From Nitrosococcus watsonii C-113 (GTDB lineage: Bacteria; Pseudomonadota; Gammaproteobacteria; Nitrosococcales; Nitrosococcaceae): a stretch of 64,000 nt of DNA. Location: assembly GCF_000143085.1 (NCBI RefSeq), contig NC_014315.1, positions 670,307-734,306 on the forward strand, read 5' to 3'. Positions 1 through 64,000 of this stretch are shown piece by piece. Under the pieces are notes generated by a model. That model was not told the origin of the DNA. It searched no databases and saw nothing but the letters and a program-made list of their open reading frames with translations. The position numbers were made by a program, and so were the translations under genes. The stretch's first letter is position 1; each line of letters opens with the position of its first letter.

Positions 1-1
1 T

Positions 2-952
2 GTGCGGGGTACTACCGAGGCCATCAATTTAGTTGCCCAAAGTTTCGGCCGGAGCAGGCTGCAGGCAGGTGATGAAATTCTTCTCTCCCATATGGAGCAT
101 CACTCTAACATTGTGCCGTGGCAGCTCCTATGCGAGCAGACGGGGGCAGTACTTAAAGTCGTTCCTATTGATGATAGCGGGGAGCTGCTTTTAGATGAGT
201 ACGAGAGATATTTGTCACCCCGCACTCGGTTGGTAGCCATGGTACATGCCTCTAATGTTTTGGGAACTATCAACCCAGCACAAAAAATCATTGAGTTAGC
301 CCATGCTCGAGGGATTCCTGTGTTACTAGACGGAGCCCAGACCGTTCCCCATATGCCCGTGGATGTCCAGGAGCTGGGCTGTGATTTTTATGTTTTTTCA
401 GCCCATAAAATGGTAGGACCCACAGGTATCGGTGCGCTCTATGGCAGGCGCGAATGGCTAGAAGCCATGCCTCCTTATCAGGGCGGCGGAGACATGATCC
501 TCTCGGTGAGCTTTGATAAAACGCTTTATAGCGATCTCCCCTATAAGTTCGAGGCGGGAACCCCCCATATCGCTGGAGCCATTGGTTTGGGTGCGGCGGT
601 AGACTACCTAGAGGCTTTAGGAATGGGAAACGTTGCGGCCTATGAGCAGGAATTGCTTAACTATGGGATAGAGATCCTAGCCCAGATTCCCGGATTGCGC
701 TTTATTGGCACGGCCCAAGAAAAAGTAGGGGTATTATCTTTTGTCTTGGAGGGGGTGCATCCCCATGATATCGGCACCATTCTTGATCATGAAGGTATTG
801 CCATTCGCACAGGGCATCATTGTGCCCAACCGGTTATGGAACGTTTTAATATTCCCGCAACGGCAAGAGCCTCCTTGGCATTCTACAATACTAAGGCTGA
901 AATAGATGTTTTGGCGGCTGGCATTAAGCGGGTAGGAGAGTTATTGGGATAA
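2..952 (+). CDS. sufS: Cysteine desulfurase SufS, 5' end missing
   Basis: PLP-dependent cysteine desulfurase that takes sulfur from cysteine and passes it as a persulfide to the SUF Fe-S assembly machinery in the cytoplasm. The reading frame is open at the window edge and opens inside the conserved [10 protein letters not shown] segment, so the first GTG is an internal valine and roughly the first 90 residues lie outside. The PLP lysine is in [11 protein letters not shown] (about 394-426) and the catalytic cysteine is in the RTGHHCAQP motif (about 799-834). The stop overlaps the sufU start by one base (TAATG), so the two are probably translationally coupled. The following sufU and sufT genes confirm the SUF context; sufBCD probably lie just upstream, outside the window. 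Confidence 0.95.
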
Positions 953-1404
953 TGAGCGAACTACTAGATTTATATCAAGAGGTCATCCTGGATCATAGAA
1001 AGAGGCCGCGGAATTTTCGCTCCATGGAAAATGCGGATTTTCAGGCTGATGGCCATAATCCCTTATGCGGAGATCGGGTAACTGTCTTTCTGAAAGTGCA
1101 TAATGGAATTATTGAGGATGTGAGTTTTCAGGGTGAGGGCTGCGCCATTTCTATAGCTTCGGCATCGCTCATGACTGAATCTCTTAAAGGCAAGAGTTCC
1201 CAGGAAGCCGAAGGCTTGTTTGGTAAATTTCACGACTTGGTGACGGATGAGTCAACTCATGGAGAAGAAGGACTCTCCTTGGGAAAACTAGGGGTACTCG
1301 CTGGTGTTAAAGCGTTTCCCATGCGCGTGAAGTGTGCAACGCTTGCATGGCATACTTTGCATGCCGCCCTGGCACATGAAAATAAGATGGCGACGACGGA
1401 GTAG
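952..1404 (+). CDS. sufU: SufU/NifU-like Fe-S assembly protein
   Basis: Small cytoplasmic IscU/NifU-fold protein that acts with SufS as sulfur acceptor or zinc-dependent sulfurtransferase. It is 150 residues, the usual SufU length. The three conserved cysteines are visible: C39 in NPLCGD with D41, C64 in GEGCAIS, and C128 in RVKCATL. The 18-20 residue insertion between the second and third cysteine that separates SufU from IscU appears present (about 88-110). It starts on the last base of the sufS stop and is followed 23 bp later by sufT. Whether it scaffolds clusters or only relays sulfur cannot be told from sequence. Confidence 0.92.
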   Translation: MSELLDLYQEVILDHRKRPRNFRSMENADFQADGHNPLCGDRVTVFLKVHNGIIEDVSFQGEGCAISIASASLMTESLKGKSSQEAEGLFGKFHDLVTDESTHGEEGLSLGKLGVLAGVKAFPMRVKCATLAWHTLHAALAHENKMATTE

Positions 1405-1427
1405 TCCTCTTCAAGGGAGTAATCGAT

Positions 1428-1973
1428 ATGTATAATCGTGAGCCTATTGTCCTGAACCGTGATTGCGAGGCCGTACTGGTACCGATGGCTGATAAGGTCA
1501 TTATCCCTAAAGATACGGAGGTGGTGATTGCCCAGGATTTGGGAGGAAGCTATACCGTTTATGTGAGTGGAAATTTGGCCCGGATAGAAGGTAAAGATGC
1601 TGATGCCTTGGGCTTGGAACCGGTTGCGCCTCCCGAATTACCAGAGAATGCCTCTGAGGAAGATCTTGAAAAGCTAGCCTGGGAGCAGATGAAAACTTGT
1701 TTTGATCCTGAGATTCCCATTAATATCGTAGATCTAGGCTTGGTTTATGAGTGCTCTATTTCTTCCTTGCCCGAGGGGCAAAAGGAAGTAGATATCAAGA
1801 TGACTTTAACTGCTCCCGGCTGTGGAATGGGTGAGGTTCTAGTACAGGATGTAAAGGAAAAAGTCGAGGCTATTCCCGCTGTTAAGGTGGCTAATGTGGA
1901 ATTGGTTTTCGATCCGCCGTGGAATTACGGCATGATGTCTGAGGCTGCTAAGATCCAGACCGGTATGTATTAG
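1428..1973 (+). CDS. sufT: SufT, MIP18/DUF59-family Fe-S maturation factor
   Basis: Auxiliary factor of Fe-S cluster maturation. It is 181 residues, with an N-terminal part specific to SufT (1-85) and a C-terminal DUF59/PaaD-like domain (about 88-165). That domain carries the conserved DPEIP and NIVDLGLVY segments, the APGCGMG cysteine motif and the closing DPPW. It is preceded by AAGGGAG at a good distance from the ATG. It is the last gene of the suf operon here, and its stop codon directly abuts the stop codon of the convergent rfaH, with no intergenic base. The role is inferred from the family and the operon. Confidence 0.9.
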   Translation: MYNREPIVLNRDCEAVLVPMADKVIIPKDTEVVIAQDLGGSYTVYVSGNLARIEGKDADALGLEPVAPPELPENASEEDLEKLAWEQMKTCFDPEIPINIVDLGLVYECSISSLPEGQKEVDIKMTLTAPGCGMGEVLVQDVKEKVEAIPAVKVANVELVFDPPWNYGMMSEAAKIQTGMY

Positions 1974-2498
1974 TCAGGGTTCCAAGCGTTTCAGCCAATT
2001 TTCGTTTACTTCGGTTTTAATTTGCTTACCCATAATTTCCAGCAGAATATGAGCTCGTTCTTTTCCGTTGGAAGTAAGCCAGATGCCTTCATGTCCTGCG
2101 AGTAACCCTTCTTCAACTAAGACTTGTTGTCCTTTCTGAAACCCGGGTCTTGCTAAATTCTGAATGCCATCGGGGGCATCATGGGCTTGCAATTCGCTGA
2201 TTAGCGTATCTGGCACTTGGGCTGGTTGGGCGCCAAATCGGACTAGAGAGATGACTCCAATCGTAGAACGTATTGAGCCCCAATCGTCCTTTTCAGCATC
2301 TAGGTGAACGAATAAGTAACGGGGAAAAAGGGGCTCAACCGTTGCTATACGCCGGTATGCACGGCGCCGCATCTGTCGTACAAGGGGAAGATAGGTTTCA
2401 AAGCTTTGGCGCTCGAGATTTTCCTGAGCCAAACGTTCTTGCCGCGGCTTACAATAAATGAGATACCAAAATTTTTTAGAAGAAGGTGAAGATTCCAT
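1974..2498 (-). CDS. rfaH: RfaH, NusG-family transcription antiterminator
   Basis: NusG paralogue that joins RNA polymerase paused at an ops element and lets it read through long envelope and polysaccharide operons. The protein is 174 residues: an NGN domain (about 10-105) with WYLIYCKPRQE at the start and the LFPRYLF signature at 57-63, then a KOW-type C-terminal domain (about 120-174). Lack of a nusG context (secE, rplK) and the location next to polysaccharide genes favour RfaH over NusG. It converges on sufT with zero spacing and has no obvious terminator of its own. Its likely targets are the neighbouring polysaccharide genes, but I found no perfect ops element in front of them. Confidence 0.88.
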   Translation of the reverse strand: MESSPSSKKFWYLIYCKPRQERLAQENLERQSFETYLPLVRQMRRRAYRRIATVEPLFPRYLFVHLDAEKDDWGSIRSTIGVISLVRFGAQPAQVPDTLISELQAHDAPDGIQNLARPGFQKGQQVLVEEGLLAGHEGIWLTSNGKERAHILLEIMGKQIKTEVNENWLKRLEP

Positions 2499-2656
2499 TT
2501 CTGAATTATTCGCTTAATTAGTGCGGCCTATAATCTATGGATATCGTCCCCGAGAGTGATTTTAAAAGGGCTCTTTAGTGTCGGTGCATTACCTATGGAG
2601 TCCGTGTGCTGCGTTTTTCAAACCTGTTTTTTTAAAAGCGCTTACCTGAAGGTGTA

Positions 2657-4126
2657 TTACCCGACTCGGCCATAATGGTCTTCGAAACGCACAATATCGT
2701 CTTCTCCTAAATAACTCCCTGACTGGACTTCGATAATTTCTAAAGGCAGCTTGCCAGGGTTTTCCAGACGATGTTTGACGCCTAGCGGGATATAGGTCGA
2801 TTGGTTTTCAGAAAGCAGGGTAATCTCATCATCCCGAATAATTCGTGCCGTTCCCTTGACGACGATCCAATGTTCGGCCCGATGGTGATGCATTTGTAAA
2901 GAAAGGGAAGCGCCAGGATTTACCGTGATCCGCTTAACCTGGAACCGGGTACCGTAATCGATACTTTCATAGCAGCCCCACGGACGATACACTTTTCGGT
3001 GCTTAATGTGTTCCTCTCGCCCTGCCTTTTTAAGCTGAGATACTACATTTTTGACGCACTGGGCATGTTCCTTATGAACGATGAGCACCGCATCCGAGGT
3101 CTCGATAACCATGAGATCTTTAAGGCCAATACCGGCAACCATACGATGTTCCGCCAGAAGCAAGGTATTTTGAGTATTTTCGAGATAAACGTCACCCCGG
3201 ACCATATTACCGTCTTGGTCTCGCGGGCTAGCTTCTAGCAGACTAGGCCATGCTCCTACATCAGACCAGCCGGCATCCAAGGAAACCACAACAGAAGGGT
3301 GATTTTCCTTCTCTGTGGTAAGTTTCTCCATCACCGCATAATCAATGGAATTGCTGGGGCAAGCGTCAAAAGCAGCATGTTTAATTCGGAAAAAGTCGCC
3401 ATCTTGGCTTCCCTCTGCTATAGCCTGATGACAAGCTTGTTCGATCTCGGAGGCATGGGTTGCAATTTTTTCTATCCAGATGGAGGCCCGTAGCATGAAC
3501 ATGCCGCTATTCCACAAATGGTTAGCCGATTGGAAGTAGCTCTGTGCGGTTTCCTGATCCGGTTTCTCCACAAAAGCCTTTATCCTAAAGGCTTTTGGTA
3601 TAGATGCTGAGTCAATCGCCATGATTGGCAGTGGTTGACCCATTTCAATATAACCATACCCTGTCTCAGCACGAGTGGGAACAATGCCAAAGGTTACTAC
3701 ATGATCATTTTGGGCTAACTGATATCCTGCTTGAACGGCGGCTTGAAATGCTGGAATGTCAGCGATAATGTGATCTGCTGGCATTACCAATAAAACACAA
3801 TCCTCATCCGCTTCCAAAGCGGAAAACGCAGCCAAGGTAAGGGCGGGCGCAGTATTGCGGCCAAAGGGTTCTAGGATAAGCTGGCGGGGAATCACCCCGA
3901 TTTGCCGCATTTGTTCAGCAACCAAGAAACGATGTTCTTCATTACACACGACCAGCGGAGAGAGCAATGGAAACTTGAAGGAACTATCGTTAAGCCGAGT
4001 GACAGTGTTTTGGAGCATAGTACGGCTTCCCACTAAGGGCAAGAGCTGTTTAGGAAAGTGCTCCCTGGAGAGCGGCCAAAGACGTGTTCCAGAACCGCCC
4101 GAAAGTACCACGGGTTGCAGACGCAT
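2657..4126 (-). CDS. manC: Mannose-1-phosphate guanylyltransferase / mannose-6-phosphate isomerase
   Basis: Bifunctional enzyme of GDP-mannose synthesis, supplying activated mannose (and GDP-fucose or rhamnose derivatives) for surface polysaccharides. The nucleotidyltransferase domain (about 1-285) has the GGSGTRLWPLSR motif at 10-21, PADHI at 116-120 and the FVEKP motif at 185-189. The C-terminal cupin-type isomerase domain (about 340-485) has the metal-binding QMHHHRAEHW segment. I place the start at the ATG at 4126, which has AAGGA seven bases upstream; an upstream TTG would add eight residues without a ribosome site. It is divergent from cysC and the polysaccharide cluster, which it probably serves. 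Confidence 0.93.
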   Translation of the reverse strand: MRLQPVVLSGGSGTRLWPLSREHFPKQLLPLVGSRTMLQNTVTRLNDSSFKFPLLSPLVVCNEEHRFLVAEQMRQIGVIPRQLILEPFGRNTAPALTLAAFSALEADEDCVLLVMPADHIIADIPAFQAAVQAGYQLAQNDHVVTFGIVPTRAETGYGYIEMGQPLPIMAIDSASIPKAFRIKAFVEKPDQETAQSYFQSANHLWNSGMFMLRASIWIEKIATHASEIEQACHQAIAEGSQDGDFFRIKHAAFDACPSNSIDYAVMEKLTTEKENHPSVVVSLDAGWSDVGAWPSLLEASPRDQDGNMVRGDVYLENTQNTLLLAEHRMVAGIGLKDLMVIETSDAVLIVHKEHAQCVKNVVSQLKKAGREEHIKHRKVYRPWGCYESIDYGTRFQVKRITVNPGASLSLQMHHHRAEHWIVVKGTARIIRDDEITLLSENQSTYIPLGVKHRLENPGKLPLEIIEVQSGSYLGEDDIVRFEDHYGRVG

Positions 4127-4305
4127 AATATTATCCTTAAATTGCATCAATCAAGTTACCGTCATATTATCGCATCATGGCTTATAAATTTGGATTTTAA
4201 TGTCTATTATGGGGCAAACCTTCTTGATTTACCGGCAGATATTATCGTATCTCCTTCTGACTTGAAAGTTTAATGCTTCCAGCTTTAAAAGTATTAATAA
4301 ATGGG

Positions 4306-4334
4306 TTGACAATACCAAGGTTGGTTAATACTGT
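4306..4334 (+). promoter_or_regulatory. Sigma-70-type promoter upstream of cysC
   Basis: TTGACA at 4306-4311, a 17-base spacer, then TACTGT at 4329-4334, about 63 bases before the cysC ATG. The -35 is a perfect consensus, the spacing is ideal, and the -10 keeps the first T, the A and the final T. It lies in the divergent manC-cysC region and points at cysC. No operator-like palindrome is obvious around it. Confidence 0.6.
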
Positions 4335-4396
4335 TCCTGCCATCTACCTTCATAGGGAAGGGATATTCGATCATAAATTTTACGGAAGAGAAAATC

Positions 4397-5020
4397 ATGC
4401 CTTCGAGTAATACAGTATGGCATAAGCCTATTGTTAGGCGCACAGATCGAGAACGGCTAAATGCTCACAAGAGTGCGATTTTATGGTTTACCGGCCTCTC
4501 TGGTGCGGGTAAATCTACGCTAGCGCATGCGGTTGAGGCACGGCTTTTCCAAATGGGGTGCCAGACTTTTGTCTTCGATGGTGATAACGTGCGTCATGGG
4601 CTATGTACCGACTTGGGTTTTTCTGAAGAGGATCGGGCCGAGAATATCCGCCGTATCGGAGCAATGTGCAAGCTTTTTGTGGATGCAGGGGTTATTGCTC
4701 TGACAGCATTTATTTCTCCATTCCGGCGAGATCGCCAGGGGGTACGGGACTTAGTAGCCGAAGGCGATTTTTTGGAAGTTTACTGTCGGGCTCCTCTTGC
4801 CATCTGCGAGCAGCGGGATGTGAAGGGTCTTTATCGGCGAGCCCGTGCCGGAGAAATTTCTGAATTTACCGGAATTTCCTCCCCCTATGAAGAGCCGGAA
4901 AGGCCAGAGCTAGTGGTTGATACAGGTTCCCAAGCCGTGGAAGAAAATGTAGAGATGGTTATCCATTTGCTAAAATGCCGAGGTATCATCCCTGAGGGAG
5001 CGATTAGGCCTATAGTTTAA
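4397..5020 (+). CDS. cysC: Adenylylsulfate (APS) kinase
   Basis: Phosphorylates APS to PAPS, the sulfate donor for sulfotransferases and for PAPS reductase. The protein is 207 residues, the usual length. The P-loop GLSGAGKST is at 33-41, DGDNVRHGL at 61-69, and AFISPFR follows in the middle of the protein. No cysD, cysN, cysH or sulfotransferase accompanies it. Its neighbours are manC and the polysaccharide cluster, so a role in making PAPS for sulfated sugars is possible, but a general assimilatory role is equally compatible. A good promoter lies 63 bases upstream and 289 bases separate it from the next gene. Confidence 0.93.
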
Positions 5021-5309
5021 CCGTGCATAGAGCCTAGCCCAAGCATCATAGAACCGTTGCAGAGGTGTGAGGGGCTCCCGCCATGAACTTTCTTTATTTA
5101 TTGATTTTTATCGCCCGGTGCCCATCGCCTATGGCTTTTCCAAGGGGTTAAGACTTTATCTGAAAGAGATTCTAATGAAGCTTTAGGGGTTGTCATTAGT
5201 GTCATGATTTATTAGCCTCTCAAGTGTAAGCAGAATAGCTTGAAGCGGCTTATTTTAGCGTATCTTATCTAGGCCAGAGCCACTTGAAGTTAGGGGGTGA
5301 GTTTCTCCT

Positions 5310-6743
5310 ATGCTGCTACGACATAGCGCCTTATACACCCTTGCCCGTGGCTTGCCTGGGCTGATTAATTTTGCTGCGCTAGCAGTGTACACACGCTTGC
5401 TTGCTCCTGATGAATATGGTCGTTATGCCCTTGTCATTGCCGCAGTAGGTCTTGCCAATGCAGTCCTGTTTCAATGGTTAAACTTAGGGCTTTTGCGATA
5501 TTTAGCGAGATATCGAGATTGTAAACCGCAATTTCTCTCCACTTTAGCGGCCGGTTATTTAGTGGTTGTATTGCTCAGCGCAATAGTAGGATTAGTTTTG
5601 TGGGGTATTTGGCCAGAGCCCAAGATGCGATCGCTGATTGGTTTAGGGATCCTTTTTTTGTGGGCCCAGGCTCTTTTTGACGCTAATCTACAGATGACTG
5701 CCTCCCAGTTGACTCCCCAGCGTTATGGATTGCTGGCTATCACTAAAGCGCTGACTTCGCTTACCTTAGGCGGCATGCTTGCTTGGTGGGGATTGGGTGC
5801 GGCCGGTGTTCTCTGGGGACTTACCGGGGGACTTATCTTTGCCGTCGTGCTCTGGGCGCGACAGGAGTGGCGCCATCTTAGCCCTTATTATGTTGATAAA
5901 AAATTAATGAGGCAGCTGCTTTCTTATGGCCTCCCCCTCACTGCCACTTTGGCCCTGACTTTTGTCGTGAGCAGCTCAGACCGTTTGCTATTGGGATGGT
6001 TGCAGGGATCTCATTCGGCAGGGCTATATGCAGTGGGGTATGACCTGCCTCATCAGATCCTGGGAGTATTGATGATGGTCGTTCATTTGGCCGCTTATCC
6101 CCTTGCCGTTCATGCACTAGAACAGGAAGGCTGGGGGACTGCGCAAGTACAGCTGAAAAAAAATGCTATTGGCCTTTTGTGTATCGCTTTACCTGCTACC
6201 GTTGGCTTGATCCTTCTGGCGCCTAATATTGCTCAGGTGGTGCTTGGCATTGAATTCAGGAAAGCTGCGGTAGCGCTTAGCTTCTGGATTACGATGGCCT
6301 CATTTCTGGCCGGTATCAAGGCTTATTATTTCGATTTAGCTTTCCAGCTTGGTCAACGTACCTTGGTGCAGGTTTGGATTGCATTGGTAGCGGCTACCAT
6401 CAACTTAATCTTAAATTTTTGGCTGATTCCTAAGCTTGGCATCATGGGAGCTGCTTATGGCACGGTTTGCGCCTATTTGTCGGCATTAGTGCTGAGTATG
6501 ATCTTGGGAAAACGCTATTTTAAATTGCCTATTCCAGGATACGAGAGCCTGAAAATTTTTGCTGCCACGCTTGTCATGGGGCTCGCCCTTTGGCCGTTAC
6601 TCTCTCTCAAAGGATTTATGGGGCTTGGCGTTCAGGTTTTTGTCGGTATGGTTAGTTATGGGCTTTTTGTGTTGGTATTTAATATTGCCGGTGGCCGCAC
6701 GTTGCTGTTCAATCGCTTCTTTCTTGAGCGGCGCATTATATGA
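5310..6743 (+). CDS. Wzx-type polysaccharide flippase (MATE/MOP superfamily)
   Basis: Integral inner-membrane protein of 477 residues with about 12-14 hydrophobic segments along its whole length. It begins with the typical N-terminal LPGLINFAALAVYTRLLAP stretch (about 15-33) followed by DEYGRYAL, the pattern of Wzx/RfbX flippases that move undecaprenyl-linked repeat units across the membrane. It starts with ATG after a purine-rich AGGGGGTGAG segment. Its end overlaps the next glycosyltransferase by four bases (ATGA), so it heads a tightly coupled cluster. No Wzy polymerase or Wzz chain-length regulator is seen nearby, so the full export route is not defined by this window. The substrate cannot be read from sequence. 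Confidence 0.85.
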   Translation: MLLRHSALYTLARGLPGLINFAALAVYTRLLAPDEYGRYALVIAAVGLANAVLFQWLNLGLLRYLARYRDCKPQFLSTLAAGYLVVVLLSAIVGLVLWGIWPEPKMRSLIGLGILFLWAQALFDANLQMTASQLTPQRYGLLAITKALTSLTLGGMLAWWGLGAAGVLWGLTGGLIFAVVLWARQEWRHLSPYYVDKKLMRQLLSYGLPLTATLALTFVVSSSDRLLLGWLQGSHSAGLYAVGYDLPHQILGVLMMVVHLAAYPLAVHALEQEGWGTAQVQLKKNAIGLLCIALPATVGLILLAPNIAQVVLGIEFRKAAVALSFWITMASFLAGIKAYYFDLAFQLGQRTLVQVWIALVAATINLILNFWLIPKLGIMGAAYGTVCAYLSALVLSMILGKRYFKLPIPGYESLKIFAATLVMGLALWPLLSLKGFMGLGVQVFVGMVSYGLFVLVFNIAGGRTLLFNRFFLERRII

Positions 6744-7846
6744 AAAAAAACAAGCGCCTCGCTTTATTTCTGCCTTCCCTCCATGGCGGTGGCGCGGAGC
6801 GGATAATGTTGACTTTGGCAGGAGGATTTACCGAGCGTGGTTTGCGTGTGGATTTAATCCTGGCCAACGCAGAGGGGCCTTATCTTAGCCAGGTTCCTGA
6901 AGCAGTTCGCGTAGTAAACTTGGAGGCCTCACGCGTGATAAAAAGCTTGTCGGGTTTGATGCGCTATTTACGGCGGGAGCGGCCCCATGCCTTGCTGTCA
7001 GCTTTAGACCACGCCAATCTTATCGCTTTATTGGCCAAGTGGCTGGCATCCTCCAAGGCCAGTTGCGTAGTCAGTGTGCATAGTACGCTTTCCATCGAAC
7101 AACGCCATGCCAGAGCCTGGCGCGCCCGCCTTATTCCTTGGCTCATCAGTCGTTGCTATCCAAGGACTAATAAGGTTGTAGCTGTCTCCCGGGGGGTAGC
7201 TGAAGACTTGCTCCACATGACAGGTTTGGCCCCGGAGAAAGTTCAAGTTATTCATAATCCCGTGGTGACTCCTGATTTGTTAGTCCAGGCTCAAGCTCCT
7301 ATCCCACATGTCTGGTTGGGAGCTGAGCAGCCGCCGGTGATACTCGGGGTAGGGCGGTTGACCGGGGCGAAGGACTTTCCGACCCTGATCCGGGCTTTTG
7401 CTCAGGTTCGGGAGCAGCGTCTGGCGCGGCTGATTATCCTGGGGGAAGGGGAAGAACGTCCAAAATTAGAGGCCCTGATCAGGACGTTGAATCTCCAGGA
7501 TGAGGTGGCCTTACCTGGTTTTGTCCAAAACCCTTACGCTTACATGAGCCGGGCGGCGGTGTTTGTGTTGTCCTCGGCCTGGGAAGGCTTTGGAAACGTG
7601 TTGGTTGAAGCCATGGCAGTGGGCACACCGGTGATTGCCACCAATTGCCCCAGTGGACCCAATGAGATTCTTTGTGGTGAAACCTATGGACCCCTGGCTC
7701 AAGTGGGAGATGATGCTTCCATGGCAGAGGCAATTGCGCATATTTTAGCGGGGCGAAGGCTTCCAGCCTCGGTATTAAAGGCGCGGGCCGCCGATTTCGG
7801 CCTAGAGCGGGCCTTAATTGCCTATCTTGAAGCTCTCAATCTTTAA
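6740..7846 (+). CDS. GT4-family glycosyltransferase
   Basis: Cytoplasmic or membrane-associated GT-B fold glycosyltransferase of 368 residues, probably adding a sugar to a lipid-linked oligosaccharide. The N-terminal acceptor domain starts with LPSLHGGGAERI (GGGAER at 16-21). The C-terminal GT4 domain has VGRLTGAKDFPTLI and the donor-binding EGFGNVLVEAMA segment near residue 281, followed by GTPVIAT. It overlaps the flippase by four bases and is separated from the next transferase by a short gap. The sugar and linkage are not predictable. Confidence 0.88.
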   Translation: MKKNKRLALFLPSLHGGGAERIMLTLAGGFTERGLRVDLILANAEGPYLSQVPEAVRVVNLEASRVIKSLSGLMRYLRRERPHALLSALDHANLIALLAKWLASSKASCVVSVHSTLSIEQRHARAWRARLIPWLISRCYPRTNKVVAVSRGVAEDLLHMTGLAPEKVQVIHNPVVTPDLLVQAQAPIPHVWLGAEQPPVILGVGRLTGAKDFPTLIRAFAQVREQRLARLIILGEGEERPKLEALIRTLNLQDEVALPGFVQNPYAYMSRAAVFVLSSAWEGFGNVLVEAMAVGTPVIATNCPSGPNEILCGETYGPLAQVGDDASMAEAIAHILAGRRLPASVLKARAADFGLERALIAYLEALNL

Positions 7847-7878
7847 AAATGTTTCCCTTCTGGAATAAGTGGTATTAC

Positions 7879-9018
7879 ATGATAAACGTGGTTCATGTCA
7901 TCACTGGATTAAATGTGGGAGGGGCGGAGAGAGCCTTACTTAGATTGTTAGCTAATCGAACCGCATCGCACTTTAATCCTAGTGTGATTTCCCTCCTGGA
8001 TAAAGGAATTATAGGCCCCCAGATCCAATCCCTGGGGGTACCAGTATATCCCCTGGGGATGACGCGAGGTGTTCCAGGACCTAGGGCTTTAATCGATTTG
8101 CGCCGCCTTCTCAAAAAACTCGACCCTGATGTAATTCAAGGTTGGATGTACCATGGTAATCTAGCAGCGACTATAGCGGCTCCATTCCTGGGGCGGCGAG
8201 TTTCGGTGTTGTGGAATGTCCGGCAGTCCCTCTATGGGTTGGCAAAAGAACGATGGCTTACCCGGCAGGTAATTTGTGGGAGTGCATGGCTTTCCAGATC
8301 GCCGAAAATTATTCTTTACAATAGTAAAATCAGCGCTTTGCAGCATGAGGCGATGGGATTTAAGGTAGAGAAAACCCGGGTTATCCCCAATGGCTTTGAT
8401 TGTCATGAATATTATCCTGATAAGGGAGCGAGAGAGCAGGTAAGAAAAGAGTTCAACATTCCACCCAATACCGTCTTGGTTGGGCTGCTTGCCCGCTATC
8501 ATCCCATGAAGGATCACGCCAATTTTCTGCAGGCAGCCGCCAGGCTTATGAAGGAGGAGGCGGGAATAAATGTTGCTTTTTTGCTAGCCGGGCGGGGTAT
8601 CGACCCATCCAATGGGCTCTTGATCGGGCTTATTTGCCGGCTAGGTTTAAGCTCAAAGGTCATTTTACTGGGGGAACGACAGGATGTACCTAGCCTTATA
8701 ACGGCCTTGGATATTGCCACGGTGTCATCAGCGTGGGGAGAGGGTTTTCCTAACGTGTTAGGGGAGGCAATGGCCTGTGGCATACCCTGCGTCGCTACGG
8801 ATGTAGGAGATTCAGCCTATCTCATTGCGGATACAGGCAAAATTGTGTCACCTAGAGATCCTCAGGCCCTAGCCGCTGCCTGGCAAGTGTTAATCGGGGC
8901 AGGAGTCAAGGGTCGTAAACGATTAGGCGAGAAAGCGCGCAGGCGTATTGCCGAGCATTTTAATCTCCCGGAAATCGTGCGTCAGTATGAGCAATTGTAC
9001 CTGGAAGTGACCTCTTAA
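7879..9018 (+). CDS. GT4-family glycosyltransferase
   Basis: GT-B fold glycosyltransferase, 379 residues from the chosen start. I prefer the ATG at 7879, giving MINVVHVITGLNVGGAERAL with the GGAER motif at 14-18; an in-frame ATG at 7849 would add ten residues with no better ribosome site. The C-terminal donor-binding part has ARYHPMKDHANFL and the EGFPNVLGEAMACGIP segment typical of GT4. The stop shares one base with the ATG of the AsnB-like gene. It belongs to the same transcription unit as the flippase; the specific sugar is unknown. Confidence 0.86.
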   Translation: MINVVHVITGLNVGGAERALLRLLANRTASHFNPSVISLLDKGIIGPQIQSLGVPVYPLGMTRGVPGPRALIDLRRLLKKLDPDVIQGWMYHGNLAATIAAPFLGRRVSVLWNVRQSLYGLAKERWLTRQVICGSAWLSRSPKIILYNSKISALQHEAMGFKVEKTRVIPNGFDCHEYYPDKGAREQVRKEFNIPPNTVLVGLLARYHPMKDHANFLQAAARLMKEEAGINVAFLLAGRGIDPSNGLLIGLICRLGLSSKVILLGERQDVPSLITALDIATVSSAWGEGFPNVLGEAMACGIPCVATDVGDSAYLIADTGKIVSPRDPQALAAAWQVLIGAGVKGRKRLGEKARRRIAEHFNLPEIVRQYEQLYLEVTS

Positions 9019-11000
9019 TGTGCGGCTTTGCAGGGTTTTATGATTCTTCGTTACCGACGGATCAGGCGGAAAAAATTCTCACTAAAATGGCTTCGCGCCT
9101 GGTTCATCGAGGACCAGACGATCGAGGGATTTGGCTAGAACGGGAGACGGGCGTTCATCTCGCTCATAGGCGCTTAGCGGTGGTGGATCTTTCCGCCAGC
9201 GGTCATCAGCCCATGCTGTCTGCTAGTGGCCGTTACGTGATTGTCTTTAATGGGGAAATTTATAATTATAAAGCTCTGAGGACAGAGCTAGAAGGAAGAG
9301 AAACCCCGTGGTATGGCCATTCGGATACCGAGGTTTTGTTGGCGGGGATTGAGGTGTGGGGACTAAGCGAAACTCTGCGGCGTTGTGTGGGTATGTTTGC
9401 CCTGGCCCTCTGGGATAGAAAGGCGCGGGTGCTTTATCTTGCTCGAGACCGGCTGGGAGAAAAACCCTTATATTACGGCTGGATGAAGGGAGCTTTTTTG
9501 TTTGGTTCCGAACTCAAGGCGTTCCACATCCATCCAGCTTGGCAGGGGGAAATAGATCGGAAAGCGGTGACGCTTCTGATGCGCCATAATTATATTCCTA
9601 GCCCTTTTTCTATTTACCAAGGAATCTATAAACTTCCGCCGGGATGTTTTTTAGCGTTAAGTTGGGAAAGTTTAAGGGCAAATAAGGCACTTGTCCCCTT
9701 TCCACACGAGGGAGACCGGAGCGCGCCGCAACCTTATTGGTCCGCCTGGAAGGCGGTGGAAAACGGGGCGGCAGTCCCTTTTAGGGGCAGTGATGAAGAG
9801 GCCATCGCTGAACTGGAGAGGCGGCTACGGGTAACCGTAGCCGGTAAGATGGCCGCTGATGTCCCTCTCGGCGCCTTTCTCTCCGGGGGGATCGACTCCT
9901 CTATGGTGGTTGCCCTGATGCAAGCCCAAAGCAGCCAGCCCATTCGAACTTTCTCTATTGGTTTCCACGAGGAGGGCTATAATGAAGCGGTTCATGCTGC
10001 TCAAGTGGCCCATCATTTAGGCACCGATCATACTGAACTCTATGTCAGTCCGGAGGAAGCCATGGCCGTGATCCCCCGGCTTCCCAGCATTTACGATGAA
10101 CCTTTTGCTGATTCTTCTCAAATTCCCACTTTTCTGGTGTCCCAACTGGCACGGCGGTATGTTACCGTGGCCCTGTCTGGAGATGGAGGCGATGAGCTGC
10201 TAGGGGGCTATAATCGCTATTTCTGGTGCCAGCAGATTTGGGGTAAGCTAGGCAAATTTCCTCGCCTCGGGCGTCAGTTGGCTGCCCAAATGCCGCGGAT
10301 CCTTCCCCCTTTAGTTTGGGATAAGATTTTTGCAGGTCTGGACCCCCTCTTGCCAACCCGATTCCGGCAAGCCCATCCGGGTGATAAACTGCATAAGCTA
10401 GCGGCCATTTTGGCGTCGGACTCTCCAGCGGTTATTTATGAGCAGCTCATTTCCCAGTGGCAGAATCCTGACAGCATTGTTATCAATGGTTTCGAGCCTT
10501 CGGGTTTGGCTAATAAGGTTTGGTCCTATCCCGTACTGACTAATCTTACCGAACGGATGATGTTTTTGGATCTGATGACCTATCTTCCCGATGATATCCT
10601 GACTAAGGTGGATCGGGCGAGTATGGCGGTAAGTTTGGAGACCCGTGTTCCGCTGCTTGATCATCGCTTGGTGGAGTTTGTCTGGCGCTTGCCGCTTGGG
10701 TTGAAGGTCCGGGGGGGGACAGGCAAGTGGATATTGCGTCAGGTTTTATATCGTTATGTTCCTGAGACGTTGGTAGAACGCCCAAAGATGGGTTTTGGGG
10801 TTCCTATTGACCTGTGGTTACGTGGTCCGCTGCGCCACTGGGCGGAAGATTTACTTGATGTCAGCAAACTTAGGAGAGAAGGATATTTCTACCCTGAGCC
10901 TATCCGTAGAAAGTGGGAGGAGCATCTCAGCGGGCGGCGTAACTGGCAATATCCCCTGTGGTGCGTTTTGATGTTTCAAGCTTGGTTAGACGCTCAGTAA
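9018..11000 (+). CDS. asnB: Glutamine-hydrolysing asparagine synthase-type amidotransferase
   Basis: Class II glutamine amidotransferase: the N-terminal Ntn domain (about 1-190) starts MCGFAGF with the catalytic Cys2. The synthetase domain (about 240-640) carries the ATP pyrophosphatase loop SGGIDSS near residue 289. It is 660 residues, in the range of the long AsnB paralogues found in polysaccharide and modification clusters. It sits between two glycosyltransferases with one-base overlap upstream and four bases downstream, so besides making asparagine it may amidate a carboxyl-sugar of the polysaccharide. That alternative is inference from context; the sequence family alone says asparagine synthase. 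Confidence 0.85.
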   Translation: MCGFAGFYDSSLPTDQAEKILTKMASRLVHRGPDDRGIWLERETGVHLAHRRLAVVDLSASGHQPMLSASGRYVIVFNGEIYNYKALRTELEGRETPWYGHSDTEVLLAGIEVWGLSETLRRCVGMFALALWDRKARVLYLARDRLGEKPLYYGWMKGAFLFGSELKAFHIHPAWQGEIDRKAVTLLMRHNYIPSPFSIYQGIYKLPPGCFLALSWESLRANKALVPFPHEGDRSAPQPYWSAWKAVENGAAVPFRGSDEEAIAELERRLRVTVAGKMAADVPLGAFLSGGIDSSMVVALMQAQSSQPIRTFSIGFHEEGYNEAVHAAQVAHHLGTDHTELYVSPEEAMAVIPRLPSIYDEPFADSSQIPTFLVSQLARRYVTVALSGDGGDELLGGYNRYFWCQQIWGKLGKFPRLGRQLAAQMPRILPPLVWDKIFAGLDPLLPTRFRQAHPGDKLHKLAAILASDSPAVIYEQLISQWQNPDSIVINGFEPSGLANKVWSYPVLTNLTERMMFLDLMTYLPDDILTKVDRASMAVSLETRVPLLDHRLVEFVWRLPLGLKVRGGTGKWILRQVLYRYVPETLVERPKMGFGVPIDLWLRGPLRHWAEDLLDVSKLRREGYFYPEPIRRKWEEHLSGRRNWQYPLWCVLMFQAWLDAQ

Positions 11001-11004
11001 TTCT

Positions 11005-12141
11005 GTGTATCGACTTCTTTTTGTCGTTAATGAAGCCGCCTTTTTTCTTTCTCATCGCTTGCCCCTTGCCCAGGCGGCAAGACAAAAGGGGTACGAGATC
11101 CATGTTGCCACCCCAAAGTCAACCGCAGTGAAGAGAATTCGGCAGGAGGGCTTTTCTTACCATTCTATTCCTCTGAACCGGCAAGGCCGCAATCCATGGA
11201 AGGAGATTGAAGGGATGATGGCTCTTTATTTTCTTTATCGCCGGTTAAGGCCGGATTTAGTCCACCACGTTACCCTTAAACCGGTGCTCTATGGGGGGAT
11301 AGCGGCACGTTTGGCCTGCGTGCCCGCAGTGGTTAATGCGCTTACCGGCTTAGGCTTTGTCTTTACCGCCCAGGGGATGGGCGCGGAGACGCTGCGTTAT
11401 TTTCTTAATAAGATATTCCGACTGGCGATGGGGCATTGTAATAGCTACGTTCTTTTTCAGAATCCGGATGATAGATTGCTCTTTATTGAGGCTGGTACGG
11501 TGCCCAAAGAAAAAACTATCTTAATAAAGGGTTCTGGAGTAGATATACAGACCTATTCACCTCAGCCAGAGCCAGTAGTAGATGTGCCTGTGGTAGTCCT
11601 GGCTTCACGTATGTTATGGGATAAAGGCGTTGGTGAATTTGTTGAGGCAGCACGGATACTCCAGACAGCAGGGGTGAAAGCGCGTTTTGTGCTAGTAGGG
11701 GATACTGATCCAGGGAATCCTGCTGCGGTGCCCCAAAGCATGCTCAAAGAATGGCGAGATCAGGGAACTGTCGAGTGGTGGGGATATTGTGACAATATGC
11801 CAGCAATTCTGGCAGGGGCAAATATAATTTGTTTGCCTTCTTACCGTGAAGGTTTGCCTAAAGTCTTAATTGAAGCAGCAGCCTGTGGGCGGCCCATTGT
11901 GACTACCGATATGCCAGGTTGCCGTGAGATCGTTCGCCATGGCAAAAATGGTTTGCTAGTTTCTGTGAGAGATAGCAAGGAATTAGCCCAGGCATTGCGG
12001 ACCTTGATTAAGGACTCCGAGATGCGCCAGCGTATGGGCCAGGAGGGAAGAGCATTGGTGGTTGCAGAGCACTCTGTAGACTTGATCAACATGCAAACAA
12101 TTAATCTCTATGAAAAATTGCTGCCTAAATCTTTGCGCTAA
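11005..12141 (+). CDS. GT4-family glycosyltransferase, PglA-like
   Basis: 378-residue GT-B glycosyltransferase beginning at a GTG four bases after the asnB stop. The N-terminal region, with FFLSHRLPLAQAARQKGYEI, VHHVTLKPVLYGG and ALTGLGFVF, resembles the transferases that add the second sugar to an undecaprenyl-diphosphate-linked HexNAc (PglA/WbpH-like). The donor domain has EGLPKVLIEAAACGRPIV near residue 281. It directly precedes the initiating sugar-phosphate transferase, which fits addition of the second residue. The linkage is inferred from resemblance only. Confidence 0.85.
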   Translation: MYRLLFVVNEAAFFLSHRLPLAQAARQKGYEIHVATPKSTAVKRIRQEGFSYHSIPLNRQGRNPWKEIEGMMALYFLYRRLRPDLVHHVTLKPVLYGGIAARLACVPAVVNALTGLGFVFTAQGMGAETLRYFLNKIFRLAMGHCNSYVLFQNPDDRLLFIEAGTVPKEKTILIKGSGVDIQTYSPQPEPVVDVPVVVLASRMLWDKGVGEFVEAARILQTAGVKARFVLVGDTDPGNPAAVPQSMLKEWRDQGTVEWWGYCDNMPAILAGANIICLPSYREGLPKVLIEAAACGRPIVTTDMPGCREIVRHGKNGLLVSVRDSKELAQALRTLIKDSEMRQRMGQEGRALVVAEHSVDLINMQTINLYEKLLPKSLR

Positions 12142-12161
12142 TTTTACCAGTTAACTTAATT

Positions 12162-13190
12162 TTGGCTGCCTATTTTTATTTATTGCTGCCTGCTTTTTTT
12201 CTAGCCGCTTTAGGTTTGGTCGGCTGTTTTCGGCGTTACGCTTTGAGTAAGGGTCTCATGGATACTCCGAACGCGCGCTCTTCCCATCAAAGCCCCACTC
12301 CTCGGGGAGGAGGGATAGTGTTCGTAGGATTATGGCTGGGAGTAACTTTATTGGTTTGGAGTAGAGGTGCAATATCTTCCGAAGCCGCATTTCTTTTATT
12401 GCCAGGAGCGTTCCTGGTGGCAGGAATTGGCTACGGGGATGATCTTTATGATGTGAGTCCTCTGTGGCGGGTGGTTATGCATGTTATCGCCGCTTTAATG
12501 ACAGTTTATTTTTTGTTGGCGACGGATATCCGTCAATATGGTTGGGGGATATTTTCCTGGCCAGGATTAGGGGTAATAGTGGGCATCCTTTTTGCTCTGG
12601 TTTGGTCTATTAATCTTTTTAACTTTATGGATGGTATTGATGGACTTGCGGGGATGGAGGCTTGTTTTGTTTTCAGCGTTGGAGGGTGGTGGTTATGGGA
12701 GGCAGAGGCCTATGGCTATGCTTATCTGGCTTGGGTGTTAGTAGCTGTAGTTGCTGGTTTTCTGGTGTGGAATTGGCCCTCCGCTAGAATTTTTATGGGG
12801 GATGGAGGAAGTGGTTTTCTAGGGTTTTTGATTGCTGCCTTTGCGTTTGCTGGGCACGTTTGGTGGGATGTTCCGGTTTTGCTGTGGATAATAGTCTACA
12901 GTGTGTTTTGGTTTGACGCCACGGTGACTTTATTGCGCCGAATTCTAGCTGGCGAGCGCTGGTATAGCGCCCATCGCTCCCATGCCTATCAGCGATTATG
13001 CCAGGCTGGGTGGTCCCATCATAAAGTGCTTTTGGCCGTAAGCGGAGTCAACCTAGGGCTAGTCGCCGCAGCCCTCTGGGCCAGTAGAAACGAGGGAACC
13101 ATACCCTGGGTATTGCTTGTAACGATCGCGATTCTCGGCTGGCTTTATCGGAAGGTGGAGCGATTACAGCCTATGTACCCAAAAGAGTAA
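12162..13190 (+). CDS. WecA/MraY-family undecaprenyl-phosphate glycosyl-1-phosphate transferase
   Basis: Polytopic inner-membrane enzyme (342 residues, about 10-11 hydrophobic segments) that starts repeat-unit synthesis by moving a HexNAc-1-phosphate onto undecaprenyl phosphate. The family motifs are present: TPRGGG after the first helix, the GYGDDLYD aspartate pair, NLFNFMDGIDG, MGDGGSGFLG and the HRSHAYQRL loop. It starts at TTG, 20 bases after the preceding stop. It probably closes the polysaccharide operon, since about 190 bases separate it from the next start and no further sugar gene follows. WbpL/WecA-type activity is inferred; the sugar is uncertain. Confidence 0.88.
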   Translation: MAAYFYLLLPAFFLAALGLVGCFRRYALSKGLMDTPNARSSHQSPTPRGGGIVFVGLWLGVTLLVWSRGAISSEAAFLLLPGAFLVAGIGYGDDLYDVSPLWRVVMHVIAALMTVYFLLATDIRQYGWGIFSWPGLGVIVGILFALVWSINLFNFMDGIDGLAGMEACFVFSVGGWWLWEAEAYGYAYLAWVLVAVVAGFLVWNWPSARIFMGDGGSGFLGFLIAAFAFAGHVWWDVPVLLWIIVYSVFWFDATVTLLRRILAGERWYSAHRSHAYQRLCQAGWSHHKVLLAVSGVNLGLVAAALWASRNEGTIPWVLLVTIAILGWLYRKVERLQPMYPKE

Positions 13191-13381
13191 TCAAAAAACA
13201 AGAAAGCACTATACCAGGATAATATTTCTTACTCTCCTTTTTTTGAGATCAATATCACGTCCTTTTGGTTAAGCCATGGATACTATCCAAGTGACGATTT
13301 ATCGAACTAGGGATTGAGTTTGGTAAAACGGCGATACCACTAATGTTTATAAGACAGGGTTTTGATTCAAAAGGAGATAAA

Positions 13382-13711
13382 ATGAAAAAGTTCTTCTTAA
13401 CACTTACTTTGATGGCAGTTTCTCTTTCGGTATATGGGGTGGGAGATAAGGAGTTAGCGGGGCGTATTGCAGCGCAGACAGGGATGGAAACGGATCAGGT
13501 TGAGGTGGTGCTGGCTGCCTTTAAGAAGCAGGTGATTGCTGATCTGACTTCTGGACAGGAAGTGCGGCTTAGCCATTTTGGCAAATTTTATGCACGGCAC
13601 ATGGAGGCTCGAGAGGCGCGTAATCCCAGGACGGGGGAAGCCATTCAAGTTCCTCCCCGTAGTTACTTACGGTTTAAGGCATTTGACTCCGGGCATGGGC
13701 GTCTTAATTGA
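13382..13711 (+). CDS. HU/IHF-fold DNA-binding protein with N-terminal signal peptide
   Basis: 109 residues. The start is set by AAGGAGATAAA just before the ATG at 13382. Residues 1-19 look like a Sec signal: MKKFF, a hydrophobic core and a small-residue exit at SVYG. Residues about 20-109 match HU along their whole length: a helical N-terminal part, LSHFGKFYARHMEA and the DNA-intercalating RNP turn at 80-82, then the PRSYLRFKA arm end. Cytoplasmic HU has no such leader. It follows the polysaccharide genes at about 190 bp and is followed by a GC-rich inverted repeat. It may be a periplasmic or secreted DNA-binding protein, or a membrane-anchored one if the leader is not cut. The HU fold is solid; export is predicted. 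Confidence 0.85.
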   Translation: MKKFFLTLTLMAVSLSVYGVGDKELAGRIAAQTGMETDQVEVVLAAFKKQVIADLTSGQEVRLSHFGKFYARHMEAREARNPRTGEAIQVPPRSYLRFKAFDSGHGRLN

Positions 13712-13718
13712 CCCCTGG

Positions 13719-13751
13719 GCGGGCGCGAAGAGCGTCACAGGACGCGCCCGC
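13719..13751. terminator. GC-rich inverted repeat between HU-like gene and ygfZ
   Basis: A perfect nine-base stem (GCGGGCGCG at 13719-13727 with CGCGCCCGC at 13743-13751) encloses a 15-base loop, starting eight bases after the HU-like stop. A second, competing hairpin GCGTC/GACGC (13732-13736 with 13741-13745) overlaps it. The downstream plus strand is only moderately T-rich (GGTTTCATTTTT). It lies between two convergent genes, so a bidirectional terminator is the simplest reading. Confidence 0.45.
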
Positions 13752-13764
13752 AGCCTCCTTGGTT

Positions 13765-14808
13765 TCATTTTTCTAATCCATAGAGAAGCTCGCGAATTGT
13801 AAGCCTTGGATTATTCTCACCTTCTAGTACAATATTTCCTTTCTCAAGTCGGGCAAGCTGTAAAACGACTAGGCTATCGTAGCCCCCTTCCGGTGCCGGC
13901 TGGGCAGTCACGATTTCACCGATTACTTGCTTTGCCTCGTCATTAGCTAGATAGATCGGATCGCCAGGCTGGGGCTGTTGATCCGTGCCGGTATGGGCAA
14001 GAAACATCCGGCGGCTAGGTTTGCCTCGATAATGCATTCGAGCAATCACTTCCTGTCCAGGGTAGCAACCTTTAGTAAAACTTATCCCTTCTTTAAGCTC
14101 TAGATTCACCTGTTGGGGGATAAATGATGCTTGGGTTTCGGGGTAAATAGTGGCAACACCCGCCCGAATCGTAGCTAGCTCCCAAAAATGAGTACCTGCT
14201 GGGGTAGCGGTTTTACTAAGCTCGTCCCAGAGCTTTTGGAGGGTATCAAACTCTCCCACCACTTCGAATCGGGATGGCTTGCCAGGTACTCGGAGAACGC
14301 AGCAGTCAGGTGTTTGCTGCACTTCATTGACGGCCATTGGTACCCTGCCCAGATAGCGTTTGAGCTCGTCCCTGGCCTTTGAACCAACTAGCCCAAAACG
14401 GCAAAAGTGATCGCTAACATCTGCTAAGGAAACTTGGGCTCTTAAGACATACATGCTGAGTCTTTTCAGCACCGCTTCTAAGAGGCTATGGGGAAGTCTG
14501 AGGTAAAGGTTGGCATTCCATTGAAAAAGCCGGAAAATAGCCAGTAGTCGACCCTTAGGGTTGCAAAGCCCAGTGAGCTGGCTATGTTGCGAGTTCACTT
14601 CTTTGACATCGTTGGTAAGAAGGTTTTGGAGAAAATCGCTAGCATCTTCTCCGCTAACAGTAATTAAACCGAGGTGGGATAAATCACTAATAAAGGTAGC
14701 TGAGTTCACCGCTACCCGTTCATCCGGGGGGTATCCGAAATGGAGAACTTTCTCACCGTCAAAGACGGCGCCTGCTTGAATTAGAAAAGTTTTCCATTCC
14801 TGCTGCAT
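13765..14808 (-). CDS. ygfZ: YgfZ/GcvT-like folate-binding Fe-S maintenance protein
   Basis: Folate-dependent protein related to the glycine-cleavage T protein, needed for the assembly or repair of certain Fe-S enzymes. It is 347 residues, the family's usual length. The hallmark KGCYPGQEVIARMHYRG segment, with its conserved cysteine, lies around residue 240, and the N-terminal GcvT-like region includes the segment VSGEDASDFLQNLLTND. It is divergent from sdhCDAB; SDH contains three Fe-S clusters, so the neighbourhood makes functional sense but does not prove a link. It converges on the HU-like gene. Confidence 0.92.
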   Translation of the reverse strand: MQQEWKTFLIQAGAVFDGEKVLHFGYPPDERVAVNSATFISDLSHLGLITVSGEDASDFLQNLLTNDVKEVNSQHSQLTGLCNPKGRLLAIFRLFQWNANLYLRLPHSLLEAVLKRLSMYVLRAQVSLADVSDHFCRFGLVGSKARDELKRYLGRVPMAVNEVQQTPDCCVLRVPGKPSRFEVVGEFDTLQKLWDELSKTATPAGTHFWELATIRAGVATIYPETQASFIPQQVNLELKEGISFTKGCYPGQEVIARMHYRGKPSRRMFLAHTGTDQQPQPGDPIYLANDEAKQVIGEIVTAQPAPEGGYDSLVVLQLARLEKGNIVLEGENNPRLTIRELLYGLEK

Positions 14809-14888
14809 CAGTGTAGCTCTCCTCTTACATCTAGGCTAGGATTATGAGTAGATAATTTGCTTAATCTTATTTTAATCTGCGACTATCC

Positions 14889-14916
14889 TTGGCAAGTAGA
14901 TTAGAAAGTCTAATTT
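14889..14916 (+). promoter_or_regulatory. Candidate sdh promoter with overlapping inverted repeat
   Basis: TTGGCA at 14889-14894, a 16-base spacer, then TAATTT at 14911-14916, 85 bases before the sdhC ATG. A perfect inverted repeat ATTAGA-AAG-TCTAAT (14900-14914) overlaps the spacer and -10, a position where a repressor would block polymerase. Both elements are short and AT-rich, so chance is possible. Confidence 0.35.
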
Positions 14917-15000
14917 AAGCATAGATGCGGGATATAAGTAAGGAAAGAGAATGCCAGGATATGGATGAATTACAGAAACTCGCCTGTTTCAGGAGGACCG

Positions 15001-15387
15001 ATGGCCAACAATAATCCGCGCCCTATTTTTTTCAATTTGGCCTTGATCCGCTTTCCGGCAAATGCAGTCGTCTCAGTGTTGCATCGTATTTCGGGAGTTA
15101 TCCTTTTATTTTTTATTCCTGTGGTAGTTTATTTGCTAGATCTTTCATTGCGGGACGAGGAAGGCTTTGTTTGGGTAACCCAATTTTTTAGCAGCCTGCC
15201 AGTACGGTTAATGGGCATAATAGCGCTTTGGGCATTGCTTCATCATATTTTTGCGGGAATTCGTTTTTTATTATTTGATATTCATGTAGGTAAAATAGTA
15301 AAGGATTATCGGCCCAGTTGGAGTGCTCGTATTGCGAGTATTCTGGCATTAGTCGTGACGCTGTTAATTGCAGGAGTATTGTGGTGA
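15001..15387 (+). CDS. sdhC: Succinate dehydrogenase cytochrome b556 subunit SdhC
   Basis: Membrane anchor of complex II, 128 residues with three transmembrane helices, contributing heme b and quinone binding. The ATG at 15001 is chosen because CAGGAGGA lies just before it; the longer frame from 14965 has no such site. SVLHRISG (25-32) carries the quinone-site Ser and Arg. H82 in HHIFAGIR aligns with the heme-ligand histidine; the residue after the Arg is Phe where E. coli has a second histidine. It overlaps sdhD by four bases (GTGA). Confidence 0.92.
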   Translation: MANNNPRPIFFNLALIRFPANAVVSVLHRISGVILLFFIPVVVYLLDLSLRDEEGFVWVTQFFSSLPVRLMGIIALWALLHHIFAGIRFLLFDIHVGKIVKDYRPSWSARIASILALVVTLLIAGVLW

Positions 15388-15713
15388 AAGGAGTAATGAG
15401 CGGACTGCGCGCTTGGCTGGCGCAGCGTGGGACAGCTGTCACCATGCTGGTGTTGTTGCTACTTTTTCTTGCCCGCCTGATGCAGGACTCCTTTCCGACC
15501 TATGAGGCTTGGCGGGCATGGATTAACGATCCCCTGGTGAGTATTATGGTGGCGCTTTTTTTTGGTGCTCTGCTGTTGCACTCCTGGATAGGGTTGCGGA
15601 ATATTATTTTAGACTATGTGGATCCTACGCCATTGCGCTTGCTTGCCCATTTCTTGGTTGTGGTAGTGTATAGCGCAATAGGTTTTTGGGTTATTAGGAT
15701 ATTGTTGAGATGA
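15384..15713 (+). CDS. sdhD: Succinate dehydrogenase hydrophobic anchor SdhD
   Basis: Second membrane anchor of complex II, 109 residues, three transmembrane helices. I place the start at GTG 15384, which overlaps the sdhC stop (GTGA) and has CAGGAG seven bases upstream; an ATG at 15396 is only two bases after GGAG and is less likely. H66 in [11 protein letters not shown] is the presumed axial heme ligand and the D77-Y78 pair that follows matches the quinone-site motif. It overlaps sdhA by four bases (ATGA). Confidence 0.9.
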
Positions 15714-17473
15714 ATTTACCGCGGCGACGTTTTGATACGCTGGTCATTGGAGCTGGTGGTGGAGGACTCCGGGCAGCCCTACAACTGGCTGAGGCGGAAG
15801 CGAATGTGGCTGTGGTTTCCAAAGTCTTTCCTACCCGTTCCCACACTGTGGCCGCTCAAGGAGGAATGAACGCTGCGCTTGCCAATGTATCGCCAGATAA
15901 CTGGCTCTGGCATATGTACGATACGGTCAAGGGAAGCGATTACCTGGGCGATCAGGATGCTATCGAATATATGTGTCGGGCTGCCGCTCATTTAGTGATT
16001 GATCTGGAACATGCGGGGGTCCCATTCTCCCGTTTAGAGAACGGAAAAATCTATCAACGGGCTTTTGGGGGTCAAAGCCAGAATTTTGGGGGTGAGCAAG
16101 CGGCTCGAACCTGTGCCGCGGCCGATCGCACTGGCCATGCCATTCTTCATAGTCTCTATCAGCAAAATATCAAGTCTAAGACTCATTTCTTTGATGAATT
16201 TTTTGCCCTTGATCTGATTAAAGATGCCGAGGGTTATATTTTGGGCGCCGTGGTCCTAGAGATCGAAACGGGCCAACCCTGGATTATTGAAGCTAAATGT
16301 ACCTTACTAGCCACCGGGGGAGCAGGGCGACTTTTCCGCACTAATACAAATGCTCGCATCAATACTGGCGATGGTATGGCGATGGCTTTGCGTGCCGGGA
16401 TTCCGCTGCAGGATATGGAGTTTATTCAATTTCATCCCACCGGTATCGCGGGCAAGGGAATGCTTATCACGGAAGGAGTACGGGGAGAAGGTGGTTATCT
16501 GGTTAACCGCGAAGGGGAGCGTTTCATGGAGCGTTATGCTCCCCATGTCAAGGATCTCGCGAGCCGAGATGTGGTTAGCCGCGCTATTTATACTGAAGTA
16601 AAGGAGGGGCGTGGATGTGGCCCCGAGGGTGATTATGTCTTGCTCAAACTAGAGCATTTAGGGGCAAATATTATCAAGGAACGTTTACCGGGCATCCGGC
16701 AAACTGTTTTGACTTTTTTGCATTTCGATCCTATCGAACAGCCTATTCCAGTCTATCCTACCTGCCATTATGTGATGGGGGGTATTCCTACTAACCGTTT
16801 TGGGCAGGTAGTAGCTCCCTATAATGAGGGCGCCGAAGAGGCTATTCCTGGATTATATGCGGTAGGGGAATGTGCCTGTGTTTCTGTCCATGGGGCTAAT
16901 CGTCTGGGGGGGAATTCGTTACTGGATATCGTGGTATTCGGGCGCGCCGCAGGTAATCATATTATTGAGCACCTGGAAGCCCATCGCTATCACCGGGCGT
17001 TGGCCGCCGAGAGTGTGGAGCAGGCTTTGGCGCGTTTAGCCCGCTGGGAGCGTCCTGGCGATGGGGAAAGCGTGGAGGGATTACGCGCTGATCTGCAAAA
17101 AGTTATGGAACAAAATTGCGGTGTATTCCGCAATGAAGCAGTGCTTAAAGAGGCTGTTCATAAGGTGGCGGAGATTGAGGAACGGTTGCAGTATGCGCGT
17201 TTAAAGGATCAGAGTAAAATTTTTAATACTGCCCGGCTGGATGCTTTAGAACTGGAGAATTTAGTGGGACTAGCACAAGCGGTGGTCCGTTGCGCCCTTG
17301 CGCGACAGGAGAGCCGGGGCGCCCATTATCGGGTAGATCACCCGGAACGGGATGATATCCGCTGGCTTAAACACTCCTTGTATTTCCAGGGGCAAGGGCA
17401 TGTGGAATACAAGCCGGTACGATTAAAGCCTTTGACCGTGGATACCTTTCCCCCCAAAGAAAGAGTTTATTAA
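15710..17473 (+). CDS. sdhA: Succinate dehydrogenase flavoprotein subunit SdhA
   Basis: Catalytic FAD subunit that oxidises succinate to fumarate in the TCA cycle, on the cytoplasmic face of the inner membrane. It is 587 residues. The FAD dinucleotide fold is [10 protein letters not shown] (14-23), and the covalent flavin histidine is H45 in [23 protein letters not shown] and the [19 protein letters not shown] segment are all in order. It overlaps sdhD by four bases and precedes sdhB by 25 bases. SdhE, which attaches the flavin, is encoded just downstream. Confidence 0.97.
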
Positions 17474-17498
17474 ACATGTTAGGAGAGGGTCAGATATC

Positions 17499-18194
17499 AT
17501 GCGCTTTCGTATTTATCGTTATAACCCGGAAACCGATACTAAGCCTTATATGCAAGATTACGAGCTGATCAAAATTCAGCCAGATATGATGTTATTGGAT
17601 GCGCTGGAGAAAATCCAGGCGCAGGATGAAAGCCTTGCCTTCCGCCGTTCCTGCGGCGAGGGGGTATGTGGCTCCGATGGGATGAATATTAATGGCCGCA
17701 ATGGTTTGGCCTGTATTACTCCATTGGCGAGCCTCAAGGAGCCCGTAGCGTTACATCCTTTACCTGGCAGGCCGGTCATCCGCGATCTGGTGGTAGATTT
17801 GAGCCAATTTTACCAGCAATACCGGGCCGTCAAGCCTTGGTTGATCCGGAAAGATCCGATGCCGGAAGTTGAATTTCTGCAATCTCCAGAGGAGCGAAAG
17901 CAGCTGGATGGTCTCTATGAATGTATTCTTTGCGCCTGTTGCTCCACTGCTTGCCCCTCTTGGTGGTGGAATCCTGAAAAATTCCGGGGACCAGCCGCCT
18001 TGCTATGGGCTAACCGTTTTATAGCCGATAATCGTGATCAAGCGACTGAAGAGCGTTTATCGGAATTGGATGACGCCTATAAGCTGTTTCGCTGCCATAC
18101 TATTATGAATTGCACTGATGTTTGTCCAAAAAACCTTCATCCTGCGGAAGCCATTAGCCTTATCAAACACCAGATGATGAAGGATTCTATTTGA
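17499..18194 (+). CDS. sdhB: Succinate dehydrogenase iron-sulfur subunit SdhB
   Basis: Electron-transfer subunit of complex II, 231 residues. The [2Fe-2S] ligands are C52, C57, D60 and C72 (Asp in place of the third Cys, as in E. coli). The [4Fe-4S] motif is C142-x2-C145-x2-C148-x3-C152, and the [3Fe-4S] set is in CHTIMNCTDVCPK. AGGAGAGGG precedes the ATG. The gene is followed almost at once by sdhE, completing a coordinated sdhCDABE unit. Confidence 0.97.
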   Translation: MRFRIYRYNPETDTKPYMQDYELIKIQPDMMLLDALEKIQAQDESLAFRRSCGEGVCGSDGMNINGRNGLACITPLASLKEPVALHPLPGRPVIRDLVVDLSQFYQQYRAVKPWLIRKDPMPEVEFLQSPEERKQLDGLYECILCACCSTACPSWWWNPEKFRGPAALLWANRFIADNRDQATEERLSELDDAYKLFRCHTIMNCTDVCPKNLHPAEAISLIKHQMMKDSI

Positions 18195-18204
18195 GCGTTG
18201 GGCC

Positions 18205-18453
18205 ATGCCAAAGCATTCCCTTCATCGTTTGCGTTGGCGCTGTCGACGCGGGCTGCTGGAATTGGATCTCCTGCTGGGTAATTTTTTGGAGGCTTTTTAT
18301 GAAAGCATCCCTGATGAAGAGAAGCGAGCGTTTGAGACACTTTTGTACTCTTCAGATCCAGATTTATGGCGGTATTGCCTAGGTGAAGAACCTCATCCCG
18401 ATCCTGTGACGGCCCATGTCATCGCCAAAATACGCCACGCCGCTTTATCTTAA
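18205..18453 (+). CDS. sdhE: SdhE, FAD assembly factor of succinate dehydrogenase
   Basis: 82-residue helical protein that promotes covalent attachment of FAD to SdhA. The diagnostic RGxxE motif is R15-G16-L17-L18-E19 (RRGLLELD), and the family end-signature with DPDLWRYCLGEEPHPD is present. It begins 10 bases after sdhB, and its 3' end overlaps the next gene by 38 bases in another frame. An overlapping frame beginning at 18191 is a shadow. Operon position and motif agree, so the call is firm. Confidence 0.93.
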   Translation: MPKHSLHRLRWRCRRGLLELDLLLGNFLEAFYESIPDEEKRAFETLLYSSDPDLWRYCLGEEPHPDPVTAHVIAKIRHAALS

Positions 18454-18859
18454 ACGCTACCCCTCGCGTACTTTGGTTGTCTACCTGGTTGCTGTCCACG
18501 GTGGGGTGTTGGCGCTTCTTCCTAGGTTGGCACTTTCTTGGGAGCTGAGTATGCTTTTGAGTGGCGCGGTTGTTGCTAGTTTTTACCTAAGCTTACGTGG
18601 CCAGGCTCTGTTACTAAGTTCGAAGGCTGTTGTCCAGATTTCCTGGGATAGCGATAACGTTTGGCATTTACGTCGGCGCAATGGTAGGGAGTGTATAGGT
18701 AAGCTATTACCGGGTTGCTTCGTGGGATCTCGCCTCGTGGTGCTGAACTTTGTGCTTGGGGCTTGGTGGCAACGGGCAAGCGTTGTTTTATTACCAGATA
18801 ATGTCGATCCGGAATCTTTGCGGCGGCTGCGGGTACGTTTACGGATCTTTTACTCTTAA
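18416..18859 (+). CDS. cptA: CptA/YgfX-family membrane protein
   Basis: 147 residues: two hydrophobic segments near the N terminus (about 20-65) followed by a soluble beta-rich C-terminal half with HLRRRNGRE and SVVLLPDNVDPESLRRLRVRLR. This matches the YgfX family encoded next to sdhE in many gammaproteobacteria, described in E. coli as the CptA toxin of a toxin-antitoxin pair with SdhE, although that role is disputed. It overlaps the end of sdhE, consistent with coupled translation. The closing line of sequence reaches 15 bases from the convergent nadB stop. Confidence 0.8.
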   Translation: MSSPKYATPLYLKRYPSRTLVVYLVAVHGGVLALLPRLALSWELSMLLSGAVVASFYLSLRGQALLLSSKAVVQISWDSDNVWHLRRRNGRECIGKLLPGCFVGSRLVVLNFVLGAWWQRASVVLLPDNVDPESLRRLRVRLRIFYS

Positions 18860-18873
18860 ATTGTAACTGCCTA

Positions 18874-20493
18874 TTAGCTAAGGTTAGACCTTGCTGGAGG
18901 GGTTAAAATGGTGTTTCTCGCCACGGATTTTTTTTGCGGGTAATCCAAGATATAGTGTAATCCTCGACTCTCTTGGCGCTCTGAAGCTGAGCGGATAATA
19001 AGATCGGCAACCACTACCAGGTTGCGTAGCTCGATAAGATCATTGGTAATTCGGAAGTTTCCATAATATTCAGCAATTTCTTGGAGCAATAAATCGATCC
19101 GGTGCTGAGCCCTTTGCAAACGTTTTACCGTCCGCACGATACCCACGTAATCCCACATAAAGCGCCGCAATTCATCCCAGTTATGGGCAACGACGATTTC
19201 TTCCTCAGAATCAACTACCTGGCTCTCGTCCCAAGGGGGTAAAGATTCGGGTTGTGAAATTTCCGCCAGCCGGGCGTTAATATTCTGGGCAGCAGCCCGG
19301 GCAAAAACTAGGCATTCCAGCAAGGAATTACTGGCCATGCGGTTAGCTCCATGGAGTCCAGTATGAGCCGTTTCACCGATTGCATAGAGGTTTTCAAGAT
19401 CGGTTTGTCCGTGTAAATCCGTGACTATGCCACCACAGGTATAATGGGCGGCGGGAACCACTGGAATAGGCTCTTGCGTAATATTGATGCCAAATTCTAA
19501 GCAGTGAGCATAGACGTTAGGAAAGTGTTGGCGGATAAATGCTGCTGGTTTATGGCTGATATCCAAGTATACGCAATCAATGCCCAAACGTTTCATTTCA
19601 TGATCGATAGCTCGGGCCACGATGTCACGAGGGGCGAGTTCTCCGCGCCGGTCGAAACGGTGCATGAAGGGGGCGCCATTAGGCAGCAGCAACCGTCCCC
19701 CTTCTCCGCGCAGTGCTTCCGTAATTAAGAAAGATTTGGCGTGGGGATGATAGAGACAGGTTGGGTGGAATTGAATAAATTCCATGTTGGCTACTCGGCA
19801 GCCAGCACGCCAGCCCATGGCGATCCCGTCGCCTGTGCAAACATCTGGATTGCTCGTATACAGATAAACTTTGCCGGTGCCGCCGGTGGCAAGAATTACG
19901 CAGCGAGCGCTAAAGGTATCTACCCGGCCCTGGGCTCGGTTTAGGGCATAGGCCCCCAAGCATTGGTTACTGTCTCGGCCTAGTTTATGATTAGTAATCA
20001 GTTCAATAGCTACGTAGTTTTCAAATATTTCAATGTTAGATTGTGCTTTAGCGAGCTGAACCAGTTTAGTTTCTACTACCCGGCCGGTGGCGTCAGCCGC
20101 ATGAATGATTCGGCGGTGACTGTGGCCGCCTTCCCGGGTAAGATGGTAGCCAGGTCCTCCGTTGCTATCACGGGTGAAGGCAGTTCCTTGCGCAATCAAC
20201 CAATGTATGGCTTCGTGGGCCTGTTCAACCGTAAAGCGGACAGCTGTTTCGTTGCATAGGCCAGCCCCCACCCGTAAGGTATCCTCGATATGGGATTGGG
20301 TGGAATCATTCTTATCGAGGACAACGGAGATACCGCCTTGGGCATAGAGGCTAGCCCCTTCCTCTAGGGTGCGTTTGGAGAGGATAGCGATTCGAGTTTT
20401 AGGAGCTAGGTGTAAGGCCAATGTTAGGCCTGCGGAGCCGCTACCGATGATCAGCACATCATAATGATGAACCATAGAATTAGAAGCGCTCAT
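18874..20493 (-). CDS. nadB: L-aspartate oxidase NadB
   Basis: FAD enzyme oxidising L-aspartate to iminoaspartate, the first step of de novo NAD synthesis. It is 539 residues. The FAD fold [11 protein letters not shown] is near the N terminus, [10 protein letters not shown] follows, and the [15 protein letters not shown] and [21 protein letters not shown] segments mark it as NadB rather than SdhA or FrdA. It is divergent from rpoE, the arrangement also seen in other gammaproteobacteria where nadB neighbours rpoE. No nadA or nadC is present here. Confidence 0.95.
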
Positions 20494-20585
20494 GGGGAAG
20501 TTTTTGCTTGTTCTCTAGCACGTAGATACAAAACAGGTCAGAATAATAAATTACTCAACAGTTTAATCGGCGAATTATGGGATAC

Positions 20586-20614
20586 GAACTACTCGATAAC
20601 GTAGCTGTCTATGA
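20586..20614 (+). promoter_or_regulatory. Sigma-E-like promoter upstream of rpoE
   Basis: GAACTA at 20586-20591, a 16-base spacer, then TCTATGA at 20608-20614, 45 bases before the rpoE ATG. This resembles the GAACTT-N16-TCTGA pattern used by sigma-E factors, which normally activate their own operon. A sigma-70-like TTGACA at 20617-20622 has no acceptable -10. The match is partial and judged by eye. Confidence 0.45.
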
Positions 20615-20658
20615 TGTTGACAGCTTAAGCCGCTTTCCAGTGGGATAGGCGGGCTGGA

Positions 20659-21237
20659 ATGAGCGACAAGCAGGTTGATGGCGAATTGGTGCGGCGCGTG
20701 CAGCGCGGAGACAAAAAAGCATTTGATATGCTAGTTCTCAAGTATCAACGGAAAATTTTAAGGCTTATTTCTCGTTATATTCACGATCCGGGGGAAGCCT
20801 TAGATGTGGCCCAGGAAGCTTTCATTAAAGCCTACCGGGCTTTACCCCGCTTCCGGGGGGAAAGTGCATTTTATACCTGGTTATATCGTATTGCCATCAA
20901 TACATCCAAGAATTACCTCGTAGCTCAAAGCCGTCGCCCTCCTGAGAATGACATTGATGCAAAAGATGCGGAACAGTATGCAGCAGAAACGATACTAAAA
21001 GAGTATGCCACACCCGAAAGCTTGCTGCTACGTGATGAAATTGAGAAGACAATTAACGAGACCATCGAGGAACTACCGAATGAGTTACGGATGGCGATTA
21101 TTTTGCGCGAATTTGAAGCCATGAGCTACGCGGAAATTGCGGAAGCGATGGATTGTCCTATTGGGACCGTGCGTTCGCGCATTTTCCGAGCGCGAGAAGC
21201 TATCGACGAAAAAATTAAACCTCTTTTAGCTTATTAA
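20659..21237 (+). CDS. rpoE: RNA polymerase sigma factor RpoE/AlgU
   Basis: ECF sigma factor of the envelope-stress response, 192 residues. Region 2 covers about 10-90 (FDMLVLKYQRKILRLISRYI, then DVAQEAFIKAYRALPRFRGE with FYTWLYRIAIN). Region 4 covers about 130-185 with a helix-turn-helix in AEAMDCPIGTVRSRIFRARE. The downstream rseA-rseB-rseC-mucD genes give the full regulatory pathway: proteolysis of RseA releases RpoE. A sigma-E-like promoter upstream suggests autoregulation. Equivalent to algU-mucABCD of Pseudomonas. Confidence 0.97.
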   Translation: MSDKQVDGELVRRVQRGDKKAFDMLVLKYQRKILRLISRYIHDPGEALDVAQEAFIKAYRALPRFRGESAFYTWLYRIAINTSKNYLVAQSRRPPENDIDAKDAEQYAAETILKEYATPESLLLRDEIEKTINETIEELPNELRMAIILREFEAMSYAEIAEAMDCPIGTVRSRIFRAREAIDEKIKPLLAY

Positions 21238-21295
21238 TTACTCCAAAGGTATTTAGGTCTTAATATTTAGTGGATTATGGATGGTTGGAATCGTA

Positions 21296-21871
21296 ATGAA
21301 TGATGAACTTAATGAACAACTCTCGGCTTTAATGGATGGAGAGCTTCCGCCTGAAGAGATAAAATCCGTGCTCCAGGGATTTGAGACCCAAGAAGAGGTG
21401 CGTAGGCGCTGGGAAAACTATCACTTAGTCCGAGACTCCCTGCAAGGTCATCTGCCAGAGGCTTGTCGTTATGACTTAGCCAGGCAAGTTTCCCAGCTGC
21501 TAGATAATGAGCCTCCCCTGCTGGCAGAAAAACACCGCCGGACCGATATTTCCAGGCAGCTACGACAAAAGTGGCGGTATGGCGCCGGTCTTGCGCTAGC
21601 GGCGTCGCTAAGCGCGGTTGCTGTATTAGGCATACAGTCGCTAGCCAGTAAGCCATTAATACCGCAATCTCAAATCGCTACTACGTTGTCAGTTCCCGTT
21701 AGTTCAAATCCCGCAATCGCGCCTATTCAGGAAAACAGCCGCCATTGGGCGGTTCTTGAGCCTGACGTCAAAGAGCGTCTGAATACTTATTTGGTCAATC
21801 ATACTGAATATGTTGATATGCCGGGTATGCTTCGCTATGGACGTATCGTATCCTATGAAAGCTCCCGCTAA
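21296..21871 (+). CDS. rseA: Anti-sigma-E factor RseA/MucA
   Basis: Single-pass inner-membrane anti-sigma factor. The cytoplasmic N-terminal domain with LSALMDGELPPEEI and VRRRWENYHLVRDSLQG holds RpoE. A transmembrane segment lies about 100-120 (GAGLALAASLSAVAVLG). The periplasmic tail, with a YVDMPGMLRYGRIV end, is the site of DegS-type cleavage and RseB binding. I start it at the ATG 21296, giving 191 residues; an upstream ATG at 21281 adds five. It lies about 60 bases after rpoE and overlaps rseB by 17. Confidence 0.93.
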   Translation: MNDELNEQLSALMDGELPPEEIKSVLQGFETQEEVRRRWENYHLVRDSLQGHLPEACRYDLARQVSQLLDNEPPLLAEKHRRTDISRQLRQKWRYGAGLALAASLSAVAVLGIQSLASKPLIPQSQIATTLSVPVSSNPAIAPIQENSRHWAVLEPDVKERLNTYLVNHTEYVDMPGMLRYGRIVSYESSR

Positions 21872-22907
21872 GCACTGCCAGAAATTTGCCTGCAATCTCC
21901 TCTTAACGATTTTGGCCGCGTCGTTTCCATCTGCTTCCATAGGGAGAAGTTCCGATACTGCGTTACAACTCATTGATAGAATGGGGAAGGCGGCAGAATC
22001 ACTTAACTACCGGGGTGTTTTCGTTTATTTGCGGAATAGCCAGCTCAAAGCGGTCCAAGTGATCCATAAAGTAGACGAATATGGGGAGCACGAGCGTTTA
22101 GTTTCTTTAAATGGTATGCCTCGGGAGATTATTCGCAATAATGAGCTCGTTACTTGTATTCTCCCTGAGGATAAGGCTGTATTGGTGGATGAGCATCGCT
22201 ACCCAGATAAAGCAGTTGTTGCCAGGAGCAAGAGTTTTCGCGGTAACAATGGTCTTTCCAGGCGATTACCTGCTAGGCTGAAGGCCATGCGGGAGCATTA
22301 CCAGCTCTCCCTCGGAAAGCCGGATCGAATTGCGGGAAGAGAAACGCAGCAGGTCGTCATTATTCCCAGAGATCAGTACCGCTATGGCTATCACTTATGG
22401 ATAGATAGCGAAACAGGGCTATTGCTGAAAACTATTATGACTGAAAATGAGGGGCAGATTCTCGAGCAGATGATGTTTACTTCGCTTTTGCTGTCAGCGA
22501 AAATTCCCGATACTGAACTGGTGCCGACGGTAGCGGGAAGAGAGTTTTCATGGCGGGAAGGTGAACCTCTGAGCATGGACCCGGATAATCATAAGAGTAA
22601 GTGGGAAATTGGCTGGCTTCCTGCGGGATTTGCTCTCGTGGCCCATAGCAAAGACTTATTGCCCAATAGCCAAATACCTGTAGAACATATGGTTTATTCG
22701 GATGGGCTAAGTTCAGTGTCCTTATTTATTGAGCGTGTAAGGCATACTAAGCGGAGCCATTTAAGTGGATTTTCAAGCATGGGAGCAGTCAATGCCTATG
22801 GTACTATTCAAGCACTCCATTACCTAACGTTGGTGGGGGAGGTTCCCCATGTAACCGTGAAGCGGATGGGTAAATCTATTCACTATCTAAGCTCCAATAC
22901 TGATTAA
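21855..22907 (+). CDS. rseB: Sigma-E regulatory protein RseB/MucB
   Basis: Periplasmic protein that binds RseA and shields it from proteolysis, and that senses mislocalised envelope components. From the ATG at 21855 it is 350 residues, with a signal peptide of about 30 residues (MKAPAKHCQKFACNLLLTIL onwards). The N-terminal LolA-like domain includes SLNYRGVFVYLRNSQL; the smaller C-terminal MucB domain contains LPAGFALVAHS and EHMVYSDGLSSVSLFIE. An ATG at 21837 is an alternative start. It overlaps the end of rseA, matching the conserved order. Confidence 0.92.
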   Translation: MKAPAKHCQKFACNLLLTILAASFPSASIGRSSDTALQLIDRMGKAAESLNYRGVFVYLRNSQLKAVQVIHKVDEYGEHERLVSLNGMPREIIRNNELVTCILPEDKAVLVDEHRYPDKAVVARSKSFRGNNGLSRRLPARLKAMREHYQLSLGKPDRIAGRETQQVVIIPRDQYRYGYHLWIDSETGLLLKTIMTENEGQILEQMMFTSLLLSAKIPDTELVPTVAGREFSWREGEPLSMDPDNHKSKWEIGWLPAGFALVAHSKDLLPNSQIPVEHMVYSDGLSSVSLFIERVRHTKRSHLSGFSSMGAVNAYGTIQALHYLTLVGEVPHVTVKRMGKSIHYLSSNTD

Positions 22908-22920
22908 GCCTTGAGCCGCC

Positions 22921-23367
22921 ATGGTCAAAGCAAGTGCGCAAGTGATCATAAAAAGCGGAACCTATGCCTGGGTAGAAGCGGAACGCCGTACTAGCTGTCA
23001 TAGCTGTACCTTGAGTCGAGGATGTGGCACGGGATCTATTGCCAAGTATCTGATGATGAAACCCATAATAGTAAAGGCTTCTAATCCGGTAAGGGCAGAG
23101 GTAGGGGATAGGGTGATTGTAGGCCTTCCCGAGAAAGCCTTTCTTCAAGGTTCTTTCGTGCTCTACATGGTACCCTTGTTAGCAATGTTTTTGGGTGCGG
23201 GGCTAGGTGGAACTTTGGCACCACATTTACATTTTGGGGGCAATGAAAGTTTAGGGATACTGTTGGGACTTGGGGGATTGGCAGGAGGGTTGTTCGGGGT
23301 GAGGCATATGCGAGTGGCACCTAGCTTTGAACCTAAAATCTTGTGTACCGTATATAAACAAAGGTAG
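22921..23367 (+). CDS. rseC: RseC/MucC-family membrane protein
   Basis: 148-residue inner-membrane protein of the SoxR-reducer/RseC family. A cysteine cluster near the N terminus (SCHSCTLSRGCG, about 29-40) could hold an Fe-S cluster. Two transmembrane helices (about 78-100 and 108-125, glycine-rich) follow. Its role in sigma-E control is minor and in E. coli it is also tied to SoxR reduction. It starts 13 bases after rseB. Confidence 0.88.
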   Translation: MVKASAQVIIKSGTYAWVEAERRTSCHSCTLSRGCGTGSIAKYLMMKPIIVKASNPVRAEVGDRVIVGLPEKAFLQGSFVLYMVPLLAMFLGAGLGGTLAPHLHFGGNESLGILLGLGGLAGGLFGVRHMRVAPSFEPKILCTVYKQR

Positions 23368-23527
23368 CATAAAAATCAGATCCTAGGGATAGGATGGGGT
23401 AGTAAAAAGTTAGATTAAGCTCAATCCGCAAGGTTCTTTAACTTTTGGCTAAGTTTCAGCCCCCCATCATTTTTTCTTCGTCTAATCATGCCCTTTATAC
23501 TTAATGCGGCAAATACTGGGAGCTAGC

Positions 23528-24943
23528 ATGAAGCGTTTTTTGAAAAAACAATGGGCCTTCTTGGCGATATTGCTACTGATTGCCGTGACTGGGCAGGCAG
23601 CAGGGTTGCCTGATTTTACTGAATTGGTGAAAAATAATAGTCCTGCAGTGGTTAATATCAGCACTACCCAGAAAATCACTCAGAGCGGCTCCCGCTTACC
23701 ACACGGATTACATCAATTACCAGAGGGCGGTCCCTTTGAGGATTTTTTTCGCCGCTTTTTTGATGAGGAAGATGGGGAACCTCGGAGCTTTGAAACTCAT
23801 TCTTTAGGATCAGGATTTGTTATTTCATCGGATGGATACATTATCACCAACAATCACGTCATCCGCGATGCAGATGAGGTGATTGTGCGCTTTAGCGACC
23901 GAAGAGAGCTGGAAGCCGAGGTTGTGGGGAGCGATGAGCGTAGTGATCTTGCCCTTCTAAAGGTAGAGGCGAAGAATCTACCTACTCTGAAACAAAGCAG
24001 TGCCAGTCAGCTTAAGGTTGGCGAATGGGTGCTTGCCATAGGGTCGCCCTTTGGTTTCGAGCATTCGGCCACAGCGGGTATTGTTAGTGCGTTGGGAAGG
24101 AGTTTGCCGGAAGAGAGCTATGTTCCGTTTATCCAAACCGATGTGGCTATTAACCCAGGAAACTCAGGCGGCCCTCTCTTTAACTTAACGGGGGAGGTGG
24201 TCGGTATCAACTCTCAGATCTACAGCCGTACAGGTGGTTTCATGGGTCTTTCTTTTGCCATACCCATTGATGTGGCCATGGAGGTCGTGGAGCAGCTCAA
24301 GGAAAAAGGACAAGTAGCCCGGGGATGGCTTGGGGTTGTGATTCAGGATGTTACCCGTGAGTTGGCACAATCATTTGGGCTTGGTAAACCTCAGGGGGCT
24401 CTGGTGGCTAGGGTCTTAGCGGATAGCCCAGCCGCTAAGGGAGGGATCCAAGTGGGCGATATCATCCTGGATTTTAATGGAAAACCAGTGCCCCGATCAG
24501 CGGCTTTACCGCCGCTGGTGGGGCGGGCCGAGATCGGTGAGATGGTTGGCGTCCAAATTTTACGTGCCGGTGATGAAAAAACACTTAAAATTAAAATTGG
24601 CGAGCTGCCAGAAAAAGAAGCACCGCAGAAAACAAGAAAGAAACCGGAGCATTTATTTGAGAAGCGACTTGCGCTTGAGGTAGCTGATTTGAGTAAAAAG
24701 GAGCGCGCGCAGCTTGATGTGGTCTCTGGTGTACGAGTGACGAAGGTGGAAGAAGGGCCTGCCTTCGAAGCGGGGATTCAGCATGGAGATATTATCCTTA
24801 GTCTTAATCATACAGAGATAAAGGATATTACCGAGTTCAAGGAGCTTGCTAAAAAATTGCCTGTGGGTAAGCCGGTACCGCTCTTATTACAACGAGGGCA
24901 GACGGCCTCTTTTATCACTATTACCCTTCCCGAGGGGAGCTGA
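23528..24943 (+). CDS. mucD: Periplasmic serine protease MucD/DegQ (HtrA family)
   Basis: HtrA-type protease and chaperone that removes misfolded envelope proteins. From the ATG at 23528, preceded by GGGAGC, it is 471 residues with a signal peptide ending about residue 28. The trypsin-like domain has the catalytic triad: His in NNHVIRD, Asp in SDLALLK, Ser in NPGNSGGPL. Two PDZ domains follow (about 260-345 and 370-465). It lies at the end of the rpoE-rseABC genes as in the Pseudomonas algU operon, with 160 bases upstream that might hold its own promoter. Confidence 0.94.
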   Translation: MKRFLKKQWAFLAILLLIAVTGQAAGLPDFTELVKNNSPAVVNISTTQKITQSGSRLPHGLHQLPEGGPFEDFFRRFFDEEDGEPRSFETHSLGSGFVISSDGYIITNNHVIRDADEVIVRFSDRRELEAEVVGSDERSDLALLKVEAKNLPTLKQSSASQLKVGEWVLAIGSPFGFEHSATAGIVSALGRSLPEESYVPFIQTDVAINPGNSGGPLFNLTGEVVGINSQIYSRTGGFMGLSFAIPIDVAMEVVEQLKEKGQVARGWLGVVIQDVTRELAQSFGLGKPQGALVARVLADSPAAKGGIQVGDIILDFNGKPVPRSAALPPLVGRAEIGEMVGVQILRAGDEKTLKIKIGELPEKEAPQKTRKKPEHLFEKRLALEVADLSKKERAQLDVVSGVRVTKVEEGPAFEAGIQHGDIILSLNHTEIKDITEFKELAKKLPVGKPVPLLLQRGQTASFITITLPEGS

Positions 24944-24954
24944 GTAGCTCCTCT
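24933..24954 (+). terminator. Hairpin over the mucD stop codon
   Basis: AGGGGAGCT (24933-24941), a GAGT tetraloop, and AGCTCCTCT (24946-24954) pair over nine bases with one G-T wobble. The mucD stop codon lies in the stem and loop. Only GCTGTTTGG follows, so a strong T-tract is missing; it may be a weak terminator or an RNA-stability element between mucD and lepA. Confidence 0.35.
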
Positions 24955-25044
24955 GCTGTTTGGATAATGTAAGCAGCTTTTCGGGAAAGGGTTCTCGGTT
25001 GGTATTCTATTTTATAGCCAGCGGGCCTATCTATTAGCCACAGC

Positions 25045-26841
25045 ATGAAGAATATTCGAAATTTTTCTATTATTGCCCATATTGATCATGGCAAGTCGAC
25101 AATCGCTGACCGTTTCATCCAGATATGCGGTGGCCTGAGCAAACGTGAGATGGCTCAGCAAGTGTTGGATTCTATGGACCTTGAGCGTGAGCGGGGTATT
25201 ACTATCAAAGCCCAGAGCGTTTCCTTGAACTACCGCGGGCGGAATGGAGAAGTTTATCACCTCAATCTTATTGATACACCGGGGCATGTGGATTTTTCCT
25301 ATGAAGTGTCTCGTTCGCTGGCTGCCTGCGAGGGGGCCTTGCTGGTAGTGGATGCTTCTCAAGGGGTTGAGGCCCAGAGTGTTGCCAATTGCTATACAGC
25401 GATTGAGCAGGGCTTAGAGGTGGTACCCGTTCTTAATAAAATCGATCTCCCTTCGGCAGAGCCAGAGCGGGTATGTCAAGAAATTGAAGAAATTATTGGA
25501 TTGGATACCAGTGATGCTCTGCAGGTAAGCGCCAAAACGGGACAGGGGATCGAAGAGCTTCTAGCAGCTTTAGTTGCTCGTGTTCCTCCGCCCCAGGGCG
25601 ATCCAGCATCGCCTTTGCGAGCGCTTATTATCGATTCCTGGTTTGATAATTATTTGGGAGTCATTTCTCTGGTGCGGGTGGTAGATGGCTGCCTTAAACC
25701 TAAAGATAAAATTAAGATTATGTCTACCGGTCAGCACTATCGGGTAGAAAAGGTAGGGTTATTTACGCCTAAACGCAGGGAGGTGGAACAGCTCCCCGCA
25801 GGTAGTGTAGGTTATGTGATTGCAGGGATCAAAGATGTGGATGGGGCACCGGTGGGGGATACGATGACTCATGCTGAGCGGCTTGCCACTAAAGCATTGC
25901 CAGGATTTAAGGACGTGAAGCCTCAAGTTTTTGCGGGTCTATTTCCTGTCGATTCAGATGATTATGAGGATCTTCGAGAGGCGCTTGCTAAACTTCGTCT
26001 TAATGATGCTGCTTTATTTTATGAACCAGAGACATCCCAAGCTTTAGGGTTTGGTTTCCGTTGCGGCTTCCTAGGTATGCTTCATATGGAGATTATACAA
26101 GAGCGGTTGGAGCGGGAATATAGCCTAAATTTGATCACCACGGCACCTACCGTAGTATACCAAGTATTGACTTCTAAGGGTGAGGTTTTACGCATAGATA
26201 ATCCCTCAATTTTGCCTGAGCCGGGACAGGTTGCCGAGGTTCGCGAACCTATTATCCAAGCGGATATTCTGGTGCCTCAGCAGCATGTGGGGGCAGTCAT
26301 TGGCTTGTGTGAAGAGAAGCGCGGGACGCAAAAACAGCTCCAATATTTGGGGAATCAGGTTTTATTGAATTATGAATTGCCACTTAGTGAAGTGGTGTTG
26401 GATTTCTTTGAACGCCTCAAGTCAGTGAGTCGTGGTTACGCTTCCCTAGATTACCATTTTTCACGCTTCCAGGTTGCGGATTTGGTTAAATTGGATTTGT
26501 TGATCAATGGCGAGCGGGTAGATGCGCTCTCACTGATTGTCCATCGGAATCAGGCGCACCATCGGGGGCGGGAATTAGCTGAGAAGATGAGAGAGCTGAT
26601 CCCCCGACAGTTATTTGATGTAGCCATTCAGGCGGCAATTGGGGCCCATATTGTGGCACGCACTACCGTTAAAGCTTTGCGTAAAAACGTGACAGCGAAA
26701 TGTTATGGTGGCGATATTACCCGTAAACGCAAGCTATTAGAAAAGCAAAAAGCAGGTAAAAAGCGCATGAAACAAGTGGGATCGGTAGAAATCCCTCAGG
26801 CTGCGTTTCTAGCTGTGCTGAAAGTGGGCAAAAAACCTTGA
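25045..26841 (+). CDS. lepA: Elongation factor 4, LepA
   Basis: Translational GTPase that acts on stalled or mistranslocated ribosomes, 598 residues. The P-loop AHIDHGKST is at 11-19 and the DTPGHVDF switch and NKIDLP motifs are present. The [16 protein letters not shown] segment and the LepA-specific C-terminal domain with [20 protein letters not shown] separate it from EF-G. The order lepA-lepB is that of most gammaproteobacteria. It follows mucD by about 100 bases. Confidence 0.98.
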
Positions 26842-26924
26842 ATATATACCCTAAAGACAAGGTCAAGTTTCGTTGTAAAGGTTCTCTGAACCGTAATTCC
26901 GTTAATTTAAGGTAAGTGTTTCCG

Positions 26925-27737
26925 ATGAATGTGGATTTTCCTACAATAATGCTGGTTGCCGCCGTAATCACAGGCACGATTTGGGGGTTGGATGCTTGGC
27001 TGTGGGCGCCAGCCCGGCGTGAAGCAGCAACTAGGAAAGGAGGAGCTGGCCAGGCTGGCTTAAAAGAGGCCGGTAAGGAGCCGGTGCTGGTGGAATATGC
27101 GCGTTCCTTTTTCCCTATCATTGTCATTGTTTTAGTGCTGCGCTCATTTTTGGTAGAGCCTTTCCGCATTCCCTCGGGATCTATGATTCCAACCCTTCGA
27201 GTAGGAGATTTTATCCTAGTTAATAAATTTATTTATGGAATCCGCTTACCCGTTATTAATAAGAAGATTATTGATATGGGGGAGCCTCAGCGGGGCGATG
27301 TTGTTGTTTTTCGCTACCCAAAGGATCCTAGCGTTGATTATATTAAGCGGGTAATTGGGCTGCCCGGGGATCGCATCGGTTACTTTAATAAAACCGTTTA
27401 TATTAATGGTGAACTCATGCCGCAGGAGAGCGTCGGGCCTTACTACCAGGAGGATTCTTCTTATAATCACTCCGCGGTTCTTAGGATCGAACATTTGGGG
27501 AATAAGGAGCACCAAATTGTAGTGGAACCTGGAATAAGCCTGGTGGAAGGTGAGTATATTATTCCTGAAGGGCACTATTTTATGATGGGAGATAATCGGG
27601 ATCGCAGTAATGATAGCCGTTTTTGGGGGGTCGTGCCTGAAGAAAATCTGGTAGGTAAGGCCTTTATGGTTTGGATGAGCTGGCAGTGGGATCAGGGTGG
27701 AGTTGTTTGGAACCGTATCGGAGAGTCCATTCAATAA
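26925..27737 (+). CDS. lepB: Signal peptidase I, LepB
   Basis: Inner-membrane serine-lysine protease that removes Sec signal peptides. From the ATG at 26925 it is 270 residues (a GTG nine bases earlier is possible). Two N-terminal transmembrane helices (about 5-25 and 62-78) are followed by the catalytic site: S86 in RIPSGSM and K141 in YIKRVIGLPGDR. The GDNRDRSNDSR box confirms the family. It lies between lepA and a DUF4845 gene. The exported HU-like protein and the RseB, ZnuA and M23 precursors in this window would be among its substrates. Confidence 0.97.
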   Translation: MNVDFPTIMLVAAVITGTIWGLDAWLWAPARREAATRKGGAGQAGLKEAGKEPVLVEYARSFFPIIVIVLVLRSFLVEPFRIPSGSMIPTLRVGDFILVNKFIYGIRLPVINKKIIDMGEPQRGDVVVFRYPKDPSVDYIKRVIGLPGDRIGYFNKTVYINGELMPQESVGPYYQEDSSYNHSAVLRIEHLGNKEHQIVVEPGISLVEGEYIIPEGHYFMMGDNRDRSNDSRFWGVVPEENLVGKAFMVWMSWQWDQGGVVWNRIGESIQ

Positions 27738-27758
27738 TAAATTAAAGGGGCGGGAGGG

Positions 27759-28133
27759 ATGCATTATAGAAAACGACAGGGGGGCATGAGCTTTTTAGGA
27801 TGGATTTTGGTGCTCGCTTTATTGGCTTTGGTTGGCCTAGGAATGGTGCGGCTTTTCCCCTCCTATATGGAATATTTTAGCGTGAAAACATCGTTAGAAT
27901 CTCTAGCTAACCAGCCTGATTTGCATGCAATGGGTAAAAGCAATATCCGTAATGCCTTACTGCGGCGTCTGGATATCAATGATGTTACTCATGTTTCCAA
28001 GGACAATATTGAAATTACTAAAACCCGCCGTACGTTAACGATAGCTGTCGATTATGAAGTACGTACCCCTTTTCTGGGTAATATTGACCTGATTGCCCAT
28101 TTTAATCCTCTCATCGAGGTTCCTTCGCCTTGA
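27759..28133 (+). CDS. DUF4845-family membrane protein
   Basis: 124 residues with one N-terminal transmembrane helix (about 12-32, FLGWILVLALLALVGLGMV) and a small soluble C-terminal domain. It belongs to the DUF4845 family found between lepB and rnc in many gamma- and betaproteobacteria; no function is established. The conserved position suggests a link to protein export or to ribonuclease III expression. Its stop codon overlaps the rnc start by four bases (TTGA), a sign of coupled translation. Confidence 0.85.
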   Translation: MHYRKRQGGMSFLGWILVLALLALVGLGMVRLFPSYMEYFSVKTSLESLANQPDLHAMGKSNIRNALLRRLDINDVTHVSKDNIEITKTRRTLTIAVDYEVRTPFLGNIDLIAHFNPLIEVPSP

Positions 28134-28831
28134 CCGACGATCTGGGTCGGCTATGCCAAAAACTAGGCTACCAGTTTGCGGAACCAGCCCTATTACGCCA
28201 TGCGATAACTCACCGTAGCGCTGCTAAGGAAAATAATGAGCGCCTGGAATTCCTAGGGGATTCTATTCTGAATTTTCTCATCGCTGACTTCCTTTATAGT
28301 GGTTTTCCTAAGGCCCAGGAGGGGAAATTAAGCCGACTTCGGGCTACTTTAGTTAAAGGGGAAACTTTGGCGGAATTAGCCCGGGAGCTTGAAATTGGAG
28401 ACCATTTGATTCTTGGTTTAGGTGAATTAAAAAGCGGTGGTTATCGTCGTACCTCCATACTTGCAGACGCCTTTGAGGCAGTGATAGGCGCTGTTTACCT
28501 AGATGGGGGGTTAGAGGCTTGCCGTCAATTGGTGAGCTCTCTTTATCGGGATCGCCTAGAGACACTCACCGATGAGGTTCTCCTTAATCTTAAGGATCCT
28601 AAGACCCGTCTCCAAGAGTATCTGCAGGCCCGGCAGTTTCCCCTGCCCGATTATCGGGTAAGTGCTGTGAACGGGGAAGCCCATGATCAAGTTTTCCAGG
28701 TTGAATGCACTCTCAATAATACCTTTCCTTCAGTTATAGGTATTGGCCGCAGTCGCCGTAAGGCTGAACAGGATGCAGCAACTCGGGCTTTGGCACTGTT
28801 GCTAGCGGAAAATGAGGATATGAATGCCTGA
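28130..28831 (+). CDS. rnc: Ribonuclease III
   Basis: Double-strand-specific endoribonuclease that processes rRNA precursors and regulates mRNAs, 233 residues. The catalytic signature ERLEFLGDS is at 37-45 and a second metal-binding region with DAFEAVIGAVYLDGG is near 112. A C-terminal double-stranded RNA-binding domain runs from about 157 to 228. The start is TTG at 28130, overlapping the stop of the DUF4845 gene, and the end overlaps era by eight bases. A TTG start may keep the level low. Confidence 0.97.
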   Translation: MTDDLGRLCQKLGYQFAEPALLRHAITHRSAAKENNERLEFLGDSILNFLIADFLYSGFPKAQEGKLSRLRATLVKGETLAELARELEIGDHLILGLGELKSGGYRRTSILADAFEAVIGAVYLDGGLEACRQLVSSLYRDRLETLTDEVLLNLKDPKTRLQEYLQARQFPLPDYRVSAVNGEAHDQVFQVECTLNNTFPSVIGIGRSRRKAEQDAATRALALLLAENEDMNA

Positions 28832-29747
28832 GATGTTAACCCAAGAGGGTACGCAAGAAAGCATTCGTTGTGGTTATATTGCTATTATTGGCCGCCCTAA
28901 TGTGGGCAAATCCAGCTTGCTCAATCGTATCCTAGATCAAAAAATCAGTATCACTTCACGCCGCCCTCAGACCACCCGTCACCGGATTTTAGGGATCAAG
29001 ACTTTACCTGGCATCCAGGCAATTTATGTGGACACGCCTGGTTTTCAGGACAAAGAGCGTCGGCTCATGAATCGTTACCTAAATCGGGCTATAGACTCTA
29101 CCCTCGAGGAAGTTGATCTGATCCTATTTGTCATCGAAGCGTTCCAGTTCTCTAAGGATGACGAATGGATCTTGCAGCGATTACGTAGGTGTGCAGCTCC
29201 TATTGTCCTTGTTCTTAATAAAGTGGACCGGATTATCGACAAAAAATCCTTACTGCCAGTGATAGCCACGCTCTCTAAAAAAATAGAATTTGCTGCCATT
29301 ATTCCTGTATCGGCCTGGAAAGGGGATAATGTAGCGGTGCTGGAGAGTAAAGTTGCTGAATTGCTGCCGGCGGGACCGATGGCTTATCCTGAGGATCAGG
29401 TCACGGATCGTAGTGAACGTTTCCTAGCTGCGGAACTTATCCGTGAGAAACTAACCCGTTATTTAGGGCAAGAATTACCCTATGCGCTTACAGTATTTGT
29501 GGAATCCCTTGAGGAAGAAAAAAACCTTTATCGGATTGCCGCGACGATTTACGTCGAGCGCCCGGGGCAGAAAGCTATTGTGGTTGGGAAGAAGGGGAAA
29601 GGGCTCAAACGAGTTGGTTACGAGGCTCGTCTTGATATGGAACGGATGTTTGGAAGCAAAGTTTATTTGGAGTTATGGGTTAAGGTTCGTGAAGGGTGGT
29701 CGGATAACGAACGTCTGCTGCGTCATTTGGGCTATGCGGATGCCTAG
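28824..29747 (+). CDS. era: GTPase Era
   Basis: Ras-like GTPase with a C-terminal KH domain that binds 16S rRNA during 30S subunit assembly, 307 residues. The P-loop GRPNVGKSS is at 23-31, DTPG follows, NKVD is present, and the KH domain (about 205-290) holds IVVGKKGKGLKRVG. It overlaps rnc by eight bases as in E. coli. The usual downstream gene recO is not found; the next gene is on the other strand. Confidence 0.97.
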   Translation: MPEMLTQEGTQESIRCGYIAIIGRPNVGKSSLLNRILDQKISITSRRPQTTRHRILGIKTLPGIQAIYVDTPGFQDKERRLMNRYLNRAIDSTLEEVDLILFVIEAFQFSKDDEWILQRLRRCAAPIVLVLNKVDRIIDKKSLLPVIATLSKKIEFAAIIPVSAWKGDNVAVLESKVAELLPAGPMAYPEDQVTDRSERFLAAELIREKLTRYLGQELPYALTVFVESLEEEKNLYRIAATIYVERPGQKAIVVGKKGKGLKRVGYEARLDMERMFGSKVYLELWVKVREGWSDNERLLRHLGYADA

Positions 29748-29790
29748 CAACTCTAAAAAGTGTTTTTTAATTTCCAACAGGGAGTACTTC

Positions 29791-30624
29791 TTAGGTAGCA
29801 AGCATTGTTCTAATTTCATGGACCTCAGTTTCGTCTCCTTCTAGATCAATCACGCTAATATCCGTGTTGAAGCCTAGTTTGGCAAATGCGGGTATAGTGT
29901 GCCAGTCTTTATAAGATTCGATGGTACCAAGTTTATTTTGCAGCTTCGCTACAATAACTACATCCACTAGGTCCGGTTCTGGTTTTGGATTTCGCCGCAG
30001 ATCGTTATGCTCGGCGGTAACGGCTATAAGCTCTGGTGGAAAGCGCCAGCTTTCTAGGATGGATTTACCAAGAGGGCTAGAAAGTTGCGCCATAATTTCA
30101 TCTAATGCCGCTTCGTTCTCTAGCAATTCTGGCATATCTTCAGCACGCAGGAGAATAGGGAGTAGGCCGACTTGATGAATAAGTCCTGCAAGCAATGCTT
30201 CGTCAGGTTTAAACTTATGTCTCTGGCCGGCGAGTACATAGGCGATCGCAGCTATTTGGGTACTTTGTTCCCAAAGCTTGCGCATGCGCCAATCCAAGGA
30301 TTCGGAAGTTGCTTGGAATATTTGCTCCATCACCAGGCTGGTAACGAGATTACGCACCAAAGCGGTGCCTAGGCGAGCCAAGGCTGTTTGGACGTTGTTA
30401 ATGGGATGGCGGCCGCGATAGAGAGGACTGTTAGCGATTTTAATCAGACGCACGGAGAGAGCGGTATCGGTGACAATAATTTTTGCCACATCGGCTGCCG
30501 ACGTGTTCGGATCATCGACGACTTCTCGAACCTTGAGTGCAACCTCAGGCAAGGTAGGTAACACCAATCGATTATTGGTCAAATCTTCAAGGATTTCGGT
30601 GCAGAACTGCTCCATTTGTACCAC
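29791..30624 (-). CDS. HDOD-domain signalling protein
   Basis: 277-residue single-domain HDOD protein (about 20-225), the divergent relative of HD phosphohydrolases that usually lacks catalytic metal ligands and serves in signalling. LPTLPEVALKVREVVDDPNTS, the LIKIANSPLYRG segment and HQVGLLPILL mark the family. There is no additional output domain. It converges on era and is divergent from alaC. The pathway it serves is unknown. Confidence 0.85.
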   Translation of the reverse strand: MVQMEQFCTEILEDLTNNRLVLPTLPEVALKVREVVDDPNTSAADVAKIIVTDTALSVRLIKIANSPLYRGRHPINNVQTALARLGTALVRNLVTSLVMEQIFQATSESLDWRMRKLWEQSTQIAAIAYVLAGQRHKFKPDEALLAGLIHQVGLLPILLRAEDMPELLENEAALDEIMAQLSSPLGKSILESWRFPPELIAVTAEHNDLRRNPKPEPDLVDVVIVAKLQNKLGTIESYKDWHTIPAFAKLGFNTDISVIDLEGDETEVHEIRTMLAT

Positions 30625-30759
30625 CTTGTTTTCCTCCGAGCGCTGATAGCGGATTAGTTACTTTTTACCTAACGGCAATAATAAGAATTAGTTTAAGCTT
30701 TCGAAACAGCAATGCTCCAATGCTTACGCTAATGTGTTAGTGACGGATTGCAAAAATAC

Positions 30760-30789
30760 TTGACACTCTTTTTTACCATTCGGTATTTT
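30760..30789 (+). promoter_or_regulatory. Sigma-70-type promoter upstream of alaC
   Basis: TTGACA at 30760-30765 and TATTTT at 30784-30789 with an 18-base spacer, 76 bases before the alaC start. The -35 is perfect; the -10 keeps TAT and the final T. It would drive the alaC-hom-thrC genes from the divergent region shared with the HDOD gene. Confidence 0.5.
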
Positions 30790-30864
30790 CAGTTGCTTGT
30801 TTTTCATCTATTTGTTCCGGGCGATATTTACAAAACCAGGCCACTTGGCTAGTAGGTAACTCAT

Positions 30865-32046
30865 TTGATTAAGGAATTTCCACGTATTCAACGTCTCCCC
30901 CCTTATGTCTTTAATATTGTCAATGAGCTAAAGGCGAAGGCTCGAGCGCGGGGGGAAGATATTATTGATTTTGGGATGGGTAATCCCGATCAGCCCACGC
31001 CAAAGCATATTGTGGATAAATTAGTGGAGGCTGCACAGCGCCCGGATACCCATCGTTATTCCGTCTCGCGAGGAATTCCGCGGTTGCGTCGAGCTATCTG
31101 CCAATGGTATCGGGAACGCTATAATCTAGCGTTAGATCCTGAAAGCGAAGCCATTGTGACGATTGGCTCTAAGGAGGGGCTAGCACACCTGGCACTCGCT
31201 ACCTTAGGACCAGGCGATGCCGTATTAGTACCTAATCCAGCCTATCCTATCCATCCTTATGGCGTTGTGATTGCTGGGGCCGATATACGCCATGTCCCGT
31301 TGGTATCAGGCGTGGATTTCTTCGCTGAGTTAGAAAAAGCCATCAAGGATACTTGGCCTCGCCCTAAAATGCTGGTGCTCAATTTTCCTGCTAATCCTAC
31401 TGGCCAGTGTGTTGATCTTTCTTTCTTTGAACAGGTCATTGGGATTGCTCGCGAGCATAAGATTTGGGTGGTGCATGATCTTGCGTATGCCGAGATCGTG
31501 TTTGATGATTACGTCGCACCCTCAATTTTGCAAGTGCCTGGAGCCAAGGATATTGCCGTAGAGTTTTATTCTTTGTCCAAAACTTATAGCATGCCAGGTT
31601 GGCGGGTGGGATTTATGTGCGGTAATCCGGCGCTAATTGCTGCCCTTACCCGGATGAAATCCTATTTAGACTATGGCATGTTTACGCCTATTCAAGTGGC
31701 GGCCATCACCGCCTTGGAAAGCTCTCAGGATTGTGTAAAAGTGATTCGCGAAGCTTACCGAAGACGCCGTGACGTTTTGTGCCAGGGCCTTGCGGCTACG
31801 GGCTGGCAGGTAGAATTGCCTAAGGCTACTATGTTTGTTTGGGCACCTATTCCAGAACCGTTTCGCCATTTGGGGTCTTTAGAATTTTCTAAAAAGCTGC
31901 TGAACGAGGCTAAAGTAGCGGTGTCGCCCGGGATCGGTTTTGGTACCTATGGTGACGATTATGTTCGTTTCAGTTTAATTGAGAATGAACACCGTACCCG
32001 CCAAGCTATCCGTGGGATACGGCAAATGTTCAGGCAGGCCCAGTAA
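30865..32046 (+). CDS. alaC: Alanine aminotransferase AlaC (class I/II)
   Basis: PLP-dependent aminotransferase, 393 residues, close to E. coli AlaC (pyruvate/glutamate to alanine). [12 protein letters not shown] near residue 33 and the PLP lysine segment [16 protein letters not shown] near 236 are diagnostic. The start is TTG at 30865, with AGTAGGT upstream. It is immediately upstream of hom and thrC, a common arrangement in gamma- and betaproteobacteria, so supply of alanine and threonine may be jointly controlled. Confidence 0.88.
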
Positions 32047-32078
32047 GTATTTTATCATGTTAATTAAGGAGAAGCCTG

Positions 32079-33389
32079 TTGGAGCCGGTTAAGGTAGGTT
32101 TGCTTGGTTTGGGTACGGTGGGTGGCGGTACAGTCAATGTTCTCTCGGGTAATGCCGAGGAAATTACCCGTCGCGCCGGGCGTGGTATTCAGGTCTACTG
32201 TGCTGCGACCCGCGACTCCCGTAAGGCCCGCAGTTGCAATACGGAAGGTATCTGGTTAACGACCAATCCCCATGAAGTCGTGGTTGATCCCCAGATCGAG
32301 ATCGTCGTTGAACTCATAGGGGGAACTGATTTAGCCCGTACCTTAGTGCTGAAGGCGATCGCCCAGGGTAAGCATGTGGTGACAGCTAACAAAGCGCTGA
32401 TTGCTCTTTATGGCAACGAGATTTTTGAGGCGGCTCAAAAAGCGGGCGTAATGGTTGCTTTTGAGGCGGCAGTAGGAGGAGGTATTCCCATTATCAAGGC
32501 TCTGCGCGAAGGTCTTGCGGGTAATCATATCGAATGGTTAGCCGGGATTATCAATGGCACGAGTAACTTTATCCTCACCGAGATGCGGGATAAAGGGTGT
32601 GATTTTGCTGAAGCGCTAGTGGATGCCCAGCACCGAGGCTACGCCGAGGCAAATCCTACTTTTGACGTGGAAGGCATTGATGCTGCCCATAAACTGACGA
32701 TTTTAGCTTCTATTGCTTTCGGTATTCCATTACAGTTTGAGCAAGTCTATACAGAGGGAATTGGTGCCATTACCCGTGAGGATATTGATTACGCGGAACA
32801 ATTGGGCTACCGGATCAAACATTTGGGTATTGCGCGTCGCTTGGTAGAAGGGGTTGAACTGAGAGTACACCCCACGCTCATTCCCTACCGCCGCTTGATC
32901 GCCAATGTAGAAGGAGTCATGAATGCGATCCTGGTAAAGGGAGATGCGGTCGGCTCGACTCTTTACTATGGCCCCGGTGCAGGCGCTGATCCCACAGCCT
33001 CCGCGGTGGTTGCTGATCTGGTGGATGTGGTTCGGGCATTAACTTCTGACCCGGAAAACCGGGTACCGCATCTTGCTTTTCAGCCCGATGCCTTGGTAGA
33101 GCTCCCCATTCTTTCGATGGAAGAGGTGAAAACCGCCTATTATCTGCGGATGCGGGCGCTGGATCAACCGGGCGTATTAGCCGAGGTCACGCGGGTATTT
33201 GGGGAGCAAAACATCAGTATTGAGGCCATCATTCAGAAGGAACCCGTGGCCGAGGAGAACCATGTTCCCATCATTATGTTGACCCAGCCAGTATTGGAAC
33301 GGAATATGAACGAAGCTATTCGTCGTATTGAAGACCTAGCCCCCATTAAGGGGCCGGTGACTCGGATTCGCCTAGAAACGTTAGGTTAA
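32079..33389 (+). CDS. hom: Homoserine dehydrogenase
   Basis: Reduces aspartate semialdehyde to homoserine, the branch point to threonine and methionine. It is monofunctional (436 residues, no aspartokinase domain). The NAD(P) fold GLGTVGGG is at 10-17, the catalytic region has INGTSNFILT and YAEANPTFDVEGIDAAHK, and a C-terminal ACT domain (about 352-430) probably senses threonine. The TTG start at 32079 is supported by AAGGAG seven bases upstream. It is followed by thrC at 75 bases. Confidence 0.96.
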   Translation: MEPVKVGLLGLGTVGGGTVNVLSGNAEEITRRAGRGIQVYCAATRDSRKARSCNTEGIWLTTNPHEVVVDPQIEIVVELIGGTDLARTLVLKAIAQGKHVVTANKALIALYGNEIFEAAQKAGVMVAFEAAVGGGIPIIKALREGLAGNHIEWLAGIINGTSNFILTEMRDKGCDFAEALVDAQHRGYAEANPTFDVEGIDAAHKLTILASIAFGIPLQFEQVYTEGIGAITREDIDYAEQLGYRIKHLGIARRLVEGVELRVHPTLIPYRRLIANVEGVMNAILVKGDAVGSTLYYGPGAGADPTASAVVADLVDVVRALTSDPENRVPHLAFQPDALVELPILSMEEVKTAYYLRMRALDQPGVLAEVTRVFGEQNISIEAIIQKEPVAEENHVPIIMLTQPVLERNMNEAIRRIEDLAPIKGPVTRIRLETLG

Positions 33390-33463
33390 GGAGTGTTCTC
33401 AAAAAATTTATTCCTTAATCGTAGCTTATCGTTCCCCTATCAATTAAGTCAGGATTTTTTATT

Positions 33464-34555
33464 ATGCCATTTCGATCTCGTTATACGGGCCTTATTGATA
33501 AATATCGGGACCGTTTACCGGTCCATGACGATACCCGGGTAATAAGCCTAGGAGAGGGAAATACGCCCCTTATTAGGCTGAATAATATTCCGCGAATGTT
33601 GGGCCAGGAGGTTGATATTTATATTAAGTATGAAGGACTCAACCCGACGGGTTCTTTTAAAGACCGTGGAATGACCATGGCTGTTACGAAGGCTGTCGAG
33701 GAGGGCAGCCGCGCTATTATTTGCGCTTCCACGGGTAATACCTCAGCCTCGGCGGCCGCCTATGCGGCCCGAGCGGGAATTATCGCCTTTGTTCTTATCC
33801 CGGAGGGTAAAATTGCCCATGGCAAGCTTGCTCAGGCCATGATGCATGGAGCGATCGTGATCCAAATCAAGGGTAACTTTGATAAGGGGATGCAATTAGT
33901 CAAGGAAGTGGCGGGTAAGGCGCCCGTGACTATTGTGAATTCTATTAATCCTTACCGGATTCAGGGGCAAAAAACGGCGGCTTTCGAGATCATTGAAGAA
34001 TTGGAATGCGCTCCTGATTTTCACTGTTTGCCAGTGGGCAACGCGGGCAATATTACCGCCCATTGGCTAGGTTATAGTGAATATCACGCCCATGGAATTG
34101 TCAATACCCGGCCCCGCATGTGCGGCTATCAGGCCAGCGGGGCAGCGCCCTTTCTTGAGGGTAAAATGGTGGACCAACCGGAAACGGTTGCGACCGCTAT
34201 CCGTATTGGCCATCCTCAAAGCTGGGATAAAGCATGGAAAGCACAGGAAGAATCCCAGGGTTGGTTTAGCGCCTGTACGGATGAAGAGATCTTGGCGGCT
34301 CAAAAATTGCTTGCGGAAAGGGAAGGCGTATTTTGCGAACCTGCTTCAGCCGCTGGATTAGCTGGAGCGATGCGGGATATCGAAGCAGGTAAAATACCCA
34401 GTGATAGTAAAATCGTTTGCACCCTCACTGGCCATGGTTTAAAAGATCCGGATACCGCCATCGCTCAGAGCAAAGCGCCCCTAGTAGCGGTTGAAGCGCG
34501 CCTAGAGTCGGTTCAGAAGGCTATTTTAGATAATTTGAAAGGGGCTGACACCTAA
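33464..34555 (+). CDS. thrC: Threonine synthase
   Basis: PLP enzyme converting O-phosphohomoserine to threonine. It is 363 residues, the short form related to Bacillus and other bacterial ThrC. The PLP lysine is K66 in [10 protein letters not shown], and the phosphate-binding glycine loop is in [13 protein letters not shown]. It needs homoserine phosphate, but no homoserine kinase (thrB or thrH) is in the window. It ends 21 bases before the convergent signalling operon. Confidence 0.95.
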
Positions 34556-34575
34556 GTATCTTTAATATAGAGATA

Positions 34576-36258
34576 TCATGAGGTAACAGGAAGAGTAAAG
34601 TGAAAAGTAGCGCCGCCGCCAGGTGTCGTAGAGACCCATAAATCCCCACGGTGAGTTTTGATGATTGAATGGCTAATGGCCAGTCCTAAGCCCATTCCAG
34701 CTTTTTTTGTGGAAAAGCGCCGTTTGAAAATTTTATCCTGGTATAGGGAGTCTACACCTGGGCCCATGTCTTGAACCTGGACTTCAACGGTATGATTTTG
34801 GGTTGAAGCCGTCTTAATAGTAAGCGATTTTTCACCTGCCCCTGCAAGTGCTTCCACTGCATTGCGAACGAGATTAAATACAACTTGCTGAATCTGGATT
34901 TTATTAATGTAAAGCGGGGGTAGCCGGGGGCTAAGCTCGAAATTAACCACGATATCACCGTCAACTGCTTCCCCTAAAGCTAATTGGCTAGCATCGTAAA
35001 CGGTGGTGTTGAGGTTTTCATAGCCACGGACCGTCTCTCCAGTCTGGGCGGATTCCCGAAGGTGGTGAATAATTGAAGCGGCCCGCTCCGCTTCACCGAC
35101 ACCCTTATCCATGAGCTCCAAAATAGTTTGGAGGGTCGGTTCTTTTGCTGACATAATTATTTGCTGGCAAGCTCGGAGGTAATTAATAATGGCGGTAATA
35201 GGCTGGTTGACTTCATGGGCAAGCACAGCGCCGAATTCATCAAGTGTGCTGAATTGGTTGGCTTGAAGTAAATCGTTTTGCAGCCTGCGCATTCGTGCTG
35301 CTGTCCTCTTGCCCTCAAGGGTGACTGCCAAGGTGTTTGCCACCGACTGTAGAAAGCTAATATCGTTGTTGTTCGGCAGCCAGGGTTGCTCCGAGCAGGC
35401 CAACAAAATACCTAGGCAATCCTCCCGGCTAGAGAGAGGGAGGCCAATGCCACTAATATATCCATACCGTTCAAATAGAAGCGACGATCCTCCGAACCGC
35501 TTATCGGTGCGTAAATCTTCGACAAAAACTACTTCGTCCGAGGCCAAAACATGGCGGATCAGGGGATCTTGATCAGCAACAGCAATGGTTTGGCCAACTA
35601 GAGAACTCCATCTGCCCGTGCCAGCCCGCAGCAGCAAGGTTTTATGATCGGGAAGCAACTCTAGAACCTTGGCCCCTTTGATGATCTTGAGGGTACGGGC
35701 GGTTAGGCTGACGGCTTCTCTCATCAGCGCCTTTACTTCCCTTCCGGAGAGTATCTGGTGGCTGATATGGGATAGCGTCATGAGCTGCTTGGCCTGGGTT
35801 CTCAGTTCTTTCTCGGCCCGTTTGCGTTCGGACATTTCATGCCATTGCCGTAGGGCGCGTTCAACCACATGGGATATGTCGTTGAAAGCGGCTTCGGATT
35901 TTACAACATAGTCCAGTGCTCCCGCTTTCATGGCTTTTACCGCTATTTTCTCATCCCCGTGACTGGTCATCGCGATGATAGGAAAAGAGGGAGTGCCGGT
36001 TTCTGCTGTCAGAAGCTCAATGCCGCTGCCATCCGGTAAGTGGATATCGATAATGGCAAGATCGGGGACAGCCGTGCGGAGGTGCTCACGAGCTTCCTGG
36101 AGGCTGCCTGCAATTGTTACATGAAAGGGCTGCCTGCTTGGGTGTTTCTGTAGCACCCGTTGGATAAGTACCGCGTGGCTCTCCTCGTCTTCGACTAGCA
36201 GAAGGTGAATGGGATTTAGAGAGGAAGATTTTTCTTTTGGACTGCTCAAGTCGCGCAC
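34576..36258 (-). CDS. Receiver-GAF-histidine kinase hybrid protein
   Basis: 560 residues. A receiver domain (about 16-135) with acidic E23-D24-E25 and phospho-acceptor D71 in AIIDIHLP is followed by a GAF domain (about 165-310). The kinase module has AHEVNQP near 347, which holds the phosphorylated histidine, and a HATPase domain with NLVRNAVEAL and VDSLYQDKIFKRRFSTKKAGMG. There is no membrane segment, so it is cytoplasmic. It starts at GTG 36258 overlapping the stop of the receiver gene by one base. A receiver at the N terminus of a kinase suggests it relays or gates a signal from the upstream kinase. Confidence 0.9.
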   Translation of the reverse strand: MRDLSSPKEKSSSLNPIHLLLVEDEESHAVLIQRVLQKHPSRQPFHVTIAGSLQEAREHLRTAVPDLAIIDIHLPDGSGIELLTAETGTPSFPIIAMTSHGDEKIAVKAMKAGALDYVVKSEAAFNDISHVVERALRQWHEMSERKRAEKELRTQAKQLMTLSHISHQILSGREVKALMREAVSLTARTLKIIKGAKVLELLPDHKTLLLRAGTGRWSSLVGQTIAVADQDPLIRHVLASDEVVFVEDLRTDKRFGGSSLLFERYGYISGIGLPLSSREDCLGILLACSEQPWLPNNNDISFLQSVANTLAVTLEGKRTAARMRRLQNDLLQANQFSTLDEFGAVLAHEVNQPITAIINYLRACQQIIMSAKEPTLQTILELMDKGVGEAERAASIIHHLRESAQTGETVRGYENLNTTVYDASQLALGEAVDGDIVVNFELSPRLPPLYINKIQIQQVVFNLVRNAVEALAGAGEKSLTIKTASTQNHTVEVQVQDMGPGVDSLYQDKIFKRRFSTKKAGMGLGLAISHSIIKTHRGDLWVSTTPGGGATFHFTLPVTS

Positions 36259-36704
36259 TATTCAGACCAGGGATAATGATTCCAAGCTAACCAATAGAAT
36301 CCCAAATCTTCCATCATCCGATTGAAGCCTTCAAAATCAACAGGTTTGACTAGATAACTATTAATATGTTTGCTATAAGCCTTGGCCACATCCTGTTCCG
36401 CCTTAGAAGTGGTCAGTACCACAACGGGAATATTTTTAATCTCGGGAGAAGAGCGGATAATTTCTAGTATTTCCAGACCATCGATGCGGGGCAGGCGCAG
36501 GTCTAGCAGGATAACATGGGGGCGGGGGCTCGCTCTTGGATCGCTATAGATATCTTGCCGAAACAGGTATTGGAGGGCTTCTTCTCCATGGATGACGTGA
36601 TGGATACAATTTGCGACGCGATGCGCTTGGAAGCTGCGCATCACAAGCTCTGCATGATCCGGATTATCTTCAACCAGCAGGATATTTAAAATTTCTCCTT
36701 TCAT
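36258..36704 (-). CDS. Stand-alone CheY/Rcp1-like response regulator
   Basis: 148-residue single receiver domain with no output domain. The acidic pocket includes E12-D13 and the phospho-acceptor is D68 in VILLDLRLP. The conserved Thr/Ser and Lys are in VLTTSK and YLVKPVD. The Rcp1-type insertion around the catalytic Asp region and the NPDHAELV start match small receivers that work with phytochrome-like or PAS kinases. It starts two bases after the upstream kinase stop and is coupled to the downstream hybrid kinase. Confidence 0.9.
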   Translation of the reverse strand: MKGEILNILLVEDNPDHAELVMRSFQAHRVANCIHHVIHGEEALQYLFRQDIYSDPRASPRPHVILLDLRLPRIDGLEILEIIRSSPEIKNIPVVVLTTSKAEQDVAKAYSKHINSYLVKPVDFEGFNRMMEDLGFYWLAWNHYPWSE

Positions 36705-36706
36705 AT

Positions 36707-38206
36707 TTAATCTGGGGCTCTTGGAAGAGAAAAATAAAATGTGCTTCCCTGGCCAATCGCGCCTGCTGATTGAACCCAGACATGGCCTTCATGGATTTCA
36801 ATAATGCGCTTAACAATAGTTAGCCCAATACCTGTTCCTTCTACGTTTTGATGAAGGCTGTCAAATAAATTAAAGATTTTCTCATGATAGCGGGGGTCGA
36901 TCCCCATGCCATTGTCCCGCACATAGCATAGCAATTTCCCTTCTTCTTCGTAGGCATTGATTTCAATCCACGGGGCTTTCTGATCGCCCATGAACTTGAC
37001 GGCATTTTCAATGAGATTCTGCATAACTTCCAGGAGCCGCCTGCGATCGCCAAACAGATGAGGCAAAGTTGGGGCAACCTTGATTTGAACGCCCCGCTTG
37101 GTAATAGCACTCTGAACTAATTCAGTAGCTTCACGGGTGAGATCGCTTAGGGAAAATTTTTCGGGCCTATTAGGCAAACGTCCAATACGGGAAAGTTCCA
37201 ACAAGTCATCAAGTAATAGTTGCATTTTAGCCGCTGCTGCCTGAATACGCCCAATGTCTTCTAGTATTTGTTCTTGGTTATGCTGGGTAAAACTTTGCTT
37301 CAGCATTCCTGCAAAGCCGTGAATAGTGATTAAGGGACTACGAAGATCATGGGAGACCGTGTAAATAAAGCGTTCCAGTTCGGCGTTTTTCTCCTCTAAT
37401 TCCTTGAAGTGGTGGCGTTCGGTAATGTCGCGGACTATCCCCGTAAACAAGCGGCGCTCTCCCAAGCGCATCTCGGAAATGGAGATGTCAATGGGAAAAG
37501 TGGAGCCATTTTTTCGCATTCCAGTAGTTTCGCGGCTGGCGCCTATAAATTCTCCTTGACCCGTTTGGAGGTATCTCTCGATGTATCCGGTATCCTGTTC
37601 CCGATGGGGAGAGGGCATGAGAATAAGGATATTTTGGCCAATCGCTTCTGCCGCCTCGTACCCGAATAGCCGCTCTGCCCCTGGATTGAATGTTTCAATG
37701 AGGCCGTTTTCATCAATGATGATGATGCCATCGGTAGCTGTATTCAAGATAGCTTGTAAGCGGGCCTTACTTTCCCAGGCCAGTGCCTCGTATTGGGACG
37801 GGGTTTCTTCAGCCGGTCTCTGCGGGGTAGTATCCCGAACGATAGAAAGTACATAGAGGCCCGTTGAGGTTTCCAAGGGAATAAGACTAATTTCTAGTGG
37901 AAATTCAGTGCCATTTTTATGTAGCCCCAGGGGCTTTAAGGCATCGTTTAACTCTTGATGGGTGCCGTGAAGGTGGGGAGAGGCAATATAGTCAGCGTGA
38001 TATGTTTTATGCTGTTGTCGAAAACGCTTGGGGATAAGATCCTCAATAGTAAGCCCGAGCAGCTCTTTGCCAGTATAGCCAAAGCATTTCTCCAGCGCAG
38101 TATTGGAAAAAACGATCTGGCCTTGGTGATCCGAAATCAGTAAAGCGTTAGAGGCAGATTCCAATAGGTGTTTAAAGCTTTCTACTCTCAATAACCGGCT
38201 TAACAT
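36707..38206 (-). CDS. PAS-PAS sensor histidine kinase
   Basis: From the ATG at 38206 it has 499 residues; the longer frame from 38290 starts with TTG and looks unlikely. Two PAS domains (about 12-135 and 150-275), each with the GYTGKELLG or GYEAAEAIG pattern, are followed by HisKA with FIYTVSHDLRSPLITIHGFAG and a HATPase domain with NLIENAVKFM and GMGIDPRYHEKIFNLF. No transmembrane segments, so it senses an intracellular cue. It heads the three-gene signalling unit on the minus strand. The ligand is unknown. Confidence 0.88.
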   Translation of the reverse strand: MLSRLLRVESFKHLLESASNALLISDHQGQIVFSNTALEKCFGYTGKELLGLTIEDLIPKRFRQQHKTYHADYIASPHLHGTHQELNDALKPLGLHKNGTEFPLEISLIPLETSTGLYVLSIVRDTTPQRPAEETPSQYEALAWESKARLQAILNTATDGIIIIDENGLIETFNPGAERLFGYEAAEAIGQNILILMPSPHREQDTGYIERYLQTGQGEFIGASRETTGMRKNGSTFPIDISISEMRLGERRLFTGIVRDITERHHFKELEEKNAELERFIYTVSHDLRSPLITIHGFAGMLKQSFTQHNQEQILEDIGRIQAAAAKMQLLLDDLLELSRIGRLPNRPEKFSLSDLTREATELVQSAITKRGVQIKVAPTLPHLFGDRRRLLEVMQNLIENAVKFMGDQKAPWIEINAYEEEGKLLCYVRDNGMGIDPRYHEKIFNLFDSLHQNVEGTGIGLTIVKRIIEIHEGHVWVQSAGAIGQGSTFYFSLPRAPD

Positions 38207-38357
38207 AGTTCGGTGAGATAATGACTTATAAGGCTGTTTGCGAAATTTACCACGCTTATGACAATTATAGTAGCGGGATTTATTGAGCAAAGCAGTCTAG
38301 TCTCGATTATGAAAGGAAAAAGCGTTATCGAGACTAGGTTGTAGAATCTATAATTTG

Positions 38358-39239
38358 TTAGTCAAGATAACGTTTGGTGAGGGGTCCATAGGCGTCAATC
38401 CGGCGATCTCGCAGGTAGGGCCAGATTCGGCGTAGGGTTTCGGTGCGTTGGAAGTCGATTTCTGCCACTAATACTGCCGCCTCATCCCTTGGCCCCACGG
38501 CGAGCAACTCGCCTTGAGGTCCGGCGATAAAACTGCTGCCCCAGAACTGGATGCCTGGCGTCTGTTGGCTGGGGTCAGGCTCCAGGCCAATTCGGTTGCT
38601 GGCGAGAAGAGGCAAGCTATTAGCAATGGCATGGCCCCGTTGTATCGTGATCCAGGCTTCCTGCTGGCGGGATTTTTCTGCTTCATCATCGTGCGAGTCC
38701 CAGCCAATAGCACTGGGGTAAAGCAGTAATTCCGCCCCAGCTAAGGCCATTAGCCGGGCCGCCTCGGGATACCATTGATCCCAGCAGACTAAGACCCCAA
38801 GGCGTCCGACGGACGTATCAATGGGGGTAAAGCCTAGATCGCCGGGGGTAAAATAAAATTTTTCGTAAAAGCCGGGATCGTCAGGAATATGCATCTTGCG
38901 GTAACGCCCCGCCATGCGGCCATCGGCCTCCAAAATCACCGCTGTGTTGTGGTAGATTCCCGGTGCCCGGTGCTCGAACAAGGAAATCACAATGACTACC
39001 TCAAGCTCCGCTGCTAGGGTTCCAAAAACTTCTGTTGAGGGGCCAGGAATAGGCTCCGCTAGGTCAAAATACTGAGTATTCTCAATCTGGCAAAAGTAAG
39101 GACCGGTATGCAATTCTGGCAAGAGAACCAGCTTTGCACCTTGTGCCGCCGCTTCTCGAATCCCTAGGATGCTATGATCGATATTTGCTTGACGCTGCTG
39201 GCTACAAACTTGTTGGACAATAGCGACTTTCACTGGCAT
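38358..39239 (-). CDS. aguB: N-carbamoylputrescine amidase
   Basis: Nitrilase-superfamily enzyme that hydrolyses N-carbamoylputrescine to putrescine. The catalytic triad is E42 in LLPELHTG, K115 in GRYRKMHIPDD and C152 in VLVCWDQWYPEA. It is 293 residues, typical for AguB. It follows aguA on the minus strand with 53 bases between them, so the pair forms the agmatine route to putrescine. The start ATG at 39239 is the only plausible one. Confidence 0.93.
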   Translation of the reverse strand: MPVKVAIVQQVCSQQRQANIDHSILGIREAAAQGAKLVLLPELHTGPYFCQIENTQYFDLAEPIPGPSTEVFGTLAAELEVVIVISLFEHRAPGIYHNTAVILEADGRMAGRYRKMHIPDDPGFYEKFYFTPGDLGFTPIDTSVGRLGVLVCWDQWYPEAARLMALAGAELLLYPSAIGWDSHDDEAEKSRQQEAWITIQRGHAIANSLPLLASNRIGLEPDPSQQTPGIQFWGSSFIAGPQGELLAVGPRDEAAVLVAEIDFQRTETLRRIWPYLRDRRIDAYGPLTKRYLD

Positions 39240-39292
39240 CTATCCGATAGCGATAAAGAACTAGATTTCGAGAGAGCATCTAGGGTCCTGGG

Positions 39293-40366
39293 TTATAAGC
39301 TACCCGCAGGTAGCTGCATGGTAATGCAGTGGAGGCTACCATATTGCTGAATAAGCGGAAGACAGTCAATGCCAACCACTTGCCGATCCGGGAAACAGCC
39401 CTGGAGAATAGAAAGCGCTTGGGTATCGGCGGGGTCTCGGTAGGTTGGCGCCAATATCGCTCCATTAATAATAAGAAAATTGGCATAGCTTGCCGGCAGC
39501 CGCTGACCTTCGGCGCTAAATTTAGGATCTGGCCAGGGTAAAGGTACTAACCGGTAGGGGATGCCTTGAATAGTTTGTAGTGCCCGCAATTCTTCCGCCA
39601 TGGTTTGAAGTTCTTGGTAATGCTCGTCCTTGGGATCGTCACAGGCCACATGGCATATTGTTTGGGGGTTGCAAAAACGGGCCAAGGTATCAATATGGCC
39701 ATCGGTGTCATCCCCCCTGAGTTGGCCATGGCGCAGCCATAGTATTCGTTTAACCCCTAGCCACTGCTTAAGTTGCGTTTCCATGGTTGCTTGGCCAAGG
39801 CCGCGGTTTCGGGTCCCGGATAACAAACAGCGTGTAGTGGTAAGCAGGCTGCCCGCGCCATCAACTTCGAGGCTGCCTCCTTCAAGGGTGAGCGGTAACC
39901 GTTTTAAGGGAACAGTACCAAAAACACCCTGCCCATGTAGCCGTACGGTCACCTCATTATCTAGACTAGCCTCATATTTACCGCCCCAGCCATTGAATAC
40001 AAAATCGAGCAGTTGGAGTTGCCTTTCTGGGCCCAGGCAACCTAGGGGGCCATAGTCCCGGACCCAGGTATCATTGAATGGGACCACATGCAGCGATAGG
40101 GAAGCCGGATTTATGTTGTGCCGTGCTAACTGATTTTTTACCTGGGCTAAGTGATTCGGGCAGTGGCAAACAACAAGCAATTTTTCCCGGTGGGCGATCT
40201 CTCGGGCAATGTGTAGGTACACCGTTTCGACTTCCTTAAGCCAAGGTCCCCAATCGCTTTCCGCGGTAGGCCAGGCAAGCATAACCCCGCTTTGGGGCGC
40301 CCATTCCGGAAGTAAGGTATATCCTTTTTCCGCTAATAGGGGAGGGTGTTTGCTAGCTGCTGCCAT
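39293..40366 (-). CDS. aguA: Agmatine deiminase
   Basis: Converts agmatine to N-carbamoylputrescine and ammonia (guanidino-modifying superfamily). It is 357 residues. The nucleophile cysteine is C347 in GSLHCITMQLP; the NDTWVRDYGP and EGGSLEVDG segments hold conserved acidic residues; HGQLRGDDTDGHID carries the catalytic His-Asp. It begins four bases after the stop of the transporter gene, so it is probably translated from the same message. A 141-codon open frame on the opposite strand is a shadow. Confidence 0.94.
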   Translation of the reverse strand: MAAASKHPPLLAEKGYTLLPEWAPQSGVMLAWPTAESDWGPWLKEVETVYLHIAREIAHREKLLVVCHCPNHLAQVKNQLARHNINPASLSLHVVPFNDTWVRDYGPLGCLGPERQLQLLDFVFNGWGGKYEASLDNEVTVRLHGQGVFGTVPLKRLPLTLEGGSLEVDGAGSLLTTTRCLLSGTRNRGLGQATMETQLKQWLGVKRILWLRHGQLRGDDTDGHIDTLARFCNPQTICHVACDDPKDEHYQELQTMAEELRALQTIQGIPYRLVPLPWPDPKFSAEGQRLPASYANFLIINGAILAPTYRDPADTQALSILQGCFPDRQVVGIDCLPLIQQYGSLHCITMQLPAGSL

Positions 40367-40369
40367 GGT

Positions 40370-41848
40370 CTAGGGTAAAGGGGAGGGAAAGAGAACGGGT
40401 ACCCACCAATAACTAACCCCGGTAATAATTATCATACTCGCTAAGTTAAGATAAAACCCTGCCCGCGCCATTTGGGGGATGCTCACCAGGTCGGTACTAA
40501 AGACAATGGCATTGGGGGGAGTGGCGACGGGCATCATAAAGGCGCAGCTAACCGCCAGGGTAACGGGGATTAAAAGCTGTAGTGGCGGCTGGCCCAGGCT
40601 TAAGGCAACGGAACCAAGGATAGGGAGGAATATGGAAGTTGTGGCTGTATTGCTGGTCAGTTCCGTGAGGAATATTACGACTGCCACGATACCCAGTAGT
40701 ATTAGCCAGGCGGGTAGGCCAGAGAGCAGGGTAAAATTCTCCCCAAGCCAGCTAGCAAGACCTGTATGGTTGATGCCAGCAGCTAGACTCAGTCCTCCTC
40801 CGAATAGCAACAATGTCCCCCAGGGCAATTGTTCCGCCGTGGCCCAATCCATGAGAAAACACCCCCGCCGCCAATCGAGGGGAATAAGAAACAGGAGCAT
40901 GGCGCCAAAAAGAGCAATTCCCGGATCATTGAGCGTCACGCTGGGTACGAGGGTTTCCATGAGGGGGCGCAGCAACCAAAGTATAGCAACTAAAGCAAAA
41001 ACCATGCTGACTCTTCGTTCAGCCCGGGATACAGGACCCAGTTGCTGCAGCGCTTGGCGCATCGGAGCTCGTTGATCGCTGTGTTCCCTGTGAAAACTAG
41101 AAAAGGCCACTCGGGTAAGGATAAGCCAGGCAAAGGCGAGAAGGATCAGCAGAAAGGGTGCGGCGAGCAGCATCCATTCCGCAAATCCTAATTCAAAGCC
41201 GTAGGTTTCCAAGACAAAGCCTGCTAATAACGCGTTAGGTGCTGTGCCTACCAGCGTTCCCAAGCCTCCTATGCTGGCGCTGTAGGCAATGCCCAGCAGT
41301 AGGGCTACCGCAAAGGGAGAGGGGGGGAGGGAAGCGGCTGTTTTTGCTACCCGAAGTCCTTCGATCACGGAGCAGGCGATGGGTAGCATGAGCATGGTGG
41401 TGGCGGTATTGCTAAGCCAGAGGCTGAGAAAAGCGCTGACTGCCATGAAGCCGCCCAGGGTAGCTGCGGGTGAGATCCCTATATGGCTGAGGATGAAATA
41501 CGCAAGTCGTTGGTGTAGGCCGCAGCGCTGTATCGCCAAGGCAATCATGAATCCCCCCATAAACAAAAAGATCAATGGATTGGCATAGGGGAGGGCTGTT
41601 TCCTGGATATCGGCGATGCCGAGCAGAGGAAAAAGAACCAGAGGAAGGAGGGCGGTAATGGGAATAGGTATGGCTTCTGTTATCCACCAGATAGCCATTA
41701 GCAAAGTGATGGCGGCGGTGTGCCAAGCGGCGGTATCTAAGCCAATGGGCGGTGATAGCGTTAGGAGAAAAATCATCCCTAAGGGGCCAAGGAACAATCC
41801 AAGGTATTGGCGGCGATGGAGAGGAGAGGTAGAGGCGGTTTCAGGCAT
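40370..41848 (-). CDS. DASS/SLC13-family anion:sodium symporter
   Basis: 492-residue inner-membrane transporter with about 11-12 hydrophobic segments. Two SNT substrate motifs are visible, SNTATTMLMLPIACSV in the first half and SNTATTSIFLPILGSV in the second, together with the signature PPNAIVFSTDLVSIPQMARAG near the end. The family moves dicarboxylates, citrate or sulfate with sodium. It is transcribed just before aguA and divergent from a FixJ-type regulator. The substrate cannot be told from sequence; association with agmatine catabolism could reflect use of the ammonium or carbon product, or be incidental. Confidence 0.88.
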   Translation of the reverse strand: MPETASTSPLHRRQYLGLFLGPLGMIFLLTLSPPIGLDTAAWHTAAITLLMAIWWITEAIPIPITALLPLVLFPLLGIADIQETALPYANPLIFLFMGGFMIALAIQRCGLHQRLAYFILSHIGISPAATLGGFMAVSAFLSLWLSNTATTMLMLPIACSVIEGLRVAKTAASLPPSPFAVALLLGIAYSASIGGLGTLVGTAPNALLAGFVLETYGFELGFAEWMLLAAPFLLILLAFAWLILTRVAFSSFHREHSDQRAPMRQALQQLGPVSRAERRVSMVFALVAILWLLRPLMETLVPSVTLNDPGIALFGAMLLFLIPLDWRRGCFLMDWATAEQLPWGTLLLFGGGLSLAAGINHTGLASWLGENFTLLSGLPAWLILLGIVAVVIFLTELTSNTATTSIFLPILGSVALSLGQPPLQLLIPVTLAVSCAFMMPVATPPNAIVFSTDLVSIPQMARAGFYLNLASMIIITGVSYWWVPVLFPSPLP

Positions 41849-41886
41849 TCAATCAAGACAATCAGGTTAGACTTATTTTTATTTTA

Positions 41887-41912
41887 ACTAGCGCCTATCA
41901 ATGGGCGCTAGT
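41887..41912. repeat. Perfect inverted repeat in the divergent transporter-regulator region
   Basis: ACTAGCGCC (41887-41895) and GGCGCTAGT (41904-41912) pair perfectly over nine bases with an eight-base spacer. It lies 39 bases before the transporter start and 188 before the regulator start. A TTGACT -35-like element begins two bases after it on the plus strand. The flanks are AT-rich but lack a T-tract, so an operator is at least as likely as a terminator. Confidence 0.5.
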
Positions 41913-42099
41913 CTTGACTAAGTGTATCTTTTTGGTTGAATATTGTCTTTCTAATTCAAAAAACCAATATCTGCCTTACCATGGGTTTTTGTGGGCCTTG
42001 CTGCGGTAGAGGTAATAATGAGCAGATTATCGTCGAATTGAGCTGCTTGCTTGCCCGTTTACCCATATCCATGCCCCACCGTTAAGCAGGTAAGTTCTT

Positions 42100-42726
42100 A
42101 TGGAGAAAGCAATTCCTCAAGCCACTGTCTTTATTGTTGATGATGATGAGGCAGTGCGGGATTCTCTGTGCTGGGTTATTAAATCGGCAGAATTTAAGGT
42201 CAAAGCTTATGCTTCGGCAGAGGAGTTTTTGGAGCAATGGGAATCCAGCCAGCCAGGCTGCCTGGTGCTTGATGTCCAGATGCCTGAGATGAGCGGATTA
42301 CAGTTGCAAAAATTACTTGCAAAAAAGGACAATCTACTGCCTATTATTTTTGTTTCTGCCCATGGGCGTGTACCAGATGCGGTGAGCGCGCTGCGGGAAG
42401 GAGCCGTCGATTTCCTGACGAAACCGTTTGATCATCAGACCCTGATGGAGCGAATCCAAAATAGCCTCGAGCTGGATCGAAGAAGGCGTGAAAGGAGGCA
42501 AGAGCAAGAGGAGATTGCTCAACGGATGGCCCAGCTGACTGCTCGCGAGCGCCAGGTAATGGAGCTTATTGGGATGGGAAAAGCGAATAAAGTAGTGGCC
42601 ATAGAGCTAGGCATTAGCACTAAAACCGTTGAGATTCATCGTGCCCGGGTGATGGAGAAATTAGAGGTTAGAAACCTAGCGGCTCTGATCCATTTAATCC
42701 GTTTTTGGCGGAATGGAGACGACTAA
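42100..42726 (+). CDS. FixJ/NarL-type response regulator
   Basis: 208 residues: a receiver domain (about 8-125) with acidic D14-D15-D16, phospho-acceptor D58 in CLVLDVQMP and lysine in FLTKPFD, and a LuxR-type helix-turn-helix (about 140-205) with TARERQVMEL and GISTKTVEIHRARVMEKL. It has no partner kinase adjacent; the three-gene signalling operon 4 kb away is a candidate partner. It is divergent from the DASS transporter. Its stop is six bases from the stop of the convergent hemW. Confidence 0.93.
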   Translation: MEKAIPQATVFIVDDDEAVRDSLCWVIKSAEFKVKAYASAEEFLEQWESSQPGCLVLDVQMPEMSGLQLQKLLAKKDNLLPIIFVSAHGRVPDAVSALREGAVDFLTKPFDHQTLMERIQNSLELDRRRRERRQEQEEIAQRMAQLTARERQVMELIGMGKANKVVAIELGISTKTVEIHRARVMEKLEVRNLAALIHLIRFWRNGDD

Positions 42727-42732
42727 GCCACC

Positions 42733-43890
42733 TTATGGTAAAAACAGTTGTAATAGCTCGTTAAGCAACGAGAAGCCTTTTTCCGTCGGGCGGATATGCC
42801 GGAAATCCCACTCGATCAGTTCCAACGCCTCTGCTTGATATAATGTTTTTTCTACCACGCTAAGGGGCAGCCCCGCCCGTTCTTGGAATAAGCGGCTGGG
42901 AAATCCTTCCTTTAGGCGCAGGGCGTTAAGCATAAATTCGAAGGCTGCCTCTTGGGGAGAAGGATTCGTCTCTCCTCCTATGCCTTCCGGAGTGCCTGCT
43001 TTAGCTAGGTAGCTTGTAGGATGTTTTATTTTCCATAGACGGGTAATGCGGTTTTCCATGGCATCGGAAATTTTTCCATGGGCGCCAGCGCCGATCCCAA
43101 GATAATCCCCAAATCGCCAATAATTCAAGTTATGCTGGCATTGCTGATCGCTTTTGGCGAAAGCAGACACCTCATAGCGGTGATATCCCGCCTGGGCTAA
43201 GTGGGCCTGGCAATCTGTTTGCCAGGTATTAATTGCTTCTTCATGGGGCAGGGATGGAGGATAGCGATAAAAGTAGGTATGAGGCTCAAGGGTAAGCTGA
43301 TAATAGGAAATATGGTGGGGGGCGAGACTAACGGCCATGGCTACATCAGCAAGGGCCTGGGTTTCAGTTTGCCCAGGAAGGCCGAACATAAGATCCAAGT
43401 TAATATTATCAAACCCGGCGGTATGGGCCGCTGCTACCGCTTGACAGGATTCCTGGGAAGAGTGGATTCGTCCCAGGTGCTTAAGCGCTTTATCGTTAAA
43501 ACTTTGGACACCCAGGGAGAGGCGGTTGATGCCGATATGATGGAACTCGGTGAAACGCCCCTGTTCTACAGTTCCAGGGTTGGCTTCCAAGGTAATCTCT
43601 ATTTGGGGGGACCAGGGGAGGCGGGCGCGTACAGCGGAGAGTAGCCGATCAAGGCTTTCCGCAGAAAAAAGGCTAGGCGTTCCGCCGCCCATAAAGATAC
43701 TGTGGATGCGACGGCCCCAGACTCTAGGCAAATCCTGTTCCAGATCCCGAACCAGAGCGTCGATATAGGCGGTTTCCGGCAGCTCTTTTGGCAAGGCATG
43801 GGAATTGAAATCGCAGTAGGGACACTTGCGGACACACCAGGGAAAATGGATATATAGCGCAAGCGGGGGTAAAGCATGGAATTGAAACAT
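42733..43890 (-). CDS. hemW: HemW, radical SAM heme chaperone (HemN-like)
   Basis: 385-residue radical SAM protein. The [4Fe-4S] motif C19-x3-C23-x2-C26 is in WCVRKCPYCDF near the N terminus; IFMGGGTPSLF and EANPGTVE follow. The C-terminal HemN-like domain has NYWRFGDYLGIGAGAHGK. This is the HemW type (single motif, shorter than HemN), which is a heme-binding protein rather than a true coproporphyrinogen oxidase. It is followed on the same strand by rdgB and rph, the usual gammaproteobacterial group. Confidence 0.94.
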   Translation of the reverse strand: MFQFHALPPLALYIHFPWCVRKCPYCDFNSHALPKELPETAYIDALVRDLEQDLPRVWGRRIHSIFMGGGTPSLFSAESLDRLLSAVRARLPWSPQIEITLEANPGTVEQGRFTEFHHIGINRLSLGVQSFNDKALKHLGRIHSSQESCQAVAAAHTAGFDNINLDLMFGLPGQTETQALADVAMAVSLAPHHISYYQLTLEPHTYFYRYPPSLPHEEAINTWQTDCQAHLAQAGYHRYEVSAFAKSDQQCQHNLNYWRFGDYLGIGAGAHGKISDAMENRITRLWKIKHPTSYLAKAGTPEGIGGETNPSPQEAAFEFMLNALRLKEGFPSRLFQERAGLPLSVVEKTLYQAEALELIEWDFRHIRPTEKGFSLLNELLQLFLP

Positions 43891-43935
43891 GGTTAGGGGG
43901 TTTGCTTAGGCAGTGGTGAAAGAAAGTGGTGGCGT

Positions 43936-44538
43936 TTAGTTCTCCTCACGGAGGACATCGAGGAGTGCTCTTAAGGCTTTACCCCGGTGACTTAGGCGGT
44001 TCTTTTCCGGGGGCGACAGTTCCGCTGCGGTACAATGGTGTTGCGGTAGATAAAAAATCGGGTCATATCCAAACCCGCCATTGCCCTGGGGGGCAAGCAG
44101 GATCTGTCCTTCCCATGTTCCTTGGCAGATGAGTGGCGTAGGGTCTTGCCAGTGGCGCATATAGACGATGACGCACTGATAACGGGCATGAAAGGGTTGT
44201 TCTGGCACTTCTTTCAGGTTTTTTAGTAGTTTTTCCAGATTTTTTTGATCAGTAGCCTTTGGACCCGCGTAGCGGGCCGAATGAATTCCTGGTTGCCCAC
44301 CCAGGGCATCAACTTCTAGGCCAGAATCGTCAGCAATAGCCGCCAACCCGGTATGCTGAGTCGCAGTGCGTGCCTTGAGAAGAGCATTTTCGACAAAACT
44401 GAGACCGCTTTCCACAGCCTCAGGGACACTGAATGCAGACTGGGAGATGGCTTCCATTCCAAGCTCATTCAAAACTTCACCTATTTCCCGTAACTTACCC
44501 GGATTGTGACTGGCCAAAACGATTTTTGCTGAGGACAT
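43936..44538 (-). CDS. rdgB: dITP/XTP pyrophosphatase RdgB
   Basis: Hydrolyses non-canonical purine triphosphates, removing mutagenic ITP and XTP from the pool. From the ATG at 44538 it is 200 residues; the longer frame from 44577 runs back into rph and lacks a ribosome site. The SHNPGKLREI motif is at 10-19 and DDSGLEVDALGGQPGIHSARYAG gives the catalytic core. FGYDPIFYLP and the SHRGKALRAL end are present. It begins five bases after rph stops and is followed by hemW. Confidence 0.94.
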   Translation of the reverse strand: MSSAKIVLASHNPGKLREIGEVLNELGMEAISQSAFSVPEAVESGLSFVENALLKARTATQHTGLAAIADDSGLEVDALGGQPGIHSARYAGPKATDQKNLEKLLKNLKEVPEQPFHARYQCVIVYMRHWQDPTPLICQGTWEGQILLAPQGNGGFGYDPIFYLPQHHCTAAELSPPEKNRLSHRGKALRALLDVLREEN

Positions 44539-44542
44539 GACG

Positions 44543-45262
44543 TTAATTCCTGGCCAAAACTTCCGTTTGTTGAGCAAGTAAAGTGGTAATGCCGTTTTTC
44601 GCTAACTCCAACATGGCTTGCAGTTCGTTCATCCGGAAAGCATGGCCTTCAGCAGTTCCCTGTATTTCGATAAATGCCCCTGCTTCATTCATGACCACGT
44701 TCATGTCGGTTTCTGCGGTGGAATCTTCGCGATAATCCAGATCTAGCACGGGTGTTCCTTCGTAAATGCCTACGGATACCGATGCAATCTGGCCATGAAT
44801 AGGACTATGGGCAATGGCTCTTTTTTTAAGGCGGTTGTGAATTGCATCTACCAGGGCTACATAGCTGCCCGTAATGGCGGCGGTCCGGGTGCCGCCATCC
44901 GCTTGAATGACATCGCAGTCGAGGGTAACAGTGACCTCGCCCAGCGCAGCCAGATCGACAACTGCTCGCAAAGCGCGTCCAATAAGGCGCTGGATTTCCA
45001 GGGTACGCCCCCCTTGGCGTCCCTGGGCTGCTTCCCGTCCCATTCGGTTATGAGTGGAGCGAGGTAGCATCCCATATTCAGCAGTAATCCAGCCTCGCCC
45101 CGTGCCTTTTAGAAAGCGGGGAATCCGATCCTCGACCGAGGCGTTACAGATCACCCGGGTATTGCCAAATTCCACCAATACTGAACCTTCGGCATACTGG
45201 GTGTAGTGGCGGGTAAAATGGATAGGACGTAATTCGTGTGGAGCGCGGCCGCTTGGTCTCAT
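44543..45262 (-). CDS. rph: Ribonuclease PH
   Basis: Phosphate-dependent 3'-5' exonuclease that trims tRNA 3' ends, 239 residues. [20 protein letters not shown] at the start and [52 protein letters not shown] and [15 protein letters not shown] are all present in order. The gene is divergent from a small orphan gene and is the first of the rph-rdgB-hemW unit. A six-base inverted repeat ATGACT/AGTCAT (45302-45322) lies just upstream of its start. Confidence 0.97.
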
Positions 45263-45478
45263 GATCGATTTCCTTTCCGGATTTTAAAAACCCATCTCGC
45301 TATGACTCCTAGCAATAGTCATGGCAGTTTCAAAAACGCCTATTATTATAACGGGTAGAATTCCATAATGGAGAAATACGCTTTTTATAAATGTTAATTA
45401 TTATTATTAATGTTTGCGTTATAGCGTATATTAACTATTATTAATCAGACAAAAAGGTAGAGCCTAAGGAGAGCAAAG

Positions 45479-45799
45479 ATGCCTAACTCGATGCCTGATG
45501 AAATGTCCTTGAAAAAAGCAATCCATCCCCAGGTTGCTTTTTATGGATTGGAAACCACGGTTTGTTATTTGATGACTCGATTCATGACCCATCCCTGCCC
45601 GCGCATTGGTCGTGCGATTGTGCATCATTTGCAGTTACTCGCGGAACACCCGGACGTTCAAGATGAAGCCGAAAGTAATGAGGTGTATGAAGTCCTTCTA
45701 GAAGAATGGCAGGCCATTACCTCAAGATTAAGCCGGCAGCCCAATTTTCACCCCAGGGATGGATTGTCGTCCAGACGAGAGGAGGTAAAGGGTTTTTAG
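45479..45799 (+). CDS. Small conserved-looking protein of unknown function
   Basis: 106-residue acidic and basic protein; I do not recognise the family. The start ATG follows AAGGAGAGCAAAG, a strong ribosome site, which argues for a real gene. It contains MTHPCPRIGRAIVHHLQLL, a run rich in His and hydrophobic residues, and a charged C-terminal half (about 65-106). No transmembrane segment or signal is visible. It is divergent from rph across a 216-base AT-rich region. The coding strand has normal composition. Confidence 0.6.
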   Translation: MPNSMPDEMSLKKAIHPQVAFYGLETTVCYLMTRFMTHPCPRIGRAIVHHLQLLAEHPDVQDEAESNEVYEVLLEEWQAITSRLSRQPNFHPRDGLSSRREEVKGF

Positions 45800-46152
45800 G
45801 ATATTCAACGCGCTCCCAAAGGATAAAGGGGAAATTCTGTTCCTTGGTTTGGTAGGCAGAGACACCATAACGCCAATTTGCCGCTGGAAAAGCATGTGGT
45901 TGGTGCTTGTGTTTTAGTGTGTCGCTCTATTTACGATTCGGCTTGGAGGGCATCCTCATGCGTCCCTGCGCTCTTTATAAGGCGTTGTTTGCATTGGCGC
46001 CTCTTCGTATAATGGTCTGGGATATAGGGCTGCAGGAAGTAGGTTTGCCATTACTATAAAATTCGACGAGTGAATTTTCTTGTTTAGCGTAAATGTTGGA
46101 AACCATGTTTAATGAAGGTTTTAACAAAGCAATGAGTAAGCGATCAATTTGA
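45800..46152. other. Intergenic region before mtnB
   Basis: 353 bases without a convincing gene. I looked for a SAM-I or other riboswitch, as the downstream genes are methionine-salvage genes, and found no clear structured element. A weak inverted repeat AGGCG/CGCCT lies near 45979-46002. No promoter stands out above noise. Confidence 0.5.
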
Positions 46153-46770
46153 ATGGATGAAGAGGACGCTTGTTTCCAACGAGCCGTTGTCCAATTAGCA
46201 AGGGTTGGCCATTTCTTTTTTGAGCGGGGCTGGGTGCCTGCCACCAGCGGCAATTTCTCCGTGCGCCTTGACTCCGAATATATGGCGATTACCGTATCCG
46301 GTTGGCCCAAAGGCCAACTAAGCCAAGACGGGATATTGCTGGCAAGCCTGGAGGGTTATCCCTTAACGGCGAATAAGCGTCCCTCTGCCGAGACTTTGCT
46401 ACATGCGGCTTTATACCGGCGTACCCTTGAGATCAATGCCATTCTCCATACCCACTCGGTTTATGCTACTGTGCTGTCCCGGCTACTAGTGGATGAATTG
46501 GTGTTAAGTGATTATGAAGTGCTGAAAGCTTTTTCTGGAATAAAAACTCACCAAACCACGGTGCGGATTCCTATTTTTCCCAATGATCAAAATATGGAGC
46601 GCCTAGCCTCTACCGTGGATGCTTATTGGGCGCGGAATCCTGGCGCTCCAGGGTATCTTATCGCCGGGCATGGCTTGTATACTTGGGGGCCTACCGTGGA
46701 GGATGCTTGCCGTCACGTGGAGGCCCTTGAATTTTTACTTGAATGCGAGGTACTCAGACAGAAGTTATAA
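46153..46770 (+). CDS. mtnB: Methylthioribulose-1-phosphate dehydratase
   Basis: Class II aldolase-fold zinc enzyme that dehydrates methylthioribulose-1-phosphate in the methionine-salvage pathway. It is 205 residues. The metal-binding H99 and H101 are in ILHTHSVYATVL and a third ligand is in GHGLYTWG. It is followed six bases later by mtnD, and then by mtnC, giving the core of the pathway. mtnA and mtnN are not in the window. Confidence 0.93.
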   Translation: MDEEDACFQRAVVQLARVGHFFFERGWVPATSGNFSVRLDSEYMAITVSGWPKGQLSQDGILLASLEGYPLTANKRPSAETLLHAALYRRTLEINAILHTHSVYATVLSRLLVDELVLSDYEVLKAFSGIKTHQTTVRIPIFPNDQNMERLASTVDAYWARNPGAPGYLIAGHGLYTWGPTVEDACRHVEALEFLLECEVLRQKL

Positions 46771-46775
46771 AGCCC

Positions 46776-47318
46776 ATGAGTATATTGAAAATCTACCATG
46801 AAAATGACCCTTCCGAGGCTCAAATTTATAAAGAATTTGATGAGATAACTCAATTCATGGAGGGGATTGGAGTGTGTTTTCAACGATGGGAAGCGCAAAA
46901 GCCTTTATCCTCGGAAGCTCCCCAAGAGGAAATTCTGTCCGCCTATCGAACTCCCGTGGATCAGCTCTGCCAAGAATATGGATTTAAGTCAGTAGATATC
47001 ATTAGCGTTAAGCCCGATCATCCGGAAAAGCAAGCGCTGCGGGAAAAATTCCTAAGCGAGCACACTCACAGCGATTTTGAGGTACGTTTCTTTGTGGAAG
47101 GAAAAGGGCAATTTTATCTTCATGCTCAGGGCAAGGTGTATGCCTTGCTATGTGAGCAAGGGGATTTCCTGAGCGTGCCCGCGGGTTTGCCTCACTGGTT
47201 TGATATGGGGGAGAATCCAAACCTGACATGTATTCGTCTCTTTACCACGCCAGAGGGGTGGGTTGCCAATTTTACCGGCAATGATATTGCTGACCATTTT
47301 CCCCGCCTAACCCAGTAA
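46776..47318 (+). CDS. mtnD: Acireductone dioxygenase
   Basis: Cupin-fold metalloenzyme that cleaves acireductone with O2 in methionine salvage; the metal (Fe or Ni) decides the product. From the ATG at 46776 it is 180 residues. The metal ligands H96, H98, E102 and H140 are in EHTHSDFEVRFFVEGKGQF and LPHWFDMG. It is between mtnB and mtnC with gaps of five and three bases. A longer frame from 46743 overlaps mtnB and is less likely. Confidence 0.95.
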   Translation: MSILKIYHENDPSEAQIYKEFDEITQFMEGIGVCFQRWEAQKPLSSEAPQEEILSAYRTPVDQLCQEYGFKSVDIISVKPDHPEKQALREKFLSEHTHSDFEVRFFVEGKGQFYLHAQGKVYALLCEQGDFLSVPAGLPHWFDMGENPNLTCIRLFTTPEGWVANFTGNDIADHFPRLTQ

Positions 47319-47321
47319 ATC

Positions 47322-47999
47322 ATGATCCAAGCGGTTATTACCGATATTGAGGGAACCACTACTTCTCTATCTTTTGTAAAGGATGTTCTATTCCCCTATG
47401 CGCGGGAGCGGATGGCCGATTTCGTAAGACAACGGGCAGAAGATCCGATAGTAGCCTCCTTGCTTAGGGAAGTGCAGGCAGCGGCTCCGGATAAGACGCT
47501 GGATCAAGCGGGGATTATTCGTCAACTGCTTGCCTGGATGGATGTGGATGCCAAGGTGACGGCGTTGAAATCCCTGCAAGGGTTGTTGTGGGAGGCAGGT
47601 TACCGGCGTGGCGATTTTACTGGCCATATTTACCCGGATGTTGAACCCAACTTGCGGGCCTGGCGGAAGTTAGGCATTAGCCTCTATGTCTTCTCTTCGG
47701 GTTCTGTGCAGGCTCAGAAGCTTTTATTTGCCCATGCACCTGGGTGTGATCTAACCTCGCTTTTTGATGGGTATTTTGATACGCGTATTGGCTCCAAGCG
47801 AGAACCGAATTCCTACCAGCGTATTGCCGACGCTATTGACGTTCCATCCGAAGACATTCTTTTTCTATCTGATACGGAGGAAGAACTGGATGCGGCAGCT
47901 GCGGTGGGGATGAATACAATATGGTTGGTTCGGAACGAAAAACTAAATCCCGGTGCATCCCATCCTCAGGTGCCAAATTTTAATTCTATTCGAGTTTGA
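47322..47999 (+). CDS. mtnC: Acireductone synthase (enolase-phosphatase E1)
   Basis: HAD-family bifunctional enolase-phosphatase that converts the diketo intermediate to acireductone in the methionine-salvage pathway. The 225-residue protein has the HAD nucleophile region DIEGTTTSLSFVKDVLFPYA at 8-27 (D8, E10), FSSGSVQAQKLLF in the middle and FLSDTEEELDAAAAVGM near the end. It closes the mtnBDC cluster. Confidence 0.95.
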   Translation: MIQAVITDIEGTTTSLSFVKDVLFPYARERMADFVRQRAEDPIVASLLREVQAAAPDKTLDQAGIIRQLLAWMDVDAKVTALKSLQGLLWEAGYRRGDFTGHIYPDVEPNLRAWRKLGISLYVFSSGSVQAQKLLFAHAPGCDLTSLFDGYFDTRIGSKREPNSYQRIADAIDVPSEDILFLSDTEEELDAAAAVGMNTIWLVRNEKLNPGASHPQVPNFNSIRV

Positions 48000-48275
48000 A
48001 AAACCGGGCGAGCGATCCAAGTGTAGATTCCCAAGTTACTCTGCCAGCTTTTCATCCCGCTACATTCTTCCTTGTTTTTCCGCGGAATCTATACTATCTA
48101 TATAGATTAATAGCTTAGTGCACGTTATTAACCAGGAGGATTGGTCGGCTACCGCTAATTTATTTTTGGGTTGAAGATACGCGTTTCAATCATTCTCCCT
48201 CATTTTAAAAATCTGTCACTTTTGGGACGTATTATGGTCATTTAAAGTGACTTACCGTTGCTTAAAGGCACTGCC

Positions 48276-48476
48276 ATGATCAGAAAACAGACTCGGTTCC
48301 GCTGTGTTGCGCAAAGAGGATGGTATTTCCTTACCCGTGAAGGCCAGATGGGTCCTTTTGATACGCGGCGCGAAGCTGAAGTGATGTGTCAGCACTATAT
48401 TCATAAGATAAGGAACTCTCACCAGGAGGGAAAAGCCAGGCGGGAAACGAGAAAATTAGCTTATTTCTCTAAATAA
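48276..48476 (+). CDS. DUF6316-like small protein
   Basis: 66 residues from the ATG at 48276; an 18-base longer frame begins with TTG. RFRCVAQRGWYFLTREGQMG, then GPFDTRREAEVMCQHYIHKI, resembles the DUF6316 family of small gammaproteobacterial proteins with no known function. It is basic, with no transmembrane segment. It is convergent with the ribosome-binding fusion gene. The family assignment is from memory of the pattern. Confidence 0.6.
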   Translation: MIRKQTRFRCVAQRGWYFLTREGQMGPFDTRREAEVMCQHYIHKIRNSHQEGKARRETRKLAYFSK

Positions 48477-48558
48477 GGGAAAGGGATTGCGAAAATTTAG
48501 CGGGGGGAGAAGGGCGATGTATTTATCGTAAGCTGTGACACCGCCCTCGGCGTAGGCT

Positions 48559-49107
48559 TTAGTTCTTAATATGAACAGTGCTTGCCTGGGGGCCTAAATC
48601 TCCCTCTTCTTCAATAAAATGCACTTCATTGCCAACTTTGAGTTCCTTGAATCCTCCATTCAGGATGCTATTTCTGTGGAAATAAATTTCTCGGCCGTCA
48701 ATAGTTTCGATTTTACCGTAGTCTTGTTCAGGGACAAGTACTGATATACGGCCAGAGGGTGGCGGCTCATGATATTTAACATGGCCCCGTTGCCGCTGGA
48801 TGTGGCTTTCAAGCTGGCGCTGTGCAGCATTAAAGGCGTCTCGGATGGCAACATATACATCTTGATGGGCTTGCTTCCCATGATGTTCGCGACTGACTAC
48901 TAGTTCCCCTCCCGGCACCGTCAGATCAATACGAACATGGTAAAGTTTGCCTTGGTGGTGATGTTGGTGGGGAGCTTCGACTACTACTCGGCAGCCCATG
49001 ATCCGATCGTGAAATTGCTCTAATTTAGCGGCTTTTTTGCGAATTTTGTCCTCTACGGCTAGGGACGGCTCCATATGGCGAAAGCTAATTTGTATAGGTA
49101 ATTGCAT
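48559..49107 (-). CDS. HPF/RaiA ribosome-associated domain fused to a cold-shock domain
   Basis: 182 residues. The N-terminal part (about 1-105) matches HPF/RaiA ribosome hibernation proteins: MQLPIQISFRHMEPSLAVED at the start, GCRVVVEAPHQHHHQGKLYHVRIDL, and a YVAIRDAFNAAQRQLE helix. The C-terminal part (about 119-182) matches a cold-shock OB fold, with an RNP1-like segment at 129-135 and an RNP2-like IYFHRNSIL at 141-149, so it should bind RNA. Ordinary HPF has no such tail. Three of its borders are unlike neighbours: small genes on both sides and no sigma-54 or raiA context. It probably binds the 30S subunit and an RNA. Confidence 0.85.
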   Translation of the reverse strand: MQLPIQISFRHMEPSLAVEDKIRKKAAKLEQFHDRIMGCRVVVEAPHQHHHQGKLYHVRIDLTVPGGELVVSREHHGKQAHQDVYVAIRDAFNAAQRQLESHIQRQRGHVKYHEPPPSGRISVLVPEQDYGKIETIDGREIYFHRNSILNGGFKELKVGNEVHFIEEEGDLGPQASTVHIKN

Positions 49108-49137
49108 ACGGGTGCCTCTCCGACAAAGTTGGCTTTA

Positions 49138-49335
49138 ATGAAGTGGTTGAGATGGATAGACTATCCAGCTGTACTGGCCTGGATTGCTTGGTTTATAGCC
49201 CATTGGGTACATAATAAAGAAAGAATGTACAAGCGAAGTATAGTTTATGGGGGTTGCTCAGGATTCTTCTCCCGTGCTTTTGGCAGGGGGATAGCGGAAT
49301 TCTTTGGGATATTGCTTAGTTGTTGTCATCCTTAG
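49138..49335 (+). CDS. Doubtful 65-codon open frame
   Basis: Starts MKWLRWIDYPAVLAWIAWFI and could form one Trp-rich hydrophobic segment (about 8-24). There is no good ribosome site before the ATG (GACAAAGTTGGCTTTA). No known family is recognised. Kept only because it is the best open frame of this stretch; a non-coding shadow is equally likely. Confidence 0.25.
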   Translation: MKWLRWIDYPAVLAWIAWFIAHWVHNKERMYKRSIVYGGCSGFFSRAFGRGIAEFFGILLSCCHP

Positions 49336-49682
49336 GGGTAATTCCTCGGGAACTGCGGTTCCAACTCTCCGTCCCTATAGCTTTCAGCATTTCCAGGAGA
49401 GGGGTTCCGTCTTCTAATTAGAACTACTTATACAATATATATTATTGTCATGCCAGTAGTGTAGATAGGGATGGTCCAGGCTAATTTAAGTATAGGGGTC
49501 GAAGTTTTATCTGGCCATTGGTAAGAAGTTTCCTATCGTTTTTTCTTGCTAGAAGGACAGTAAAATTATCAGAATTGATTATTGGTTAGTGCTGGATTAC
49601 GGGTTGTTTTAACATCCGGCGTGAAGAGAGTTGCTTTTCAGAAGGAAAAGCATGCGAAACTTATAGCATGGAGCGATGGTAA
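49336..49682. other. Intergenic region upstream of yidD with alternative hairpins
   Basis: 347 bases without a convincing gene. Near its start, GGAAC (49350-49354) can pair with GTTCC at 49359-49363 or with GTTCC at 49405-49409. In the second case CTCTCC (49366-49371) also pairs with GGAGAG (49397-49402). The rest is AT-rich (for instance 49430-49450). No promoter or ORF stands out. Confidence 0.4.
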
Positions 49683-49919
49683 ATGAAGAATATTCTGCTG
49701 TCCCTGATTGTTTTTTACCGCTATGCTCTTAGCCCTTTTATGGGTAATCATTGCCGCTATTATCCTTCCTGCTCAGCCTATACTCAAGAGGCCATCCAGC
49801 GTTATGGTGGATTTCGAGGTGGTTGGTTAGGGCTGAGGCGCCTTTTACGTTGCCATCCCTTTTGCCCTGGCGGTATTGATCTAGTACCCGAAATACCCGA
49901 ATGGCGATCTAAATCCTGA
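49683..49919 (+). CDS. yidD: YidD membrane protein insertion efficiency factor
   Basis: 78 residues, family length 70-90. A short hydrophobic N terminus ([11 protein letters not shown], about 11-21) is followed by the family cysteines C24 and C30 in [20 protein letters not shown] and by [21 protein letters not shown]. The protein assists YidC-dependent insertion in the inner membrane. It is normally encoded between rnpA and yidC, but neither is near; here it stands alone before an M23 peptidase. Confidence 0.9.
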
Positions 49920-49963
49920 AAAGCGGAAATAGACCCATAGTAAAACAAGGGAGAAATAGGCTG

Positions 49964-50800
49964 ATGATACGTGGGCTGATGGGATGGTTAGGATTTGGGT
50001 GGTTATTCCTGTGTCCAGCATGGGGGGCGGAACCGATGCTGGAACTCAATGGGGTTTTGCAACAAGGGAGCTTAGTTATTGGGCGAACGGAACCAGGAAC
50101 GCAGGTATTCCTGGATGGACGTTGGGTACGAGTCTCCAAAGGAGGGAGCTTTTTAATCGGTTTTGGCCGTGATGCCAAGCCTAAGTCCATTCTTAAGCTC
50201 GTTACCTCCGATGGCGCTTATAAAACCCGAGAACTTAAGATTGCCCAACGCCAATATCAAATCCAGCGTATTGAAGGGCTACCCTCCCGTAAAGTAACTC
50301 CTCGCACTGAGGATTTGGCGCGTATTCGTAAAGAGGCTGCTCTGGTCAGGAAAGCGCGGGAGATGGATGACTCGCGCACCGATTTTCTTAGTGGATTTAT
50401 CTGGCCTGTGCATGGCGCTATTTCTGGTGTTTATGGGAGTCAGCGAATATTAAATGGGCAGCCTCGGCGACCCCATTATGGAATTGATATCGCAGCGCCT
50501 ACCGGAACGCCCGTGCGGGCCCCAGCGGATGGACTGGTTACCCTGGTTCATCCTGGTATGTTTTTTTCGGGAGGAACGCTAATCCTCGATCATGGACATG
50601 GGCTTTCATCGGCATTTTTGCATTTGCACCGAATCCTGGTAAAAGAAGGCGAACAGATAACCCAAGGAGAAATCATTGCCGAAGTTGGGGCTACGGGTCG
50701 GGTTACCGGCGCTCATCTGGATTGGCGGATCAATCTTTTTCAAACCCGGCTTGATCCCCAGCTCTTGGTTGCGCCGATGCCGGCTGGGGGTATGCAGTAA
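49964..50800 (+). CDS. M23-family metallopeptidase with signal peptide
   Basis: 278 residues. A signal peptide (about 1-21, GWLGFGWLFLCPAWGAE) precedes a linker region and a C-terminal LytM/M23 domain (about 150-265). The zinc ligands are in HYGIDIAAPTGTPV near residue 170 and in the HLH motif of SSAFLHLHRILV near 219; GATGRVTGAHLDWRI is also typical. It should cleave peptidoglycan cross-links or act with an amidase in the periplasm. It is 45 bases after yidD. Confidence 0.88.
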   Translation: MIRGLMGWLGFGWLFLCPAWGAEPMLELNGVLQQGSLVIGRTEPGTQVFLDGRWVRVSKGGSFLIGFGRDAKPKSILKLVTSDGAYKTRELKIAQRQYQIQRIEGLPSRKVTPRTEDLARIRKEAALVRKAREMDDSRTDFLSGFIWPVHGAISGVYGSQRILNGQPRRPHYGIDIAAPTGTPVRAPADGLVTLVHPGMFFSGGTLILDHGHGLSSAFLHLHRILVKEGEQITQGEIIAEVGATGRVTGAHLDWRINLFQTRLDPQLLVAPMPAGGMQ

Positions 50801-50878
50801 TTGGGTTAAATCGCTACATCTCCTTTGCTGAGAAAAAGGGCAAGAAAAATTAATGGAGCACTGCGATAGCAAAAACCT

Positions 50879-51340
50879 CTAATAGCCGCATTGATCGGGG
50901 GTGACTACGACTTCACCGATAGGCTGATGGTTCTTGTCACGGAAAGAGTAGCGGGCGTTAACTCCATGTGCTAGAAAGATATTGAGATCAGGGCTATTAC
51001 AAGCCAAATCAAGTGCTTTCTGTCTCATTTTCTCTACAAATTCTTGGCTATCGAATTGATCCGAGGAAGCATGTATTTTGATATATTGATACACTAATTC
51101 CCCCTCTCGCCCCTCTACGTTGTGAAGCTCCGTGTTTTGATCAACTTTTCTAGGGAGAGACTTATTGGTCTGGGCGGCAATAATACCAAGAACGGCTTGC
51201 GTGGGTAACTCTTCCGGGCTGACTTTCTCTCCATTGGGAAGGATAATTTCGTTTGAATTTAACCATTGATTGCTTGCCACGACGATACCCACTGCCAGAA
51301 TAGGAAGGAAAATCCAAACATATCTCAGAGTTTTTTTCAT
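50879..51340 (-). CDS. Membrane-anchored protein of unknown function
   Basis: 153 residues from the ATG at 51340, preceded by AGAGGACAG; the frame from 51421 is longer but has no such site. One N-terminal hydrophobic helix (about 6-24, YVWIFLPILAVGIVV) is followed by a mostly polar periplasmic part with EKVSPEELPTQAVLG, SDQFDSQEFVEKMRQK and a closing PDQCGY. Two cysteines (C at about 118 and near the end) could form a disulfide. I do not recognise the family. It is convergent with the M23 gene. Confidence 0.6.
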   Translation of the reverse strand: MKKTLRYVWIFLPILAVGIVVASNQWLNSNEIILPNGEKVSPEELPTQAVLGIIAAQTNKSLPRKVDQNTELHNVEGREGELVYQYIKIHASSDQFDSQEFVEKMRQKALDLACNSPDLNIFLAHGVNARYSFRDKNHQPIGEVVVTPDQCGY

Positions 51341-51849
51341 CTTTCTGTCCTCTATATAACCATTAGCTATTACTAGGGTGATTGCTAAGTATCTAAAAAT
51401 ATTAAAAGCATTATAGGCCAAACAGGGTTTGGTATTATGATACCAACTTTAACGTTATTATTGCTCAGGCTCAGTCTGAAGTATGCTGGAATAATTGAGA
51501 TAACACTGGAATTTCCTCTTTTCAAAGTAAGTACTGAAAATGGTGAAGTCGAGTCGCTGTCGGCTCAGTCCCCATGATTTAAAAAATGAGTGATGTGCTG
51601 CGAGATACTGAAATTTCGCCATGGGCAGTATGGAAAATCTTGGCATTTATGCCTCTATTGCTTCTTTAGAGAAAAAGAAGACGCTGCCCTTTGTTATTGG
51701 ATAAAATGACTATGTTCCAAGTCCGCCATGGCGTGAACTTGGAGGAAAACTTAGCCTTACTCCAGCCAGTCATTATGGTACGAGGGCCTATTATTTCGGT
51801 ATAGGAGAATTAGAAAAATAAGTTTTATAATATTAATGGGAAGCTGTAA
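51341..51849. other. AT-rich intergenic region, possible small minus-strand gene
   Basis: About 510 bases with no firm gene. A perfect hairpin lies at 51429-51446. A minus-strand open frame of 62 codons (51458-51646, starting MPRFSILPMAKFQ) has AGAGG five bases before its ATG but no recognised homology, so I leave it open. An imperfect palindrome centred on CGCCATGGCG lies around 51720-51745, upstream of the TPR gene. Confidence 0.4.
51429..51446. repeat. Perfect hairpin upstream of the 50879-51340 gene
   Basis: TTGGTAT (51429-51435) and ATACCAA (51440-51446) pair perfectly around a TATG loop. It lies 89 bases upstream of the minus-strand start at 51340. No T-tract follows on either strand, so an operator or RNA structure is more likely than a terminator. 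Confidence 0.4.
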
Positions 51850-52566
51850 ATGAAAAAAATTAAGCGACGGTTGGCCAGAAATGAACTGGCTCGGGGAAAA
51901 TTGCAAGCCCAGAAAGCAAGAGAAACGCTGGATTCTAAAGCAGATGATTTTTTTAAAAATGCTTATAAAAAATTCTCTTCGGCTGCTTTGCTGGATTCCG
52001 AGGATGGAGGAATTTTTCATTATTGGGGCTTAGTGCTGTATGACCAGGCCCAGCGCAAACAGGGTAAGGAAGCTAAGGAGCTCTATCAGGCGGCAGGGGA
52101 AAAATTTGAAAAGGCGCTTAATCTTGAACCGGATAACGCTAAAATCATGAACGATTGGGGGGCGGCTTTAATTGAGCAGGCTAGAAATAAACCCGATAAG
52201 CGTGCCGAAAGTTTTTATGAAAAAGCGAAAGAAAAAATTACTGCCGCCGATGCGTTGGAACCAGGGTTGGGCGCCTATAATTTAGCTTGTATTCATAGTT
52301 TGCGTAGAGAACAAAAGGCATGCCAAAAATATTTAGAGCAAGCTCATCTAGCGGGTAATCTTCCTTCAGTAAAATATCTTAAAGTAGATCAGGATCTAGA
52401 TAATGTTAAAAATGAGAAATGGTTTCAAGATTTTCTTGGAAAAATCTCTGAGGAGGCAGAGAAAAATCTAAAAATAGAGGAGAGGGAGGTAGAAATAGAA
52501 GTACCGCCAGAAGGTAAGCAGAAAAATATTTCTAATTCTTGGTGGCGCAAACTAAGGCGATCCTAA
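51850..52566 (+). CDS. TPR-type repeat protein of unknown function
   Basis: 238 residues, rich in Lys and Glu, cytoplasmic (no signal or transmembrane segment). Two consecutive TPR-like units are visible: FHYWGLVLYDQAQ with YQAAGEKFEKALNLEPDNA (about 56-97), then IMNDWGAALIEQARNKPDKR with YEKAKEKITAADALEPGL (about 98-140). A further YNLACIHSLRREQKACQKYL (about 142-161) and a KNEKWFQDFLGKI end follow. Such modules bind partner proteins. No ribosome site better than GGGAAGCTGTAA is seen. The surrounding DNA is AT-rich, so horizontal origin is possible. Confidence 0.65.
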   Translation: MKKIKRRLARNELARGKLQAQKARETLDSKADDFFKNAYKKFSSAALLDSEDGGIFHYWGLVLYDQAQRKQGKEAKELYQAAGEKFEKALNLEPDNAKIMNDWGAALIEQARNKPDKRAESFYEKAKEKITAADALEPGLGAYNLACIHSLRREQKACQKYLEQAHLAGNLPSVKYLKVDQDLDNVKNEKWFQDFLGKISEEAEKNLKIEEREVEIEVPPEGKQKNISNSWWRKLRRS

Positions 52567-52597
52567 GATTTATTTGGGAGTCTGTATTAATGGATAG

Positions 52598-52636
52598 GCA
52601 CGGGCACCCCGCATCACGGTGCGCCCATGCTTGTTT
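52598..52636 (+). terminator. Putative terminator after the TPR gene
   Basis: An imperfect hairpin pairs GCACGGGCACC (52598-52608) with GGTGCGCCCATGC (52618-52630), with a mismatch and a bulge, followed by TTGTTT. It starts 31 bases after the TPR stop and lies between it and the convergent small ORF. Confidence 0.45.
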
Positions 52637-52656
52637 AAAGAGAAGTAGATGAGAAG

Positions 52657-52827
52657 TTAGGCTATGGCTAGACTCATTAGAGTGATAATTAGCGTGATGT
52701 AAAAGACTAAGAACAAGGAATTAAGAGCTGATTCTCTAGTTTTATGCTTTTTGTGAGCGCATGATTTAGATTGCTGATTTAAGCCGGTCTTTGTATATGG
52801 GAAGGTGTTGTTGGGCTCATTTCTCAT
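52657..52827 (-). CDS. Small 56-residue single-helix membrane peptide
   Basis: A short gene not covered by 60-codon ORF calling. ATG at 52827 is preceded by ATAAGGAGTAAATAGCC, a very good ribosome site. The peptide begins MRNEPNNTFPYTKTGLNQ, has a charged middle (SCAHKKHKTRE, 23-33) and ends in a hydrophobic helix (about 37-56, FLVFYITLIITLMSLAI). The layout of a charged cytoplasmic N terminus and one C-terminal helix is common in small membrane regulators. I do not recognise a family. It is between the TPR gene and tRNA-Val on an AT-rich stretch. Confidence 0.5.
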   Translation of the reverse strand: MRNEPNNTFPYTKTGLNQQSKSCAHKKHKTRESALNSLFLVFYITLIITLMSLAIA

Positions 52828-52995
52828 GGCTATTTACTCCTTATCGTTTCAACTTGATATCAGGATAACCATTGAAGCTGAATAGAAGATGAAAAATGAG
52901 GTTAATTACCTGTGAATAGAGAGGGGGTTAGGGAATGTATCTTCCCTCTAATACCACCCAACAGGTGGATATAAGGAGGAAATAATGGATGCTAT

Positions 52996-53070
52996 TGGTG
53001 GGCGATACTGGGATTGAACCAGTGACCCCTGCCGTGTGAAGGCAGTGCTCTCCCGCTGAGCTAATCGCCC
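52996..53070 (-). tRNA. tRNA-Val (anticodon CAC)
   Basis: On the minus strand the 75-base sequence folds as a tRNA: acceptor stem GGGCGAT/ATCGCCC, D arm AGCTCAGCGGGAGAGC, anticodon stem CTGCC-GGCAG with loop TTCACAC (anticodon CAC, reads GUG valine), T arm with GGTTCAATCC, and an encoded CCA end. It ends at 52996 with the CCA complement. It stands alone with no adjacent tRNA. Confidence 0.93.
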
Positions 53071-53142
53071 TACATCAATTCTGAATTTTACGGCTAGACC
53101 CTGTTAGGGTCAATAACTACTTTAAGTTTAAAGAGGGAAGAA

Positions 53143-54102
53143 GTGTCCGATCCACGTTTCGATACCTTACAGCAATGGTTGGAACGGGGGCTTGGTTTAA
53201 TAAATTACCGCCTGGCGCCGGCCTCGGAGGATGCTAGTTTTCGGCGCTATTTTCGGGTGTATTACCATGGGATGAGTCTAATCGTTATGGATGCTCCGCC
53301 GGAGCAGGAGGATTGCCGGTCGTTTATCCATATTGCCAAAGAATTTCGTGGCTTAGGACTCAATGTGCCCGAAGTGTTGGAACAAAATTTAGAACAAGGT
53401 CTTTTGCTGCTTACCGATCTGGGGGAGTATCCATATCTAAGAGTCTTGAACTCCCATAATGCCTCAACGTTCTATGGGGATGCTTTAGTGGCTCTGCGGT
53501 TGCTTCAGGGAGGGGAGAGTGATTTACCCTCCTATGACCAGGATTTGCTGCTGAAAGAGATGAGGTTATTCCAGGAATGGTATTTGGAAGGGCACTTAGG
53601 AATCGAGGTAGGGACGTCTTTAGATAAGGTATTCGAGCGGCTTGCAGCCTCAGCCTTAGAGCAGCCGCGGGTGCTCGTACATCGAGATTACCATTCTCGC
53701 AACCTGATGGTGACAGAGCAAGCTAATCCGGGGATTTTAGATTTCCAGGATGCGGTGAAGGGTCCGGTAACCTACGATTTAGTATCTTTATTGCGGGACT
53801 GCTATATTGCCTGGCCCCGGGATTGGGTTCTCGTTTGGCTCTATGATTACCGGCGTCAAGCTGCTCGGGCAGGCATTCCAGTAGGCGCTAGCGAAGCGGA
53901 GTTTCTGCGTTGGTTCGACTGGATGGGGGTGCAGCGTCATTTGAAGGCAATCGGGATCTTTGCCCGTTTGAATGCCCGGGATGGAAAGTCAGGTTATCTT
54001 AAGGATATTCCCCGGACTTTGGATTATCTTCGCACTGTAGTCCGCCAATATGGGGAACTCGCGGACTTGGACCGGGTGCTAAGGGATTTCTCGAACCAAT
54101 GA
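53143..54102 (+). CDS. amgK: N-acetylmuramate/N-acetylglucosamine kinase AmgK
   Basis: Aminoglycoside-phosphotransferase-fold kinase, 319 residues, that phosphorylates recycled MurNAc or GlcNAc at the anomeric position in the cell-wall recycling shortcut. The N-terminal GTG at 53143 is chosen since it matches the family start. The catalytic loop VLVHRDYHSRNLMV near residue 180 and the DFQDAVKGPVTYDLVSLLRD segment with metal-binding Asp are present. murU follows 12 bases later, which supports the call. Confidence 0.93.
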   Translation: MSDPRFDTLQQWLERGLGLINYRLAPASEDASFRRYFRVYYHGMSLIVMDAPPEQEDCRSFIHIAKEFRGLGLNVPEVLEQNLEQGLLLLTDLGEYPYLRVLNSHNASTFYGDALVALRLLQGGESDLPSYDQDLLLKEMRLFQEWYLEGHLGIEVGTSLDKVFERLAASALEQPRVLVHRDYHSRNLMVTEQANPGILDFQDAVKGPVTYDLVSLLRDCYIAWPRDWVLVWLYDYRRQAARAGIPVGASEAEFLRWFDWMGVQRHLKAIGIFARLNARDGKSGYLKDIPRTLDYLRTVVRQYGELADLDRVLRDFSNQ

Positions 54103-54783
<681 letters not shown>

Positions 54784-54973
54784 CCAATTCTTGTGAGTCC
54801 TGCATACAAGAAGGATTTTGTTGAAGGATTAAGTATTCTGGAGAAAGTTCCGGGGGTTGGTTTTTTGGGTCTTTTTACCTCAGCCCCTATGCGTAAGCAC
54901 TAATTACTGCCTTATAGGAGCGATTAAGCAGCACAAAACTGGCTATATTTTCTCAGAGTTTTTGCCGAGATAC

Positions 54974-55888
54974 TTATAATGGCCCGCCTACGAGTAGTTT
55001 TTCCAATAAAGCCTTTTGGGCATGGAGACGGTTTTCAGCTTCATCCCAGACTACGCTTTGGGAACTATCCATGACTTCCGCACTGACCTCCTCGCCCCGG
55101 TGAGCGGGAAGACAGTGCATGAAAAGCGCATCCCGTTTGGCCAGGGACATGAGCTCGCTATTGACTTGGTAGTCAGCAAGATCTTGAAGTCGGCGGTGTT
55201 TTTCTTGTTCTTGCCCCATGCTGGTCCAAACATCGGTAACGATTAGATCAGCTCCTCTAACTGCTTCCTGCGGTTCTGCCATGATTTGTACTCGCTCCCT
55301 AGCTATTTGTAAAATAGCGGGGTCAGGTCCGTAGCCTGTTGGCGTGGCAATATGTAGCTGAAAATCGAATTGGCAGGCCGCATTAATATAGGATTGGCAC
55401 ATATTATTGCCGTCTCCTATCCAAGCTACGGTCCGACCCTGAATATCTCCCCGGTGTTCGAAGTAGGTTTGGATATCTGCCAACAATTGACAGGGGTGAT
55501 AACTGTCCGTTAGGGCATTGATGACGGGTACTTGAGAGTAGGCGGCGAAATGTTCCAGCATGGAGTGGGAAAAGGTGCGGACCATTAGACAGTTTACCAT
55601 CCGGGAGAGAACCCGGGCAGTATCCTCTAACGGTTCTCCCCGTCCTAATTGGGTATCTCGGGGTGAAAGGAAAACCGCATTGCCGCCTAGTTGAATCATG
55701 CCCACTTCGAAGGAAACACGGGTGCGGGTAGAGGATTTCTCAAATAACATTCCCAATACTTGGTTTTTTAGGGGCTCATAGATTTTTCCTTGCCGCTGCA
55801 ATGCCTTGAGTTCAATAGCCCGGCGCACTAATTGCTTGATTTCATCGGCTGGTAGGTCGAATAAGGTCAAAAAATGTGGTACCGCCAT
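54974..55888 (-). CDS. argF: Ornithine carbamoyltransferase
   Basis: Joins carbamoyl phosphate and ornithine to give citrulline in arginine synthesis. It is 304 residues. The carbamoyl-phosphate loop is in [15 protein letters not shown] near the N terminus and the ornithine-binding segment is in [18 protein letters not shown]. It follows argD with 14 bases between them, so both are probably read from one message. No arginine operator is recognised. Confidence 0.96.
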
Positions 55889-55902
55889 TGCTATCTTCCC
55901 GA

Positions 55903-57084
55903 CTATCCGTTTTTAAGAAACGCTCTGATCAGTTTGTCGACTTTCATGATAATGATATCGGCTTCTTTATCGCTAATAATTAAAGGGGGAAGCAAACGGA
56001 TGACGTTGCCCGCCGTGACATTAATCAGCAGCCTTTCCGCTAAGGCTGCTTGCATTAGCTGACCGCAGGGCCGATCGAGCATAATGCCTAACATTAAACC
56101 TTTCCCTCGAATAGCTTGAATCTCTGGTAAATCATGGAGCGTTTCCCGGAACGCTCCCAGTATTCTCTGGCCTAATTGCTCTGCTCGGGCGGATAGATCC
56201 TGCTGCGCAAGCGTTTCTAACACCGTCAAGGCGGTCCTACAGGCTAAGGGGTTACCACCACAGGTGGAGCCATGGCTGCCGGGTTGTATGACCTGGGCGG
56301 CTTCGCCCCGGGCAAGACAAACGCCAATGGGAATACCATTACCTAGGCTCTTGGCCAGAGTCATGACGTCTGGCTGTGACTGGCTGTGCTGGAAAGCGAA
56401 CCAACGGCCGGTACGGCAAAGCCCGGTTTGGACTTCATCAAGCATCAGCAGCCACTCCTGGGTATCACAGATTGCCCGGATCTGATCGAGGTAGGTGTCA
56501 TCTGGAATCACGATGCCTCCTTCCCCTTGAATGGGTTCCAGCAGGACGGCAGCAACGTCTTGGCGGAGCTGCCCGGGGAGTCGCTCCAGGGCGGACGCAT
56601 CGTTATAAGGGACCCGGATAAAATTCTGAACTAGGGGCTCAAAGCCAGCGTGAATCTTGCTATTTCCGGTGGCGCTCAAAGTTGCGAGAGTACGCCCATG
56701 AAAGCTGCCCGTCATCACGATAATCTTTGGAGAGTCAATGCCTCGCCCGTGCCCATAACGGCGCGCTATTTTGAGGGCGGCTTCATTGGCTTCAGCGCCG
56801 GAGTTGGCAAAAAAGGCCCGTTCCATGCCGGCTAGAGTATTCAGCCGGGTGGCCAAGTCTTCCTGCCAGGGAATACGGTACAGGTTAGAAGTATGCAGTA
56901 AAAGCCCCGCTTGTTCTCTTATTGTCTGGGTAATGGCGGGGTGGGCATGACCTAGGCCGCAAACCGCAACGCCAGCTAAGGCATCCAGGTATTCATTGCC
57001 AGCAGTATCCCACAAGCGAGCACCCTCTCCCCGTTCAAAGGCTATCGGCAGACGGGCATAGGCAGACATTAACGGCTCGTTCAT
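55903..57084 (-). CDS. argD: Acetylornithine aminotransferase
   Basis: PLP enzyme of arginine (and lysine) synthesis, 393 residues. The PLP-lysine region is [24 protein letters not shown]; the [20 protein letters not shown] and [12 protein letters not shown] segments are typical. It is followed by argF on the same strand. The upstream region up to sodB contains the sodB terminator, so argD probably has its own promoter between 57085 and 57117. Confidence 0.95.
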
Positions 57085-57117
57085 TACAGCAGCGCGATAT
57101 AATTTGGATTATGAATG

Positions 57118-57145
57118 AAAAAGGCAGCCCCTTTTCGGGGCTGCC
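57118..57145 (-). terminator. Intrinsic terminator of sodB
   Basis: On the minus strand a perfect nine-base stem, GGCAGCCCC/GGGGCTGCC, with a GAAAA loop (57123-57145), is followed by five T residues (57118-57122 on the complementary strand). It lies 125 bases downstream of the sodB stop and upstream of argD on the same strand, so it separates the two. Confidence 0.8.
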
Positions 57146-57270
57146 AGCGATTAAAAAGAGATTTTATTCCTAAGAGACTAAAAAAGTCCATCCCTAGACC
57201 AGGCTGAACAATGGAGTGAAGGGTGTTGAAGGAGCGTTTACTCCGTTAGGTGAGTAGCTCTCTTAGCAGG

Positions 57271-57852
57271 TTAGTTCGCCAGATTCTTGGCAACAAAATC
57301 CCAGTTAGCCAGCTTCCAGAAAGCCTCTAGGTATTTGGGTCGGGCGTTACGATAGTCAATATAGTAGGCATGCTCCCAGACATCGCAGGTGAGTAAAGGG
57401 GTTTTACCTTCGGTTAGAGGGTTACCTGCGTTGCTGGTACCTACAATGTCTAAGGAACCATCGGAATTTTTGACTAGCCAGGCCCAGCCCGAACCAAAAA
57501 GAGTGGTGGCCGATTGGCTAAATTTTTCTTTAAAATCGCTAAACGAACCAAAGTTTTTTTCTATTGCCTCCAATAAGGTGCCACTGGGCTCACCTCCTCC
57601 CTGGGGCGCTAGACAATTCCAATAAAAGGTGTGATTCCATACTTGCGCGCCATTATTGAAAAGAGTACCGGAAGCCTTGGTAATGATCTCTTCGAGGGAG
57701 GCATTTTCAAATTCCGTTCCAGGGACAAGCCCATTGAGTTTATCAACATAGGTTTGGTGATGCTTGCCATAATGGTATTCGAGCGTCTCCTGGGAAATAT
57801 GGGGCTCCAGGGCGTTCAGGGCGTAAGGGAGTTCTGGTAAGCGATGAGTCAT
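57271..57852 (-). CDS. sodB: Iron superoxide dismutase SodB
   Basis: Cytoplasmic Fe-SOD that dismutates superoxide, 193 residues. The metal ligands are H27, H74, D157 and H161, and Q70 in [14 protein letters not shown] marks the iron type. AAAGGAG precedes the ATG. Downstream, a good intrinsic terminator closes the unit. It is divergent from grxD, which also serves redox and iron metabolism. Confidence 0.97.
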
Positions 57853-58140
57853 GCTTAATCTCCTTTGTCATATTGTTGGTTAGATATGATATAAAATATT
57901 AATAGTAGTCTAAGTGGGCCTAAGCAGCGATTGCAAGGATAGTAGCTAACGCGATTTAGGTTTTATATAGTCTCTTGGTCTGAATGCCGGTGAGATTTTA
58001 TAAGATTGATATTGAGTTAGCAGGCAAAGCGTTGCAGCTCGGCTTCTTCCTAAGTAGGCTAGAGGGAAAGGAACCTTTATCCTATGATTAAGGTTAGTCC
58101 AACTTAATTTAGAATGCATGATATTTTGGAGAGATGCGTT

Positions 58141-58473
58141 ATGGATACCATGGAACAGATTAAGCAAGCTGTTGAATCTAATTCGATAATTTTATTTATG
58201 AAAGGCTCGCCTCAATTTCCTCAATGTGGCTTTTCTGGCCGGACGGTTCAGGCGCTACAGGCTTGCGGCACGGAATTTGCCTATATAGATGTGCTAGCCA
58301 ATCCAGAAGTCCGTGCCCTGCTGCCTCAATATTCAAATTGGCCGACCTTTCCTCAGCTATATATCAATGGTGAGTTAGTAGGAGGGTGTGACATTATCAT
58401 GGAATTGTTTGAAAGCGGAGAATTGCAAACAAAGGTGCAGGAGGCTGTCCCTCATACTTCCGAGGAGGGGTAG
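58141..58473 (+). CDS. grxD: Monothiol glutaredoxin, GrxD type
   Basis: CGFS-type glutaredoxin that binds and transfers a [2Fe-2S] cluster with glutathione. From the ATG at 58141, preceded by GGAGAG, it is 110 residues. The active-site motif C29-G-F-S32 lies in MKGSPQFPQCGFS, and the NWPTFPQLYINGELVGGCDI region is typical. The longer frame from 58114 lacks a ribosome site. The position beside sodB suits Fe-S and oxidative-stress functions. Confidence 0.95.
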   Translation: MDTMEQIKQAVESNSIILFMKGSPQFPQCGFSGRTVQALQACGTEFAYIDVLANPEVRALLPQYSNWPTFPQLYINGELVGGCDIIMELFESGELQTKVQEAVPHTSEEG

Positions 58474-58654
58474 TTGTTTGTTAGTCATCGAGGGGCGGTA
58501 GTGCATGGAGAGCTTCGGTAAGCAGCGCTGACACGTTTTTTTCCTTGAAATTGGCGCAATTGCCTCCTTATTATACAAATAGGATCTATAATTATTGCAG
58601 TACCGGTTTTCTCTTTAATCGAGAAAGAAGGTTAGGAGAAATCGGGTTTACTTT

Positions 58655-58978
58655 ATGGGTAAGATAAATCCGGATGAAGAGAATGAGGGCGGCTTTGTCG
58701 TAGATACGGCGAAGCCAAAGCTCAAGCGGCCACCGCTGTATAAAGTGGTGATGCTCAATGATGATTACACGCCAATGGAGTTTGTTGTTAAGGTGTTACA
58801 AACTTTCTTCGCTATGGATAGAGGAAAGGCCACGCGTGTTATGTGGCAGGTTCATACCGAGGGGAGGGGAATCTGTGGTGTTTTTACCTATGAGATTGCG
58901 GAAACAAAGGCATCCCAGGTAAACGAGTATTCTATGAATCACCAACATCCGCTAAAGTGTGTTTTAGAAAGGGCGTAA
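58655..58978 (+). CDS. clpS: ClpS adaptor protein
   Basis: Adaptor that brings N-degron substrates to ClpAP and alters its specificity, 107 residues. The conserved PPLYKVVMLNDDYTPMEFVV segment and the HxxG region with VMWQVHTEGRGICGVFT are present, followed by YEIAETKASQVNEY. clpA follows at about 160 bases with a tandem repeat in between. Confidence 0.96.
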   Translation: MGKINPDEENEGGFVVDTAKPKLKRPPLYKVVMLNDDYTPMEFVVKVLQTFFAMDRGKATRVMWQVHTEGRGICGVFTYEIAETKASQVNEYSMNHQHPLKCVLERA

Positions 58979-59031
58979 ATAGAAATGATAGCGCCTAATT
59001 TATAGGCGGGGTATTGCGGCTCGCAGTGGTT

Positions 59032-59065
59032 TGCGGTAGCGTCCTATATGCGGTAGCGTCCTATA
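59032..59065 (+). repeat. Perfect 17-bp tandem repeat with ops-like core upstream of clpA
   Basis: TGCGGTAGCGTCCTATA occurs twice in direct tandem, at 59032-59048 and 59049-59065, between clpS and clpA. The core GCGGTAGCGT matches ten positions of the E. coli ops element (GGCGGTAGCGTG) on the plus strand, that is in the direction of clpA. The GCGCCTA/TAGGCGG hairpin lies at 58991-59008, before it. The repeat is seen directly; the ops reading is inference. Confidence 0.9.
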
Positions 59066-59136
59066 ATTGAAGATATAGGGTTTTTGATGATTTTTTTATT
59101 TGTCGGTATAGCTCACCTGAAGAGAGGTGATTGGCC

Positions 59137-61398
59137 ATGTTAAGCAGGGATCTGGAAACAAGCCTGAACCATGCCTTTAAAAATGCACGGGAGAAAATGC
59201 ATGAATTTCTCACGGTAGAGCACCTCTTATTTGCCATGCTGGACAATCCGGCAGCGGCTACCGTATTACGTGCCTGTGGTGCCAATCTGGAACAATTAAA
59301 ACAAGAAATCACGGTTTTTCTAAATGAAACTACACCACTCTTATCGGCCGAGGATGGCCGAGATACCCAGCCAACCCTTGGTTTTCAAAGGGTATTACAA
59401 CGGGCGGTGCTTCAGGTTCAGTCCTCGGGGCAAAAGGAAGTTACCGGCGCTAATGTTTTGGTTGCTATTTATGGGGAGCAGCAGTCCCAAGCGGTTTATT
59501 TTCTAAAACGCCAGCATATGACTCGCTTGGATGTCGTCAATTATATTTCCCATGGTATTAGTAAGGTTGATCCCCAGGGCAGCGACGGGGATTCGGCTGG
59601 CGCTTCGGAAGAAGCGGAGACCGCCGGTGCTGAAACCTCTGGGCAAAACCCGCTAGAGACCTATGCCACCAACCTTAACCGGCTGGCGGCGCAGGGAAGA
59701 ATTGATCCTTTGATTGGCCGTAGCCTGGAATTGGAGCGGACAATCCAGATTTTGTGCCGTCGGCGCAAGAACAACCCCTTGTTTGTCGGTGAGGCTGGAG
59801 TAGGTAAAACGGCCTTGGCCGAGGGACTAGCGTGGAAAATTTCCGAAGGGAATATTCCCGATGTTTTACAGGACTGCACCATTTATAGTTTGGATATGGG
59901 GACTTTGCTGGCTGGCACTAAGTACCGGGGGGATTTTGAAAAGCGCTTAAAAGGCATTCTGTCCCAGCTCAAAAAAGAAAAAGCCGCTATCCTCTTTATT
60001 GATGAGATTCATACCGTGATTGGGGCAGGCTCGGCTTCTGGCGGGGTGATGGATGCTTCTAATCTTATCAAGCCCGCGTTAGCCTCCGGTGAGCTGAAAT
60101 GTATTGGTTCCACTACTTATCAGGAATACCGGAATATTTTTGAGAAGGATCGGGCTTTGGCACGCCGGTTTCAGAAAATTGATATCCCCGAGCCTTCGGT
60201 AGAGGAGACGGTGCAGATTCTGCATGGATTGAAACCCCGCTTGGAAGCGCACCATAAACTACGTTTTTCCCAGACCGCATTGCGGACGGCCGCTGAGCTT
60301 TCAGCCCGTTATATTAATGATCGCCACCTTCCGGACAAGGCCATTGATGTACTTGATGAATGTGGTGCCAGCCAGCAGTTACTTGCGCCTTCCAAACGCA
60401 AAAAGGTCATTGGGGTGCAGGATGTGCAAACGATAGTCGCTAAGATGGCCCGTATTCCACCTAAACACATTTCCGCTTCTGACAAGGAAAGTCTGGCCAA
60501 GCTGGAAACTAATCTTAAGCGCGTCATATTTGGGCAGGATAAAGCTATTGAAGCGCTGAGTGCGGCTATCAAAATGTCCCGTTCTGGGTTAGGGGATACT
60601 GACCGGCCGGTAGGATCTTTCTTGTTTTCCGGTCCGACCGGTGTTGGCAAGACGGAAGTGACCCGCCAACTCGCCCATATTCTGAGTATTGAGCTTATCC
60701 GTTTTGATATGTCCGAATATATGGAGCGTCATACGGTATCTCGCCTTATTGGGGCGCCGCCGGGCTATGTAGGTTACGATCAAGGGGGGTTACTGACCGA
60801 GGCTATTTGCAAGAATCCTCATGCGGTTTTGTTGCTTGATGAAATCGAAAAAGCACATCCAGATGTGTTTAATTTGCTGCTGCAAGTGATGGACCATGGC
60901 ACATTGACGGATAATAACGGGCGCAAGGCGGACTTTCGCAATGTTATTCTAGTTATGACCTCCAATGCAGGGGCGCAAGAGATTAGCCGGACTTCCATAG
61001 GTTTTACGCTGCAAGACCATTCTAGTGATGCAATGGAAGTGATCCGGCGGACATTTAGCCCCGAGTTTCGCAACCGGCTGGATGACATTATCCAGTTTCA
61101 GTCCCTGGATGCACCTGCTATTAGCAGCGTTGTAGATAAGTTTATATTTGAGTTGGAATTTCTCCTACAAGATAAAAATGTAACCCTTGAGGTAAGCGAA
61201 ACGGCGCGGGCTTGGCTTGCCAAACATGGCTATGATGAGAAAATGGGTGCCCGCCCTATGGCCCGTCTTATACAGGAAAGGATTAAAAGACCGTTAGCAG
61301 AAGAATTATTATTTGGTAAATTGGCCAAGGAGGGTCATGTGGCGGTCGAGGTGGTTGGAGGCGAGCTTAGGCTGACTTGCCACAGTGGCAGCAGCTAG
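59137..61398 (+). CDS. clpA: ClpA, ATPase subunit of the ClpAP protease
   Basis: AAA+ unfoldase that feeds substrates to ClpP, 753 residues from the ATG at 59137 with GAGAGGTGA upstream. An N-terminal Clp_N repeat domain (about 1-145) precedes two ATPase modules: Walker A GEAGVGKTA near 220 and GPTGVGKTE near 495. DEIHTVIGAGS and DEIEKAHPDVFNLLLQVMDHG are the Walker B regions. No M-domain insertion as in ClpB. It follows clpS, as usual. Confidence 0.97.
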   Translation: MLSRDLETSLNHAFKNAREKMHEFLTVEHLLFAMLDNPAAATVLRACGANLEQLKQEITVFLNETTPLLSAEDGRDTQPTLGFQRVLQRAVLQVQSSGQKEVTGANVLVAIYGEQQSQAVYFLKRQHMTRLDVVNYISHGISKVDPQGSDGDSAGASEEAETAGAETSGQNPLETYATNLNRLAAQGRIDPLIGRSLELERTIQILCRRRKNNPLFVGEAGVGKTALAEGLAWKISEGNIPDVLQDCTIYSLDMGTLLAGTKYRGDFEKRLKGILSQLKKEKAAILFIDEIHTVIGAGSASGGVMDASNLIKPALASGELKCIGSTTYQEYRNIFEKDRALARRFQKIDIPEPSVEETVQILHGLKPRLEAHHKLRFSQTALRTAAELSARYINDRHLPDKAIDVLDECGASQQLLAPSKRKKVIGVQDVQTIVAKMARIPPKHISASDKESLAKLETNLKRVIFGQDKAIEALSAAIKMSRSGLGDTDRPVGSFLFSGPTGVGKTEVTRQLAHILSIELIRFDMSEYMERHTVSRLIGAPPGYVGYDQGGLLTEAICKNPHAVLLLDEIEKAHPDVFNLLLQVMDHGTLTDNNGRKADFRNVILVMTSNAGAQEISRTSIGFTLQDHSSDAMEVIRRTFSPEFRNRLDDIIQFQSLDAPAISSVVDKFIFELEFLLQDKNVTLEVSETARAWLAKHGYDEKMGARPMARLIQERIKRPLAEELLFGKLAKEGHVAVEVVGGELRLTCHSGSS

Positions 61399-61539
61399 CC
61401 CCTGGAGTTGAGCTATTTTTAGAGACAGCCTTGGGTGCTGCGGTGCCCGTTGATTTCTGTCTTCCTTTCTGCGCGCATTTTCCCTAACTCTAAAAATTAT
61501 GTTATAAAGTTACGTTGCTAGGCGTAATCGGGGTTTTCA

Positions 61540-62025
61540 ATGTCTAATATTCTAGTCCCCTTTAAGGGACCTAGCCACGATCACTGGTGTTGCATCCGGA
61601 ATGCGCTGGCCGTAGCGGAAAAAACCTGCGCTAGCCGAGGATTGCGGCTGACTAAGTTACGGCGCCGGGTTTTAGAATTAATATGGGATCGCCACGAACC
61701 AGCTAAGGCGTACGATATTCTTGATCAGCTGCGTCAGGAGCACCAGGCTGCTGCTCCTCCTACGGTGTATCGAGCCCTGGATTTTCTGCTCCAGACAGGT
61801 TTGATTCACCGGGTGGAAACCCTCAATGCTTATGTAGGCTGCGGCGATCCGGATCGGCTTCACATTGGACAATTTTTGTTATGTCGACGGTGCGGTACCG
61901 TAGCTGAATTGGATGCGCCTGAGATTACCGGGATTATTACTAGGGAAGCGAAATATTTAGGTTTTCAAGTGGATCGTCAGACTGTAGAAATTAGGGGATT
62001 ATGCCCTCAGTGTAGTGGGGATTAG
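61540..62025 (+). CDS. zur: Zinc uptake regulator Zur (Fur family)
   Basis: 161-residue Fur-type repressor that shuts zinc uptake when zinc is plentiful. The winged-helix N-terminal part has SRGLRLTKLRRRVLELIW and APPTVYRALDFLLQTGLIHRVE; the zinc-site cysteines are in FLLCRRCGTVAEL and the CPQC end. Its location directly before znuA-znuC-znuB supports Zur over Fur. A partial TGTTATA half-site lies 34-40 bases upstream of the ATG. Confidence 0.92.
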   Translation: MSNILVPFKGPSHDHWCCIRNALAVAEKTCASRGLRLTKLRRRVLELIWDRHEPAKAYDILDQLRQEHQAAAPPTVYRALDFLLQTGLIHRVETLNAYVGCGDPDRLHIGQFLLCRRCGTVAELDAPEITGIITREAKYLGFQVDRQTVEIRGLCPQCSGD

Positions 62026-62045
62026 AAGCCCGGCAGGGCGAGAGG

Positions 62046-62939
62046 GTGATGAAATTCGGTAACGGGATCGCTCGGTCTTATCTTGCGAGTTTACTGGCAG
62101 CCTGGATAGGATGCTGGAGTCCTTATGCTTATACTGCGGACCCTCTTCCTGTCTTTGTTAGTATTTTGCCGCAAAAGTATTTTGTAGAGCGAATTGGTGG
62201 TCAGCGGGTACAGGTTTCGGTAATGGTGAGGCAAGGCCAGAGCCCTGAGACTTACGAACCTACTCCCCGGCAGATGGCAAAACTAGCTCAAGCTAAGCTT
62301 TATTTTCGTATTGGCATCCCCTTTGAGAATATCTGGCTGGAGCGAATGATTGCTGCTAATCCAAAGATGGAGGTAGTGGATTGCCGACAGGGCATCTCCT
62401 TATTGCCGGTGATGCAGAACCATTCCATCTTGGAGGCAGGAGATCATCATGGAATGGCTGATCCCCATATTTGGACGAGTCCCCCTTTAGTAAAAATTAT
62501 GGCGGCCCATATTCGAAATGCGCTGATTGCCGTAAAGCCAGTGTTTAGTAGCCAATTTGAGAAAAACTATCAGGCATTTATTCAGGATCTTAACCAGCTT
62601 GATCAATATATCCGTCAAACCCTGGCTGGGATTACTCATCGCCACTTTATGGTCTTCCATCCGGCTTGGAGTTATTTTGCCCGTACGTATGGGTTGGAAG
62701 AAATTCCTATCGAACAGGCAGGCAAGGAACCTGGCGCCAAATCTTTAGCTGCGCTGATTGAGCGGGGTCGCCAGGAAGGGTTTCGAGCTATTTTTGTACA
62801 GAAGCAGTCTAGTCGAAGCAATGCGGAGCTGGTTGCCCGCGCTATTGGCGCCAAGGTTATCGTGCTCGATCCCTTAGCAGAAGATTATGGGCGCAATCTG
62901 CGTCATGTGGCCAGTGTGTTGGCAAAGGTACTCCGGTGA
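62046..62939 (+). CDS. znuA: High-affinity zinc-binding protein ZnuA
   Basis: Periplasmic solute-binding protein of the ZnuABC transporter. A signal peptide (about 1-30, LASLLAAWIGCWSPYAYTADP) precedes 297 residues in total. The metal histidines are in YEPTPRQMAKL, ADPHIWTSPPLVK and FMVFHPAWSYFAR. The His-rich loop is very short (GDHHG) compared with E. coli ZnuA. It overlaps znuC by four bases (GTGA at 62936). Confidence 0.94.
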   Translation: MMKFGNGIARSYLASLLAAWIGCWSPYAYTADPLPVFVSILPQKYFVERIGGQRVQVSVMVRQGQSPETYEPTPRQMAKLAQAKLYFRIGIPFENIWLERMIAANPKMEVVDCRQGISLLPVMQNHSILEAGDHHGMADPHIWTSPPLVKIMAAHIRNALIAVKPVFSSQFEKNYQAFIQDLNQLDQYIRQTLAGITHRHFMVFHPAWSYFARTYGLEEIPIEQAGKEPGAKSLAALIERGRQEGFRAIFVQKQSSRSNAELVARAIGAKVIVLDPLAEDYGRNLRHVASVLAKVLR

Positions 62940-63670
62940 TGAAACAGGAGTTAGCCATTTCGATTAAAGATGTTTGCTTTTCTTATTCTGGTCCTAGAGT
63001 ACTGGAACATATTAATCTTGAGGTGTATCGGGGCGAATTCTTAGGACTGGTAGGCCCTAATGGAGGGGGGAAGAGTACCCTACTTAAGATAATTCTAGGA
63101 TTATTGAGGCCCCTATCCGGCCAAGTCTCCGTGTTAGGTTTGTCGCCTAAGCGAGGACGGGCAGCAATAGGTTATGTACCCCAACATACCGTTTTTCCTG
63201 AAGATTTTCCGATTTCAGTAGAAGCGGCTGTCCTTCAGGGACGGTTAGGTAAAACCCGGCTTATTGGTGGCTATACGCGGGAGGATCGAGCCTTTGCCCG
63301 ACGTGCCATGGAGCAGGTGGAAATTTTGGAGCTTAGCGCCTGTCCTTTAGCCGCTCTTTCTGGGGGGCAGTGCCAGCGGGTACTGATTGCGCGGGCTTTG
63401 GCTATGGAACCTGAAATTTTGATCCTGGATGAGCCGACTGCCCATGTAGATCTGCGCTTAGAAGAGAATTTTTTTCACTTGCTTAGACAGCTTAACCAAC
63501 AGATGACCATTATTGTTGTTTCCCATGATGTTGGTTTTATTTCCCATTATGTCAACCGGGTTGCTTGTCTCAACCAGACCTTGATTTGCCATGAAACGGC
63601 GGCTGTCAGCGGAGAAATCATTAAGCAGCTCTATGGTGCTAGTGTGCGTATGATTGACCATACTCATTAA
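62936..63670 (+). CDS. znuC: Zinc ABC transporter ATPase ZnuC
   Basis: ATPase subunit of the zinc importer, 244 residues. Walker A GPNGGGKST is near 41, the ABC signature LSGGQCQRVLIARALAM near 140 and Walker B EILILDEPTAHVD near 160 are present. It overlaps the end of znuA and is followed by znuB after five bases. The start at 62936 is GTG. Confidence 0.96.
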   Translation: MMKQELAISIKDVCFSYSGPRVLEHINLEVYRGEFLGLVGPNGGGKSTLLKIILGLLRPLSGQVSVLGLSPKRGRAAIGYVPQHTVFPEDFPISVEAAVLQGRLGKTRLIGGYTREDRAFARRAMEQVEILELSACPLAALSGGQCQRVLIARALAMEPEILILDEPTAHVDLRLEENFFHLLRQLNQQMTIIVVSHDVGFISHYVNRVACLNQTLICHETAAVSGEIIKQLYGASVRMIDHTH

Positions 63671-63675
63671 TCTCT

Positions 63676-64000
63676 ATGGATTTTTGGGAGGCATTTGGCC
63701 ATGTCGCTTTTCTGCAAAATGCCCTAATCGCTGGAATTCTAGCGGGTTTGGGGTGTGGTGTCGTTGGCAGCTTTGTAGTGGTTAAGCGGATTGGCTTCCT
63801 GGCGGGAGGTATCGCTCATACGGTTTTGGGAGGTATGGGGGTAGCCTATTATCTAGGTAAAAGCCCTTTGTCAGGGGCTTTAGTTGCCGCTTTGCTAGCA
63901 GCCTTGCTTATTGGCTGGGTAAGCCTGCGATGGCGGGAACGGGAAGATACTTTAATTAGCGCATTTTGGTCCATGGGGATGGCGGTAGGGATGATTTTTA
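63676..64000 (+). CDS. znuB: Zinc ABC transporter permease ZnuB, 3' end missing
   Basis: Membrane subunit of the ABC-3 family, cut by the window end after 108 residues. It opens MDFWEAFGHVAFLQNALIAG, then GLGCGVVGSFVVVKRIGFLAGGIAHTVLGGMG and further hydrophobic segments, as expected. The five-base spacing after znuC confirms the operon. The missing part should contain the remaining transmembrane helices. Confidence 0.92.
   Translation, partial: MDFWEAFGHVAFLQNALIAGILAGLGCGVVGSFVVVKRIGFLAGGIAHTVLGGMGVAYYLGKSPLSGALVAALLAALLIGWVSLRWREREDTLISAFWSMGMAVGMIF

Follow-up and report, generated by a model that had tools for sequence, protein, structure and literature searches.

What is the role of a protein that joins a ribosome-hibernation domain to a cold-shock domain (CSD), and is such a fusion new? 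The question is raised by one gene in a 64,000-nucleotide stretch of DNA (the window) from Nitrosococcus watsonii C-113, a member of a genus of marine ammonia oxidisers. The coding sequence lies at 48559..49107 on the minus strand, with its ATG ending at 49107 and the stop codon included, and encodes a 182-aa protein; the plus-strand reading of 48559-49107 is interrupted by stops. A likely Shine-Dalgarno sequence, GGAGAGG, was read at 49115..49121 on the minus strand, 7 bases upstream of the ATG. Comparison with one same-genus genome revealed 33 synonymous codon differences and 1 nonsynonymous difference, and because of this ratio we regard the locus as a real gene, which is under strong purifying selection.

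The gene is alone on the minus strand among its neighbours. To its left, on the plus strand, are genes of the class II aldolase family, the ARD (acireductone dioxygenase) family and a HAD hydrolase, which together presumably resemble methionine salvage, and then a gene for a small DUF6316 protein (48258-48476, Pfam E 1.7e-9) that adjoins the fusion gene. To its right are YidD and an M23 peptidase. A 77-aa plus-strand frame at 49102-49335 had no Pfam match and we take it to be a chance frame. An Rfam search of 47900-49800 returned nothing at E up to 1, and promoter-like and terminator-like sites were at about the level of shuffled sequences (2 versus 2.4 and 2 versus 1.3, respectively).

The original prediction had placed an HPF/RaiA domain fused to a cold-shock domain at exactly these coordinates and had proposed a domain search and an AlphaFold model as checks. 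The Pfam search detected both domains above their cut-offs: Ribosomal_S30AE at residues 5-106 (48790..49095, minus strand; PF02482, E 3.3e-17, 63.4 bits versus a cut-off of 23.7) and the CSD at residues 119-179 (48571..48753, minus strand; PF00313, E 1.1e-9, 38.4 bits versus 27). The two are separated by a linker, residues 107-118 (48754..48789, minus strand), in which K111 and H113 are invariant in 107 of 107 alignment rows, the window protein included, and are also found in the solved Coxiella protein described below. The AlphaFold model, built on a 12-row alignment, had a mean pLDDT of 77 and a pTM of 0.50 and consisted of an HPF fold followed by a CSD fold. In VIA fold alignments, residues 3-111 matched RaiA (8rd8; Z 15.4, rmsd 1.9 over 103) and residues 115-181 matched a cold-shock protein (5jx4; Z 11.9, rmsd 1.3 over 65); a fold alignment of residues 114-181 to E. 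coli CspA (1mjc) gave Z 11.5 and rmsd 1.6 over 67. The cold-shock fold in the C-terminal part was thus recovered by sequence and by fold. The domain folds of the model are usable, while the relative placement of the domains is not confident, given the pTM of 0.50 and a pLDDT below 50 at linker residues 107-114.

Two strands of the CSD were located by alignment, QDYGKI at residues 128-133 (48709..48726, minus strand) and EIYFHRNS, carrying an HRNS signature, at residues 140-147 (48667..48690, minus strand). We take them to be RNP1-like and RNP2-like strands, respectively. The motifs that the original prediction had put near the RNA-binding strands, DYGKIET (residues 129-135) and IYFHRNSIL (141-149), do map there. 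The second RNP1 phenylalanine of free cold-shock proteins (Csps) is replaced by K in the window protein.

For the window protein, NCBIfam gave 11 matches, none over its cut-off: the short HPF/YfiA equivalog TIGR00741 scored 38.5 versus 40.9 bits, and the best of the Csp models listed (CspA/C/D/E type) was far below at 27.4 versus 120. Short HPF/RaiA proteins (YhbH, YfiA) share the N-terminal domain and its fold but lack a CSD, and those of the canonical type branch apart as a clade of their own (see below). HPF-long (lHPF) also combines an HPF/RaiA domain with a C-terminal extension, which in the window protein is a CSD rather than a dimerisation domain; Pfam reported no HPF-long dimerisation domain at E up to 1. 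Free Csps (CspA/CspB) have the same cold-shock fold, whereas the CSD of the window protein is fused behind an HPF domain and half of its scored aromatic/His platform is replaced. The archaeal protein HibA, according to the part of PMC13324472 cited here, likewise has an HPF/RaiA domain fused to a module that gives a second ribosome contact, but that module is a CBS module, not a CSD, and touches the large subunit.

The fusion is already known, as the original prediction had cautioned it might be. The best solved relative of the window protein was chain 9 of 9t0z (9t0z/9tze), matched over residues 1-181 with E 8.3e-47. This is HPFcold, CBU_0020 of Coxiella burnetii (PDB 9T0Z, 9TZE), described in June 2026 (PMC13392368, cited throughout from part of its text). 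In that text, the first domain of HPFcold fills the 30S cleft of a monomeric ribosome, and the CSD holds the anti-Shine-Dalgarno (aSD) end of the 16S rRNA, next to bS21 and uS7. The paper retrieves HPFcold proteins as those with PF02482 and PF00313 both above the Pfam gathering cut-offs in one protein, as is the case for the window protein. It also cites a bioRxiv preprint (Chan et al. 2025.11.04.686544) that had listed the HPF-CSD fusion too. The HPFcold layout, with S30AE first, a short linker and the CSD last in about 20 kDa, matches the domain order found here (5-106, then 119-179, of 182). The window gene is thus a good new example of HPFcold, sharing both Pfam domains and their arrangement with the solved chain and having 182 aa versus 183. 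It adds a non-pathogen member to a class whose only structure found is from Coxiella, a control-listed germ.

By analogy with the Coxiella protein, and with a probability of roughly 0.8, we propose that the product of the window gene is a ribosome hibernation factor of the HPFcold type, in which the N-domain would act as a plug and the CSD as a clamp on the 16S 3' end of 70S monomers. The N-terminal HPF/RaiA domain would plug the 30S decoding cleft and so block mRNA and tRNA, and the CSD, at the mRNA exit, would hold the aSD 3' end of the 16S rRNA and shield it from nucleases. Single 70S ribosomes would then be parked and protected without RMF and without the dimerisation domain of HPF-long. 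We infer the binding site, the aSD contact and the nuclease protection from the Coxiella structure; starvation as the setting in which the protein is used is speculative. A literature search on Nitrosococcus and hibernation, by titles, yielded no expression or biochemical results on the window protein. The original prediction had also proposed that the tail ties ribosome inactivation to contact with mRNA or rRNA, for instance in the cold. The rRNA part is in line with the Coxiella CSD on the aSD in the cited part of PMC13392368, and we found no support for the mRNA contact or the cold role; a domain named after cold shock need not act in the cold. The window member lends itself to a test of whether ribosomes outlast long starvation, with no 100S dimers, through the guarding of their 16S aSD end.

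The gene content of the genome was examined next to that of Coxiella. The Nitrosococcus genome measures 3.37 Mb, and the window lies in its 3.33-Mb contig; a 5-kb piece of a second contig matches plasmids of N. oceani (96% over 79%) and N. halophilus (85% over 76%). With E up to 0.001 as the limit, PF02482 matched two genes of this genome, the window gene and a canonical short HPF, and RMF had no match in it. As far as the cited text of PMC13392368 goes, Coxiella likewise has an additional short HPF and no RMF; it has no free cold-shock protein, unlike the window genome, which keeps one. CSDs occur at three places in the Nitrosococcus genome (the free 72-aa Csp frame, a 233-aa frame and the window gene), and there is one bS21 gene; 16S rRNA, sought in this assembly by two patterns and by the Rfam model, had 0 matches. 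Across the class, RMF exceeded the cut-off in 15 of 369 genomes (11 of them strong, at 46 bits or more), and 23 matched at E up to 0.001. The 15 include no genome with a CSD-bearing HPFcold; one of them (G213) has a CSD-less form, and another genome (G399) has a sub-threshold RMF match together with a full HPFcold. Chance would give this absence with P 0.06 (15 genomes) or 0.13 (the 11 strong ones), with relatedness uncontrolled, and avoidance between RMF and HPFcold was not used as evidence.

The window protein differs from the solved protein at positions of the CSD. Residues were counted in 79 distinct full-length sequences, the window protein included, that came from whole-genome searches; sequences chosen by a motif pattern (L017-L096) were excluded from this count and from the trees since the pattern contained the IYFHR motif. 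H144 is present in 68 of the 79, N146 in 62, S147 in 61 and Y142 in 69, and position 145 is R or K in 63 (R 58, K 5). Position 132, F in free Csps, is R or K in 31 sequences and F, Y or W in 20. A complete HRNS occurs in 42. Where the window protein has H144, R145, N146, S147 and K132, which we take to face RNA, Coxiella HPFcold has N, A, G, N and F, and it also lacks a 5-residue loop that the window protein has before residue 82. R or K at 145 is found in 60 of 69 sequences with this loop and in 3 of 10 without it. The protein of the same-genus genome G002 has HKNS as its sole amino-acid difference from the window protein. We also scored a nucleic-acid platform of eight positions, our own choice by what we take to be CspB numbering, counting F, W, Y or H. 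The window and Coxiella proteins each keep 4 of 8, as do 54 of the 79 sequences, versus 8 in the free Csp of the Nitrosococcus genome. In line with the cited part of PMC13392368, the CSDs of HPFcold are thus not ordinary Csps.

These residues bear on a different reading, in which the N-domain docks as usual and the HRNS-type CSD binds other RNA, such as mRNA leaders or other rRNA, so that the protein would be an RNA chaperone or mRNA tether rather than an aSD clamp. The loss of half of the platform and the basic residue at 145, which is A in Coxiella, would fit this reading, and a free csp gene just upstream on the same strand in six methylotroph loci hints at regulation shared with an RNA chaperone. 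However, the Coxiella protein keeps no more of the platform and yet holds the aSD, and platform loss is therefore no argument against the clamp. The window protein is homologous to the solved protein over its full length, and conservation over the HPFcold set of PMC13392368, in the part cited, clusters on the aSD-contacting residues. We consider binding to other RNA unlikely.

Much less likely still is a role in ribosome dimerisation like that of HPF-long, with the CSD in place of the dimerisation domain. The length and layout do resemble HPF-long, and 100S particles have been linked to a long HPF of Legionella whose C-terminal domain is of another kind (PMC12977618, in the part cited). Against this, Pfam detected no dimerisation family in the window protein, as noted above, and the solved relative is described on a monomeric ribosome.

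By the residue counts, the solved Coxiella protein departs from the majority type, a subclass marked by the HRNS signature in which the window protein falls. Intermediates with FGFI/FGFL-like strands and HENS blur the split, as does the HKNS of the same-genus G002 protein. Because the solved protein lacks this signature, and the loop as well, the published contacts cannot all be identical in the window protein and may not carry over at every residue. The split suggests that a structure from the majority subclass is needed before those contacts are generalised.

HPFcold occurs widely in the class. Among near kin, 12 of 59 genomes (its own included, as in the counts that follow) matched at E up to 1e-6: ten with full-length fusions, G005 with a CSD-less protein and G004 by a free Csp only. 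The orthologues in three same-genus genomes are 86-99% identical. Two same-genus genomes, G001 (L016) and G003 (L015), carry a second full-length HPFcold paralogue at 62-64% identity, which was not found in the window genome. At E up to 1e-10, 88 of 369 class genomes matched, and these were classified by hand from their reading frames. A CSD-bearing protein is present in 62, at full length in 61 (in one of which, G323, the CSD looks decayed) and cut by a contig end in one (G150). In 18, only a CSD-less protein of the same N-domain lineage was found, as read; the tail in G213 could be a CSD that has shifted or decayed, as its neighbour on the tree is the protein of G323, a member of the same family. 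Eight matches were weak, partial or broken (G084, G129, G182, G274, G307, G344, G360 and G395). In G084 (L217), a broken copy with the CSD in another frame, the N-domain is by eye nearly identical to that of Coxiella HPFcold. CSD-bearing relatives in 61 of 368 other class genomes, together with the purifying selection, exclude chance as the origin of the fusion.

In 4 of 24 genomes searched (G005, G139, G207 and G413; L013, L133, L137 and L143), the CSD-less protein is the sole PF02482 match, and a factor unlike the canonical short HPF may be their only HPF; the G413 assembly is in 350 contigs and 90% complete. With two exceptions, CSD frames (minimum 50 aa, E up to 1e-5) were absent from the stretches examined beside CSD-less genes: in G084 the copy is broken, and in L148 a free csp lies separately, about 1 kb away from the gene.

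The history of the CSD was examined on a tree of the N-domain with 125 columns, whose 120 rows comprised 77 fusion proteins, 27 CSD-less proteins and 16 canonical short HPFs. Left out were L154 (a canonical short HPF), the long-branch fusion rows L218 and L219, the CSD-less or partial matches L217, L227-L231 and L233, any row shorter than 100 aa, duplicates, and fusions identical to the window protein over their first 60 residues. The 16 canonical short HPFs formed one clade with support 100, and all other proteins were on the opposite side, with the CSD-less proteins intermixed with the fusions. The fusion rows do not group together as a single clade: forcing them to do so lowers the log-likelihood by 173 (AU p 0.0004). 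The CSD tail was therefore gained or lost repeatedly: at least 4 changes are forced by well-supported branches and 17 fall on the best tree, these being quick trees of 125 columns in which 50 of 116 inner branches are open. Loss would be the preferred direction because the fusion CSDs share features absent from the free Csp of the Nitrosococcus genome (such as YF for FV at 142-143).

Mean entropy over a 108-row set, which included L017-L096 and in which most rows were fetched with the pattern containing IYFHR, was 1.35 bits for the CSD versus 1.25 for the N-domain. In this set the CSD is slightly less conserved, contrary to the cited part of PMC13392368, where it is reported to be more conserved than the first domain. 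That the CSD is a dispensable passenger, with ribosome plugging by the N-domain as the sole selected function, would suit the 18 genomes with CSD-less proteins only and their place among the fusions on the tree, but is highly improbable with a CSD about as conserved as the N-domain and with G131, H144 and G172 invariant in 107 of 107 rows, mostly fetched by the IYFHR-containing pattern (H144 is present in 68 of the 79 profile-found sequences).

A broader picture can be put forward tentatively, somewhat against the odds. HPFcold may comprise two chemically different clamps, the majority form (with the loop, HRNS, and R or K for a stacked aromatic) gripping the 16S 3' end by basic and polar contacts and Coxiella being the outlier, and the CSD may have been shed or gained several times on an N-domain lineage distinct from canonical short HPF, with CSD-less forms as the only HPF found in some genomes. 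The HRNS split and the CSD gains or losses may already be in print, in the supplement of PMC13392368 or in the preprint of Chan et al.

A scan of genome contigs retained 80 of 328 relatives, with titles mostly of Gammaproteobacteria and others of Deltaproteobacteria, Nitrospirae, Methylomirabilota and further groups. A free csp frame lay in the stretch around HPFcold in 8 of these 80 loci. In six (L027, L032, L052, L073, L074 and L077), it precedes HPFcold directly, on the same strand and no more than about 150 bases away, which suggests that the two are transcribed jointly there; the csp end looks shifted in L073. All six fall among the 11 loci examined that are methylotrophs by title.

Among viral contigs, 87 pattern stretches yielded 0 confirmed relatives. 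Plasmids gave 11 matching records. Four cover more than 80% of the query, from Sinorhizobium fredii, Azospirillum oryzae and Methylocella tundrae (twice), and six further matches listed cover 56-67% on the N-domain side. Annotated plasmid relatives are named 'HPF/RaiA family ribosome-associated protein'. On NZ_CP029234.1, NZ_CP054621.1 and NZ_LR536451.1 (Sinorhizobium, Azospirillum and Methylocella, respectively), the relatives extend over 98-99% of the protein length, and such plasmid-borne full-length relatives are a hint at horizontal transfer.
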